The position numbers and the translations under genes were made by a program. The notes beneath the pieces were generated by a model. It saw nothing but the letters and a program-made list of their open reading frames with translations. It ran no database searches and was not told the DNA's origin. From Macrotrachela quadricornifera (taxonomy: Eukaryota > Rotifera > Eurotatoria > Philodinida > Philodinidae), in NCBI GenBank assembly GCA_022393335.1, contig JAJEKB010021001.1, positions 341,458 through 405,457 on the forward strand: 64,000 bases of DNA, read 5' to 3'. Positions 1 through 64,000 of this stretch are shown one piece after another (the first letter of the stretch is position 1; each line of letters opens with the position of its first letter).

Positions 1-1039
1 AAGAATAACCATGATATCAAAGACATTTCGATCAACAAACATGTTCAATGTGGGAAAGTACCTGTTGAAAATTATAAGAGTATTTTAATAAGTGTTTGCT
101 AATAAGTTTTCATCATAATTCAATAATGTCTCGCAATGTATGAGAGAAATGTAGCGGACATATCTTCTTTAGGAACGGAAATAAAATTATCTCAGGATGG
201 TGAAAAATTCTAGAAATTTTCTCAATTTGACACTGATAACTTGTCATAACTCTCACTATTTAGTATATAGTGGGAAACCAGATGGACATATGTGAACAAT
301 CTTCTTTTAAAATCTAACCTTTTCTGTAGATACGTGTATATTGCAAATGCTGAAGTGGTATAACATCCGATTAACCGCGAATTTTTACCAAATACTTCTA
401 TATATATATTCTATTTGCGCCTATGGTGAAAACTCATGAAACCTATCTCAAGTTATTTTACAGGTTGCTCAAAAATCCTTTATCTCTGATAAGAAATTTG
501 GACTTAAGCACTCATGTTGCACTTTGAAGACAAAATAAGATCATATTTAGAACCAGCGTCTTACACTATGTTTTTTAAAAATGCATCTGTTTATCCTGAC
601 AACCAGATTTTGTTTTTCATATCTTTGATGAAAGATTATAGATGGATCGAAGGAAAGCTAGAAAATGGAAAGTCTTTCATTTCCAAAAATACATTTCTGT
701 TTGTAGATTTCAAAATAAAAAAATTGTAATAAAAAACATATTTGGAATTCATTACGAAATTTTCAATTAACATCTTGATGTATAAGATTTTATAAAATAA
801 CCGGAAAATCTATTTAAAATGTATCAAATCACTCATTTTATAGTCCTTCTGATTATAGAATTGCAGGACGAGACAACAGTATGAGAAATATTATTGCTAG
901 ATATTAAAACTAAACGAGTGAAGATTTATTCAGATTTTATTTTCCTGAAGATTCGTACATTATGTGAATATATTGACATAGTCATTCTCAATCTCAAATA
1001 CATTCAAAGTACTACTTCATCAAAAAGAACATTTTTCAC
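1..1039. other. No recognisable gene
   Basis: AT-rich sequence with only short open frames that show no family features. Because the STELLO-like gene just upstream ends at a consensus donor, a final exon of that gene could lie here on the minus strand, but I could not identify one. Confidence 0.4.
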
Positions 1040-3926
1040 TTACCGATGATTCATTCTTGAGAGATGACCGGAGAATGTACGAACAGCTAAGGTAAATTTT
1101 GGAGCAATATTAGGAAATATGTAATTATATTGAGATAATTCATGAAACCAAAGTCGAATTAAATGAACATCATCAATTTCAATGTAATCTCGTTCATAGA
1201 GATCAATATATAATTGTTCAGCACGTTTCATTAAACTTGTATGATTACTTGACCAGTTGGTTAAAAATTCAAAAAATTTATCATTTTTATGATATAAATC
1301 TTTCGATGATTTATATTGTACATATTGTTTCTTGATGACATGAGGTCCAGCAAATGCAACTTGAAGACCAACATCCCACATCAATCGCTATTAACAATAT
1401 AATCTAGTTTTGAAAGTTTTTAAAGAATTAATTTTATTCAACAATATATTCAAATTATTCTTATAGTAAGGTTGAAAATGATTTGTACTTACCTGCATAG
1501 CATAACTTCGCCAAATATCTGATAAATGATGTTTAATAGTAATTGGTAATAAGAGAGCCCATAAAGCTGGACGAAAATGAAGAGTAGCTTGCTCATTGTA
1601 AGGTGAAAAAGTTCGACGTGGAATGATAAGTTTTATATTTTTTGTAGGATAGTTTGCTAGTTTTTTCAAGTGTATTATAGGAGAATCTTCTGTAATTGGT
1701 CCGTTGAATGAATCGATATCAGGATGATATTGAGTGAGAGATTGAATAACTCCTATATTTTTAATGGGCCATTCACCATACAATGTTTTTATTTCAGATA
1801 TATTTTTGTATGTATTCTTCAAGAAACAAATAGAATGTAAATTCGTTAATATCTGATCATTGAAAATCTTTCCAAATTGCTTTTTTTTTCGTTTTAAATT
1901 CAATGATCTGTTTTAAGCAATAATGATTTCTTATTTATTTTAATTTTATTCCAATTACAGATATGAAAGAAAAAGAGATATATAATATGAAAACACGTTT
2001 TCTCCTATTCAATATTCATACATGAAATGGGTAATTGTCTCTGTTTTCATATTATACGACTAGTATTTCTGATAGTCTTTGAAAATTCTTCAATAAAATT
2101 TATATAATGATTATAAACAGTAGGTAATAGTTCATCATTGTTATCTATTATGAAAGAAAAATACAGCAGAAACAAAACATTTTCAGACTTATTGCATCAT
2201 CTCTTTATTATTTTATTTTATTTTATGCTAAATGGAGAGAATATAAAAGGTGATATCATTCATTTGGAATGAGACAAGATAAAAAATTGGTTGAATAAAA
2301 TCGAATATCAAATAGATATGTGATTAGCACTACTCTTTTCCAGTCAATCACATAAAACAATTTTCTATATTATAGTAACCGTTTCATAGGTAAATGAATA
2401 AAGGAAAAATCTTTATATTCTTGAAAATCAAGATGCATGTTGTTATGAACCTTCTGTAATTATTTTATTCAAAAATCGTATCATTCTATCCTATTGTTAT
2501 TATATTTTAATATAACTTTCATATCGTTATAACAGTACAATGGCTTCCCTTAAAAGTCTATCTCAAGTCAAATACATTGAAATGATTGGTACGTGTTGAA
2601 GCTCTAGGAAACAATCTATCTGGCAACTTAAAATTGTCTGTAGAATTTTATTCTATATATGTAATTATTTTCCGTTTGGAATAGCTTGTCACGATGCAAA
2701 TCATGACAAAATCGTATTTCAGAAGTTTTCTTTTTTTTTTCATTAGAAAAAAGTGTTAACAAGCTCAACAATACTTAACATTTTCAAAAATTGAGAGTTT
2801 ATTTATATAAGTGTTTGAATGATCGGAAAAATTATCGTGGACAATGTACTACAACAGAGTTTGTCCTTGCGATGACCTATCGTAGCGTCATAAACAAAAA
2901 CGAAAGAAATTTTCCGTTTTTTTTAAGTCTGCTCTGTAAAAATTAGATGGTAGAAATCATTGAAATTTGTTATCAAAAAGAATAGCACTAATAAAATCAT
3001 GTAGTTTCTGAAAGAATTAATATTAAGTTATCATTCTAAGCCATTATGCTAATTTCGATGTTCTTGAAAAAAAAAAATTGTTTTTTGAGAAACAAAACTT
3101 AAAAAGAAGTCTAAATATATACGAAGTTTAAGTTAAAGAAAAGGAGAAGATCTGAATGCAAATAAAAAAAAATATTCAGAGAGCGACTTACATTAATAAA
3201 TTGGACAGGAAATCCGCGTGGCCACAAATGACTTGTAGTTGTAAGATAAAATGGTAATGGATTGAACAGTTTACCTTGATGATTTGGCACAGTTAGTGCA
3301 TTCACAGTATCATTCAGTGGGAGAAGATCAGTACTCTCTTCAATTAATAGTTCATTATCACTATGGAAATCCCAAATAGTTGTTGCTCCATGAAGAATCG
3401 CCCAAAGATAACCAGCATTCTTTCGTGCTGCATAATTGTGTTGAGATAATTGACCTATCGTTTTGAAAAAAGTCGATTTTTCTGCTAGTTTATCTTGAAT
3501 TTCTCGAGTAAGATAGAATATATTAGTTTCAATTTGATCAGTATTTTGTTTATTTTCAGTTACAATAACGATACACCAATTCGAAAATCGTTTGGCTGTA
3601 TCAATGATACTTTTTGAAAAATCAGCAACAACAATCCAATGATTTGTACAACCTGTTTTGTTATTGAAATGTGGAGAAATGCTATCGAGAAGTTGCCGCA
3701 TTTCGCTTTCTGATGCACTGCTCTTGATATCATTTAGGAGTTCTTTATTGAAAACTTTGATTTTACTTTCAGAGAATGAATATTTCTCTGTTTCAGTATT
3801 TGTAAAGGACACGATGCGAGCAGAATTACCCATGTTAAATTTAATGAATGGCATAAAACCACAAGGCAGAATAATACAAGTTAAAATGACGAAGAATCGA
3901 ATGCGTTTTCTTTGGCTCTGTTCCAT
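1040..3926 (-). CDS. STELLO-like (DUF288) membrane protein, spliced, incomplete model
   Basis: Minus-strand gene in at least three exons: 3926-3192, about 1907-1493 and 1387-1040. Exon 1 starts with an ATG followed by a basic stretch and a single hydrophobic segment (about residues 10-28), as in a type II Golgi anchor. It continues through the family landmarks NAGYLWAILHGA and WPRGFP, with an acidic DFHSDNE where the family has its DXD-like motif. Exon 2 carries GVIQSL, PDIDSF and SDIWRSYAMQ; exon 3 continues RLMWDVGLQVAF and ends in a helical region. The 105-bp intron 1492-1388 is phase 0 with good GTAAGT and AG sites. DUF288 proteins include plant STELLO1/2, Golgi proteins linked to cellulose synthase trafficking; the animal role is unknown. 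Two loose ends: exon 1 ends in phase 0 at GTAAGT (3191), but exon 2 needs two leading bases, so a small exon is missing or there is a frameshift; and exon 3 ends either at TAA 1040-1042 or at a perfect CG/GTAAGT donor at 1043. Confidence 0.8.
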
Positions 3927-6900
3927 ACAATCTGCAAAAGTATCTGCGAAATATACTTGTTTGATTGTATTTATGTGAGACGAAATAAAATTACTTCGAT
4001 ATCTAAAAAGATTAATGTGTATTCAGTTCAGAAATTCTATAATTCCCAGAATTCATGAAACTACATAGCATTAGTTACATGAATAACTCTTACTGACTGA
4101 AGTAGTTCAATCAAGTTCTCTAAATTCTGGAATCATTTCGAACAATTAGACATACACTCTATTACTTAATCTTACAGAAATTATCTTGTATCAAAATTCT
4201 GAGATTTAATTCTAACCAAATTTATAAGAAATTCTTTGTTATTGCGTCTGATTTAGGAATTATTGTGTTTACGCTGAACTAGTTCATTTCCTACACACTT
4301 CTTTATTCAACGTATCTGCTCATCTTCTCCAAAAGAACTCATGATCATGCTTGTGAAATGTGGATCTCTCGATTAGGATAGCCAAATTTATCAGAGATGT
4401 CTAAATGCTGATTAACTCGAATAACGGTACCACTATGAACAAAGTAGCACATTGCTCTGATGTAAGAGAAAATGCCATGATTGTTCGGCATCATTGCTAC
4501 TTGGAACTTTCACCTCCTTGAATTGGAGAATCAGATAACCATCTGTTTGGTGACCTATTTGACAACAGTTAATCTTTTAAAGATAGGAAAAAAAGAAAAA
4601 ATTCTTTGATGTATATGGCGTATTTCTTTATATGTCCTCCATTTTAAATACATTCAATCTCATGGATCAACGTGTTTCTAAAAATCTACAATTTCTTCAG
4701 ATTCACAAAAACAGAGATATGCTACCCAACATACAACCGAGCTCTTAGGTTGCTTTCTAAAAAAAAGATACTCTGGAAAATAGATACAAATAAGTTTCCG
4801 ATAGTAACAAATTGAGAAATTGCAAAGAATTTCCCAATTTGTTACTATCAAAAATTTTTAGAAGATTTTCAAGAAATAAAAAATAGGTTTCCAAAATTTA
4901 AAAACTTAAAAAAGTGTTATAGGGATCATGCTTTCTAGAATACCCTTTTTAGAGAATGAATAATTGTTACAGTTACTGGATGTAGTAAGTAAAATGCTGA
5001 ACAACTCAGTCGAGAAAAATCCGTCAGCAAAGCAAATCGAGTTTACAGTACATAGAAGAATGAGAAGCAAAGGTTAGGCAAATGTTCTTAAATTATATAT
5101 CATAAATGTGTGCTAATTCAGATATTTCAATGGTATGAACAGTACAATAAGATAATTTCGATTCTCATTACTCTCAAAATACTAAAATCGATGCGTTTTG
5201 CTACTGAGATTCTATTGAAGTATATTTCGTTCTTCACCATTTTTTATTCTCTTTGCTACTTGATTATAATCTCTCCAAACAACTGAAGATAGTGTAGTAG
5301 TTCTATGCATCTAATTATTAGTTAGATATCAAAATATTCAATTCCTTTTCTCGACATGATGCACTTCGTTTGTTTTCTGTATTGCACTGTCATATAATCT
5401 GTCGTAGGGGTCCGAAAAAAATCACAGAAAAAGATGGATCTGACAAATAAAATCTGTTCAAATCAATAAACAGCAAACCTTTTGAGAAAAACAATCAAAT
5501 AACATTCCCTCTACTAAACTATATTCTTGACCGAAAGTAAACAGGACAAAAACTTTTACTCTGTACCTATTAAAAAAAATGGAAAACAATCTGATCTTAT
5601 TTGAGTTTTTCTGATGAAAAATCGAGTGAAACGCTACTACTTTAATTGAGTTTTAATCAAACTATTCGATATTTGATCCATGTCTGTCAAATGAAGTTCT
5701 TTCATATTAGAAGGCCATCTACAAGAATCATATTACAAGGCGTAGTAGAAAATCATGTTTATTCTTAAATCTCTTTTTAAGAAATTTTGTACACCTTTTA
5801 GATTTAACACCTAACAACCCGTTGTTTTCTAAGTAAAGGGCTATTTTTTTGTAATTAAAATTACTTTAAATCTAATGAGTGTTTTTTTCTAATAAAAGCT
5901 TGGCATTTCGTAACCGTAATTTGATATAAACATTCAGTCGATTCTCAGAAAAGTAACTCGCAATAAAAAGTCACTTTTTGGAAGAACAATGTGAATTTTC
6001 ATAATAAGAGACAATCCTTTTCTATTCAGTGGAGAGAAAGAGGCGAGAAAATTTTAATTTATCGACACTGTGGTTTACATATTAAAATACCAAATAGTTT
6101 CGTACCTTAAAATATGATGTATGTCAAGAGATGATCTAAGGTTATACGTATCATTTATATAAGTCAAACATTCAGAAAAAAAACTTTTAAACACGGTTTA
6201 CAATTGAATAATCTGGTTACAAGAGCAGCATTTTAACGAAAATTTTCGACAGGAAAAAATCCATTGAATTCGTTTTTTTTCGGACTTTTACATGAGTACT
6301 GCTGTGATACTAAATTTAAAAGCAATAATATAATTTGCATCAAGGTTCTCCATTTTGTAATAAGAATACTCAACTGGTAAGACTTACTCTGCCCTGAAGG
6401 CAAAGCAAGAGCACAAAACATTTATGAGCCAAGGACAGAGTTAAGCAGGACAGAACAAGGAATGAAAATCTGTTGTATAACAGTCTCTAATATTCTTGGT
6501 CTTATGAAAAAAAATATTTGACTTCATTTTATCAATTTGTATTAATATTTGAATTTACTGTTCAATCAAATCTAAATGAAAAAAAAATAATTTTTTTTTC
6601 TTAATATGATACTTACGTTCTTATTAATTGTTAAATCAATTCTAAGAAAAATAATTAATTTAATCATATAACAAAATAACTAGAACGAAACCACAACAAA
6701 ATATATTTTAAAGTTTGTATGTCAAGTAACATAATATTGTATCTCGAGCTTTCAACAAGTACCATTCGATATTATTAAAAGAAATAAATAGAAAACAAAA
6801 AAGTTACACGTATTCATACAAAAATGTATAAAAAGAAAGAAAAAATCAGATATTTTCGAAAATATTTTTTCTTATTTTTTTTTTTTAGACATTTTATATG

Positions 6901-7618
6901 AATACGTGCAATGTTTTATTTTACATTCATTCTTTTGATAATTCCAAGTGGTATTCATCGAAAGATCGAGATAAAATATTACGTGACTTAAAATAAAATC
7001 TTAAAATGTATTTTGTTATTTATTTTAATTCTTGCTGATTTCACTATTTTTTTTTTTCTTTTAATCATTTGAATTTAATTTTGAATGACTAATTACAAGA
7101 CATGCAAATATATGGTCTTGGTATATATCTGATAAAAACATTTTTATTCAATTTTTAATATAGTCTAATAATTGCGAGATATATCTGAAAGCTATAATCG
7201 AATCAACAGATGGTTTTAGGCGTTTGATGAAGAAATCATTCTGAATCTTTCTTTTTTTTTTCCTAAGTATTCGTTCTATAATATTATGTATAAGATACAT
7301 ACATTCTAGAGATTTGACTTCAATCAAAATCATTATTGATATTGGTAGTAAGTTATTTATCGAATTTTTCCTTACAAATCTAATGTCAATTTTAATCTTT
7401 GTGTGAAATTTTTTTATCAAATTTTTAAAATATCAATTTGCATTTTTCGATATTGTATTGATCATACTTGAAGATTATATTGAATAGTGAAATAAACACG
7501 AGATAAGTTACACATTATCATATACTAAACTGACATTTTCAACAGTGATTATTCTTATATTTTCCGGAAAATATGAAAAACAATGATCATTAATTATACG
7601 AATTCTATCTATATTATA
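3927..7618. other. Gene-free stretch between STELLO-like and receptor genes
   Basis: About 3.7 kb of AT-rich DNA without a supportable gene. Two hairpins are visible: a 22-bp one at 4800-4849, and a looser inverted repeat pairing about 6805-6830 with 6888-6910 around a CGTATTCATA core. Long T and A runs are common. Open frames here lack domain features and look like chance. Confidence 0.5.
4800..4849. repeat. Compact 22-bp hairpin
   Basis: GATAGTAACAAATTG at 4800 is answered by its complement CAATTTGTTACTATC ending at 4849. The full stem is 22 bp with a single mismatch and a 6-nt loop (GCAAAG). It lies in gene-free DNA, and I saw no longer terminal repeats around it. It could be an RNA hairpin or the core of a decayed palindromic element. 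Confidence 0.7.
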
Positions 7619-8587
7619 TTAATCCCGAGTCGAAGTGGCAGGTACGATCAAATTCTTTCGATTCATCCATTCTTTCATTTGTTTCTTGACTTTATTTGTC
7701 ACTTCGGGTAGACAACCAATACAGACGTATGGCAATAGAAGCATCAATAGCCAATATACATAGAAAAGATACACATCTTTTATATAGGTAACAGTTTGAG
7801 ACAATCCAATAAGCAAATCAATTACTTGTATCATAGTATAAGGTCCCATACAAACAAGATAAAGGCATGAAATCGATAATAATTGAAGAACCATTCGACG
7901 ATATTTACGCCATCGATTATTTTGATGCAATATTGTTCTCTTTCGTTTGACTACTCGAATAATAAGACATATAGAGAGTAATGCAATGAAAAATGTTGGA
8001 ATCCAACTATGAACAAAGAGATCGTAGAGTGAAATGAACGAATTATTAGTAAAACATGGATGACCACAAAGAGGTAAGTTAAAATTAAAATGTTTTTGGC
8101 AAGGATATATAAAGACGACTACGATATAAAATATAATCAGATAAATAATAATTAAAAATAAAGGTAAATAATGAGTAAATAAACGTCCTTTGGCATTACT
8201 GACTAGTTGATTATGAAAGACAAGGAGATGTCGTTCGAATGAAGCCCATAACATGAGTACATTAGCTTGACTATATAATAAATAATCACACCATTGCCAA
8301 ATGAGACAACTCATTATAGTTTGTGGTGTAACAATACCAATACGTAAATAGTGTAAAATACGTGGAACTTCAATAAGATTTGTCACCAAAGCTACAATAA
8401 GAAGTGCTAAAATAACATGTTGATGAATAGCAGTTCGAAGATTTCGATCAGTAATAAGATAGTAGACGAAAACAAAATTACAAAGTAGAGAAGGTAATTC
8501 AAGTACAAGTAAGATACCAAATTTACTTTTTCGTGCTAAAAACGTTTCCGAAAATGGTGACATTGACTGATTATGATGAGAGTTCAT
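7619..8587 (-). CDS. Rhodopsin-like 7TM receptor (bdelloid-type orphan GPCR)
   Basis: Single-exon receptor of 322 residues. Seven hydrophobic segments can be read, starting near residues 24-46 (TM1), 57-75, 91-115, 138-161, 190-210, 232-255 and 270-297. At the TM3 end the usual DRY is replaced by E-R-H (residues 118-120). C94 before TM3 can pair with a cysteine in the cysteine-containing second extracellular loop (YPC...LCGHPC). The N-terminus is short and has an NQS glycosylation site; the C-tail is short and basic. TM6 carries a CLYLVCMGPY-type segment. Receptors of this kind, loosely similar to peptide (FMRFamide-like) receptors, are strongly expanded in bdelloid rotifers; ligand and G protein cannot be inferred. 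The second receptor of this window (63.5-64 kb) is on the same strand. The ATG is chosen because the upstream minus strand shows no further hydrophobic or conserved sequence. Confidence 0.85.
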   Translation of the reverse strand: MNSHHNQSMSPFSETFLARKSKFGILLVLELPSLLCNFVFVYYLITDRNLRTAIHQHVILALLIVALVTNLIEVPRILHYLRIGIVTPQTIMSCLIWQWCDYLLYSQANVLMLWASFERHLLVFHNQLVSNAKGRLFTHYLPLFLIIIYLIIFYIVVVFIYPCQKHFNFNLPLCGHPCFTNNSFISLYDLFVHSWIPTFFIALLSICLIIRVVKRKRTILHQNNRWRKYRRMVLQLLSISCLYLVCMGPYTMIQVIDLLIGLSQTVTYIKDVYLFYVYWLLMLLLPYVCIGCLPEVTNKVKKQMKEWMNRKNLIVPATSTRD

Positions 8588-9039
8588 TTATATCTATAAT
8601 AAAAATGATCCTATATAGCATGTGAAAATTTTCTTGGTTATCGTAATCTTATTAAATAAATTATGTCTAATTTATTCTATTTTTCTTCTATCTATATGAA
8701 AGACGTGCTTTTCATTTGTCTGTCTATTTTTAAGAGTGTAAGAAGAGTTGTTTATGTGCGTTGATATCATATGACCTTTTCATGACAATTGCTGAAGTAG
8801 GCGCGTAAAAATTAATAGAGGAGTGTTCTGTGAATGAAAATTAAGCACAAACATCAATCAGAATGAGAAATATTAAATATCGAGAACAAACAATCAACAA
8901 TAAAATTACTGAAGAACGGATAAATGTTAATTCATAAATAACCAAATCAAGGTTGAAATAATCTAGAGAAAGAACATCCCGTTAAAAGAGAGGATCGATA
9001 AAAAATAGATTTTAATTCATTTATCGTTGGATAACAGAG
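8588..9039. other. Intergenic, upstream of the receptor gene
   Basis: AT-rich DNA containing the presumed promoter region of the minus-strand receptor gene. I see no distinctive motif or coding potential. Confidence 0.4.
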
Positions 9040-9202
9040 AGTAGTGTTACATATCCAGGATTTTGGAGATGCCACCGCGTTTCCTGAGGGAGATGCCACA
9101 TCTTCTTCTGGAGACGCCACACCCACATCTCCCGCGAGAGATACGGCATCTCCCTCAGGAGACGCAGTGGCATCTCCAAAATCCTGGATATGCGACACTA
9201 CT
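9040..9202. mobile_element. Fully palindromic 163-bp MITE built of short repeats
   Basis: The left end reads AGTAGTGTTACATATCCAGG and the right end is its imperfect complement; pairing continues almost to the centre, through GATTTTGGAGATGCCAC. Inside, an 11-bp unit GGAGATGCCAC recurs several times with small changes. The element is far more GC-rich than its surroundings. Both strands are open and give a GDA/SP-rich peptide, but this is a by-product of the palindrome and its repeats. No clear target duplication is seen. Confidence 0.65.
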
Positions 9203-9730
9203 GCTATTATCATATTTGAATCCTTACATTGTACTTTTACAAGCAAATAACAATTCTATAACTCATTTGACATTTATATTTTGAAAAATGAGATTTGATG
9301 TTTTTATGAAGACTTGTAATATGTATTATTTTCAAGTCTACATTCATGATATGTACTTAAACTGTATTAATATCAACTCGACATTTTCTTTTTATCAAAT
9401 TGACATATACCTCATTTTTTTCATAGATTAAATCAATTTATGAGTATATACTGTAATTATGACGTTATTTTATCTCCTACATACCTTATTATTTTATTTT
9501 TAGTATGATGATCATGAATGATTAATCTAGAATAAATGACTCAATTCTCTATCTCTTCTTCATTCATTCATATATATAGCATGTGTACATTTTATTTTGT
9601 CATTTATTTACATTTGTTGTGTATACATACTATTACCTGGAAGTATTAATCGTTCTTCGATAGTTTATACAAATACAAGTTGATTTATTTATTTTATCTT
9701 ATTATTTTCATATTGAAAAATTACTAAATA

Positions 9731-9958
9731 ATGTTTTCATCATCATGGTATTGTGATGTTTGTGGTCGATCAAATAATGGAAATCGATATCAATGTCAAC
9801 AATGTTGTGGATTTGATACATATGATTTATGTGATAGATGCATCGCTCGAGCACAATTTGTACATCCAAATCATTCATTTCGATTAGTACAAAGAGGAAG
9901 AAGAACTTTTCCAAATTGGAATTCAAGATGGTTACCATATAATGATTCAGAATTATAA
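9731..9958 (+). CDS. Small stand-alone ZZ-type zinc-finger protein
   Basis: 75-residue protein with no intron. Residues 6-52 form a ZZ zinc finger: WYCDVC at the start, a YQCQQC pair, LCDRC, and the final H-x2-H in VHPNHSF, i.e. six cysteines and two histidines in ZZ order. ZZ fingers bind two zinc ions and recognise peptides such as histone or N-degron tails, usually as one domain of a larger protein; here nothing else is present apart from a basic tail (RGRRTF). The ATG lies just before the finger, so no signal peptide or other domain is missing on this exon. It may be a small regulatory protein or an exon of a larger gene, but the stop TAA directly follows an ordinary C-terminus and no donor site is evident. 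Confidence 0.75.
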   Translation: MFSSSWYCDVCGRSNNGNRYQCQQCCGFDTYDLCDRCIARAQFVHPNHSFRLVQRGRRTFPNWNSRWLPYNDSEL

Positions 9959-11229
9959 TCATTAATGAGATATTCAACTCAAAAATAATCGATAATCAAT
10001 ATCAAACATAACAAAGTTAAATAAAATATTTTTTTAAATAAATATAAACATATTATTTGTCTTAATATTGATCTTTAAAGTAAAATATATATTTGTGCTA
10101 TTTGCACGATAATTTTATAAAGCTTTCAGTTATAGTTCTTCTACTATATAAGTTAAAAGAAAAATTAAAGATGTACATGACTAAAGAAGGACAATGCGTA
10201 AAGTGAAGATAGCATAATATGTATTTTGTCTTATTTTTATTGGTATAGTAGTACTTCTTTATCCTCTATATAGGTATCAAAAATGAGATACTAGAAATGA
10301 TCGTAACTATTCGACATATACATAGAACAATGCATACGCTCTTATAACTTAAATTTATTGTGCTCTTGTTAACACAGCAGTCAATCCTATTTCATCTCGT
10401 TTATTTACACTTAATAAAAAATCACTTACAGATATATCTAAACCAATATAAACAAGTGCTAAAAAAATAATTAGCTAAATAATATTCGTAGCATTTGATT
10501 ATATGGTTTTGTTTTAGATAGTTAGTTGAATTTAAAGTTTTATTTTGTATGTCTTTATTATTACAGGACGATCTTCTAATAATGAATTTAAACTCAATAA
10601 AAAATATTGTAAAATTCATTTTGTAGTGCTGTGATATCGATATTAGATTAACAATGTATTTGCTCATAAGATGATCTTAAAAGATATTGCTAATATTTAC
10701 GTAAGAAGTTTTATTATAATAATTAATATTAAGAGTTTTTTTTTGTTGACTTAAATATGTAGCGTATCAATATTTAGTTTAACAACAAGATGTAGAAGTA
10801 TTGCACAATTAATTCGTTTTGAATAATGACCCATAGTTTATTTTTTTCTGTAGTGGATGCGTATTTCATTTGTATTGCTTTTGATAATGGACATATGGCA
10901 TTATATTCAATGGTTGGTTAAACATCAATATTTAATACATATTTCTTTTTTGAGAAGATGTGCAGTTCTTTTTATCAGAATAAAGATTGCAGAATAAAAA
11001 AAACTATTTTATATTCTTCCTCAATTTTCTCTCTTCGTTAAAATTCGGATAAAGATATTTAGAGTTTCAATGAGTTGATGAAATGAAATATTATTCATAA
11101 ATGTTCAATATTGTAACAATACAGTGCTTTGATATTTCATAGCTCACATAAAGTATTGATTCGTTTTATTTTTTAAATAGAATTAGAATATGAAACTTCT
11201 ATGAAATTAAAAGATATTCTTGAGATTTC
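9959..11229. other. Mostly gene-free, with one possible exon
   Basis: AT-rich DNA. Apart from the possible terminal exon at 10355-10458 I see nothing with coding character. Confidence 0.4.
10355..10458 (-). CDS. Possible terminal exon of an unidentified gene
   Basis: On the minus strand a T-rich acceptor ending in TTTTTTTAG precedes an open stretch reading LVYIGLDISVSDFLLSV and then NKRDEIGLTAVLTRAQ before a TAA at 10355-10357. The charged/hydrophobic balance looks more protein-like than the surrounding DNA. No upstream exon with matching phase (phase 1) was found with confidence, although a stretch reading SLLEDRPVIIK lies about 100 bp upstream. This may be a gene relic. Confidence 0.25.
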
Positions 11230-11690
11230 AATTAATATTCGTGATAATTTTCATTTTCTGTACTTTTTGTTTTTTGTTAATAATTTGTACGTTTATTCAT
11301 AAACGGAAATTTTCGATTTTACTCGATCATTTTCAACCAAATCACATAAACATAAGCACAACTATGAATTAGAGGATAAACTTTTTTAATATCTACATCA
11401 TGAACAAAACATGTTAAACTTTGGAATTCTTTAACAACTCGGTGATATTATTTGATTTTCTTTTCTATTAACAAGGAATTCTTCCATTACCTTGGCCTGA
11501 AATAGATACTCAACCATTAATGTTGTGTTCATGATGTAGATATAAAAAAGTTTGTCATCTATTTCATGTTTGTGTTTGTGTTATTTGGTTGTAAATCATC
11601 GTATAAGGTCGAATATTCTCCTTTTTCAATAAACACACGAAATATTAACAAAAACTACTCAAAATCAAAATTGTCTTCACTCTTTAAAAC
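11230..11690. repeat. Small palindrome at the outer end of peptide locus 1
   Basis: About 460 bp that fold on themselves around 11,460. The left half (GTTAATAATTTGTACGTTTA, then GGAAATTTTCGATTTTACTC) is the complement of the right half (CGAATATTCTCCTTTTTCAA, then AACACACGAAATATTAAC). TACATCATGAACAAAAC near 11,395 is mirrored by its complement near 11,525. Related sequence occurs at 14,880-14,950, 39,400-39,460 and 42,640-43,010, always at the outer side of a secreted-peptide gene. Confidence 0.6.
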
Positions 11691-12029
11691 TGAAAGCAAA
11701 TAGAGTTCTCACAAATATAAACTGGAATTCCATTTTCCAACATGCATATGTGTCTTGTTACTGTGTAAACCTATCTTCCCACGCGTTCGTCTTTCTAAAA
11801 TAAGAAAGACATAAAAAATAATATGCATTTAGTTCCTTTTTCTCTTTCTTCCTATTGAATCTATTTATATTTCTTTTATATTTGCCCCCGGAGTACGTCA
11901 CATACTTTCATGCCAATGCCAATTATCTCTCTATTAAAAGCAGTTGAAGGAACTGATTATGAAATTATGAGCCTATAATAAATGAAAAAGAAATAAAAAT
12001 ACAATTTTCAACTTCCGTTTCTCGTCTCA

Positions 12030-12037
12030 TATAAATA
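12030..12037 (+). promoter_or_regulatory. TATA box of secreted-peptide gene 1
   Basis: TATAAATA lies 82 bp before the ATG at 12119. The same box at nearly the same distance precedes all four copies (14517-14524 minus, 39833-39840 plus, 42278-42285 minus), within otherwise conserved upstream sequence. Confidence 0.6.
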
Positions 12038-12118
12038 AGATCGTAATGTCGTGAAAAATACACACAAATAAAAACTCTTTCTGCTACTACATACATACAT
12101 TCATTCGAATTATCAAAC

Positions 12119-12406
12119 ATGGTCAAAAATACAATAATAATGGTTGCTGTTGCTGTCATTCTCATGATGATGGTTTTTCATGTTAACATTGCGAATGGTC
12201 AAATATGGCAATGCTTAACCGGTTATACCAATTGCAACAATGGTTTCTGCTGTCCATCATCTCATCCGATTTGTGGAGGTATAGGTAGATGTTGTCCTTC
12301 AAGTTATCCCTATTATTATAATGGTCTCTGTTATCGTGGAACTGGAAAATCGGCTGGCAGCAATTCAAAAGTGGATTCGGTTTCAGGAGCCAGTGGTTCG
12401 GATTAA
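12119..12406 (+). CDS. Secreted 8-cysteine peptide, copy 1
   Basis: 95 residues, no intron. Residues 1-27 form a signal peptide (basic NVK start, hydrophobic VAVAVILMMMVF core, cleavage after ANG). The mature 68-residue chain has eight cysteines at 32, 39, 44, 45, 52, 58, 59 and 71, with two CCPSS blocks, a glycine-rich turn, a YPYYYNG segment and a Ser/Gly-rich tail. The spacing CC-x6-C-x5-CC recalls granulin or knottin folds, but it is not a canonical member. An extracellular structural, defence or signalling role is possible; I cannot assign one. AATAAA at 12468-12473 is the likely polyadenylation signal. The signal peptide pairs this copy with copy 4 (both have H21 and A25). Confidence 0.8.
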   Translation: MVKNTIIMVAVAVILMMMVFHVNIANGQIWQCLTGYTNCNNGFCCPSSHPICGGIGRCCPSSYPYYYNGLCYRGTGKSAGSNSKVDSVSGASGSD

Positions 12407-12467
12407 ATAACAGTTTCTTTTTGTTTTTGCTTGCTTATTCAATTCTATTGTGCTTTTCTTTCATTTC

Positions 12468-12473
12468 AATAAA
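12468..12473 (+). terminator. Polyadenylation signal of peptide gene 1
   Basis: AATAAA 62 bp after the stop codon, in a conserved 3' flank (TCATTTCAATAAA) shared by all four copies; the copy-3 equivalent is 40271-40276. Confidence 0.55.
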
Positions 12474-12919
12474 GTTAAGAGAATAAGAGTTCTGAACACC
12501 ACATCAGTACTATAAATGATCAGAAAGATTTCATAACGGATGTCACAGATTAGAAATGGTGACTAAGATGTTTTGACTCAATTCATCAACGAGAAATACA
12601 ATGTTTTACTATACACATCGAGTGAAGAATTCTGGGTCACTCTTTATAGACCTCTCAGTACTTTGTATATTTTTCATTTCTAATTCGACTTAGAAAAGAC
12701 TATGAGTTGATTGAGTTGGAAAAAGACTTTTACACTCGCACACCATCAAGATGATGAAAACGAAATTTTTTTATATCGACTTTTAGATATTTAGTGTATG
12801 AAGAAAAACAGAATGAGATTCTATTGATTTTAGTTGAGGGACGGATATGGTGAGAGCTTGAATATTCGTAGATTTTTGAAGAAATATATGAGTAATATTT
12901 CATTGTGTTTTACAGTGGA

Positions 12920-13640
12920 GGTGTTTGCCATGTACGCCCCGCAAATACGACATGTTCGGGTGAAATTAAAGCTCTCAACGTCAAATTAACACGATTAAAA
13001 TGTTAGCAATCCTTGACATGCCTAGAGGGAGATATTGAGATTTTAAGATATATGATATTTAGATATAAAAATGAATCAGAGAAGATTTTCTCAACTATTA
13101 TGAGGGCAAAGTATCGTATCGTTCAGGTCGATTATGGGATAGTAGAGATCCTCTTTTATGTGCTTCGAACAACACCATGTTTTGTCTTCATGACAGTAGA
13201 GCAAATTTTTTCAGTAGCTTATGGAGACGACGTTTTCCATTAGCCACTAAAAAATTTAATTCTACTATTCTAATGACGAAACATGGTGTTATTTGTGCCA
13301 ATCTTATGTTTATCAAGGATGCTCTCTCATATGACCTGACTACACCGTGTTTTGTCATTGGAATAGTAGAGTTAAATTTTCTAGTGATTAATAGAAAACG
13401 TCGTTTCCATAAGTTACAGCAAAAATTCACTCTACTATTTTAAAGATAAAACATGATGTCGTTCCGGTCATATAAAAGAGGATCCACACCATACCCTATA
13501 TTCGACCCGAGCAACACAATGTTTTGCCCTTATGATAGTTGAGAAAACCTTCTCTGATTCATTTTTATACCTTAGCATAATATATCTTACAATCTCAATG
13601 TTTTACTCTAGGGATACCAACGGCCGTTAATATTTTAATG
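12920..13640. repeat. Inverted core block of palindrome 1
   Basis: The centre is made of short inverted segments containing ACACCATGTTTTGTC and its complement ACAAAACATGGTGT, separated by tracts containing GAAAACGTCGTTTCC. Both strands are partly open because of the symmetry. The flanking motif GGGTGAAATTAAAGCTCTCA near 12,960 recurs inverted near 13,655 and again near 18,325, 40,690 and 41,370 in various states, which suggests that the core is itself a dispersed repeat. Confidence 0.55.
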
Positions 13641-14151
13641 ATGGTAGTTCGTCGTTGAGAGCTTTAATTTCACCCGAATATTTCGTATTTGTGAGGCGAA
13701 CATGACAAATATCTTCATTGTAAGATAGAATTAAATATTGCTCATATATTTCGTTAAACATCTACGAGTATGTACGCCTTCACCCTCACTTCACCTCCAT
13801 CCTCAGAATTTTGAGGATGCGAGTGTACAGGTCTTTTTTCAACTTAATCGATTCATAGCGTTTTCTATGTCGAATTAGAAATGAAAAATATACAAAGCAC
13901 TGAGAGGTCTATAAAGAGTGGCCCAGAATTCTTCACTCGATGTGTATAGTAAAATATTGTATTCCTCCTTTCCGAATTGAGTCAAGACATCTAAGACACC
14001 ATTTCTAATCTGTGACATCCGTTATGATGTCTTTCTTATCATTTATAGTACTGGTGTGGTGTTCAGAACTCTTATTCTCTTATTTTTATTGAAATGAAAG
14101 AAAAGCATAATAGAATTGAATAAGCAAGCAAAAGCAAAAAGTAACTGTTAT

Positions 14152-14439
14152 TTAATCCGAACCACTGGCTCCTGAAACCGAATCCACTTTTGAATTGCTG
14201 CCAGCCGATTTTCCAGTTCCACGATAACATAGACCATTATAATAATAGGGATAACTTGAAGGACAACATCTACCTATACCTCCACAGATCGGATGAGATG
14301 ATGGACAGCAGAAACCATTGTTGCAATTAGTATAACCGGTCAAGCATTGCCATATTTGACCATTTACAATGTTGACATTAAAAACCATCATCATGAGAAT
14401 GACAGCAACAGCAGCCATTATTATTGTATTTTTGACCAT
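14152..14439 (-). CDS. Secreted 8-cysteine peptide, copy 2
   Basis: Mirror-image partner of the 12119-12406 gene, 95 residues. The mature peptide is identical to that of copy 1. The signal peptide differs at position 9 (A for V), 21 (N for H) and 25 (V for A), and shares N21 and V25 with copy 3 rather than with its palindrome partner. TATA box at 14517-14524 (complement) and an AATAAA on the minus strand at 14085-14090 make it a complete transcription unit. Confidence 0.8.
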   Translation of the reverse strand: MVKNTIIMAAVAVILMMMVFNVNIVNGQIWQCLTGYTNCNNGFCCPSSHPICGGIGRCCPSSYPYYYNGLCYRGTGKSAGSNSKVDSVSGASGSD

Positions 14440-15041
14440 GTTTGATAATTTGAATGAATGTATGTATATAGTAGCAGGAAGAGTTGTTGTGTGTATTTTT
14501 CATGACACTACGATCTTATTTATATGAGACGAGAAGCGGAAGTTGGAAATTGTATTTTTATTTCTTTTTCATTTATTATGGGCCCATAAATTCGTAGTCA
14601 GTTCCTTCAACTATTTTTAATAGAGAGATAATTGACATTAATATAAAGCGTGTGACGTGCTCCGAGAGCAAATATAAAAGACATATAAATAGACGCAATA
14701 AGATGAAAGAGAAAAAGAAACTATTATTTTTATGTCTTTCTTATTTTTGGAAGAACGAATGCGTGGGAAGATAGGTTTATACAGTAACAAGATGCATATG
14801 CATGTTGGAAAATGAAGTTACATTTCATACTTTTTGAGAACTCAGTGTTTTTTAATTTTAAAAGATGATGAAAATTTTGATTTCGTATATTTATTTAAAA
14901 AGTGGAATTTTCGCTCTTATACGATAATTTTCAATCGATTAACACAAGTAATGCTTATCGCAACGGCTCGCTTAACTCTCGACTGAAGGATTGAGAGCAT
15001 TTATGCACTAATACATTTTATCGAGATAGTCGGTGGCAGTT

Positions 15042-18000
15042 AGGGTTGCCAAATCTCCTGAATTGATCAGGAGTCTCCTGGTTTTGTTGATTTTCTCCTG
15101 ACCAAAAATCTCCTGATTTCAGGAGCTGATTTTCGTAATTTTCTACTGATTTTAACTTTTTCTTCTGATCAATAATCAGCGACACCTGTTGTTAGTAAAA
15201 TGTTGGATATTATAGCCAATAACAAAATAAATTGTTTTTCGTTTTCTCCTCCCGTATGGTTTCTCAATAAAATCCAAAAATTTTATATAAATAATCGCTA
15301 AAGCTCAAATAATACATATATTCGTTTTTTGCTCAATGTCTTCTTCATCTCCATGTGAAATTATCGAAATATCCGATGAATTGTCATCATTAACATCATC
15401 ATTAGATAATGATTCGGTAAAACAATTTCGATCAACACCTGAACGAAATGCTATCTCTATTTCATCATCAACAACTCCAAGTCCAGTACTTGCCAAAAGA
15501 TTATCATCCAAATCAAATAAACGTTATTCATCTAAATTTAAAAAGGAATGGTTATCCAATTCTCATTTTTCGTCATTCTTACGGGAATGTAAAAGTGATG
15601 CAACAAAAGCCTTGTGTATCGTTTGTAACGTCCAGTTTTCTATTCAAAATAGTGGATTAGGTGATATTCATCATCATATTGAAACAAATAAACACAAACA
15701 AAGTACGAAAGCCGCTGAAGCTAATCCAAGTAAGGTTTATCATTCCGAACTATTCAGCTAAATTTTAAAAAAATTTTAGCAAAACCACTTGATACAACAT
15801 TTTATGTAACAACAAAAGAACTTAATCGTTTGTCTGCTGTAGAAGGAGCTATGGTTTTTCATTCTGTTAAACATTCGCATAGCTATATTTCTCAAGGTTG
15901 TACAATTGATATGATAAAAAATTGTTTTTCTGATTCTCATGCTGCAAAAAACATTAGTTGTGGCAAAACTAAAGTAATATTAATATTTTTTTTTAAATTA
16001 AATTATAACCATAATGTTTTAGGCACGTGAGATAGCTTGCAATGTACTTGCTCCATCACTTACAGATGAACTTGTTCGTGAATTGAAAAATGTTTCTTTT
16101 TTTTCCGTCTGCTATGATGCTTCGAACAAAGGAAGTGCTAAGATGCTTCCAGTTGCTGTACAGTTCTTCTCGAGGTTCGGTGTTCGACGTGGTATATTAG
16201 ATTTCATCGAACAAAGTGATGAATCAGCCGATGCTTTATTTAAAAATATTAAATATGTGATAGAATCACATGAATTAAAAGTTGAGCAATTAGCTTCACT
16301 CGGATCCGATAATACCAACGTAAATGTTGGCGATCATCATAGTGTTTTTTCGTTATTCGAAGAATTATCACCCAAAGTAGTAAAAGGTTAAAAAAGATTC
16401 TTATATCAAAACTTGTATCAATAACTTCTTTTTTTATTCACTTGATTTAGGAACATGTTACTGCCATGTTCTTCATAATTCAGTAAAACATGAAAATGGA
16501 CATTTATTATTCGATGTGGAATCAGCTCTTTTGAAAATATATTCTCATTTTTGTCGATCATCAGTTCGTGTTAAAGAATTGAAGAATTACTTTGATTTTG
16601 TTGAACAAGAACAAAAGGTAATTAATGATATTATGATTTTGGACCTTGTATCTATATATACATTTTACTTAGGTGATTCTGAAGCACATTAAGATCAGAT
16701 GGTTGAGTCTTTTACCTTCTATCGAACGTCTCATTGCTGTTCATCCAATTGTTAAAAGTTATTTTCTAAATCTTGAAGAAGGTGAATGCTCTAGTCTATT
16801 ATTGGAATTCTTTACATCACGTAAAAGTAATGCTCTCGATTTGAAAATGTACACCCTCATATGTTAATTTATCTCGTTTATATAGGTGAATGTACATTGT
16901 ACTTTTTAGCAAATGCTTTACCAGAGATACAAAATGCAAATTTGTTATTGCAACGAGAATACACCACCGGTGTTCATTTACATGGTATTATTTCAAATTT
17001 ACTTTGTAAACTAAAGAATCGTTTGAATGATGAGTTTTTTGGTTGTAAAGTTGCTCAATTGATTGAAGATTATCCAATTAAAGAAATCGAAGGTTTAAAT
17101 TCATCATTCAAATGTTTTATTCGTACGGTGATCGAAAACATCGAGAAATATTATAACAAATATAAATTATTTTATAAATCAATTTCCATTTTTGGTGAAC
17201 TCGAAATAGAAAAAATTGAATGGAAACACGTTCAACAATGTTGCACTTTTGTTGTTGATCAAACGATTGATCAGGACGATTTATACAAAGACTTTAACCA
17301 CATAAAATCAAAATATCTGGATTTAAAAAATAAATTTGGTGGAATTGCAAATCAGATAGAATCGTTTATTGTATCAAATCTAGGTTCATTGAAATATGAT
17401 GAACAGTCAATTAATCATGCAATTGAATTATACAACGATTGTGGTGTTACAGATAATATTGATCTTGACGAAGAAGAAGATGATGACTTTGATGAGAATC
17501 AACGAGATATACATATTTATAAACATAAAAAATCCCCTAACAACATTCGATCGGATCATTTATGGGCATTTTTATTAAATGGAGAAGATGTGCCTAATCT
17601 ACGAAAACTGATCGAATTCGTGTTTGCTATTCCTGCATCGAATGCCTACTGCGAATCGATCTTCAGCTTCATGAAATATCTCTGGAACAACAATCGAAAT
17701 CGAATGGCATACGAATTGGTTGGAGCAGAGCTGAAGATCCAAATGAATACCAATTTAACATGTAAAGCATTTTATGAATATCTTTTAACTAAACCCGATT
17801 TATTGAAAAAAATTCGATCATCAGATAAATATAGTCATGTTGCAAAGATCCGACGAATTGCTTGAAAATAATGATTATCTATTCTTCTACTTGATATGTT
17901 TTGATTTGTAAAGTAGCAACTAGTTAACTTTGATTTTCTATTTTTTTTCAAATGTTCTAATAATTATTTATGAAATAAATGTCGAGAAAAAAGTCTATCA

Positions 18001-18257
18001 ATTCTATTTTTTTCGATTTTAATTCAATTATAAGAAACTTTTTTAGTTATTACTTTGCCACGAAAAGCGGGAAAATTTTCGTATCGATTAAACGGGCAAG
18101 TGCTTGGGTTTATTCAGTAGAATTCATTTAAAAACTCATAAACTTTCGAAAAAAACACTCCTGATTTTCTTCCTGATTTGAGAAAAAAATCTCCTGACAA
18201 ACTCCTGGTTTTTTTTTTTTGAATCCTGATTTCTAAAATTTAGATTTGGCAACCCTG
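15042..18257 (+). mobile_element. hAT-superfamily DNA transposon, apparently autonomous
   Basis: Terminal inverted repeats AGGGTTGCCAAATCT (left, from 15042) and the complement of AGATTTGGCAACCCT (right, ending about 18257) bound a 3.2-kb unit; the right end restores the hAT-typical CAGGG start. Subterminal sequence is rich in CTCCTGA/CTCCTGATT on both sides. The flanking 8-mers TGGCAGTT and TGATTGTT agree at five positions, so the target duplication has decayed. The transposase gene inside reads open through all exons. It sits against the outer edge of peptide palindrome 1, where the uninterrupted locus 2 has continuous sequence. Confidence 0.8.
15336..17865 (+). CDS. hAT transposase with BED zinc finger, seven exons
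   Basis: Exons: 15336-15729, 15780-15973, 16023-16386, 16451-16617, 16673-16820, 16886-17865, with introns of about 49-64 bp, all GT-AG and all keeping frame (six exons in total by my reading). A Ser-rich N-terminus leads to a BED finger (CIVCNVQF followed by HHHIETNKH in exon 1). The middle contains LSAVEGAMVFHSVKHSHSY and CYDASNKG, the probable first part of the RNase H-like catalytic fold. The hAT dimerisation segment is at the C-terminus: FVFAIPASNAYCESIFSFMK and the conserved W and RNRM that follow. The ATG at 15336 is the first one after a stop-rich leader. No in-frame stop was found, so the enzyme may be functional. Product: binds the terminal repeats and catalyses cut-and-paste transposition in the nucleus. 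Confidence 0.75.
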
Positions 18258-18650
18258 TGATTGTTTGAAGTGATTTCTTCTAGGCAAGCCAAAGAGCAGC
18301 TAATATTATAATTTTATTGGCTTGACGTTGAAAGCTTTACTTTAACCCGAATATGTTCCATTTTTGAAATGAGCAAAATAAATAACTCTATTGTCAGAAA
18401 AAAAGGCTCTTCTAATTCTGTCTGAAGATAAATCTTTATTGGCTTCAGCAACTCCCTAAAGCTTTTTCAACTTTGTCAATAAAATGATTTCGTTTAAGGT
18501 GTAGCATTTTCCAGAAGGTTAATAGCGAGAAAATAGAAAAGATAAAATATAGTGAATTATAGAACGTCAGTAGATATAGCCATCTTCTCAAATCCTTCAT
18601 GAACATATAAAATGCTATCAAAATCATTCATTTATTTTATGTTCTCACAG

Positions 18651-18878
18651 CAAACACATTTGGTAGTTTCTTACGTAAAGACGAATGGGTCATTCCTGAA
18701 AATGATCTATTACTTTCACTTGTACAAGTATCTGATTATGCTAGTCGTTGCATAAAATGTCTAGCAACTCCGAGATGTAAAGCTTTTTCATATTCGCCAT
18801 CAACCAAATACTGTTGACCGAAAATAAGCACTGGGAATGATAGATATTCAAATAACGATAGAATTTCTGTATACAACG
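18651..18878 (+). pseudogene. PAN/apple-domain exon with in-frame stop
   Basis: A T-rich acceptor (GTTCTCACAG) is followed by an open stretch with DYASRCIKCLATPRCKAFSY and a terminal C after STKY, which is the cysteine pattern of a PAN/apple domain (protein- or glycan-binding, usually extracellular). The next codon is TGA at 18815-18817, after which the same frame continues (KISTGNDRYSNNDRISVYN) to a good GGTAAGT donor at 18879. A one-base change of a Leu codon to TGA would explain it. The rest of the gene was not found: a hAT element lies directly upstream and a MITE downstream. Confidence 0.55.
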
Positions 18879-18879
18879 G

Positions 18880-19620
18880 TAAGTGTATCAACACTATAGT
18901 ATGAAGTGTCATGTCATGAGCAAAAGAGACTTAATTAGCAAGATTGCTTCGATGAAATATGATGAATGATTTAGGAAATATTTTAGATAGAACCAAACTT
19001 TGGAGAAATTTCTGGAGATAGATTTCTTCACAGTAAATTTGCTTAAGACATGTCCGAAAATCTAGCTTTTTGTGGAGCTTACGTTTTTTTCAATCAGAAT
19101 CTGTTGTTTATGAGATATTATTAAGGGAGAAAAGTTAGAGAGTGAGGACTAGCGGAAGAAAGAACCATTTGTGTTGTCGATTGATTGAGTTTTCTTTTTG
19201 TGCTCTGCAAAAAATTTCCACTATGAACATAAATAAAGCACTTCTTATTCTTTTTTGCAACAAATCTTGCGTAACATGACAGATGAAATATTCTCTTGTC
19301 TCTTAATTCTACCAAATAAAATTGTATATTTAAGAAAAAATGAAAGTAATAAGAGAGAAGAAAAAAAAGGACAGCTCAAAAGAAGAGAACACTCTCAATG
19401 AGTGTCAGCCCGTACTCTTACACTTAATAAACACGCTTTTATGTAATTGTACCATGAACTAATAGGAACTTTAGTTCACAAAAGAAATACATAATTCCAC
19501 AATGATTTAAAATAAAGTTGCTATTAACGCAAATTTGATGAAGATAGTAGGATGAAAGCTACTACAGGTTATGGAATCATCAATACATACTTTGCCTCAT
19601 AGTAAGTAGGAATAAAATTA
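18880..19620. other. No recognisable gene
   Basis: AT-rich DNA between the broken PAN exon and a foldback MITE. No second exon of the PAN gene could be identified. Confidence 0.35.
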
Positions 19621-20292
19621 GGCATGCACCGAGCCCGAGCTTCCCGGGCTCGGCCATTCCGATACCGGAATTTCCAGGCATTGAAGTACTATACTATAGA
19701 GGTACCCTTGGATCCTCACCTACTATACTATAGGTTTTCTATTAGTCGAAAAATGGTCCAATCAGCTTGCAGGAAATTGTAACTCGATTATTTCATGGGT
19801 AGCCATAGAAGATTCTACGAGGACTTTTGTAGAGCACCCTTGATAACCTCAAGTTGGCCCGAATAACCCTATGTTCCGTCTTTATCTTCATAGGGTTATT
19901 CGGGCCAATTTGAGGTTATCAAGGGTACTCTACAAAAGTCCCCATAGAATCTTCCAGAGTTATCCATGAAATAAGGAAGTTTCAATTTGCTGCCATCTGA
20001 TTGGCCCGTTTTTCGGCTAATATAAAAGCAGACGCAACGATCAGAGATTTACGATAGGTACTGAGTTACTAGTAAAGTAAATATATGATGGCATCCCTAA
20101 GTTGAGGACCCAAGAGTACTCCCATAGTATAGCAGTTGAGGGTCCAAGGGTACCTCTATACTATAGTACTTCAATTCTCGGGAATCCCGGTATCGGAATG
20201 ACTGAGTTCGGGAATGACCAAACCCGGGAACGACAGAGTCCGGGAACACCGAGTCCGGGATTCCCGGTTTATTCCCGGGCTCGGTGCATGCC
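19621..20292. mobile_element. Foldback MITE with inverted internal minisatellites
   Basis: Begins GGCATGCACCGAGCCCG and ends with the complement; both ends abut a TA dinucleotide (19619-19620 and 20293-20294), the duplication expected for Tc1/mariner-type transposases. Next to each end lie GC-rich CCGGGAA repeats, then a 30-40 bp minisatellite of the form CTATACTATAG...GGTACCCTTGG (left) and its complement (right). The centre is a perfect hairpin around CATAGGGTTATTCGGGCC. There is no transposase frame; open stretches over the right end are incidental. Confidence 0.75.
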
Positions 20293-20294
20293 TA

Positions 20295-22796
20295 AACAAG
20301 AGATAAATCTAACATAATAGGTCGTTTACTGCATCTACTTAAGACGTAATTACAGCAAGATATATTAACAATGTCTAGAAATAGATAGTTATTCGCATCA
20401 GTTTTCAATGCATTTACTGGGTTCATTTATAGTTTTATCGAAGCATGTTTACTTATCTCAGTCGCATTTATTAATATAAATTCAGAAGTTATTCTTTGTA
20501 GGAAACTACAATGGCTGAAATATATCATTTTTCATACAAGTTGGAGTTTTCTTGATGTTTTTCTAAAGCCCAAACTACATTTCTTTTAGTGGTACCAACA
20601 AGCTACTTGCTTCTAAATATGTTCTAATTCACAATGCCTTTGGACAAGCCTAAAAAATCAAAGAAATGGGATAATAGTCTTATCTGACCTAGTCATCGTG
20701 TCAAACTAGACCAATCGATGTTTCTGATTTTTCAACTCTATGAATTAATTCTTACTCGATCACATTTATAACATAAATATGCTCTTGAAATTATTATTAA
20801 TGTTGCTGTTTTGTTTTCTTTTTGCTGTTACTTCTTGTTGAACTATTTTATTCTCTACCAAATCCTATTTATCTTCAACAATAATCTTTCTTCTATGTTA
20901 AAAAAAAATTTCAATCATTTATTTACAATAAAATTCTTTGCTTTTTATGCTTCAGAATTTTAAAATATTAGTTTAATTAAATTTACCAAATTTTTATCAT
21001 AGATACTCAGAATGATTAATCAGTGGTGGTACCTATTGAGGTCTATTGTAAAGAAAATTTTATGAAATTTTGATGTGTAGTTTTTGCGAAAATTGGGTCC
21101 CAACATAGGGTTTTTGGAGATCCTTAGACTCTCCGGTTCCCTATATTTAGAGAGGTAAAAGACGTTCAAAAACTCCAGGATATAACGTTTAAATAATCTT
21201 AGTATTAGCTTCACTTTGATTATAATATGTTAAGATCTTTAACTAAATATATGAATTTTATAAAACAGTTGACTTTAAGCAGGAAGTTCCATTTTCCCAA
21301 ATTTTGGAAATGCTCCCAAACAATGAGTTTTAGAGATATATTTCTGGAAATCTTTTTATATAGATAACCTTTTATGCTCTATGGAATAATGAAATCAAAG
21401 ATTCCAAGAAATGTTCACAAAGAATAAAAGAGACCGATACCGAGAGTCATTTTTCGATAAAATCAACTTTTGTTTCCATTCTGCTGCCGTTAGCACATTA
21501 GTTAAGTCAAAAGTGAATACTGCTTGTTACACAACTCGACAACGGCTACAAAACTAGCACGCTTAAATCTTGCCGAGAGAATGTAGATGTAAAAGTGGGC
21601 GGAGCTGCGTGGCAGTACCCAAATTTGATCTTTGCAAATAAAAACTTGATTTTCTTCTCTATCATCAGACAAAAAAACTGGTTCTATTGGCTGAAATTCA
21701 ATGGAGATAAATGATTTTTTTGCCAGTTTATTTCTGGAACATCCTATACACAAAAATAATGAGAATAGTGATGATGAAAAATAAATAAAACGTCAGACAA
21801 TCTTTTGAAAGAATATTATTTATGAAATCGTTGATATGAACAATTTTTGTGTAGAAAAAAATAAACTTGTTTTTATGGTTCTCATTTTTTATTCAAATAG
21901 ATAACGAGATTCTTAAAAGTTCCAGCTAAGAATATATTTTATTGTAAAAACAAAAAACTAATGAAAAGAATTGTTTCTTTCTTAATAGCTGATGCATACC
22001 ATTTATCTACTCATGCCTGTATGTACACTATGACCAACTGGTTAAGATGATTTCTCTTATTTTTTATATTTAAGAACGTATTAAAATGAAATAGAATAGA
22101 AAAAGACATGTGTATAAATGATAGAGGAAAGAATTCTTTTTTAAATTATTAAATATTAGCTTCGATGGTAGTTTACCTGTTTTTTAAATGTCATTTTATC
22201 AATAAAACACCATCCATTTTTGAAATCATTATAATAGAATCGGAAAGTTGTTTTAATGATCACTCATTTTTAATTAAAACAAATTGATTTTAAACTATCA
22301 ATATTCTGTTAATATATATTGTTATAGGTGTCGACTTCACATACTTTCTTTTCTCTTTCTTTCTTCCTCTCCCTGGAATACATATATCTTTATCGTTCAT
22401 GTTAGATTTTATATGATATCACTCTTTCTCTTGCCTTTGTTATATAGATGTTAGTCATACATATATATAGTGTGTGTTTTTTTTTCTGTCGTCAGATCTC
22501 TCTTCCAGTTTTCTTTAGCAGTTGGTGTGCGTATATGTGTGTTGATTTTATTTTCATTAAATAAAATAAAGGGAGATTCACCCACATATCATTTTTCATT
22601 TTATCATCGCTCTAACATATATCTAATAATATATTTTCTTTTTAAGATATGTTATTTTACAAGTAAGCTTCTTGATAATATTGATTTGATAATTGAATAT
22701 CATTTAACTGAAATTCGAATTCAAATAAAATGATCAACAAAAAAAAATACTTAATAAAATTCAATAATTCCAAAAAAATTTTCTAATTATTTAATA
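20295..22796. other. Gene-free stretch
   Basis: About 2.5 kb, AT-rich with T-tracts and CT-rich runs near 22,330-22,450. No open frame has recognisable domain content. Confidence 0.45.
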
Positions 22797-23635
22797 CTAG
22801 CAGAGGTACCCGATGAAAAGAGAATATGGTTAAATTTTTACATCTTCCACCTGACTTTTTCTGCTGTACATAATACGTCTTCTACAGGATTGTTCCCCGT
22901 TGTGGGCGAGCTATCTGTAACAGAACTTTTTTGCATGACACATCAAACCTCTTGAACAGGACTTTAACCGGCATGCGTCAATAGTCTTTAACAGGATTGT
23001 GTCCGCTATGCGTTAGGTGTTCGTCATTGGACGCTTCTCGCTGTGCGTGATATCTCTTCCACAGGCCTTTTTTCACCATACCCAGAACCGCTGCTACAGT
23101 TCTTCCCCCGCTGTGCGTGGGGCATCTTTCGCAGAGCTTTTCCCGCCGTGTATGGGGTATCATTCACAGAGCTTTTCCCGCTGTGCATCAGGCATCTTCA
23201 ACAGGACTCGTCTCATCGGATTCAAGCTGACATTCTCACTCTCAAATTTGCATTGAACTGCGTTATTTGATTAGAAAGTAAGTGAGATCACGATCTCTTA
23301 CGGCTAGGATGAAGTTTCACACACACCTCCTTCTCTCACCTCCAATTACTCTCCCGACTTTCCTTAGCATTCAAGGAACTGATGCGGATAGTTCCGTGAT
23401 GCTCTCTCTCACGATGACCAAATACATAGCGAACAGACTCATCAGAATCTCGATCTGTGTTGATCAAGATAAAATTTCACTCAGCCTTTTCCACGCACCC
23501 CGTTTGGTGATTCCAATCCCATGTCGACTTTCCTCAGGAGCTGAGGAAGTAGTGTATAAAATTTTGTGACCCTAGCTATCACAGAGACTGAATGCATAGC
23601 AAATAGACAAATATTTTTCTTTATATATATTGATA
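22797..23635 (+). mobile_element. RTE-like non-LTR retrotransposon relic, copy 1, with minisatellite
   Basis: Starts at ACTAGCAGAGGTACCCG, a boundary shared with the unit at 27,013 (ACTAGCAAGGTACCCGC), and ends in ...GCATAGCAAATAGACAAAT plus TTTATATATATTGAT. That 3' tail, with CATAGCGAACAGAC-type repeats and an ATATATATAGAT end, resembles 3' ends of RTE-clade or related elements and their short derivatives. No reverse transcriptase frame remains. A ~35-bp minisatellite occupies 22,840-23,212. Confidence 0.45.
22840..23212. repeat. ~35-bp degenerate minisatellite
   Basis: Repeats of the type GGCATCTTTCGCAGAGCTT followed by TTCCCGCTGTGCGTG. The last two units are 35 bp long each; earlier ones are more diverged. 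Around ten units are visible, and GC content is well above the surroundings. The open frames across this region are repeat artefacts. Confidence 0.65.
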
Positions 23636-23729
23636 TGTCATCGTTGTGAGCCAAGAAAAAGAACAAATACGTTGTTCTTGTAAGTCGTAGAGAACAAATG
23701 GATACATCATAGTTGTCAATCAAGGAAAC

Positions 23730-23943
23730 GGGATCCCGAAAGATGCGCACGGCGACAGTTGCGCACGGAGACGCTGAGAGCTCTGGCTAAGACTATAAAC
23801 TCTGGGTGAGGGTGTGGATGTGAGTGTGGGTGAGGACAAAGGTTAGCGTGAAGGCGGTGAACTTGGAACGGTTCGCTTCGATGCAAAAAACTCATTTTTT
23901 GTTCCGTGCGCAACTATCGTCGTGAGCATCTGTCGCGGATCCC
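23730..23943. mobile_element. 214-bp MITE with perfect 8-bp target duplication
   Basis: Ends begin GGGATCC and are imperfect inverted repeats over about 40 bp (left GATGCGCACGGCGACAGTTG, right complement GATGCTCACGACGATAGTTG). The element is flanked on both sides by AAGGAAAC (23722-23729 and 23944-23951). Eight-base duplications are typical of hAT transposases. The middle is a G/T-rich simple stretch (GGGTGAGGGTGTGG). No coding capacity. Confidence 0.8.
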
Positions 23944-24179
23944 AAGGAAACACTCATATACATTTTTCTCTCATAACCTATTAGAAGCTTTCGATTTTCG
24001 GATTTAGAGCAAAGAATTATCGATACGAAACTATTAATCCTAGAATCATAACAAATTCATTAATTTTCTGGAAAATTGACGCAAATTTCATACACACTAC
24101 CCTGCCCTACCCTACTCTTATTACTGGTCAAAGTACTCTTAAAAGCAACGTATAGACTCAAAAAGCCACCATAAAAAGT

Positions 24180-24373
24180 TTGGTCACGTTCGCTATTACA
24201 GGACTATCTGGGTGGGATTTCACCCACACCCCACACCCAAGTGACCATCCTGACCCCACGTCGACCCTCTCTGAGACTTACAGAAACATTGTGAAAAGTT
24301 TGGTGATCATAGCTTTTATAGGGACTGAATACATAGCGAACAGTCAAACAGACAAATATTCTTCTTTATATAT
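24180..24373 (+). mobile_element. RTE-like 3' tail, copy 2
   Basis: Contains AAAGTTTGGTGATCATAGCT, then ACTGAATACATAGCGAACAG, and ends in TTCTTCTTTATATATATAGA. Same tail as copies 1 and 3. The 5' part is truncated, as is usual for target-primed insertion. Confidence 0.45.
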
Positions 24374-24439
24374 ATAGATACTGAAATCCTATTGGTCAGT
24401 TACATACATAGCCGGTAGCAAGTACAGCATTAATTTTTT

Positions 24440-24598
24440 TTTTCGAAAAAAAGTGTATGTCGACCTTCCCCTGGGTCTATAGAAGATTTCTGGAAAGTTT
24501 CAGCTCGTTTGCTCGTACGGTCTTTGAATGCATAGCGAACAGACAGACAAACAGACAAACAGACAAACAGACAGACATTCTTCTTTATATATATAGAT
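24440..24598 (+). mobile_element. RTE-like 3' tail, copy 3, with CAGACAAA repeats
   Basis: Shares GAATGCATAGCGAACAGACA, extends it by a run of (CAGACAAA) units and ends TTCTTCTTTATATATATAGA. This is the third 5'-truncated copy in less than 2 kb. Confidence 0.45.
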
Positions 24599-24759
24599 TA
24601 TGTGAATATATTGGAAGTTTAACAATAATAAATTCGAATATATTTCATCGAATACTTATTGATAATCAAATAAAATTAGCTTGTATTTATTTAAATAATT
24701 TAATATATATAACAAAAAATGAAATACGATAATATCAATTATTATTTTATTAAAATTTA

Positions 24760-26551
24760 ATGTCATTTATAACAAAAAACTGTCCATTTCCAAATCCAGA
24801 TGGAAAAGAAAGTTGTAAAAAATAAATAAATTGGGATGAATTGTAAGTAACATTCTTTTTGAAATAATTCTTCTAACATATGATTTTAGAGAAAAACATC
24901 TAATGGAAAGTCCACATTTTATGGCAAAACAAAAAGCCATTGAAATGGCTAATTATGCTCGTAATACATTACCTGGTAAAACTCGAACAACTACAACAAC
25001 AAGCAAAACAAAACCATCATTTGTAAGTGACTGGTTCTATTTTTTTTCTCATGTTCATTCGTTTGTTAACCTAATGTAGAAGAAAGACATTTATCAATTA
25101 AATCTTCCATTGTTGGTTAACAATGAAGAAAAAATTGACCAATGGTCAATATGTTTTCTTTTTCTTCTTCCTCTTTCTTATTTCCTTTCGTGTTTCATAA
25201 TAAAACTATTAAATGAATGGTGGAAATAAACAAAGACCTTTTCATTCATTATTTTCTTTAATTGACACAGTTTACAAAATAAAAAGCGAAACATTCGACA
25301 TTTTTTTTCATATTTTTCTCGAAATACAACTACTAGTGTTAATAATGAATATTGAAGTAATAATAGAAGAAGTTATGAAAATGATGAAAAATATATCAAA
25401 TAATTTATTTGAGTCGCACGAACAAGGAAGTGTAATAGTAGTAAGTTTATTCTTCTTTTGCTAACAGTGTGCTCAAGCAATTAATCAGCTTAATTTGATA
25501 TATATATATATATATATATTTGTGTCTTAAGAATATCAACAATTTGATCAACGTATCACCACATGACTCATCAACCGCCACAGTCTCATCAACTATTACA
25601 AGTGGTGCTGCAGCTGCTGTAAAGGTAAAATATTTAATTAAACTAATATTTTAAAATTCTAATAAAAAAAAGACTTCTAAGTCAGTCATTGATATATTTT
25701 TCTTCTGATTCTTTTTTTAGACTAAATCAAATTTATGTTATGAATGTGGTCAAGTAAGAATTAATTAATTATTGTAATTTATACTTTCGTTTTTTTTTCG
25801 TTTCAATAATAGCATGGTCATTTTGCTCGAGAATGTCCATATAATAATAATAATAGAAGTGGTAAGAGACAATTTTTATTTATCTATTTATTTTAGAAGA
25901 TAAATGAAAGTAAAAGTGATTCTTTTTCTTTTTGTAATTTAAGGTAGACGTGATGAATTTCGTGGTGGACGAGGTTTGATTTTATGTAAACATTTGAGAT
26001 TGAAATCATAAAATATAATTTTTATAGATTCGTATGGTGATGATTCATATGAAGGACGAAGTGGTTCATATGGTCAGTGGTGATTTTTTAATAGATAAAG
26101 ATATTTGAAATTTGAATTTTTTTTTAAATGAAAATTTCGAATTTTAAAATAGAAAAAAGAATGAGAAAAAGATATTTATATATGTTCTTTTATTTTAGGT
26201 GGTTCAGGTCGTAGAAGAGAGTACGGTGGCGGTTCATCTTATGGCAGATCAGCTAATCATTTGTAAAAAAAAACTAAATTTCTTATTTAATGTTCATTTG
26301 TTTATAATTTTTTATAGTTATCTTTCGAATCAATCAGGCCATTGTCGTCGAAATTATTCGTCATACAACAATTCAATGATCTGTTATAATTGTAATCAAC
26401 CAGGTTTATATGAAATTATTTTTTCTTTTGTTTGTTTTTTTTTAAACGATTAATATACTCAATAGGGCATATAAGTCGTGATTGTATTGAATCACGTTCA
26501 AATAATTTTGGTGGTGGTGGTGGTTTTCAAAGTGGTCCAAGTAAATTTTAA
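24760..26551 (+). CDS. CCHC zinc-knuckle nucleic-acid-binding protein, about 10 small exons, one in-frame stop
   Basis: Supported exons: 24760-24842, 24890-25022, 25532-25624, 25721-25753, 25813-25861, 25944-25973, 26028-26072, 26199-26262, 26318-26403, 26466-26551; introns have good GT-AG ends and join in frame. Further exon material may lie in 25080-25440 but is unclear. The N-terminus has a CPFPNPDGKESC cysteine pair and a helical segment (LMESPHFMAKQKAIEMANYA), followed by a Thr-rich linker, a zinc knuckle CYECGQHGHFAREC, an Arg/Gly/Tyr-rich linker (RGG-type), a decayed knuckle (QSGHCRRN) and a second full knuckle CYNCNQPGHISRDC, ending in a Gly-rich tail. Such proteins bind single-stranded RNA or DNA. 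TAA at 24823-24825 interrupts exon 1 between ESCKK and INWDEL, so either the gene is inactive, exon 1 is wrong, or translation starts elsewhere. Family beyond CCHC not recognised. Confidence 0.65.
25497..25520. repeat. (TA)n microsatellite
   Basis: About 11 TA units inside an intron of the zinc-knuckle gene. Confidence 0.8.
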
Positions 26552-26699
26552 TCATATATTTAAAAGGTTCGGAAAAGAAAAAAAAACAATAACATGGTTT
26601 ATTTTGCTGTCTTGTTTGATTAATTATTCTTTTTTTTGTCATACTATTAATCATGTGTTTATCTAAACTAGATTTGAATAAAAATATCAAAAAGATAAA

Positions 26700-27012
26700 G
26701 ATGGAAACAATATATTTTATTAATTACGATAAAATAAAAGAGAAGGTTTTGTCAGATATATATTACTATTCATTGTAAATAATAACATTCCAGATTTTCA
26801 GACAATATATCAATAGTTTCTATCTTCATATTACACTAATATTTGTATTACGAACCTCGAAACTTGTACTTTTCATATATCTTTAGCATAGTTTCTCCTC
26901 ACTGTCAACACTATGTTAAATATGAATTGAACCTCTATTGTTAGTAATAGATAGACTTTAATCAGGATTTTGTAACAGTTGTAAGTAGAAAATTCTACAT
27001 TCGTTTAGTATT
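26700..27012. other. 3' flank of the zinc-knuckle gene
   Basis: AT-rich; no gene or repeat recognised. Confidence 0.35.
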
Positions 27013-28078
27013 ACACTAGCAAGGTACCCGCGACTTCGGTCCAGGTCACGTGCAATGAAAGCAATCTGTTTCTCAAGAGTGTGGAACTTCTTAATTATTC
27101 TAGAAACAAAGAAAAGCAAATAATAATAACAGGAATGGTTATTATAAAATCTTCTTGTCCATGAATGTATGTTTCTTCCCAGTGTGTATGGTTTTTTCCT
27201 CGCACCTACATATGAATATCTTATGGTATATTTTGTATTTTTACCAGAAAAAATTATTAAGTGAAAAACAATGAAGAATATCCTCGTTTGTGGAGAAAAA
27301 ATTGGTTTCTTCACAAAAATGAAAGTTGATCGCACAGAGTTCCGTGTTTTTTGCAAAAAAGGAACTACATAATGATTAAAATACCCTGTCCTTTATAGAT
27401 TCTAGAGCTTCTAAAGCTGAAACTTATGGTGTATTTTTTCCAAAAAACATATATATTGGATGATAAAAAGATAAAATAACAGAAAACAACGTTTGCATTC
27501 CAAAAGAAAAGATTTTTCCCAATAGCAAAAATTTCTCGCATAGAATTTTATTTATTTCGATTTTGAGAACAAAAAGTATACAATTAATATAAACTTTCTT
27601 TTCTAAAATGGTAGAGCTATTAAAGCTGAATCTTGTAACATATTCTGCACTTTTGTATGAAAGATTTCAAGCGAAATAAAAAGATAAAAAAGTGAAATAA
27701 CAAAAAGTAAACTTATATAGGCAAATGCATGGATGGATATGGATACCTTACAGCGTCATATTCCTGTATCGAACGTATTTTTGTAGTCCATTTAACCTTC
27801 GATGTTATAACTTTATCTCACTTGTTCCTCGTGTAGCCTTATCCCTTATTGCCTTCCTCTGCTCAGGACCTACAGGTAGCCCGACGGTATAGTCTTTGAG
27901 AGTCTATAGATATCCCCATAGTATAGCAGTTGACGGTCTATGGATACCTCCGTAGTATAGCCTTTGAAGGTCCATGGGTGCTTCCATACGTAGCGCTTGC
28001 GATCCATCTCTGTAGCCACCTTTGATCTTTGACTTGGTAACAGACACACAGAGGACCGCGTTTTATTATATAGGTATG
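27013..28078 (+). mobile_element. Repeat element with ACTAGC...TACCCG start, minisatellite near its 3' end
   Basis: Opens with ACTAGCAAGGTACCCGCGAC, like the relic at 22,797, and ends GCGTTTTATTATATAGGTAT. Near 27,880-28,000 three units of CCATAGTATAGCAGTTGA-GGTC-type minisatellite are present, the same family as in the foldback element at 19.6 kb and in the intron of the 48-53 kb gene. No coding frame survives. Class uncertain. Confidence 0.4.
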
Positions 28079-28275
28079 GATTTATTTTCTTTCTTTCTCA
28101 TAAACTGGTCAAATTAAATATAATGAGATATACATAAAATAATTTTATTGAATACTTTTTACAAATATAACAAATCGAATTGACAAATTTTGGTGTATAA
28201 CTTTAAATTGAAAAATAGAAAAAAATAAGAAAATCTCGATTAGAATTTGATCTGATATGTTTTGATTCATATCTA

Positions 28276-28372
28276 GGGATCGGAAATTACCGTTATGTTC
28301 CCGAGTAACGGTAACGCCAGGAGTTATCGTTACCAGCAACGGTAACTCTGCGTTACCTGGTAACTAGTAACG
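28276..28372. repeat. GGTAAC/GTTACC cluster, probable transposon end
   Basis: A run of direct and inverted GTAACG / CGTTAC motifs following TAGGGATCGGAAATTACCG. This looks like the terminus of a DNA transposon with subterminal transposase-binding repeats. I found no matching opposite end nearby. Confidence 0.35.
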
Positions 28373-29290
28373 CCACATTTCACCCTACAATCCAGACCTC
28401 AAAAGCTTAAGAGACGGTCCATGAGACTATCGAACATTGTCATACTCTCGAAAATTTTGACCCCCATATTTTTTTTTTGATTGCAAGCGGTAGAGCATGG
28501 TCTCAAACTTATAAATCCAAATTTTTAGCCCATTCTAACTTACCATTAAAAAGTTATGAAGTAAATACTGAATGGACCCTCAAGAGAGTTTTTGAAAACA
28601 AAATTTTTTCATACTAAATTTCATTGGTCAGTATTTGGTCATTTTTTTCTCCATGAAATAAGGACTTGCTTTATATTAAAATGAAAGTGCTCATAATAGA
28701 AAAATATCAATACTATTTTTCCTTTGAAAATCGTATTATGAAACATCGTTTCTCATAAATAGATCTAGTTGCAATAATCGCATAACTGGAAAAATTTTTT
28801 TAAAAATTTGCACATTCGAAACTCCTACTTAAAGATAGCCATTCAATCATTATTAAATATGTTGTTTTCTTATTTTTATTTAAAATATTTTTCTCTATAA
28901 AATTATATTGTCATATTGATTATCTATGATAGATGCAACACGTGTTCGAGATTAGTGGGGAAAAGTCTAGTTTCAGCACACAATGACTTTATCACTATGG
29001 CAAATACTTTTCACTCAATCACAAATAATCGCGTACTGCATTGAAAACAAAGATACTTTTCAATGAAAAAATAAAGTCACCTCGTTTATCAATATTAAAA
29101 CTTTATTGAACTATCTAACAAAACAGCTAATATCTAGTGAACTCTAAAGAATAGCGTCCTCTTAGTATCTTTCATATTTCTCCACTATCATCTCATTGAT
29201 TAAAACACTTTTTTTTAATCAAAAGACAGCATTTGAAAATAGACGAAAACTATAGGCTGCATTTTGCATTTGATATTTTAATCTAAAGAT
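28373..29290. other. Gene-free stretch
   Basis: AT-rich; no coding or structured feature recognised. Confidence 0.4.
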
Positions 29291-29299
29291 ATTTATTTT

Positions 29300-29930
29300 T
29301 TTCTCATCTTAAGGATACAATCAAGCAGAAATAAATTTATTCCAGGAGAAATGGTTAAATCTTTAGGTGAAACATTTTCTCCATTTTTCGATTTACAATC
29401 AGAAATAGAGAACGTACAGAGAAAAATGCATATTAATTTGTTTTTCATCTTGAGGATATGATCAAGCAGAAATAAATTTATTCCAACAGAGGTGATTAAA
29501 TTTCTAGGAGAAACACTTTATCCATTGCTCCATTTACGAGCAGAAATAGAGAACATACAGAGAGAAATGCATATTTATGTTTTTTCATCTTAAGGATATG
29601 ATCAAGCAGAAATAAATTTATTCCAACAGAGGTGATTAAATTTATAGGAGAAGTGCTTTATCCATTTCTCGACTTACAAGCAGAAATAGAGAACATACAG
29701 AGAAAAATGCACATTCATGTTTTTTCATCTTAAGGGTATGTATCAGCAAAAGTTTTTTTTCCAACAGAACGGTTGAATTTCTAAGAGAGGCTTTATCCAT
29801 TTCTCGACCCACACTTAGAAATGGAAAACATACAGAGAGAAATGCATATTTATTTTTTTTTCATTTTACGAAGGATATATTCGAGCAGAAATAGATTTCT
29901 TCCAAGCAGAAACAAAATTTGCTCTAAATC
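29300..29930. repeat. ~139-bp tandem satellite, about 4.5 units
   Basis: Units start with TTTTTTCATCTTAAGGATAT and contain CAAGCAGAAATAAATTTATT and GAGAACATACAGAGA. Unit starts near 29,303, 29,443, 29,580, 29,720 and 29,858 give a period of 137-140 bp. The central units are most alike and the outer ones are diverged, as expected for unequal exchange. Not protein-coding: all frames hold stops. Confidence 0.8.
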
Positions 29931-29939
29931 GCTGTATTC

Positions 29940-32436
29940 GATTCGTGATATTCATTAAACCACGCGATCTACAAAAAAAAAACCTTATAAACAGTAAACG
30001 AACAGAGCCAACTATTAATTATAATATGAAGACAGATATAGTGAAAAATATCTTTGTTTATTGTCGAATTAAAAATTAAAAACAAAGTAAATATATTCAC
30101 TTGCGTAGATTATACATATGTATATGTATTTTTTTGGTCTTTTCATTCTTTCGTTCTACATCACCTTGGTGAACCACTTCGCCTTGAAAGAAAAATCGTT
30201 TTACTTTGAATTTCGGTAGATGTGCAATTTTAAGGAATAGATTATATATGTCTTTTTGTCTTCTAGTCCTTTCGTTTCGTTTTTCTACACGTTCATATAT
30301 TTTTCCATTTCTGCTGGAAATGGAGAAATTTCTCGATTGATAGATCCAATGGTCTACTCCTTCGAGCTGCATCGAACCATGTATGACAGTAAGTTTCTCC
30401 TGAAAAAGCAGCCGGTTTCTGTGCCTCGCAAGCTTTTGAAAACATAGTTTTCTGTATTTTTTAAATGCTACAAAGAGTTTAAGCGCGATTGATTTCAAAC
30501 TTTTCCTAAATGTGCTTTCATGTCTGATGCGTCATTCACCATAGCCTCATCGTGTACCAATGATCGGACTCGGTGCTATGAGTTTCCCAAAAGTTCAGGT
30601 TTTTGATCTCAAATCTCCGTTTTTTCAGACGGAGCAGTATTTTAGTATAAAACGTTGGTGATATTCAGAGTCAGCTGATCGAACTGCATGTCACGATATA
30701 TAACATAAAGCGATATTTTGAAAAAAAAAGTCTAAAAAATGAGTCATATTATATTTTTCGAGCTCTACAAAGTGTTTCCATCTGACTAGGCTTAAGCCTT
30801 TAACATCTGTATATTTCTATGTCAATTTATTATTGGCTATCTACATTGTATCGCGTTATTGCAACTCCTTTAGATCTAAAATGTGAAACTCACATATTCA
30901 TAAGAGCTAGAATCTATTTTACTGTAAATCTTTTCCAACTGTTATTCTTTTAGTTTTATAGATGCATCTTTGCAACGAAGTTTTAGGCAAGATAGAACAA
31001 TTATAAACCTCAGAAACCAATTTCTATCTCACACCTGTATGTAAATTGAGGTCTATTCCAAATAGTACCGTTTCATTTTTCATAGTTTCCGTTTGGAAAA
31101 TAATGAGCATCTATTTCATCATTTTAAATAATCGAAGAACAAATGTGATGCTAAACTCTTTCAAAAATGCAGAAGAACTCAAGCGGCACTTTCTCTAATA
31201 GAATGTTCAATAATTTCAGAAATTATTTTCTTTTGCGAAAAATCATTTTTTAAATGATTTTCATAAGCGTTTTAACAAGCAATAGCCCGAGAGAGAAGAT
31301 TTTTAATCAGTTTGTAAAGAAAAATCTGAAGAGCATGGTTTTGATTAACAATCACATATGTGAATGACTTGATATCAAAACTTTTGAAAGATTAGCACAA
31401 AAAGAAAACATAACAAATTATTAATCTAATAAGTATGTACTAACTTCGATAAAATTTTATTTCCATTTCCTCCTTCGAAGATCCAAGTGAATCAGGCGAG
31501 CCTTGGATATAGAAATAGCACGAAAAGCCAATGAACAATTGTGTTTATATCTTAATAAATCATGATAGAATTCCAGTCAAGAACAATTGAGATTTATTGA
31601 TGAGATTTTGCATGTTCTATAAAAGACAAAGCAATAAAATAGATAAATGAAAGTATTCACACATGCATTATGTCGACATATTTCTATCATTTAAATGAAT
31701 TGTGTCTCTCAAGAGTACTCTAGAAATTAGCAGTTGTTCTAATTTCTCGTTTTTTTAATATGTAGTTTATTGTTTCAAAAAGTTAGCAAATGATAAAACG
31801 GTGACATTTAATCTATAGTTTAACACGAAGACTGAGAAAGAAAGGTATAATAACATAGAAAGGAAAAGTGTTAGTACAGGCACCATATATAATACTCTTA
31901 TGACACATATTTATTGTCTCTACGACTCAAAGTATGTATTACATAGTTTGTATTTTATATGAAGAACGAGAGAAAGGAAAATGAAATCAGCTTTAAGATA
32001 AAGACACGTGTGTGCAAAATATATATATATGGTATTAAGACCTTAATATATAGGGAAGGACATTCTCTTATCTATGTTTCAGTGAATACCGAATGTGGAT
32101 TTGGTCATGTGTTATGCTATTTAGTTATCGTTTCTTCTATTTAGATTATTGCTATACTTTGAAGATTTTCTTCCTTTTAGATTGTTATCATATTTTTGGA
32201 GATTATAAATTACAGATGATAAAAAGTCTTTTAGAATGAAGTATTTTAGTGAAGTTAATGGCTGCTTAAATATACCGTACTGCCTACTATGATTATTAAA
32301 CAATGTAATGATATCTAATTTTATATGTTCGGCTTGTATTGATAGTCTATTGGCAAATTTGCTATCTTTACGAAATGTTCTAATTTCTCTATACTTATTC
32401 AGTAGCATCATTAAATATTGAAACGCAAGAAAAATT
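29940..32436. other. Gene-free stretch upstream of the LicD-like gene
   Basis: Contains a 133-codon open frame on the minus strand (30097-30498) that is basic and lacks domain features, and a short CTCCGTTTTTTCAGACGGAG hairpin at about 30,625. Neither could be given a function. Confidence 0.35.
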
Positions 32437-33565
32437 ATGTCACGTTTTGTTCGATTGGCAAAACGAATCCAGACTTTCACGTATGTGTGCCTTCTTGTTT
32501 TCATCGCTTTGCTACTTATTGTCATTATTTCACAACGTGCTGATGTTTCCTATGAACTTATACCTGGTACATTGTCAAATCTCTCTCAATATGACAAATT
32601 CTGCTGGTCTCTCACTCGTCAAATGTTACGTGAACGTTCTTTTCCCATCTCTCAAGAGATAACTTCACGGAATAAATCAATACCCTATTCGTATAATTAT
32701 TGGCAATCGAGTTCACTCTTATCCCGTGCTCTTATTCCATGTGAACATGCTCTCTTTATTCATCTCTTATCAGTTCTCGTCGAACATGTCTTTAACAAAT
32801 ACAATATTTCATATATGATGATGGCTGGTACTCTAATTGGTATGTATCTTTAATTTAAAATAATTTTCTTTTGTGATTTCCAATTTGTTTTCTTTTATTT
32901 TTCATTCTAATAATTTTGTTTCGTCCGTCGCAGGCAGCTATACTTATCATGACATTATACCTTGGGATGATGATGTAGATTTAAGTGTAGCCATTACGGA
33001 CCGCCAACAGTTTCAATCAATTGTCAAATCTGAATTGTTATTGTCGCATTCAATTGGGCTCGTACAGATGTTCACTAAACGTGATTATGATAAAATCTTC
33101 TTTACATGGTGTCCACCTGCTGGTAGATATAAATGGCGTTTCCCATTCGTTGACATTTTTTATCATGGTGAAAATTCTACACATGTATGGCTAATTGGAA
33201 AACCAAGTAGTTGTCCAGTCCGTCGCCAAGATGTCTTCCCATTGGTACTTCGACCGCTCGGACCACTCTGGTTATTAGCACCACGAGAACCAGTAGCACA
33301 TTTTGAATCTCGATCAATGTCACGTATCGGTTGCTATGCATATTCATACTCTCACAAATATGAACGTTGGTTGTACGATACTACTCGAATTACTAACTGT
33401 TCAAGCCTTAAATCTGTCTACCCAGATGTTGAACGCCAATGTACACCTACTAAATGTGTCGAATATCTCAAATTGGACAATAAAACTATTCATACGATTA
33501 CATTCATTCCTGCCTATCGATCTTCTTTCTATGCAGAGAAAAACTCATCATATCGTGCATGCTAG
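32437..33565 (+). CDS. LicD / fukutin-like membrane-anchored transferase
   Basis: Two exons, 32437-32839 and 32934-33565, joined in phase 1 across a 94-bp intron (GTATGT...CAG); about 344 residues. Residues 13-32 form a single membrane anchor after a basic start (SRFVRLAKR), so the protein is type II with its body in the Golgi/ER lumen. The LicD signature follows: MMAGTLIGSYTYHDIIPWDD then DVDLSV, with the acidic cluster D146-D150 expected to bind metal in the nucleotidyltransferase-like fold. FFTWCPPAGRYKWRFPFVDI follows, as in this family. Animal relatives include fukutin and FKRP, which transfer ribitol phosphate to dystroglycan glycans; bacterial LicD transfers phosphocholine. Expanded in some invertebrates; substrate here unknown. 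No disruption seen. Confidence 0.85.
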
Positions 33566-36500
33566 AAAAATAGATCATACTTCGTTTTCTATTAGATCAA
33601 TCCATATTAGACAATGAGTGCATTTGGTTTGATTTTAAAAAGAAAAAAATACTGATTCTTTATCAACTTGTTATTATTTACATAAAATCCTTTATGCGAT
33701 ATTAATTAGAAATATTATTTAAAAAAGACGAGAATAATGTAAAAGTTTATTTCTCTTTTTTCCTGCTAAAGTATTCAGGAACAATACCAATTGCTAGATG
33801 ATGCAATGACATATCATTGTTCAAACTCATCCGAAAACAAGAAACAATCAGTTAACCTCCAACCTTCCATGTGAAACCGTCCATTCTACGTAGTCATAAA
33901 ATGTGGAATGTTTTATTATCAATTTTGAAAACAATGTGCTTGGAACGATTGTTCATAACTTTTTAAGAGAAAATGATAGAGATCTGTACTTTTTGTTGTT
34001 GAGTAGAACACAACAAAGCATCTAAGTCTGTGAAAAAATGTGGATCCCAAATAGTGATTACCATGGTAAGCCTTTCGTCGTAAAAACTAACTCGGTTGCT
34101 GTTTCAGGATGAGACGATCGATTTTGGTTTCCAAACGGCAACCTTGTAAAATCTGTATCAAAATTCTCACTTACTGAGAAATGCTCAGATTACAATCAGA
34201 TTATTATGAAACAAAAACAAAATTCCCTCGACTGTCGGCAGGGTCATATGAAATAAATGAGTTTGTATGCGTGTGTCAGAGTTAAAAGGACACCAAAATA
34301 AAAAAAAACGTTCATTTACAAAGTTGTCGATGTTGGGCTATATACCAATGAGCTTTTTTAAGCTAACAATCCAGCCAATGACGGGTTTTTTGATATCGTG
34401 CTTTCGACCAATCAGAAGTTTTCGAGATTGATGTATCATGAAACTAGGTTCTTTGAAGTCGGAATTTCAGCTAATCACATGTTGACGTCGATCGAGTCTC
34501 ATCGGATAAGTTTTCTTTTGCGCAAGGATTTTAGCAATTGGATCCGCTCATTCTTGGGATCTTGTCCAATGAGACTTTCATAAAGTTGAGGTTTGAGTTA
34601 GTGAAATGTTATCAGCATTTCGCTTTGTTCAACTGTGCTTCTTTGATTATCAAACTCAATCCATGCAATGTTTTGTTTTGTGGCTTTCTCTCGTATGATT
34701 AAATGTTCCAAGACTGGGAGAAGTCCGTACTTAGAACAGGCTAAAAGTTTCTCTTCTCCTTGTTTCACCAATATCTATACTTTCTAATAACGTCGATTTT
34801 ACAAAGGATCTAGAAGCTAAAACTATATGGAATAGATAACAGGAAAATATGGTTTTTAGAACTTCTCAGCTAGGACTCTTTTGTTATGAACAGAACAATG
34901 TTTCACAGTAAGACAAACATAAATGCACTAGAATGCAATGAAAAGAGAATGATTTTCTAGAGATGTAGATTTCAACAGGGAACAACTAGCCGTGAGTGGT
35001 ACCCGGGAGGAGCACCGAAGAACAACTGGTCTCTGGTTTAGGAGGCTCTCTAAAGGCTTACTTCAGGTCGGCGATGAAAGTATCCAGAGATGAGGAAAAC
35101 TCAGTGCTGTGAAATGAGTTTTGATCGCTAATAGACAGACGGAAATAAGAGGTTACGAACTAATAATAGCGGAGGCAATAGGCAAAGAGCTGAATTCGCA
35201 GCTTCAGATGGAAACATATCTCGTAGAAGAGTTTGAATGAGGTGTATACGAAATCGAGCAATCGCGAGTCATGACTTGTATGGACAGCTAAGACTGACTG
35301 TTAGCTGCCTAATAGGGTTGACTTTAGCAAATTTTAGGAGGAAATTAAAAAGCGGAACCTTTCTAGAAAGTGGTCCTTACTGACAACAATGTCCAGTTTC
35401 TTTTCGTATATACATGCGTATACAACAATAGCTTACACAATGGAATCTAGAAAGTAATGGAAAGATAATGATTGGATGGGGTACAGTCGAAGGTCAAACG
35501 AGTCGTAATGACGAGCATTACTTGTTTATTTATGGCAAAATATTGGTTGATAATCATACAGCTTAACGGTATGTACCGTTTTTTCAATTACTGAGATTTA
35601 TGTTTTTAACTATTACAACTTTTTACTGTAATAACTCTATACTATCTATGCGTATACCTCTCATAGTATGTCACATTGACAAATCATGTTCCTGCTCATA
35701 GAAACAACTCGTAGTCGCCATGCGACAAATCATATCGCTAGTATAATATTAAACTCGCATATACTTACATGTTCAATAATTTGAAATTCAAACGGATAAT
35801 ATAATAGTCAACACGCACAGTATTATTTTTAAAAGCATTACTCTGTTTCTCTCTGTTACTTCTCATGGGTTACTCAGTAATAATATCTCTTTGTTTCACT
35901 TGTTTTTAGTGCTAAAAAAACTTAATTACGTTTTTCCTTCGGTCGAACAAACTATCAGTACTTGAATAATTGAATTATTTTCTGTCAGTTTCTCATTTGA
36001 TTCAATTGATGATCATTAACAAATATTGCACATGCGTGATAAAAAAAACAATTCTTTTTTGCATCATGATATATTTCAAAAATATCCATACATATCTATT
36101 CTGATTGCATGACTGTAGTGAAAAAAATATCATCACACGCTTTGAGTTGTATCCAAAGTCCTCTTGAAACTATTGTGCCTCTTGTTGTCAAATTTTATCG
36201 GATAATAATTATTCAAAAGTAAAAAATTACTGTCTTTAGAATTTCAGATCATATGTTATCATTTTTAATATTTTTTTAAATATATAAGATTATATATAGT
36301 ACTACAGTTGATGCTTTGATACTATTGACTACTAATGAGAAAGTCTATTAATTTGTGTAAAAATATCTAGAAAAAAGGAAATTTAAACCAATCAATTATT
36401 TCCTTCTCTTATCTAAATTAATTCAAATTAACCATATTATTATTATTATATAATTGAGTAGATTCTGACCCGAAACATAATTATCGGTTATTGACGCTAT

Positions 36501-37792
36501 CGATCGGCTAAGTTTTCAACTTCAATCTTATAGTTTTTTAAATTCTTATCTTCGTTATTTATTTGATTATCATAAATAATATTTAATTGATTTTTTTATA
36601 TTCTTTCTTTCATCCATTGTTGTTAGTAAGAAGTAAACAAATTTATAATGAAAATATCTATCATTATGTTCTTTGGTTTTAAATATGTAAAGAAGATATA
36701 AGATAATTTTTTTAGTTAAATTTTTTCAATTTTTAGTTTCTATTATATTTTACTAATTTATATACTCAATCAGTATGGCATTTTCGTTCTAGCATTTTAA
36801 CTGATTTTGATACTTCTAAATTGATTGAATTAGCTTGAAGCACAAACTCTAAACATATTTTATTATAAATCTTGATTTTGAATAGATAACAATTATTTTT
36901 CTCCGAATTAGTCTTTATTAATAAGAATAGCTGTGCTATTTTGATATTTAACACAGCTCATGATATATTATTTATTATCGGTTGGTTTTCAAAAATTTTC
37001 AACTTATTTATAGGTTTTCGAACCATTATAGTAATATTCGATTCATTGATGGAACAAAGTTTTGCATATGATCGATATGCAACTAGACGTGTCAGAATAT
37101 ACTTAAACAAATTGTAAAAAATAATCATATTATTGATAATCTAGTCCTAATTATCAATGTAATGTAAATTTCAAACGTCATTATTTTGCTGATTATTTTT
37201 AGTATCTACGCTTTCATTATTAATGTTAAAAACCTAAAATATGTTGTTTAAATTTACTTGGCAGTGCTGTTCACTCTTGGATATCTAATGGTAAATCCTT
37301 GTCGAAGGACATGTCTGATTATATTAGAGAAGATTTTCCCGGAAATGTTTTACACTTACAGAATAACCAGATATAATTTGGAAAGAGGAATTATTAAATA
37401 ATTAGAATACTCATGCATGTTTGTATATAGTGAATAAATAAATATTTACATATATAAGTATATTTTATTCTTCTATAATACAAATAAATTAGTATAATGA
37501 TTTATTACTAAGATTATGAAATTTGACTTGCTTATGTTTTATAAAAATCATCTGCATATACAGAAAACGATTATTTGATCATAAGTCATTGCCAAGACTA
37601 TTTTTTTCATAATAGATATAAAAAAAATTGTTCGCTCTTTTTCTCCTTGTGAATGATAAAACACAATGAAAGATTTAGTATCTGGTTCATATTAAAAGTT
37701 CAGTAAAATAATCATACTAATATATGCTGTTCTTTTTAATATTAAGTGTGGCTGCTTTTCTTAAAATTAGTAATTGAGAAGAAATAATAAAA
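33566..37792. other. Gene-free stretch
   Basis: About 4.2 kb. Around 34,345-34,570 five CCAAT-like motifs (ACCAATGAG, GCCAATGAC, ACCAATCAG, GCTAATCAC, TCCAATGAG) are scattered in a GC-richer tract. 34,990-35,300 is also GC-richer but has no readable frame. Nothing else recognised. Confidence 0.4.
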
Positions 37793-38083
37793 ATGAGCAT
37801 TACAGAAGCTTATACATCCAGTTTTAATAGTATGATTATAAATAGAGTAACCGGTACTGCGAAAAAATCAGTCACTACTACTGTTCGAAAAGTCGTTAAC
37901 ACATTTGATAAAGTCATCGACAGTGGTGTTGATATTATAGCTATACTCACAAATTGGCTAAAAAGTATTCAGAAATACAGGCATATCTACATAATTATTG
38001 TTGCTGTTATTATGGTATGCATCGTGTTTCTATATTGTCCAATTATTTATTACGCTAATCGAAAGAAAATCACGTTTGGTTGA
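37793..38083 (+). CDS. Hypothetical 96-residue single-pass membrane protein
   Basis: Open frame of 96 residues starting at ATG in an AAAAATG context. Residues 1-60 are polar/amphipathic with Val/Thr-rich stretches (VTTTVRKVVNTFDKV). Residues 64-86 are one strong membrane segment (IYIIIVAVIMVCIVFLYCPII), followed by a short basic tail (NRKK), suggesting a tail-anchor-like topology. I do not recognise a family. Codon composition is more balanced than surrounding DNA, but a chance frame cannot be excluded. Confidence 0.4.
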   Translation: MSITEAYTSSFNSMIINRVTGTAKKSVTTTVRKVVNTFDKVIDSGVDIIAILTNWLKSIQKYRHIYIIIVAVIMVCIVFLYCPIIYYANRKKITFG

Positions 38084-39285
38084 TGGTACGTTCGTTGATC
38101 TTACTAAAGCTATTAACAAAAAAAGTGACACTTTTAAAAAAAGAAAACACTAGTACAGTCAATACTCAATTTAATGTCCGTTTACTCAGACAAAGTATCT
38201 AACTTCATTGTCTAAATGGACATTGAAATTTCAATAAATATTATTTTACACTTTTTTGGAAGCAGCAGTTTTGGTTATCGTAGTTTAATTGATATACTAT
38301 ATTAGATTCTAGATATTTTGCTTTCATAATCATCAATTAGATCCGTTACATTTTTTCACATGTTCATTTTTTATATAACTATTTTTTTCATGAAAGTTCA
38401 TTATTTTTAAACATATTTTTGCCTAACAAAATTGTTCAATTCTATCATATTCACCGTTATATTAATAAATGCATGTTATTTAAAACCAAAATCTAATTTT
38501 GTATAAATATTGAAAAACATTGCAATCGTTTTGAAACACGATTACAACTCCTATCTTTTGAGATTTATTCCAGGTTGTCCTTTTTACGTATTAAACATAT
38601 CATCACCATCAAATTTAATATATCTATAATTAAGTTTCCATGCATAATATGCATAGAGTATGAAGAACTACTGCATTAAATAAATAAGTGACTGATATCA
38701 TTTGGCTTAAACTCGTCTTCATGAAATGGAAACTAGCTGAAATAAAATTTGACAGTAATCGACTTTTTGTTTTAAGCAAATACTATACAAACTAATTTCT
38801 TTTTTATTGATACATAAACTTACTTAACGATTATACTGTCTTTATTCTTCTGATAATAGAATGAGTTTTATGACCATAAAATGCTTTTTTTAATTCAGAT
38901 TAGAAAATCAAAATTGATAAATGAAAAAATGAATTTTAGCATTGAAAAACACATCGAAAAAGGATGTTTTATTTTGAGAATCAGTAGTTGGTCTACCAAA
39001 ATTGAAACTTCGAGTGTCAGAATATTAACGTTATTTTATATTGACAAAACTTTCACGATTAGGTCAGAGTATAGAGGATACTTGATCAAAAACCTCTTAT
39101 GTAAACCCTTCAACCCTCAATTTCTGAAATAGAAAAGAAGATGTTGATCATCAATTGATTTCAACGAATTAAAATTCATAGATAACAATGATACTTTTCT
39201 TTATAGAACTTGATAAACTTCTTAGTGATTAAACGGTTATAAAACCTCACAAAAATGTGGAAACCAGTATCGATGGTTATATTTC
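38084..39285. other. Gene-free stretch
   Basis: AT-rich; an 83-codon frame at 38881-39132 has no domain features. Confidence 0.35.
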
Positions 39286-39921
39286 ATATTGCCAGTCACT
39301 GTCTCGATAAAATGTATTAGTGCATAAATGCTCTCAATCCTTCAGTCGAGAGTTGAGCGAATCCTTGCAGCAAGCATTACTTGTGTTATTTGCTTGAAAC
39401 CGATCGTATAAGATCGAAAATTCTCCTTCCTGAATAAACATACAAAATATTAACAAAGACTATGCAAAATCAAAGTTTTCATTAGCCTTTAAACTTAAAA
39501 AAGAGAGAATTCTCACAAAATATAATTTCGTTTGCCAATACGCATCTGCATCTTGTTACTATAATTATAAAGCTATCTTCCCACACGTTCGTCTTTCAAT
39601 AATAAGAAAGACATAAAAAGTAATGTACATCTAGTTCCCTTTTTCTCTTTCTTCCTATTGCGTCTATTTATATTTCTTTTATATTTGCTCTCGGAGTACG
39701 TCACACGCTTTCATGTCAATGCCAATTATCTCTCTACTAAAAATAGTTGAAGGAACTGATTATGAAATTATGAGCCTATAATAAATGAAAAAGAAATAAA
39801 AATACAATTTCTAACTTCCGTTTCTCGTCTTATATAAATAAGATCGTAATGTCGTGAAAAATACACACACATAAAAACTCTTTCTGCTACTACATACATA
39901 CATTCATTCAAATTATCAAAC

Positions 39922-40209
39922 ATGGCCAAAAATACAATAACAATGTCTGCTGTTGCTGTTATTCTAATGATGATGGTTTTTAATGTCAACATTGTAAATG
40001 GTCAAATATGGCAATGCTTGTCGGGTTATACCAATTGCAACAATGGTTTCTGCTGTCCATCATCTCATCCAATTTGTGGAGGTATAGGTAGATGTTGTCC
40101 TTCGAGCTATCCCTATTATTATAATGGTCTCTGTTACCGTGGAACTGGAAAATCGGCTGGCAGCAATTCAAAAGTGGATTCGGTTTCAGGAGCCAGTGGT
40201 TCGGATTAA
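39922..40209 (+). CDS. Secreted 8-cysteine peptide, copy 3
   Basis: 95 residues with the same cysteine framework as copies 1, 2 and 4. The signal peptide begins MAKNTIT rather than MVKNTII and has S9, N21 and V25. The only mature-chain difference among all four copies is here: S34 in place of T34 (CLSGYT). TATA box at 39833-39840 and AATAAA at 40271-40276. N21 and V25 match copy 2. Confidence 0.8.
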   Translation: MAKNTITMSAVAVILMMMVFNVNIVNGQIWQCLSGYTNCNNGFCCPSSHPICGGIGRCCPSSYPYYYNGLCYRGTGKSAGSNSKVDSVSGASGSD

Positions 40210-41909
40210 ATAACAGTTTCTTTTTGTTTTTGCTTGCTTAATTAATTCTATTGTGCTTTTCTTTCATTTCAATAAAATTAAGAGAATAAGAGTTCTGAAC
40301 ACCACACCAATACTATAAATGATCAGAAAGACACCATAACGGATGTCATAGAGTAGAAATGGTGTCTTAGATGTCTTGACACAATTCATCAAGGAAGAAT
40401 ACAATATTTTACTTTGCACATCGAGTGAAGAATTCTGGGCCGTTCTTTATAGATTTCTCAGTGCTTGGCAAATTTTTCATTTCTAATTCGACATAGAAAA
40501 CGCTATGAATCGATTAACTTGAAAAAGGATCTGTACACTCTTGCATCCTCAAAATTCTGAGGATGGAGGTGAAGTGAGATTGGGGGCGTGCATATTCGTA
40601 GAGGTTTAACGAAATCTATGAACAATATTTAATTCTATCTTACAATGAAGATATTTGTCATATTCATCTCGCAAATACGAAATATTCGGGTGAAATTAAA
40701 GCTCTCAACGACGAACTACCATCATTAAAATATTAACGGCCGTTGGTATCCCTAGAGTGAAACATTGAGATTATAAGATATATTATGCTAAGGTATAAAA
40801 ATGAATCAGAGAAGGTTTTCTCAACTATCACAAGGGCAAAACATTGTGTTGCTCGGGTTGATTATAGGGTATGGTGTGGATCCTCTTTTATATGGCCGGA
40901 AAGACATCATGTTTTATCTTTAAAATAGTAGAGTGAATTTTTTCGGTAACTTATGGAAACGACGTTTTCTATTAATCACTAGAAAATTTAACTCTACTAT
41001 TCTAATGACAAAACATAGTGTTGTTTGGGTCATACGAAAGAGCATCCTTGATAACCATAAGATTGGCGCAAATAACACCATGTTTTGTCATTAGAATAGT
41101 AGAATTAAATTGTCTGCCGCTAATAGAAAACGTCGTTTCCACAACCTACAGCAGAAATTCACTCTACTATTTCAAAGATAAAACATGGTGTCGTTCCAGC
41201 CATATAAAAGAGAAGCCACACCGTACTCTATAATCGAGCCGAGCAACACAATGTTTTGCCCTTGTAATAGTTGAGAAAATCTTCTCTTATTCATTTCTAT
41301 ACCTAAACAGAATATATCTAAAAAATTTCAATATCTTCCTCTAGGTATCGAAGAGCCGTTAATATTTTAATCGAATATATGGTATTTTTTAGGCGACCAT
41401 GGCAAACACCTCCATTCTAAGATACTTATATTTCGTCAAAAATCTACGAATATCCACGCGTTCACTGATGCCCACCCTCCATCTAAAACCAATGGAATCT
41501 TATTCTATTTTTTTTCATACACTAAATATCTAAAAGTCGATAAAAAAAAATTTCTTTTTCATCATCTTGATGATGTGAGAGTATAAAGGTCTTTTTCCAA
41601 CTTAATCAACTCATAGCCTTTTCTATGTCAAATTAGAAATGAAAAATATACAAAGCACTGAGAGGTCTATAAAGAGTGGCCCAGAATTCTTCACTCGATG
41701 TGTATAGTAAAATATTGTATTCCTCCTTTCCGAATTGAGTCAAGACATCTAAGACACCATTTCTAATCTGTGACATCCGTTATGATGTCTTTCTTATCAT
41801 TTATAGTACTGGTGTGGTGTTCAGAACTCTTATTCTCTTATTTTTATTGAAATGAAAGAAAAGCACAATAGAATTGAATAAGCAAGCAAAAGCAAAAAGT
41901 AACTGTTAT

Positions 41910-42197
41910 TTAATCCGAACCACTAGCTCCTGAAACCGAATCCACTTTTGAATTGCTGCCAGCCGATTTTCCAGTTCCACGATAACAGAGACCATTATAA
42001 TAATAGGGATAACTTGAAGGACAACATCTACCTATACCTCCACAGATCGGATGAGATGATGGACAGCAGAAACCATTGTTACAATTGGTATAACCGGTTA
42101 AGCATTGCCATATTTGACCATTCGCAATGTTAACATGAAAAACCATCATCATTAGAATACCAGCAACAGCAGACATTATTATTGTATTTTTGACCAT
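41910..42197 (-). CDS. Secreted 8-cysteine peptide, copy 4
   Basis: 95 residues, mature chain identical to copies 1 and 2. The signal peptide has S9, G13 (inside the hydrophobic core), H21 and A25; the last two match copy 1. The minus-strand TATA box is at 42278-42285. Flanks up to about 42,700 mirror the upstream region of copy 3. Confidence 0.8.
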   Translation of the reverse strand: MVKNTIIMSAVAGILMMMVFHVNIANGQIWQCLTGYTNCNNGFCCPSSHPICGGIGRCCPSSYPYYYNGLCYRGTGKSAGSNSKVDSVSGASGSD

Positions 42198-42639
42198 GTT
42201 TGATAATTTGAATGAATGTATGTATGTAGTAGCAGAAAGAGTTGTTGTTTTGTGTATTTTTCACGACATTACGATCTTATTTATATAAGACGAGAAACGG
42301 AAGTTGAAAATTGTATTTTTATTTCTTTTTCATTTATTATAGGCTCATAATTTCATAATCAGTTCCTTCAACTGCTTTTAATAGAGAGATAATTGGCATT
42401 GGCATGAAAGCATGTGACGTACTCCGGGGGCAAATATAAAAGAAATATAAATGGACGCAATAGGAAGAAAGAGAAAAAGGAACTAGATGTACATTACTTT
42501 CTACGTCTTTCTTACTTTAGAAAAAGGAACGCGTGGGAAGATAGGTTTATAATTATAGTAACAAGACGTAGATGCGTATTGGCAAACGAAATTACATCTT
42601 AGACTTTGTGAAAATTCTGTCTCTTTTAATTTTGAAGGA

Positions 42640-43010
42640 CGATGAAAATTTTGATTTTGCATAGTCTTTGTTAATATTTTGTATGTTTATTGAAAAAGGA
42701 GAATTTTCGATCTAATGCGATTAAGTTTTGGAATTCTACAACAGTTTTGTGATAGTATTTGCTATATTAACAAGAAATTGTTTGATTATCATGACCTGCA
42801 ACTGATACTCAACTATTCTTTCTATTTGTTTCTTTAGTAAGAAAGCATCGAATTATCATATGTTATTGTGATTTCAAAAATTTATTATCTTTTTCGTGTT
42901 CGAATTTGTGTTATTTGGTTGAAAATGATCGTATAATAGCGACAATACCCGTTTTTGAATTAACACACAAAATATTAACAAAAACTACACAAAATCGAAA
43001 TTTTCGTAAA
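42640..43010. repeat. Small palindrome at the outer end of peptide locus 2
   Basis: GAAAATTTTGATTTTGCATA with GTTAATATTTTGTATGTTTA on the left is answered by AACACACAAAATATTAACAA and ACACAAAATCGAAATTTTCG on the right. The spacer (GGAATTCTACAAC...CTGATACTCAACTATT) resembles the spacer of the 11.2-11.7 kb palindrome in the same orientation, so this is a second copy of the same small element. Confidence 0.6.
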
Positions 43011-43262
43011 AAATAATTAAAATCTCAACAACATCTCATACTTATATGCAATACTATCAAAGAAGGAAGTAAAAATAATACTAGAGTGCACATCAACCTC
43101 GAGCAGTTTTAAAGAAAATGTGCTTAGACCAAAAAAAATATGATAGTCTTGATCAGCGTGGTCGATTATCCCGTCTACGTCGCGATCTCAAGAGCATACC
43201 TCTGACCATAAGCAAAAGAATTTGCATGAAAATCAATGATTATTTATGACATAGAATAAAAA

Positions 43263-43345
43263 AAAATGGTTCTTTACACAGGGTTCGAACCTGTGTCATG
43301 TCATCGACGCTTTTAACTACTTAGGTGTATATGAAGTGATCTTTT
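43263..43345 (-). ncRNA. tRNA-like relic or tRNA-derived SINE head
   Basis: On the minus strand ACAGGTTCGAACCCTGT makes a perfect T-arm (5-bp stem, TTCGAAC loop), and GGTTCGAACCC is a consensus pol III B box. CTAAGTAGTTAAAAGCG about 20 bp upstream resembles an A box. No complete cloverleaf can be built: the acceptor stem does not pair and the anticodon arm is missing or degenerate. It is probably a decayed tRNA or SINE. Confidence 0.4.
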
Positions 43346-43899
43346 CTTTCTCATGATCATCATTCGTCTTTTTTCCAATTAAATCGAGTTCATCAATTTA
43401 ATATAAATGATATCATAATAGTGCACTAAATTTTTTTATAACAAGTATCTTAAGGAGGTAGGAATTATTAAATTGATATGTTACGCAAGGCTTTTATATT
43501 TACATTAGATAAATGTACATAGAAGAAGGTATTTCGATTAAGATCATTTACTATATTTGATAAATAATGAGCCGTGGCCAGAAATCACACGTTGGATCGT
43601 ATGTTCCATGAAGATTTTGTCGTGGAAGATAAGGATATTACCCTATATATCTAATTTAGAACTATTAATTAGAAATCAGAAATGCAAGATGATTTAATAT
43701 CAATTTAGAAGGAGCACGACTATTGTGTGTAAAATAAATGTGTGTTATGTATAAATAAATATTTTTGTCAACAAGCAAAAGACAATGAACAAAAAAAGTA
43801 AACACAATAACATAAGTAAATCAAGATGAACAAATCAATGAACAGTTATAGTATGAATGTATGAGCAATCGCTTCTAATTTGTGTATATTATCATTTGT
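43346..43899. other. Gene-free stretch
   Basis: AT-rich DNA between the tRNA-like relic and the MULE relic; nothing recognised. Confidence 0.35.
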
Positions 43900-44620
43900 A
43901 CGATTTTCTAAAATCTGTAAAACTCTGGAAGCTGTTTATTGAGTTTTCATTGTCTTTGGTACGATACCTGTAATCAGCTGAGATATTTCACCGTCTACAT
44001 ACAATTGCTCTGTTTGACGATCACTTAAAAAACACCAAAATCCAGGTTAGGTTGAATCTACAATACTGTTAAGTCGTCGGTGTCATCCTTCGACGGCGTT
44101 ATTTGTATGATCGAAATGATTTCTTAACAAATTGTGTAAATTGCAATATGTGATAGGAAACACTGGAGTTGTCCTTCGGTTGCGACTTCGAAATCGACCT
44201 ATGTAATAATCTTCAAAATAGTTACAAAATGGATCAAGATCTGGAATTTGTAGATCACCAATATCTTCAAAGGCTGAATAGATATCATTTGTGTCCAAGA
44301 AAGCTGGTGCAGGAAGTATTCGTACTGCATGTGCATATTCTTCATCATTCCCATACTTAGTTGTAAAACCTGCCTTTTGGATTTGTCTATAGATGTTTTA
44401 TGTCAGGTAGAAGAAACAAGCATGAACGTTTGATTGAGGTCAATAGGAATTGATAGCTTTCATTGTTCCTGTTTCAAAATTGATGAAAAATGAACTTGGA
44501 TTGAATAATGGCCTCAAGGAGATAATAGTATCACAAATCCTCTTGTGATTTTCTTTGTCTTTATCCTTTTCATGCTCTCTTTCTTTAGTCTTAACCAGTA
44601 CGAATAAAACTAATCGATGT
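43900..44620 (-). pseudogene. MULE-type transposase relic
   Basis: Minus-strand reading recovers a MULE transposase core: SLRPLFNPSSFFINFE (family TDFE, here N for the catalytic D), then NVHACFFYLT, EEYAHAVRILPAPAF, the FEDYYIGRFRSRNRRTTPVF block and TNNAVEG followed by HRRL after a lost W. Five stops interrupt it (44440-44442, 44398-44400, 44083-44085, 44047-44049, 43936-43938), yet all lie in one continuous frame, so there are no frameshifts. Mutator-like enzymes excise and insert DNA elements; this copy is dead. The divergent transposase-like relic at 44.7 kb begins on the other strand right beside it. Confidence 0.7.
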
Positions 44621-44699
44621 GCACATGATCAGCTGTTTTCATAATTATTGTGCACATAATTGTCTTACACACAATTAGCTGTTCTCATAATTGTCTTGC

Positions 44700-46450
44700 A
44701 CACAATAGTCATAGACCCGAATTTAGATTCAATATGCTAAAGGAATTTTCACTATCAGCTAATTTTAATTACATTTTTGTGGCTGAAGATGCAACTCTTT
44801 CGATCTCCTATGTTGATTATGATGCTTCACCTAATATTTTTATTGATTTTTCATCACCTTTAGTTAATATATTACCACAGTCGATTTTTTCCTCAGGAAA
44901 TATTAACATACTGAAGGGATGGTTCGATGAAACAGATATATCTAAATTTATTAATCTATGTATGTCAAAATCTTTAGCACCATCCGCACCTCCTATTATT
45001 TTATCTGCTTATGATTCAAACAGCCAATTCGAGGCGATTAATATCATCAAAAGATGGTTAGTTATTTATAGTCAAAGTTTGATTCATGGTATACGAGTAG
45101 TAGATTTTAGTACAGATGGCGATTCTCGTTATCTGATAACGATGAGACCATACTCTCTTTTTTTGCTGAGTTATCGAAGTTAAATTTATTCAGAAATAAT
45201 AATCGATTTGATGTAAAAATACATGAACATTGGTCTTGGTTTTTTTATGAAACAACAACAGATACATCTTTTCATGCAACATCTGACACATGTTGTCACT
45301 AAATTTGGTAACAGACTCCTTTCTACGGTAGCACATTTAAGAATGGGAGATTATTCAATTGCCATTCAAGATCTAATTCATTTAGTAGAATCAAAAATTA
45401 AAATCGATCACAATTTAATCAAATCCGATGTTAATCCGAATTATCGACAAAACTTTTCTTTGTGCTTGAGAATATCTTCTGAATCAGTCTGAAATTTATT
45501 GGATAGAAATGATAATGTGAAAGGTACATATGTATACTTAATATTGTTGAATTTAATTATATCTGGAATTATAAATAAATCAAAAGCCATTGAAGAACGT
45601 ATATATCAAATTTGGACTGTTGTCTTCATATGCGACTTATGGTTTTCATGAGTTTAATTTTTAGATATAAACAATATTGAAAATAATTATGATAATTTTG
45701 AACAAAAAAAACTCATAAAGAATATTTCTTACAAAGCCAACATTTTGGTATATCGAAATATATGCACATACATTAATCCATGTAAATTCACTAGTGAATA
45801 GAAAAAAGTTATCAATTGAAGCACCTAATACATTTGTTTTTAATTCACAAATATGTAAAAATATTTTTCATGTTGCCCGCTCATTGGCCAATTCATTTTT
45901 TTCTGTTACTAACTTCAGCGTTAAATCATTTTTGAAACGACTCAAAAAAGTATCTGTCATGATTTCTATCAAAAGTCATGGTGATGATATTGGGGAATAT
46001 AGTTTCAAATCTCCAGAACATCATAATAATCAATAGTGCATTTGAAACAGCTAAAAAATATGCTTCAATGGTTCATACGACTTCAATATTGAAAAATAAA
46101 AATGTTTATTCATTACCTCAATTAAGTGAATTCGTTAAAGCAGTTTTAAGTAAATCGTATTCAACAATAGTGGATTTAAAGAAGATGATAATTCTGGCAA
46201 GAATTCGAATGAGGATGAATTTGAAGAACATGATGATAGTTCAGTAGCATTTGATGACGAAGATCAAATACCGGATATTATTGAAGAAGAAGAAGAACAT
46301 ACATCAAATAGCCTTTTTAATATATCACAACAAAAGTTTAAAGGATGTTGCATATACGAAAAAGTAAATCTACATCAAATGAAAAAATATTTCCTAACTA
46401 ATATTGATTCATTCGTAAAATATATTCGTAAGCAGACAGTCTTTAGCTGT
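44700..46450 (+). pseudogene. Broken transposase-like gene of an uncharacterised metazoan family
   Basis: Plus-strand frames line up as one decayed protein. FVAEDATLSISYVDYD is followed by ILSAYDSNSQFEAINIIKRW and RVVDFSTDGDSRYL (44725-45183). HLTHVVTKFGNRLLSTVAHL and VNPNYRQNFSL come next (45223-45492), then KSKAIEERIYQIW and FHVARSLANSFFSVTNFSV (45560-46036), and a final acidic tail (46190-46320). Frames change at several points and stops intervene. The order and the EDAT, DGDSR and H-x3-KxxNR landmarks recall a large family of transposase-like proteins repeated in cnidarians, sponges and rotifers. I know no accepted name. Confidence 0.5.
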
Positions 46451-46767
46451 TAACAACGAGTAAAAATCGCTTGTGAAATGATCGATTACTAGGTGTTAAA
46501 GTGTAATAAGAGATAAAATATACTTTTTTGCTATTCTATTCAGTGTTGTGAAAATCTTCTAATACTTATAATTGTTTAAAAACTTAGATTTCACGTTGTA
46601 TGTGTATTTGAAACAAAACGACTTCTTGAATATTGTAAATAAAGGTTTTTTGCGACATATTTTCATATAGTTGAACTAAATTAATTTATCCAAAAGGTAC
46701 TGAAAAGGTGCTGAAAAAGCATTGAGATGCTAGGGGACCCAAATCTGCACTATGCCCCTTGATCAAC

Positions 46768-47686
46768 TGCATAGAGGTCTCCAAAAGTAGTGGCAAGGAC
46801 ATTTCACTACCACATATTAAGTTTAATAAAAGTTTCTTTTCACATAGGACGATAGAGAAAAAAATGCTCTTTCTTTCTATGCTATTTGATAATACTTCAA
46901 TTGGCAGCATAACAATAAAATTCTAATAAGACTAGTTTGAATATGAAAAGGAAAATAATCGATACCGTTTTTAGCATTTTATTTGAGACGTTTCGTTATG
47001 TACTCACAACATCATCAGTCATAAAATGAAATGAAAATACAGTAGGATAAATAGATAGATGACACAAAGAAGAAAATAATCAAATAGAATGATATCATAT
47101 GAAGATGGCATAGAAGTTCAGTTCTATGAAGTGGATAAGATCTGTCTATCTACTATCCACGCCCAAAATCTCATTCTCTGACGTTCCACTTATAGCTTTA
47201 GAGTAGAAGAAGATAAAACGTTTCGGGAGTGAAGCAGTCAGTGTGGATCATAGGAAAACAGATCTTATCTACTTCATAGAATTGAACCTCTATGCCATTT
47301 TCGTATGATATCATCACTCTTCCAATAATTAGTGATTCATCATTTCATTATCATTCGACACCATTAAGTAATACATGGAATTGTGCAATGGCACATCCTC
47401 TTTCGAATGGTGAAAACCGAAACTCTTTATCTTTTTCCTATCAAAAGTTATTCACAATTAAAAAGTAATAAGTACCTTTTGGGTCACTCTGTATAATCGT
47501 TGCACATGATAGACAAACTAATCTTATTAGAACTTTATTATTATGCTGCCAATTGAAGTATTATCAATTAGTATAGAAAGAAAGAACATTTTTTTCTCTA
47601 TCATCCTATGTAAAAAGAGAGTCAATCAAACTTAATATGTAGTGCTGAAATGTCGTTGCTACTACTTTTGAGATCCCTATGTAAAT
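46768..47686. mobile_element. Palindromic (foldback) element
   Basis: Arms mirror around 47,185: GCATAGAGGTCTCCAAAAGT at 46,770 versus the complement of ACTTTTGAGATCCCTATG ending 47,685; TATTAAGTTTAATAAAAG versus CAATCAAACTTAATATG; GATATCATATGAAGATGGCA versus its complement TGCCATTTTCGTATGATATC. Divergence between arms is moderate. No transposase. Confidence 0.6.
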
Positions 47687-47863
47687 AATTGAAACAAGTA
47701 GCTAAAATATTGGTTAATTAAAATTATAATATGAACCAACCTCCTGTATCTTTTCGTTTGCTCATATACTTCAATACTCTCTTCCTCTATGCACATGTCT
47801 CCTTATTCCTACTTTTATTTGTTTTTTCTTAAAGTGTTTTTTAATTTCATTGTGCTTAGTGTG

Positions 47864-47935
47864 ATGTAGAGCCCTGATGAGTGTTTTTATTTAAATAAAT
47901 GAACACGAAACGCGTCGACGAATTAAACTCTACAT
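47864..47935 (+). ncRNA. Hammerhead ribozyme motif (Penelope-type, short stem III)
   Basis: The conserved core is complete: CTGATGA (47874-47880), stem II GTGTT/AACAC (881-885 with 902-906), then GAAA (907-910). Stem II begins with G and closes with C next to GAAA, as required. It is followed by CGCGTC, which can form the 1-2-bp stem III and provides the GUC cleavage triplet (cleavage after 47916). Outer stem I is ATGTAGAG (864-871) with CTCTACAT (928-935), 8 perfect pairs, with an internal loop next to the core. This layout is known from Penelope-like retroelements, which are abundant in bdelloids; no reverse transcriptase frame is close by. Confidence 0.65.
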
Positions 47936-48088
47936 TTCTTTATTTCTTATTTATAAGCATATCACTTGAATTCGAATTTATTTTTCGACAGAAATCGATT
48001 GCTGAAAAGCAAAAGTTGAGACTAGCGGATTGATTTGTATCGTATACATATAGGTCAGTCTGTTTTTCGTTCGACTTACATCACATTT

Positions 48089-51000
48089 TTAGTATCTCTG
48101 AAATTTTTGTACTCGATTATTGCAATTGTCTGTTACATACAGATTCAGCTGAGAATCCAGTGCTACTCGGAAAGGACCACACAACCGGATAGAATCATTG
48201 CCAGGTAGGCCAGTGACACCAGCAATTGTTGTGCCGTTCTGTTGGCCAGCCAAAAAAAATTGGACGCGATTATTTTCCGTGTCAGCCACATATACATTGC
48301 CCATGAAATCAAGTGTGACACCACGAGGACGATTGAGTAGTGTCGATGTAGCGCCAGACACACAAGTGCTACTGCCTGCCACTACTGTCCAATGATTACC
48401 CCCCAGTGGCCAACGAACGATATTGTTGCAGGCTGAATTTGCGATGACAAGACTATTCGATGATGAGTCAAGGTAGATATCAGTAGGATCGAGTAACATT
48501 TTATTAATCGATACTCCTTGTTTGCCACCAGCAACTATAGTGCCTGACGAAGCACCCAATGCATAGCTGATAACACGATAATTTCCATAATCTGCTATGT
48601 AAAGCGTGCCCGTATTTGGATCACGTGTAATACCATAAGGTTGATTAAGCTGATTGTTCGCATTTCCAGCAACGCCTAAAAACACACTTATATACTATTT
48701 AACACAATTTAGGAAACATTTTTTTAATCCAAATCGGATGTCTTACATGTTCTCGATGTCAAAGAAATGAAGGGAGAGACAGAACAGTGTGTAGATTATT
48801 CAAAGACTCAACAGATAATGGTTGTTTTACTTCTCTCTGCAAGTTTTTTATTGAAATCATTGTTACTCTTTTTGACATTTCAGTTATCTTATTTCATACG
48901 ACAAATAATTTCGCTATTTGGTCAAAAAAGAAAGGATATTTCTTAGCCGAAACGAAAACAAAATCATGACAGTTCTATTCTGAATAAGAATAGGATTTTG
49001 AGTGAAATAATAGCTTCTCTCTTCTAGTTCGAATATTCAAAATCTGAGTGTAATCGCAAATCTATATATCATTCCTTTAAAGAATTTCTTACACACCAGT
49101 TCCGGCGATTGTATTACCCGACGATGAGCCATTAGACCACAGCTGAATTCTATCATTATTTGTATCTGCCACGTAAATGTTTTCATTCGCGTCAATATGA
49201 ACTGCTCTGGGATAATGTAATGAAATTGAATCTGAATCCGTTATACCATCACTCTGCCCGGCGACTGTTATGCCAGATGACGCGTTCATGGACCATTTTT
49301 GAATTCTATGATTAGCAACATCGGCAATATAGAGCGCATTAGATGAATCTAACGTCAGACCAGATGGAGAATTGAAGAGATTTGGAGATTTGCCGCTCAC
49401 ACCTGTAATTCCGGCAACCGTTACACCTGCTCTGTCCCAACGAAGTATTCCAATAACTAAAAAATATGCAATGCTAGCTTCGTATATATAAGCAAAAAAT
49501 AAATCTTATTTTTGATAGAATTAGCATACTCTTGTTCAATCAGTGATCGACAGCGAAGAAACAAAATTTTTCCATATCATTTAGATTATGCATTAATAAA
49601 TAGATTCCTTTATTCATGTGGGGTCAGACGCAAGGCACGACAAGCCCGGAAAAATCGAATGATTCACTTTATTGCATCATTCGTAGACAAGTTTTGTAAA
49701 ATATTTTGTCTTTGCGTCCTATCTACTGGTATCAGCGTTCACCGTTCCCTAACATTCCGCTCCGAAGAAACGGAAACGCATTCCATATTGCGTTTTTAAA
49801 TATTTTTTCGATGCATCACGATGTTTATACACTTATACTTATGATTCTATCTCAAATTGTTTTTTCGTTCCATGAACGTGGTTGAAATACTAACCTTAGC
49901 TCTCCAGACGTTGTGATACTCTGTAAAAAATAGGCGAAGAATAGCCAACCCTCAAAAAAGGTTCATAACGATAACATAAACCATTTTTTTCATTAACCTT
50001 GACAAGGGTTTGTTATACATTGTAAATTTACGTATCGCTGTACTGCTTTCTATGTTCATAAACTCTTCTTGAGTATAAGAATGCGATAAGCCCTTAGGCA
50101 AAAAGTTTGTTATTCTACGCTCTAAACACAATCGTAGAATAATAAACCATTTGTCTAAGCGTTTATTGTGCGAATATACTCAAGAAAGGTTTATGAACAC
50201 AGAATGCAGTACAAGGGTATATGAATTTGCAACGTATAACAAATTCTTGCCAAAGTTTATGAAACAAATGGCTTATGATAAGGTAGATTACGTTCATAAA
50301 CCTAAAAAAGTTTATTATTCTTCGCCTATTTTTTACAGTGTATCATCATATAATGCGACATAAGGGCTCGAGAATGCCTCCATATAAGGAAGTACCCTCG
50401 GGTCCTCATGTCGCATTATATGGAAGTACTTTTAGGTGTTCATATACTATTATTTGGGGATACCTTTTGGTCCTCATCTCCCAGTATAAGAACGCACCCT
50501 TAAGTCTTCATGCCCTACTATGCAGGAGTACCCTGAGAACCTGTATTCTGTAAACCTTCCCCGCCCGCTCCAGAATAAAAGCGTAATGGGTTTTTCTTTT
50601 TTTTTAAATTTTATAAGTTTGGGCATGGCCTTTTATTGCGGTGAGTGTTTTCCATGCTTTTGCAAAGATTTAATTAGCACACAAGTATAATAGATCTTAC
50701 ATACAATAAGTCAAAATTCCCATGTTTCATGAAGAATTCAGGTTTTTAAGAAATCCTATTTTTTGGTGAACGATTTGTGTACATTGCTGCAAAAGCTAAT
50801 ATAAATTTACATCAGTTTGTTTTTGCGCTGTAGATGGTTCTCTCACAGGAAAAGGTCTAACAGAACAGTATTATTCCATATATGAAATCTTTTCAATATT
50901 TTCTTAGACAACTATGCTTCATTAATGCGGATTGGTATATATTTTGCAACACTTAAAAGCCGTTAATTTTTTTGTTGATAGAAAATATGTAGAAAGGAAA

Positions 51001-53212
51001 GCAATTAAGACACAAACTAAACTACAATTAAACAATGAAAACTAATGAGCTAACTTATTAAGTCTCTAAACTGCTTGTTCTGTGCTCATTTTGAATTGAT
51101 GGGCTTACAATGTGCTTGGACTGTTATAGCCTTGAGTCTGGGCTTCTATTATTCGATAGACTTCCATTCTGTGAAGTGGTTTTAATAGAACATGGAGACC
51201 TAATTGTACCTTCATATAATAGTAAATGAAAATTCATGGGTGCCTTCATATAATAGGATATGAAGATCCGAGATACTTCTAAATGACAGAACATGAAGAC
51301 CTCAGAGTACTCTCATAGATATATGGTATATACTTTGAATTTTTTCGATTAAGTTAAGTTGTATCCCTCATATTTGCAATGTATCGCATATATTGTACGT
51401 ATCGTGAAGGTATCTGTTGTATCGTCACCGTATTCTCTGAATTGTATGGATTGTCCTGTATCTAGAGTAAACGGAATCCGCTTTTTTCTTTGCTTCTGGG
51501 ATCTACTACATTGTCTCAAAATTATTTTTGTAAAAATAAGGTTTATCATCAACCGGAATTAAAACGTCAATGACAATTTTTCCAATCCGATACATAATGC
51601 CGGACACCTTCATTTTTAACGTCGAAATGAAATGTACATATACAAATATTGCTTTCAAAAATCAAGAACGTGAACATACATTACCTCTGTTTGTGCTAAG
51701 CCTTGTGTAATTTATACTTCCACTATTGTTAGAACTTGATATTGGATAGTTTGATGTTTTATAGTGACTAAGAAGCAGAGCTAAAACGCATGCTATTATA
51801 AATAACATAATACTAGACACAATAATAATGAATCTACAATATCGATTTCTATAATATAATAGGTTATTGTTCTCCACGGACGCCACTGTTGAATCTATTA
51901 CATTCGAGATTACTGGAATCGTGTCCATGAAACCATTATCATCAGCAATTGGTTGATCCATTTTATTAGTTTTGGTGTTGATGTAATCTTCAAGATCTAA
52001 TATACCTTGATCTGTTGTATCTAATGTAATTTTCCACAGTTTATTCGTCTTGTCATAACCAATACGAACAATTTCGAATATACACCCAAGACTAAACAAA
52101 ACTTCTTTTTCATCTTTTATTTTGGAATAATGTGAAATGTCAGCAAATATAGCATTTTTCAAGTTACAATTCGTATGAATTTCAAATATTACTGATTCGT
52201 TCTGTTCTGATGTCTCTCCAGCGAATATTTTTGCGACTTCGAAATCGCTTGAGGCCGATAAAAATCCATTGAATGATATTAGTTTGTCTTTATTCTTTGT
52301 GATTATAGCAAAATCCGGTTTAGTCATATTTGCATACCCACGATATACTGTTAATGATTTATTCGATCGATTTTGTTGATGCAGTCGTTTAAGTTGTTCA
52401 CACAAATCTTCGATATAACATTGGAATGCAATTATTTTTGTTATATCTAGCGATCTAAGTGCCTCGTTCACTATTTTATAAGGAAAATCATTTTTTGTAT
52501 ACCAAAAAAGGGCATCTTCAGGCTTATACTTGATTCTAAATTCTTCAACGTTCTTTTTTTGTGCAGCATTATTCTCGTAATAAATCATACATTCAGCGAC
52601 CATTTTTTCTTTCATTCTTTCTTTGTTATCTGCTGAATATGGATAATCCATTAATACTCGTATTAAAAATCGATACCACGAAAATTCATTATGCTCGTCT
52701 GTTAAACTAAACATGGGTTTTAAATGTTGATCTGTTATAGAAACATCTGATGGTGAATGTAATTCATTTTTGATAGCCCGCTCTAATGAACTACTATCAG
52801 TACAAATTTCACACACTTTTCGACGATCTTTAAGCAAGTATTTATACTTATCGTAATCAGTACAAAATATAAATATTGATGAAATTTTCCGTAATGATCC
52901 TGGATGCAACTCAGGGAATATAGCTTCAGCGAATGCTCCCGACATGATAAGTATAAGTTTCCTCGTTTTAGAGATGCTTTTAATGCGTTCATCGAACGAG
53001 TCCTTTGTGTTGTATAACTCGTACTTAATGCCTTGTATGCTCTTAAACATGTTAATTGTATTTTTAGTGTCAGTTGATGTTGAATCCGTCGCGTTTTCAT
53101 CTAACCATATTAGGGTATAATAGCCGACATTGTTGGATATCGTCGAAGATTCTACGTCGAAGTCTTCATTTTTTAATTTCTGGTATTGATTTCTTTTAAT
53201 TTCCATCTTCAA
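48089..53212 (-). CDS. ADP-ribosyltransferase - transmembrane - NHL propeller fusion protein
   Basis: Three exons, 53212-51685, 49456-49097 and 48675-48089, both introns phase 1 with GT-AG ends; total 2475 nt, 824 residues. Residues 30-155: an alpha/beta receiver or TIR-like domain (YYTLIWLDE, RKLILIMSG, SSIFIFCTD). Residues 170-400: mono-ADP-ribosyltransferase of the R-S-E class, with YRG (R291), GFLSAS (about S319) and EKE-VLF (E368, E370), the acidic pair expected for arginine-directed transfer from NAD. Residues 461-481: one membrane helix after RNRYCR, giving an N-inside topology; two N-glycosylation sites follow. Residues 535-824: six NHL repeats (for example SGLTLDSSNALYIAD, RGVTLDFMGNVYVADTENNR), a complete six-bladed propeller. 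The architecture suggests an extracellular sensor with an intracellular enzyme. If the first intron is wrong, it is two genes: a membrane ART ending at TGA 51662-51664, and an NHL gene lacking its first exon. Confidence 0.7.
49919..50340. mobile_element. Foldback MITE inside intron 1 of the ART-NHL gene
   Basis: Ends CTCTGTAAAAAATAGGCGAA and the complement of TTCGCCTATTTTTTACAGTG, flanked by TA on each side (49917-49918, 50341-50342). The inside is an imperfect palindrome around 50,130 (AAGTTTGTTATTCTACG mirrored by CGTAGAATAATAAACCA). 422 bp, no coding capacity. Confidence 0.75.
50343..51340. mobile_element. Possible second foldback unit in the same intron, with inverted minisatellites
   Basis: 50,343-50,545 contains units such as CATATACTATTATTTGGGGA and GGAGTACCCTGAGAACC. 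51,195-51,330 contains their complements (CTTCATATAATAGGATATGA, AACATGAAGACCTCAGAGTA). These are the same minisatellite family and inverted layout as in the foldback element at 19.6 kb. The outer boundaries are not sharp. Confidence 0.4.
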
Positions 53213-53522
53213 CAGATACTATCGATCAAACATAATGCCGACATAGAAGTTCAATCTAATAGTAGTGCAATAATAGTCAAAGATAACCGATGAGAAAAAA
53301 AGTTATGATCCAGCATGTGCTCTTCAAAGAAAAAACTATTTTCGGGAAGTTTATTGCTAAGAAAATATTTGCTCTTTAACGAAGCGTGCTTATGTTTATA
53401 GAGATTCAAATCTTAGGAGCTCTACCATCGTTAAATTAGAAGTATGTAACAAGACTTCAGGAAAATTCGAAGAAGTCAAGAGACTGCAAAACCAAAATCT
53501 TCACTGATTTCTCGTTCATATA

Positions 53523-55057
53523 AGATGCCGGCAATGAGAATTTCGACTAAAAATTTATTTTTCGTCTTGTTTTTACATCATTTAATAGTTGATGAGCTAC
53601 TGATCATGAAAATCTACTTTTTAGTCTTAGCAAATGCTTCCTTCCGGCCAGAAAGTACAAAATACTCGAAAGAAGTCGTTTTTCTTTAAAAGCACATCTT
53701 TTTCCAAATGTGTGATCTATTTTGTTTCGTTCTTTTTCCAGCTCTTAAAAATATTTTTTAAGATTCAGCGTCAAAAGTTGTATATAGACAAGTTGTTAAA
53801 TCAGCTCTAGATCTAAAATCTTGATGGCAGTGGCGTTTCGAATCATGTCAAGTGCGTGATCTATAGATCGATTTTGTAAACCTATAGACTTTTTCTATTT
53901 AAGTGATTTAGGCAAATATTTTATCCCATTTGGCTCATTATATCATCTGTCAGCAAAAGTATGCATATATTTTTTTTCTTTTCTTTCCTTTGTCAAGAAT
54001 AGGCGATTTTATTACCCTGTTCGAAAAGTTCGCGAAGCTGCCCTTAAACTACGTCCAGGAGCCCATTCACCTGTACCATCGTATATAGCGCAAAATTTTA
54101 CTAAGAATTGCTCTCACTTGCACAGTTTGTGTTAATTTCTGTGCAAGAAAACAAAACACGTACTCAACACCATATTTAGGTGTGTTTCAGATAAATTATA
54201 AATCAAAAATCCAGCATCCAAGGAATGTTTTTTAGAAAACAGGTGACTAGTACCGAAATCACATTTGTGCGATGTATATGTACAACAGTGGAGAAGGTCC
54301 CTTGTGAGTATCTGCTGTTTGTTCAGCAATTTTGACCCTGTTCAGCCGGCTTCAGATGAAAATCTTTTCAAATAGTCGATTTTAATTTATCTGAAACACA
54401 CCTAAATATGGTGTTGAATACGTGTTTTGTTTTCTTTCAGAGAAATTAACACAAACTGTGCAAATGAGAGCAATTCTTAGTAGAATTTTGCGCTATATAC
54501 GATGGTACAGGTGAATGGGCTCCTGGACGTAGTTTAAGGGCAGCTTCGCGAACTTTTCGGACAGTATAATAAATTCGCTTTTTCTCGACTAAAGAAAGAA
54601 AAGAAAAAAATATATACATACTTTAGTGACAAATGACATGATGAGTCAAATGAGATAAAATATTTGTCTTGATCACTTACATAGGAAAACTATATAGGTT
54701 TACAAAATCGACTTATAGGTCACGCACTTGACGTGATTCGAAACGCCACTGCCATCAAGATTTTAGATCTAGAGCTGATTTAACAACTTGTTTATACACA
54801 ATCTTTGACGCTGAATCTCAAAAAATATTTTCAAGAGCTGGAAAAAAGAACGAAACAAAATATATGACATATTTGGAAAAAGATGTGCTTCTAAAGAAAA
54901 ACGACTTCTTTCGAGTATTTTGTACTTTCTGGCCGGAAGGAAGCATTTGCTAAGACTAAAAAGTAGATTTTCATGATCAGTAGCTCATCAACTATTAAAT
55001 GATGTAAAAACAAGACGAAAAATAAATTTTTAGTTGAAATTCCCATTACCGGCACCT
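53523..55057. mobile_element. 1.5-kb near-perfect palindromic element with TA target sites
   Basis: AGATGCCGGCAATGAGAATT at the left end and the complement of AATTCCCATTACCGGCACCT at the right end, each next to TA (53521-53522, 55058-55059). Arms of about 685 bp pair with few mismatches, e.g. AAATGCTTCCTTCCGGCCAG at 53,630 with its complement at 54,930, around a loop of about 160 bp (54,209-54,371). No transposase frame is present. The arm segment GTTCGCGAAGCTGCCCTTAA is mirrored exactly. Probably a non-autonomous Tc1/mariner-type element or foldback. Confidence 0.8.
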
Positions 55058-55059
55058 TA

Positions 55060-57673
55060 CTGTTTCTCTAAAATCTTGGCGCAGTATGTGGAACATAAGT
55101 ATCAGTCGAAATAATGAATGCATAATGAAGATATTGTAATAAATAAGTGTTTGATTTTTTTGCAGTCATTATGGATGAATACATAAGAGGACATGCAGAA
55201 TAATGGTGGTTGGAAACTAATAAACCCAAAAATAGCTGCAGATGGCTCATTTTCAGGTGTTTCACTGTTTATGGAATAAGTGTAGGTAGACTACTGTGCA
55301 CATATGCTTATCGATGAGTTATGATCAAAGAAAAATGATTTTAAAACTCTTTTTTATGAAAACGGCGATCTTATAGTCAACTTCATAGTACTTGCGCAGT
55401 AGTCGCTAAAATTTTTCATTTCGCAGTTATATCTATGAATATTCAAATATATGCATATGGAGAGAATTTATGATTTCTAAGTCAATAAATGGAGACATGG
55501 CTGTATATAGGTTGATTTTAGACAATAAGCTGCGCCTTATCATCCTAGATGATTAATATTTTTTGATCAAGAATACACAGTAGACTACTGTGTGTAGATA
55601 AGTGTAAGTAGTTAAATGTTCATGGTTGATTGTAGAAAGATGGGTATCACAAAAGCTAGAACTCCAGAATTCTTGTTTGTAGAATCATAATCGCTTTAAA
55701 AGTTCGTTTTATATCCATATTAAGGCACCTTTTCATGAAAACTTTCGACTATACCAATAGAACGAATTCTAAAAAAAGGAAAATTGTGGAATTTCTCTTA
55801 TAAAAAGCAAATTACAAAAATTTCTAAAATTTTTGAAAAAATAGCAAAACATTTTCATAATATCAATCGAGAAATTATCCACATAAAGCAAAGTAATTTC
55901 ATAAACGGGCTATTTAATTTTAATTTAAACCGAAAAAAAGCATTTAATTTTAAATTAAAAGAAGAGACTAACGGAACTAAGAAATTTTTGAATTTAGTAT
56001 ATATATAGCATCTTTCTTATAAGGGGACTAAGGAACTAAAGGATCGTGATGGTACTAGTGATGATGAACGGTTATGTTGATGATGGTATTGGTGACGATT
56101 GTACAGAAAATGGTAATGATAAAGATGAAGAATATTAGTATAAAATGAGGACAGAATATACCAACTTCATAAAACGGTGGTCCCCTTAGTCCCTCGTGCA
56201 CCCTATAAAAATGGGTACTAACTTGTTTTATTAAATTCTGTTCTGCGTGTTGATATGTGAAATGGATAAGTTCTATTGGAAATGTGCAATTACTTTTTAG
56301 TCTCTCTAGTCCCTCTACCTTGGTAAAAGTGGAGGATTATTTAATTTTTAAAATTCAATTTGAATTAAAAGAAACCATAGGCTCAGTAATTTTGTCACTT
56401 TGTTCAAAGAAATTCAAAATTATAAGCTCATATAAGAGCAATTTCAAAAATTTTCATACATGAAAAAAAAATTTTTATAATTTCTTACGAAGGAATACAC
56501 AAAGACAAAACAGAATGAAGAAGCTATTTTTGACAGATAATGGAAATGTCGATAATTATGAATATTCATCATGACTATTGAAATTTTCACGATCAATCAA
56601 AGACAGACTTCTTTGCCATACTGTATGTACATATATATCTATGTCAGAAGCTGTAGTTATTACGAAAGCGTCTGTCTCATCATTTTGGAGATTACTCATT
56701 TCTATATCATTTATTTCGAAAAATTCATGTGGTTGGACACTTTGCCATGAAATAAGAAAACTTTAAAGAAGCCAGCAAAATCTCGGGTCATATCCTTCAG
56801 ATTTATTTGACAGACTAGCCTTAAAATAAATGAATATTAATGGTGGTAGAGTTATATCCTTCATGTAATGCTTCGCGTACTTTTTAACGCTTCGCAGTTT
56901 ATTGGGCTTATCTAGTGAGTTGCGGAAAAAATATCAGACACTGTGCAAACATATGTTATTGCATCTATTACAGATGCAAAATTTTTGTTTGCAAGAATGT
57001 ATTTTCCCATTTTTTTTGCATCATGACTTACCGTCAAAACAAAACAAAGTAAAGAGAAAAAGGAAGTAGAATAGTCGCTTCATCCATATGTGACAGATAC
57101 AGACGGACAAAAAAGGAGTAATGAAGTCAATAGTATAGTGTATTGCCTTAATATTATATCGTCAGTATTTTTCTTTCACTTTCTGCCGTTGTTGACTACA
57201 CCATCAATAACGAGCATTACACGTCGGATAACGAAAAATCTATATGTAAACAAGCGATAACATCAATTTAATGATGATGTAGACAGGCTTTTTTTAACTT
57301 AATTTAATCATTAATAATGGGCATTTTGTATATGAAGGAGATACCTGCAATAATAAACCATGAGCGACAAGAAGGTAGTGAAAGCATGGGTTTACTGATT
57401 AGTTAGAAATGGTGCACGTCCAGCGAAAATCATTTAAACGAAAGGCTTTTCAGCAACAAAAAAATAGCGAAAAACAGTATAGTGAACATACATTTCAGCG
57501 AAGTTTTTGTTTTGATGATATTCAATTATTGATGTATAACAATGATTCATTATGTGGAGTGTATGTACAAACATCAGCCTTTATTCGTTCTCTTCGTTTC
57601 TGATCTAATTATTTACTGATTTACTTCCTCCTCCATTCAGCTGGTATTTTCCTTTCGTTCTCTACACGGTCGC
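55060..57673. other. Gene-free stretch with weak repeats
   Basis: Short motifs GGGGACTAAGGAACTAAAGG near 56,020 and GGTCCCCTTAGTCCCTC near 56,180 are inverted relative to each other, and a GATGATGG-rich tract lies at 56,050-56,130. This could be the remnant of another foldback unit. No gene recognised. Confidence 0.4.
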
Positions 57674-58542
57674 AAATAATATTATTTCAGGAGAATACCA
57701 TTAGAATTTCAAATAGAAGACATAATGAATTTTATATCAAATAAAAGCTCGTCGAAAATGAAGTTCATTGATAGTAAATTGTCAAGATTATGGAAAATTT
57801 TTAATGTCGAACTTAAGCAACTTTCTAAAATTTTATACTTTTTTTGGAGCAAAAAAGTAAGGTATCAGACATTCAAAAATAAAAATGTTTTTCTTGAATA
57901 TTTTTACACGATTCGATAGAGCTCGTCAAGTTCTACAAAACCGTATATATTAATAAGTTTTGAATCATTTTTTATGATAAAAAAATATTAGATTTTTCAA
58001 TAAAATGACTTTTATTCTAATTATTTTTACTTTCTTAGGCCCTTCGAAATATATTCATTCGATGCAGTTTTCATGCTGTATCGAACAAATAGATTTTCAA
58101 ATATCTTACATAAGGTTATTAATGAAAAATAGCTGAATTTAGTTAATGTAAAAAGGATCACTTTTTCACCTATAAAACTGTAAAAACTGGGCTTTTGATA
58201 CATTCCTTAGACAATTTTGAGTGAATATTAACGCAACAAACTTCTTCAAAATTTTTATTATATATGCAGTTTCATAGAGCTTGACGAGCAATATTGAATT
58301 ATGTAAAAGTATTTCAGAAAAAATTTTACTTCATTTTTGAATTACTATCATACCTTACTTTTCCACTCCAAAAAAAGTATAAAATTTCTAGAAGTTTCTT
58401 AACTTTGATGTTACAAATTTTCCATAATCTTAACTATTTAATATCAATGAACTCCATTTTTGACGAGTTTTTATTTGGTATAAAATTCATTATGTCTTCT
58501 ATTTGAAATTCTGGCGATATCTCCCTAGAATAATATTATTTC
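57674..58542. mobile_element. Palindromic element, about 870 bp
   Basis: GAATTTCAAATAGAAGACAT at 57,703 is answered by ATGTCTTCTATTTGAAATTC ending 58,512. AAATAATATTATT marks both outer limits. TTTTATACTTTTTTTGGAGC at 57,833 is mirrored by CTCCAAAAAAAGTATAAAAT at 58,367. Centre near 58,108. No coding capacity; the open frames on both arms are mirror artefacts. Confidence 0.7.
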
Positions 58543-59269
58543 CAACTGTGCACGAAAATTTTTTTGAATGTAGGTGATAGAGACCTGAAATTTTTACCAG
58601 AGGTACATTTTAAGATGGGAAACGCAACCATATGAACCATTTATGATTATTTTCTAGAAAAGTATTTGTTAAAATTTCCATTATAGCCCTCCGTCACTGG
58701 TATATAAGGTCCCAAAGTAGTTTTTATTCAGAATAGGCTATCTTCAGATCAGCCCGATAGAATCTACTCAAAATTTCTTCTCAAAGACTACTATCTTAGC
58801 ACTACTTAATCACACACACAAAATTTTTGGATGTTAAAGTTTGATCTAACAAGCGTCATTACAAAGTAGTACTATTTTTGTATATTGTATGGAATAGAAG
58901 AGACGTTTCATGACTTGAGTACAAATAGAAAACAAAGATTGTTTGACGTGAAACTTTCACCATTTATAGAGAACAGTGTTAATAGTTATCCCTACAAGTT
59001 TCAGCTTGATCAATTAAACATTTATCCTGTTTTGTTATTCTATTCGATAGACATCTAGAGGCCTACAAATCTACATCGACAATGAAATAACGAAAGATCT
59101 GATTTATATGAGTTTTGGCAGTATTTTAGCTCATTAGCCACGATAGGACGACCGGCGCGTCCCACATTATTTTTACGAGAAATTTAATAGAGAAATGCTT
59201 TTTTCTTAGCCAGAGGCCACACATTAAAGGTTATCAGTTCTCTCTTTACTACTATTTAATCGTTTATTG
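58543..59269. other. Gene-free stretch
   Basis: AT-rich; nothing recognised. Confidence 0.35.
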
Positions 59270-60780
59270 AAAAAGTGCGATGCTTCTGATTAAAACAATA
59301 AGGACAAAAAGGTTTTACTTTCTTTGCAGCTGCATGATCGACTTTTCTTGATTATTGTTGTCTTATTTTCTCATAGTAGCCAGCTCAGCGTCTTTGAATA
59401 TTGCGAGCAGATCTTTCTGTTTGTTCGAGCTTGTGATCAGTAGGTTTCCACATCGTTTGGGCTTTTGATTTTTTTTTTCTTGGACCCGATTTCAGCTTCT
59501 TGAATTACATGTTAAGCAGTAAAGATCGAACAAGACTTTCACAAAACTGTAGAATGGTCACTTTGCTTGTCGCATAGTTTTCCTTGTATATCAAATAGCT
59601 ATTTACTAGTGCCTTCCAAAAACTAATTCAATTGTTACCTTTCGATATTACTTTGTTGACCATCTGAGGCACGTGTAATATAATGATGGCTGATTAGATA
59701 AATCTCTACTTAGTCTTTCTTCTTTGTAATTCAGTACAACTTGTGGCTTCATAATGCGCTCATTTTTACTATTGGCATTTCCAGTATCCAACACAGTTGC
59801 TGAATCCGATCATCTTGTGAATATCATGAATACGTTCTTTTTGTCTTTTCACATGATCAATTTTACTTCATCTTTACTCTAAAGTTTATAAACTTCGCTG
59901 TATCTAAGGTTTTTCTCAACAACTTTGCTTCCCGATCCGGCACGCTTGCTTCTTAGTGTCTCAATGAGATACCTACCATGCTCCAACAAACGTTTCTTAA
60001 GAGAAATACGAATAAAGAAGTTGTCAGCTACTACAGTTCCATAACATCCTCCAAGGCCATCCAACAAATTCATTACTACTGTTTGAGCATGTCCAAGACC
60101 TACCATAGGATCGTGTTCACCAGTATAGATCAAATAATGCTAGGTATATCCATTGATAGCGCTTAGCTTGTACATCTTTACGCCGTACGCGTATGCTTTC
60201 CCAGTAATGTATTGTTTGAACAAAAGTCTGCGTCGTCATAGCATCGTAGTTTCGTCAAAAGTAACAATCGAGCCAGGCATATATACTAATGAAAATCTGG
60301 GTTTGAGTAGATTCGAGAGTGATTTCAATTTGAACAGCCTATCTTGATTCGAATCTTTGTTATCATTGTTCGAAAAATGCTAGAACTTGAGGAACAATTC
60401 AAACCTCTCTCTCTCGACATAGCGTTTTGAATAATCTTCAAACCGTATAATTGGCTGTTGCTCCAATAATGGCACAATCTTGGCATTTGAACTAACCCGA
60501 TCTCGATAATGATCTCAAATAAATTGAGCATTTATTCATTAGTGGTTGGTTTCCATTGACGATATTTGGACCATCTACTAATCTCATGGGCTTGTAAGTA
60601 ATGCTTCATATATTGATTAGTTTCACGAACCATAAGGCTAATAATTTCGTTCGTGAGGAAATGCCGATTCCAATCGATAGGCTCGATTGTATCATCTTCT
60701 GAAGTAAAAGTTACTTCCTCGACGAGTCCATGATCTTCCATGAATTCTTCATCCGATTCTGATTTTATTTCATTTCAAGC
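59270..60780 (-). pseudogene. piggyBac-type transposase relic
   Basis: The minus strand holds, in order, the piggyBac landmarks: FLTNEIISLMVRETNQY with YRQWKPTTNE (60,741-60,532), a frame-shifted YWSNSQL/MSRER segment (60,325-60,531), FDETTMLWRRRLLFKQYITG (about 60,180-60,260, with the first catalytic D), YTGEHDPMVGLGHAQTVVMN and VVADNFFIRISL (second catalytic D, 60,133-59,879), then NYKEERLSRDLSNQ and a CPYCF cysteine motif near the C-terminus (about 59,300). Stops and at least two frame changes separate them. The active enzyme would insert at TTAA sites. No terminal repeats identified. Confidence 0.7.
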
Positions 60781-63484
60781 GCTTGGGTCCACTTCATCAA
60801 TACCATAAAGCCATCAGTCACAATATGAGTTCATCTCCAGATCTTGCGTTTCATGCGCTGTGATTATTCCAAAAACTTGTCTGTCTGTCACGGTCGGTTA
60901 TAGGTAATTAATTAAGATGCTGGTAACGATCTATGACGTTCTATACTGACCTTTGACTCTGTCGATCATCGTCTGTGGGGGAAGGGGTGACTCCAAATTT
61001 CTACTTTTAAACACTTCAACACTCTATTAGATAGTGTTTCACAAAAATAATTGCCATCAGTAAAAATATCAACAGTAATAGAAAAAAATTTATGTTAGTT
61101 TCGAATCCACGATCTGTGAAAATCTTGTACCTTTTGCTTGACTTAAAAATATATCATATCGAATATATGTTCTAACTGTTGTAGTAGAGTGAATTATAAA
61201 AGAAAGTTTTACAGAGACTTACTATTTTACAGTCTTTCTGTGGTTAAGTTTGTCCGTTAAAGTACTACTAATTGTGGATAAGGAAAAAGCCACTGATAAC
61301 CAGTTGGCACCAGATAGAATCGATCGTACGATACAGGTAATACGGCATAGATCAATTTATCTGTGTCGTAGTAATCGCGATTACTAAAAGACTTTTATTA
61401 CGATCAATGCGATATAATTTATTAAAAGAGAGGCAAGACGAAAGTCTTGTTAAGATGACATAATTGGTATATTCTCGTACAAACACTAATCATACATTTT
61501 TTTTATCTGAAAAACAACAACAATATAATGAATTTTTATTAGAGAACAGTTGAAAAGATAGAAAGATTATGTAATAATAAACAAAGTTAGAAAATATCGA
61601 TTTTGAGTTATATGAATAAGAACAAACATAATGAGTTATTACTTTTCCTATCTGGTAAAAACTTCGTTTACTTGTCATCATTTATCTTACATCATTTTAT
61701 CTATTGTCATCTCAAGTTCATATTGAAAATCATGTACTATGTACATTCATATTGACATACATTTCTATATTTTAAATTTTTCTTATTAGATAAAATAGTT
61801 TTTAAAAATAATCCAAGTAAAATTATTAAAATAGATTTTTATTAATTAAAACATATAAAAGATTATTTTCTTTCTTTGAGTTTTTTCAATTTTCAAATAA
61901 TACTAAAATTGTAATAAATATCAGCCAATGAATTTAAATGAAAAAATGGTATGAGTAGTTCAATATAAATTTTACAATAATTTGAATTTTTGACTCCTTA
62001 CATTTATTTATTTAGTAAGATCATCATCAGGAGAGTGATGCCATTCTTGATCTTTTCATAGGAACCATAATACATAGATATTAAATTGATCATGTTGTTT
62101 TCTCATCGATGTTTCTTCCTTATGTTATTATTATATTCATCAAATAATATAATCAAAATTACATCGGTTTAAACGATTAATCCTGATTAAAAATGGTGTT
62201 CAAACTTTCGAAAAAGTAAATTTTCAATATATAAAACCAAAGATATTAATAATCCAACTTCCAAGACAAATCGATAAATACTCATAATTACTTTGATAAA
62301 ACATAAAATTTTTCACTATTGTTTTGTATCAAATATTAATTTTTCTTTTTCTTTGCAAGAAATATTTTTATTTTTGATAAAAAAAATTTCATTTACTCTG
62401 GAAATTTTCGATAATATGACCAATGAAAAAAAAACAAAATATTAAAACAAAATTTAGAAATGATTGTCAACATTGTTTTTAAGCGCTTCAGGTTCACGGC
62501 TTAGCTAATGAATGAAATATCTTAGAAACTTTATATTCAATATGGACAGTGTGTATTGTGAATATTTTCATCGAATTTTTCTAAAAATCTACAAAATCAC
62601 TTTTTCATTGATATCTGTACCACCTCATGGGAACGAGGAAGATGTAGTCTCGGCATTCTCATAAGAGAGTACGAGTGTGAGTCAAAATTTGACTGAGAGC
62701 TATTACAAAATCAACTGCTGATATATAACTAGAGTCACTCCTAACTTGATTCCAATGTGAAAAACCGAGAATATGTTGATGGTTTCAAAAGGATATTATT
62801 TACCTTTCCTTTGTAAAATAGAGTTGATGACTTCAAATTCCATCGGACTTTTTACTTGAGTGATCTCATCAGAATTAGAGTTTTATATAGATATATAAAC
62901 CGAACTCTCCTCTATGTAATAGAGAAAATTATTTCTCGATATGTTTTAGTAGTCGCACGTAATCGACAGACTATGAAACTTAACAAAACCATATTATATT
63001 TAGTACGATAGACCGGAAAGGGTTGATACACTCAATACGATAAACTACATAGAATCGACGAAAAATTCTGGATGGGTTCTGTAAATGTTAATTTATGATG
63101 AATTAACTAATGGTAGACTACATATTTATCCTGAAGTTTCATCGTTACTTCATTTTATTGAGGTTCAAATCAACTAACTTTATGAATATTAACAGTTAAA
63201 GTATTCGTCATATATCAACTGATCTTCTTTTTGACGTTCATTTTACTTTTACATCATTATTTCTGTTCTAAAAAAAATAATTATCAAAAATTCTGAATTC
63301 ATTTATAACAACTTGATCTCGTGAACTTTTTCTTTATTCATTAAAAAAAATCATTGATTCTGTCATAATTACACATAATTTAAGAGATTTTCAAAATAAC
63401 TTTCATCATTACTACATAGAGTCATATTTAGTATTCATAATTTGTCGTTTCTATCTCAAAAATTAAAATTTGTTTAATGTGCAT
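60781..63484. other. Gene-free stretch
   Basis: About 2.7 kb, AT-rich. No open frame with domain features and no repeat that I could delimit. Confidence 0.4.
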
Positions 63485-64000
63485 TCATTGATTTATTCTG
63501 CGATTTGGATTGATAATATTCTGAAATGGTCGATGTAAACGACTATTGCTACAGATTATAAATCCAATAATTTTATTAATAATTTGTCGAAATTCATGAC
63601 GAAATACACTTGATGATGATGTTATATATCTAAATAATATTTCATAAAGAAAATAATTTCATAGAAAAAAAAATGATAATATTTACAAATAAAAGCTCAT
63701 ACTAGCATTGATATATAACAGTTGTCGTGTTATTTGTGACAGTAAATTTTCAATAGCTAATCGATAAGGATTTTTTATATCATTAACCGTAAATGTTGAG
63801 TAAAGTTTTAGAATTGCATGAGGTAATGTACATATTATTGTAGCAATTAATTGCACTAAAAGCATTAATATCAATTGACGATCTTTAACATTTGTTTTCA
63901 TTGTAATAACTCCAATGCGTGCTGAACGAATATTATGTACAGTAGCTAATCCAATAATCATCATTAATATTGGTGGTAAAAAACTAAATGATGCAAAAAA
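63485..64000 (-). CDS. 3' end of a second rhodopsin-like 7TM receptor (cut by window edge)
   Basis: The minus-strand frame is open from the window edge through TM5 (SFLPPILMMIIGLATV), a basic loop (NVKDRQ), TM6 (LILMLLVQLIATIICTLPHA, with P in the usual place) and TM7 ending in SMSFYL. The apparent stop after FYL is a splice donor: the intron 63686-63630 (57 bp, GTAAAT...TTTAG) joins to an exon 63629-63485 that continues YITSSSSVFRHEFRQII in frame, the usual start of the cytoplasmic tail, ending in TGA. So the receptor is intact as far as seen, with an intron right after TM7. Same orphan family type as the 7.6-8.6 kb receptor, though that one is intronless. Confidence 0.8.

Follow-up and report, generated by a model that had tools for sequence, protein, structure and literature searches.

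The window, by which we mean the whole 64,000-nucleotide stretch of Macrotrachela quadricornifera DNA analysed here, carries on its minus strand a gene whose three exons read in one frame and encode a product of 822 residues. Both junctions are GT-AG and in phase 1, with the donor of exon 1 reading AGA G|GTAATG. Exon translations and Pfam matches bear out the domain order proposed in the first-pass annotation, namely a receiver-like domain, an ADP-ribosyltransferase (ART), a transmembrane (TM) helix and an NHL propeller (Table 1). The gene structure and domain order were established computationally, and the presence of a real ART-TM-NHL gene in the window is confirmed. An Rfam search of the window gave no match.

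Table 1. Features of the ART-TM-NHL gene and its surroundings (window coordinates).
Feature	Positions	Strand	Description
Exon 1	51685..53206	-	507 codons + 1 nt, from the receiver-like domain through the ART and membrane helix to the juxtamembrane linker
Receiver-like (beta-alpha)5 domain	52742..53122	-	residues 29-155; phospho-acceptor position occupied by Ser-Gly
R-S-E ADP-ribosyltransferase domain	51998..52714	-	residues 165-403; R289, S317, E366, E368
Single membrane helix	51770..51832	-	residues 459-479, mean hydropathy 3.16
Juxtamembrane linker	51685..51769	-	N-glycosylation sequons N493, N499; Cys pair of relatives lost
Intron 1	49457..51684	-	2228 nt, GT-AG, phase 1; divides TM part from propeller
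MITE-like short inverted-repeat element	49914..50345	.	within intron 1; also in homologous copy L039
Exon 2	49097..49456	-	first closing strand, NHL repeats 1-2 and beginning of 3
Intron 2	48676..49096	-	421 nt, phase 1; interrupts the propeller
Exon 3	48089..48675	-	remainder of six-repeat NHL propeller, stop codon
First AATAAA past NHL stop	47977..47982	-	candidate poly(A) signal, ~106 nt beyond the stop

Among 86 matches listed, seven ART-TM loci were found in the same genome, representing four genes, three of them present as collinear pairs (window/L039, L040/L042 and L043/L044), which were compared. L039 is a collinear copy of the window gene with all exons intact; over 2469 nt of exon sequence the two differ at 60 positions without indels, while their introns measure 2228 vs 2802 nt and 421 vs 425 nt.

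Pfam gives no match for the N-terminal domain. Structure prediction of these residues had been proposed beforehand as a check, and a fold search with the model gave a receiver-like fold. Although the fold matches, the Asp that follows strand 3 in response regulators is replaced: Ser89-Gly90 come after model strand 83-88, at what was assigned by eye as the phospho-acceptor position. Among 58 aligned rows, Ser is found there in 48 and Gly next to it in 47, with 6 gaps each. A TIR/NADase assignment was rejected, since the domain lacks a Pfam match and its fold is receiver-like; the absence of a TIR row from VIA-align, a re-inspection of Foldseek's own list, is uninformative. With a receiver-like fold and Ser-Gly in place of Asp, the second NAD-related activity once suggested for this domain is unsupported. 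No constraint is seen between the window gene and L039 (dN/dS 1.2-1.3), and that between L043 and L044 is not significant (0.62, p 0.30). In the remaining pair, the open frame holding this domain contains no ATG in L040, and in L042 the domain reads in a different frame, indicating that the gene either has another start or is damaged.

The ART domain matches PF01129 with 39.5 bits, compared to a curated cut-off of 22.3. Arginine-type ARTs are recognized by the motifs R, S-x-S and E-x-E; the window protein has R289, S317-A-S319 and E366-K-E368. The catalytic residues, established by computational alignment of 58 sequences, are conserved in 57 (R), 57 (S), 54 (E366) and 57 (E368), and all four are intact in the window gene, L039 and L040-L044. 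The window protein reads SAS rather than the usual STS, with Ala after S317 where Thr is found in 51/58. The predicted model has the ART fold, and ART2.2 is among its closest solved folds. A sequence search of exon 1 against the PDB gave no match up to E 1, and NCBIfam gave sub-threshold matches only. Pfam matches of the protein up to E 1 include neither a kinase nor a TPR family, a TM helix being present instead of the latter. The dN/dS of the window/L039 ART is 0.33 for residues 161-415 (p 0.03) and 0.30 with matched boundaries (p 0.02); values for L043/L044 and L040/L042 are 0.32 (p 0.01; matched boundaries) and 0.26 (p 0.002; boundaries shifted). These computed ratios indicate that the ART is under purifying selection.

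A hydropathy scan, the sole means by which an N-terminal signal was judged, shows no N-terminal hydrophobic segment; the only segment is 459-479 of 822, as expected from the single helix annotated initially. Basic residues beside the helix are more frequent on its N side than on its C side in the window protein (3 vs 1) and in P0003 from Adineta (5 vs 1); the bias is unclear for P0014 and P0123. A sequon lies just after the helix in 6/7 own-genome loci. Overall, sequons are modestly enriched on the C side, too little for sequon density to be kept as proof of topology. By the motif used, a juxtamembrane Cys pair occurs in 17 of the 21 relatives listed (10/17 with N-C-T), and it is missing from the window gene and L039. 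In the structure models, confidence is low for the stretches on both flanks of the helix. The initial receptor-like reading agrees with the lack of an N-terminal hydrophobic segment, the more basic N side and the location of the propeller on the C side, and the likely orientation places the ART inside and the propeller outside.

PF01436 (NHL) matches both propeller exons, in which six repeats were read by eye. The structure model of P0003 shows a closed six-bladed ring; this is a relative's propeller, that of the window being known from sequence. A fold search with P0003 ranks mycobacterial PknD (1rwl) 37 among the 50 matches listed. In the tree, the window propeller clusters with NHL proteins that have no ART, apart from the propellers of Adineta ART-TM proteins, and a topology joining it to the latter is rejected (AU p 5e-8). 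These computations show separate descent of the window propeller and those of the Adineta proteins. Its nearest group consists of the bdelloid proteins P0024, P0030 and P0033 (52-55% identical), in which a TM helix also precedes the propeller, but which lack an ART and differ in their N-terminal parts. At least 150 NHL matches are present in the same genome, and three NHL genes there (L045-L047) contain equivalents of exon 2 and exon 3 of the window gene with the phase-1 acceptor. The propeller is the most strongly constrained part of the window/L039 pair, with a computed dN/dS of 0.10 (13 synonymous and 4 nonsynonymous differences; p 1e-5) that points to purifying selection, whereas the L040/L042 propellers (0.57) are not significantly below 1 (p 0.12). 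Ectodomains in question included those of P0014, P0123, P0168 and others. That of P0014 is NHL-negative in Pfam; profile comparison relates it to both NHL alignments with 97.8-98.0% probability, which identifies it as a diverged propeller.

The exon junction between membrane part and propeller is shared, as computed comparison of the loci establishes. A phase-1 donor follows the juxtamembrane linker in all seven own-genome ART-TM loci, and a propeller with a phase-1 acceptor lies downstream in 6/6 testable loci; the seventh contig stops before it. This locus, L044, was considered as a propeller-less counterexample and rejected, since comparison with L043 places the contig end approximately where the propeller would begin. 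The same ART-TM chassis is found with differing propellers, so that one chassis carries three propeller types. Sequence comparison indicates that propellers were probably swapped between genes by exon shuffling via phase-1 introns. The split of window and L039 from the rest, which bears on the order of these exchanges, has support of only 83/80. Two apparent intron-free ART-NHL frames, C3979 (861 aa) and C4593 (977 aa), are contradicted by their DNA (L048 and L049), where the ART-TPR and NHL exons are separate; no intron-free ART-NHL fusion was found.

A rotifer search for ART, TM and NHL in one chain, proposed beforehand, found annotated matches in Adineta steineri and A. vaga. The Adineta proteins P0003, P0009 and P0012, whose database entries are unnamed or automatically named, share the order of the window protein, with propellers in a separate clade. 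The ART-TM proteins form a clade (100/100) that lies within a set of bdelloid proteins combining a receiver-like domain and ART, both in common with the window gene, with TPR repeats; two of these that were examined, P0126 and P0131, have no membrane helix. P0112 and P0115 of Adineta, likewise entered in the database unnamed or under automatic names, have the order ART-TPR-TM-NHL and belong to a different ART clade in the tree; thus, the succession of ART, TM and NHL probably originated in two or more lineages. The initial statement that no system with this order had been described holds in part: literature searches found no published description of an ART-TM-NHL receptor family, but the Adineta relatives had already been annotated. 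As Adineta gene models might be chimaeras and are not decisive alone, the window's own genome was examined.

We propose that the product belongs to a bdelloid protein family and crosses the membrane once, in type II orientation. A receiver-like domain without phospho-acceptor and an arginine-type mono-ADP-ribosyltransferase of predicted activity would lie in the cytosol, one signal-anchor helix would span the membrane, and a glycosylated linker and six-bladed NHL propeller would be outside. On binding a partner, the propeller would recruit, cluster or switch the inner enzyme, which would then ADP-ribosylate arginines of cytosolic proteins. Enzyme activity, propeller binding and control of the enzyme by binding are all deduced from sequence. 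The inner chassis would be retained while propellers are traded among genes via phase-1 introns.

It is highly improbable that the locus comprises two adjoining genes, an ART-TM gene ending at TGA 51662 and a separate NHL gene that has a first exon of its own. This reading was prompted by the propeller not being sister to Adineta's; the length of intron 1, its repeat element, its several AATAAA/ATTAAA motifs from 51186 on and the own N-terminal parts borne by members of the propeller's group agree with it. However, a list of ORFs (minimum 60 aa) and tblastn showed neither an NHL start nor a TM exon within the intron (shorter exons are possible), and the earliest in-frame ATG of exon 2 sits where the second repeat begins. 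No AATAAA/ATTAAA occurs within 462 nt past TGA 51662, and Adineta gene models link both halves. The reading was rejected on the shared phases and the 6/6 recurrence, which agrees with the single gene first annotated and makes a transcript ending at TGA 51662 unlikely; an NHL transcript with its first exon elsewhere in 49.5-51.6 kb is likewise unlikely, the ORF list and tblastn showing none. A reverse topology, with the ART extracellular and the propeller cytosolic, would accord with vertebrate R-S-E ARTs being ecto-enzymes, with the structural proximity of ART2.2 and with the cytosolic NHL propellers of TRIM proteins. The position of the only hydrophobic segment, the charge bias, and the relatives' Cys pair and sequons beyond the helix argue against it, and we regard it as improbable.

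The protein may instead serve in adhesion or as a scaffold, its inner part merely anchoring or binding and its ART enzymatically unused. The Ala after S317 and the stronger constraint on the propeller in the window/L039 pair could be read in this way, but the retained catalytic residues and ART dN/dS values of 0.26-0.32 in three pairs render this unlikely. Somewhat less doubtful is a constitutive membrane-tethered ART, positioned by its propeller at a contact site or compartment without switching; the sequence carries no sign of allosteric coupling, and model confidence is low around the helix, while the propeller swaps on a fixed chassis seem to resemble exchanged recognition specificity. On balance, we favor, with some reservation, a type II receptor enzyme wired like PknD, whose propeller lies outside and whose arginine ART lies inside. 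A more tentative possibility is a family of bdelloid receptors that pair an unchanging cytosolic ART chassis with outside propellers, shuffled in phase 1 from the pool of at least 150 NHL matches. Each receptor would sense a different signal, such as a microbe, a neighbour or a molecule secreted by the animal itself, and answer by arginine ADP-ribosylation.

Taken as a family, the ART-TM-NHL genes suggest a type of animal receptor about which little is known. Classical receptor enzymes have an inner kinase, phosphatase or cyclase. An animal single-pass receptor with an inner arginine ART, if real, would to our knowledge be a new signaling output, through ADP-ribosylation rather than phosphorylation. 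The conserved phase-1 junction would be a clear natural case of exon shuffling that swaps recognition domains on an enzyme chassis. ART-TM-NHL genes physically connect the expanded NHL and ART families of bdelloids, for whose role we found no description in the literature.

Vertebrate ART1-5, like ART2.2 (PDB 1gxy), are GPI-anchored or secreted ecto-enzymes and, in contrast to the window protein, are not known to have an NHL or receiver-like domain. They are marked by a signal peptide and a C-terminal GPI signal, with the ART outside, whereas the only hydropathy segment of the window protein is internal. PARP16/ARTD15 is membrane-anchored; its catalytic domain faces the cytosol, and its lumenal tail is reported to contribute to ER-stress sensing. 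It differs in being a tail-anchored PARP-type enzyme with no known propeller. The mycobacterial receptor kinase PknD (PDB 1rwl, 1rwi) consists of a cytosolic enzyme, one TM helix and an outside six-bladed NHL propeller, the same order as in the window protein, whose orientation is predicted. The enzyme inside PknD is a bacterial Ser/Thr kinase instead of an ART, and no common descent is claimed. In PMC6107167, the PknD propeller is called a sensor domain and is suggested to switch the kinase.

The minus-strand gene is real, its structure is recurrent, its ADP-ribosyltransferase (ART) and NHL propeller are under selection, and propellers have been exchanged. Its three exons join into 2469 coding nt (822 residues), with both junctions GT-AG and in phase 1. 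The first-pass annotation had placed these junctions exactly, but the true start lies six bases further in. Pfam matches in exon 1 comprise PF01129 (ART; 39.5 bits, cut-off 22.3) and ADPrib_exo_Tox (35.2 bits, cut-off 23.4), and NHL (PF01436) scores above cut-off in both exon 2 and exon 3. The six NHL repeats claimed earlier were counted again in the translation. A hydropathy scan finds a single hydrophobic segment, residues 459-479 (the membrane helix, TM), with three basic residues flanking it N-terminally and one C-terminally.

Coordinates of the ART-TM-NHL exons and of other features in the window
Feature	Position	Strand	Content
Exon 1	53206-51685	minus	ART and TM part
Exon 2	49456-49097	minus	NHL part
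Exon 3	48675-48089	minus	NHL part
Inverted repeat	53521-55059 (53521-54204 versus 54378-55059)		~685 nt, 93%
Palindromic blocks	11598-15030, 39298-42721		~88-91% alike
Cys-rich ORFs of the palindromic blocks	12047, 39850	plus	
Cys-rich ORFs of the palindromic blocks	14152, 41910	minus	
hAT-type transposase pieces	15291-17865		Dimer_Tnp_hAT in a 344-aa ORF
322-aa ORF	7619-8587		7tm_1, 30.2 bits, slightly below cut-off (30.5)
ORF	32864-33565		LicD, 21.6 bits, below cut-off (22.6)

The inverted repeat lies immediately upstream of the ART gene. Each palindromic block carries two inverted copies of a small Cys-rich gene resembling those of secreted proteins; Pfam gave no match for the one such ORF tested.

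Exon 1 was compared with the organism's own genome (450 Mb in 5695 contigs; the window is C4456:341458-405457). Seven of the 86 matches listed are ART-TM loci (41-100% identity), and the remaining ones (29-42%) end ahead of the helix. For the other six ART-TM loci (L039-L044), 9.9 kb of DNA was read per locus. Three collinear pairs, window/L039, L040/L042 and L043/L044, are ~93-96% identical in DNA, and L041 is unpaired; the seven loci are thus four genes, not seven independent ones. L039 is a copy of the window's gene, including both NHL exons. A one-exon propeller of the type found in the related protein P0003 lies 0.75-2.9 kb downstream in L040, L041 and L042. In L043 a propeller of another type, that of P0123, lies ~6.3 kb downstream, a distance that makes this ART-propeller pairing the weakest; the contig of L044 stops short of the expected propeller position, which leaves this locus outside the propeller counts. 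All seven loci have a phase-1 donor, G|GT, following the linker, and the propeller acceptors are in phase 1 in all six loci that reach them. The argument from the junctions is based on four genes with three types of propeller.

The frame is open from an ATG in the window, L039, L041, L043 and L044. L040 has no ATG ahead of the N-terminal domain within the same open frame (800-1130), and L042 has a frame change within that domain (715-1045), so that either the gene starts elsewhere or its 5' end is damaged; ART, helix and propeller remain open in both. Two juxtamembrane cysteines, kept in 5/5 other loci, have been lost together in the window (51685-51769) and L039. ART exons with TPR repeats, followed by an NHL exon on the same strand, were observed at two further loci (L048, 550-3126; L049, 528-3461), and a second ART lineage of this genome may thus be joined to NHL propellers as well.

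Selection was assessed within the three pairs as dN/dS (Nei-Gojobori). The window and L039 differ at 60 positions over 2469 coding nt with zero indels, and their introns measure 2228 versus 2802 nt and 421 versus 425 nt. For this pair dN/dS is 0.34 overall, 0.33 for ART residues 161-415 (p 0.03) and 0.10 for the propeller (13 synonymous and 4 nonsynonymous changes; binomial p 1e-5). With matched boundaries, the ART values are 0.30 (p 0.02) for window/L039 and 0.32 (p 0.01) for L043/L044; the L040/L042 value, 0.26 (p 0.002), covers a codon range shifted by ~52 codons, as their open frame begins inside the N-terminal domain. Another cut of the window/L039 ART gives 0.41 (p 0.06). No constraint is seen in the N-terminal domain of window/L039 (52727-53206; dN/dS 1.2, 3 synonymous and 14 nonsynonymous changes), which, in contrast to the remainder of the protein, appears to be relaxed or diversifying. 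The L040/L042 propellers (0.57, p 0.12) and the L043/L044 N-terminal domain (0.62, p 0.30) count against a simple story.

The first-pass annotation had proposed searching rotifer proteomes for ART, TM and NHL in one chain, and chains with ART and NHL are indeed present in Adineta. Among the best 120 of 1785 whole-protein matches, both Pfam domains occur together in P0003, P0009, P0017, P0112 and P0115 of A. steineri and in P0012 of A. vaga. The exon 1 search returned 50 proteins, nine of them close (P0003, P0009, P0014, P0089, P0121-P0125); TPR domains are listed for 39 of the other 41. A profile search (best 120 of 217) added members with diverged propellers from A. steineri and A. ricciae (P0168, P0169, P0177, P0178, P0220). 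Two gene models are incomplete, through model error or as isoforms: P0012 is without the N-terminal domain, and the helix and the greater part of the ART are missing from P0170 (A. steineri). The ART tree (57 rows) places the window's protein inside an 11-row ART-TM clade (support 100/100) that is embedded among ART-TPR proteins. A helix separates ART and NHL in P0112 and P0115 too; these two fall in a separate 7-row clade, together with ART-TPR-NHL proteins that showed no helix in the hydropathy scan.

The propeller has a different history. In a 40-row propeller tree the window's propeller falls into a clade of 21 rows (100/99), whose other 20 members are NHL proteins with no ART domain listed; the five scanned (P0001, P0024, P0030, P0033, P0046) all have a helix, and P0024 is nearest to the window's propeller by identity (55%). 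The propellers of P0003, P0009 and P0012 are 29-32% identical to it and group with the ART-TPR-NHL propellers, and with a few more, in a clade of 14 rows (100/98). Uniting the four ART-TM propellers is rejected (p-AU 5e-8, an optimistic value since the group was chosen after the tree was inspected). The window's propeller thus appears to come from elsewhere than those of the Adineta ART-TM proteins. Exon 3 by itself matches the own genome at least 152 times (150 candidates scored), and three NHL genes among the best (L045-L047, ranks 3, 4 and 6) all have the same two-exon propeller and, by eye, a phase-1 acceptor ahead of its first strand; the product of L045 appears to be secreted. These sequences are most simply explained by a move of the two propeller exons to a place behind an ART-TM exon, via matching phase-1 introns. 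The three propeller states require at least two changes on a 25-row ART tree, whose deep split has support of 83/80.

Among the open-licence papers listed for bdelloids, rotifers or Adineta with ART or NHL, and for ART together with NHL, no title or abstract opening describes the ART-TM-NHL combination. According to passages of PMC3846280, NHL is one of the families that have expanded in A. vaga, and functions in defence, in signalling and between cells are proposed for families of this kind. An excerpt of PMC12220480 lists ADP-ribosylation among processes under-expressed in spaceflight, and PMC3482391, judging from its excerpt, concerns another domain.

The part ahead of the helix spans 458 residues and has no hydrophobic segment at its N-terminus. 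In type II proteins, a helix in such a context serves as a signal anchor with its N side inside, and the same orientation is likely here. Among the 21 relatives listed, a Cys pair just after the helix occurs in 17, by the motif used, and 10 of these have an N-C-T sequon there; the window lacks the Cys pair and retains N-Y-T, and L041 retains the pair and lacks the sequon. Together with the signal-anchor reasoning, this pattern suggests an extracellular propeller and an ART in the NAD-rich interior of the cell, where the enzyme may be active and controlled by the propeller. Such a mechanism is plausible. PknD, a mycobacterial receptor kinase with an NHL propeller, is wired in the way proposed here, with a kinase as its enzyme. 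Passages of PMC6107167 describe its propeller as a sensor domain, for which a role in switching the kinase has been suggested.
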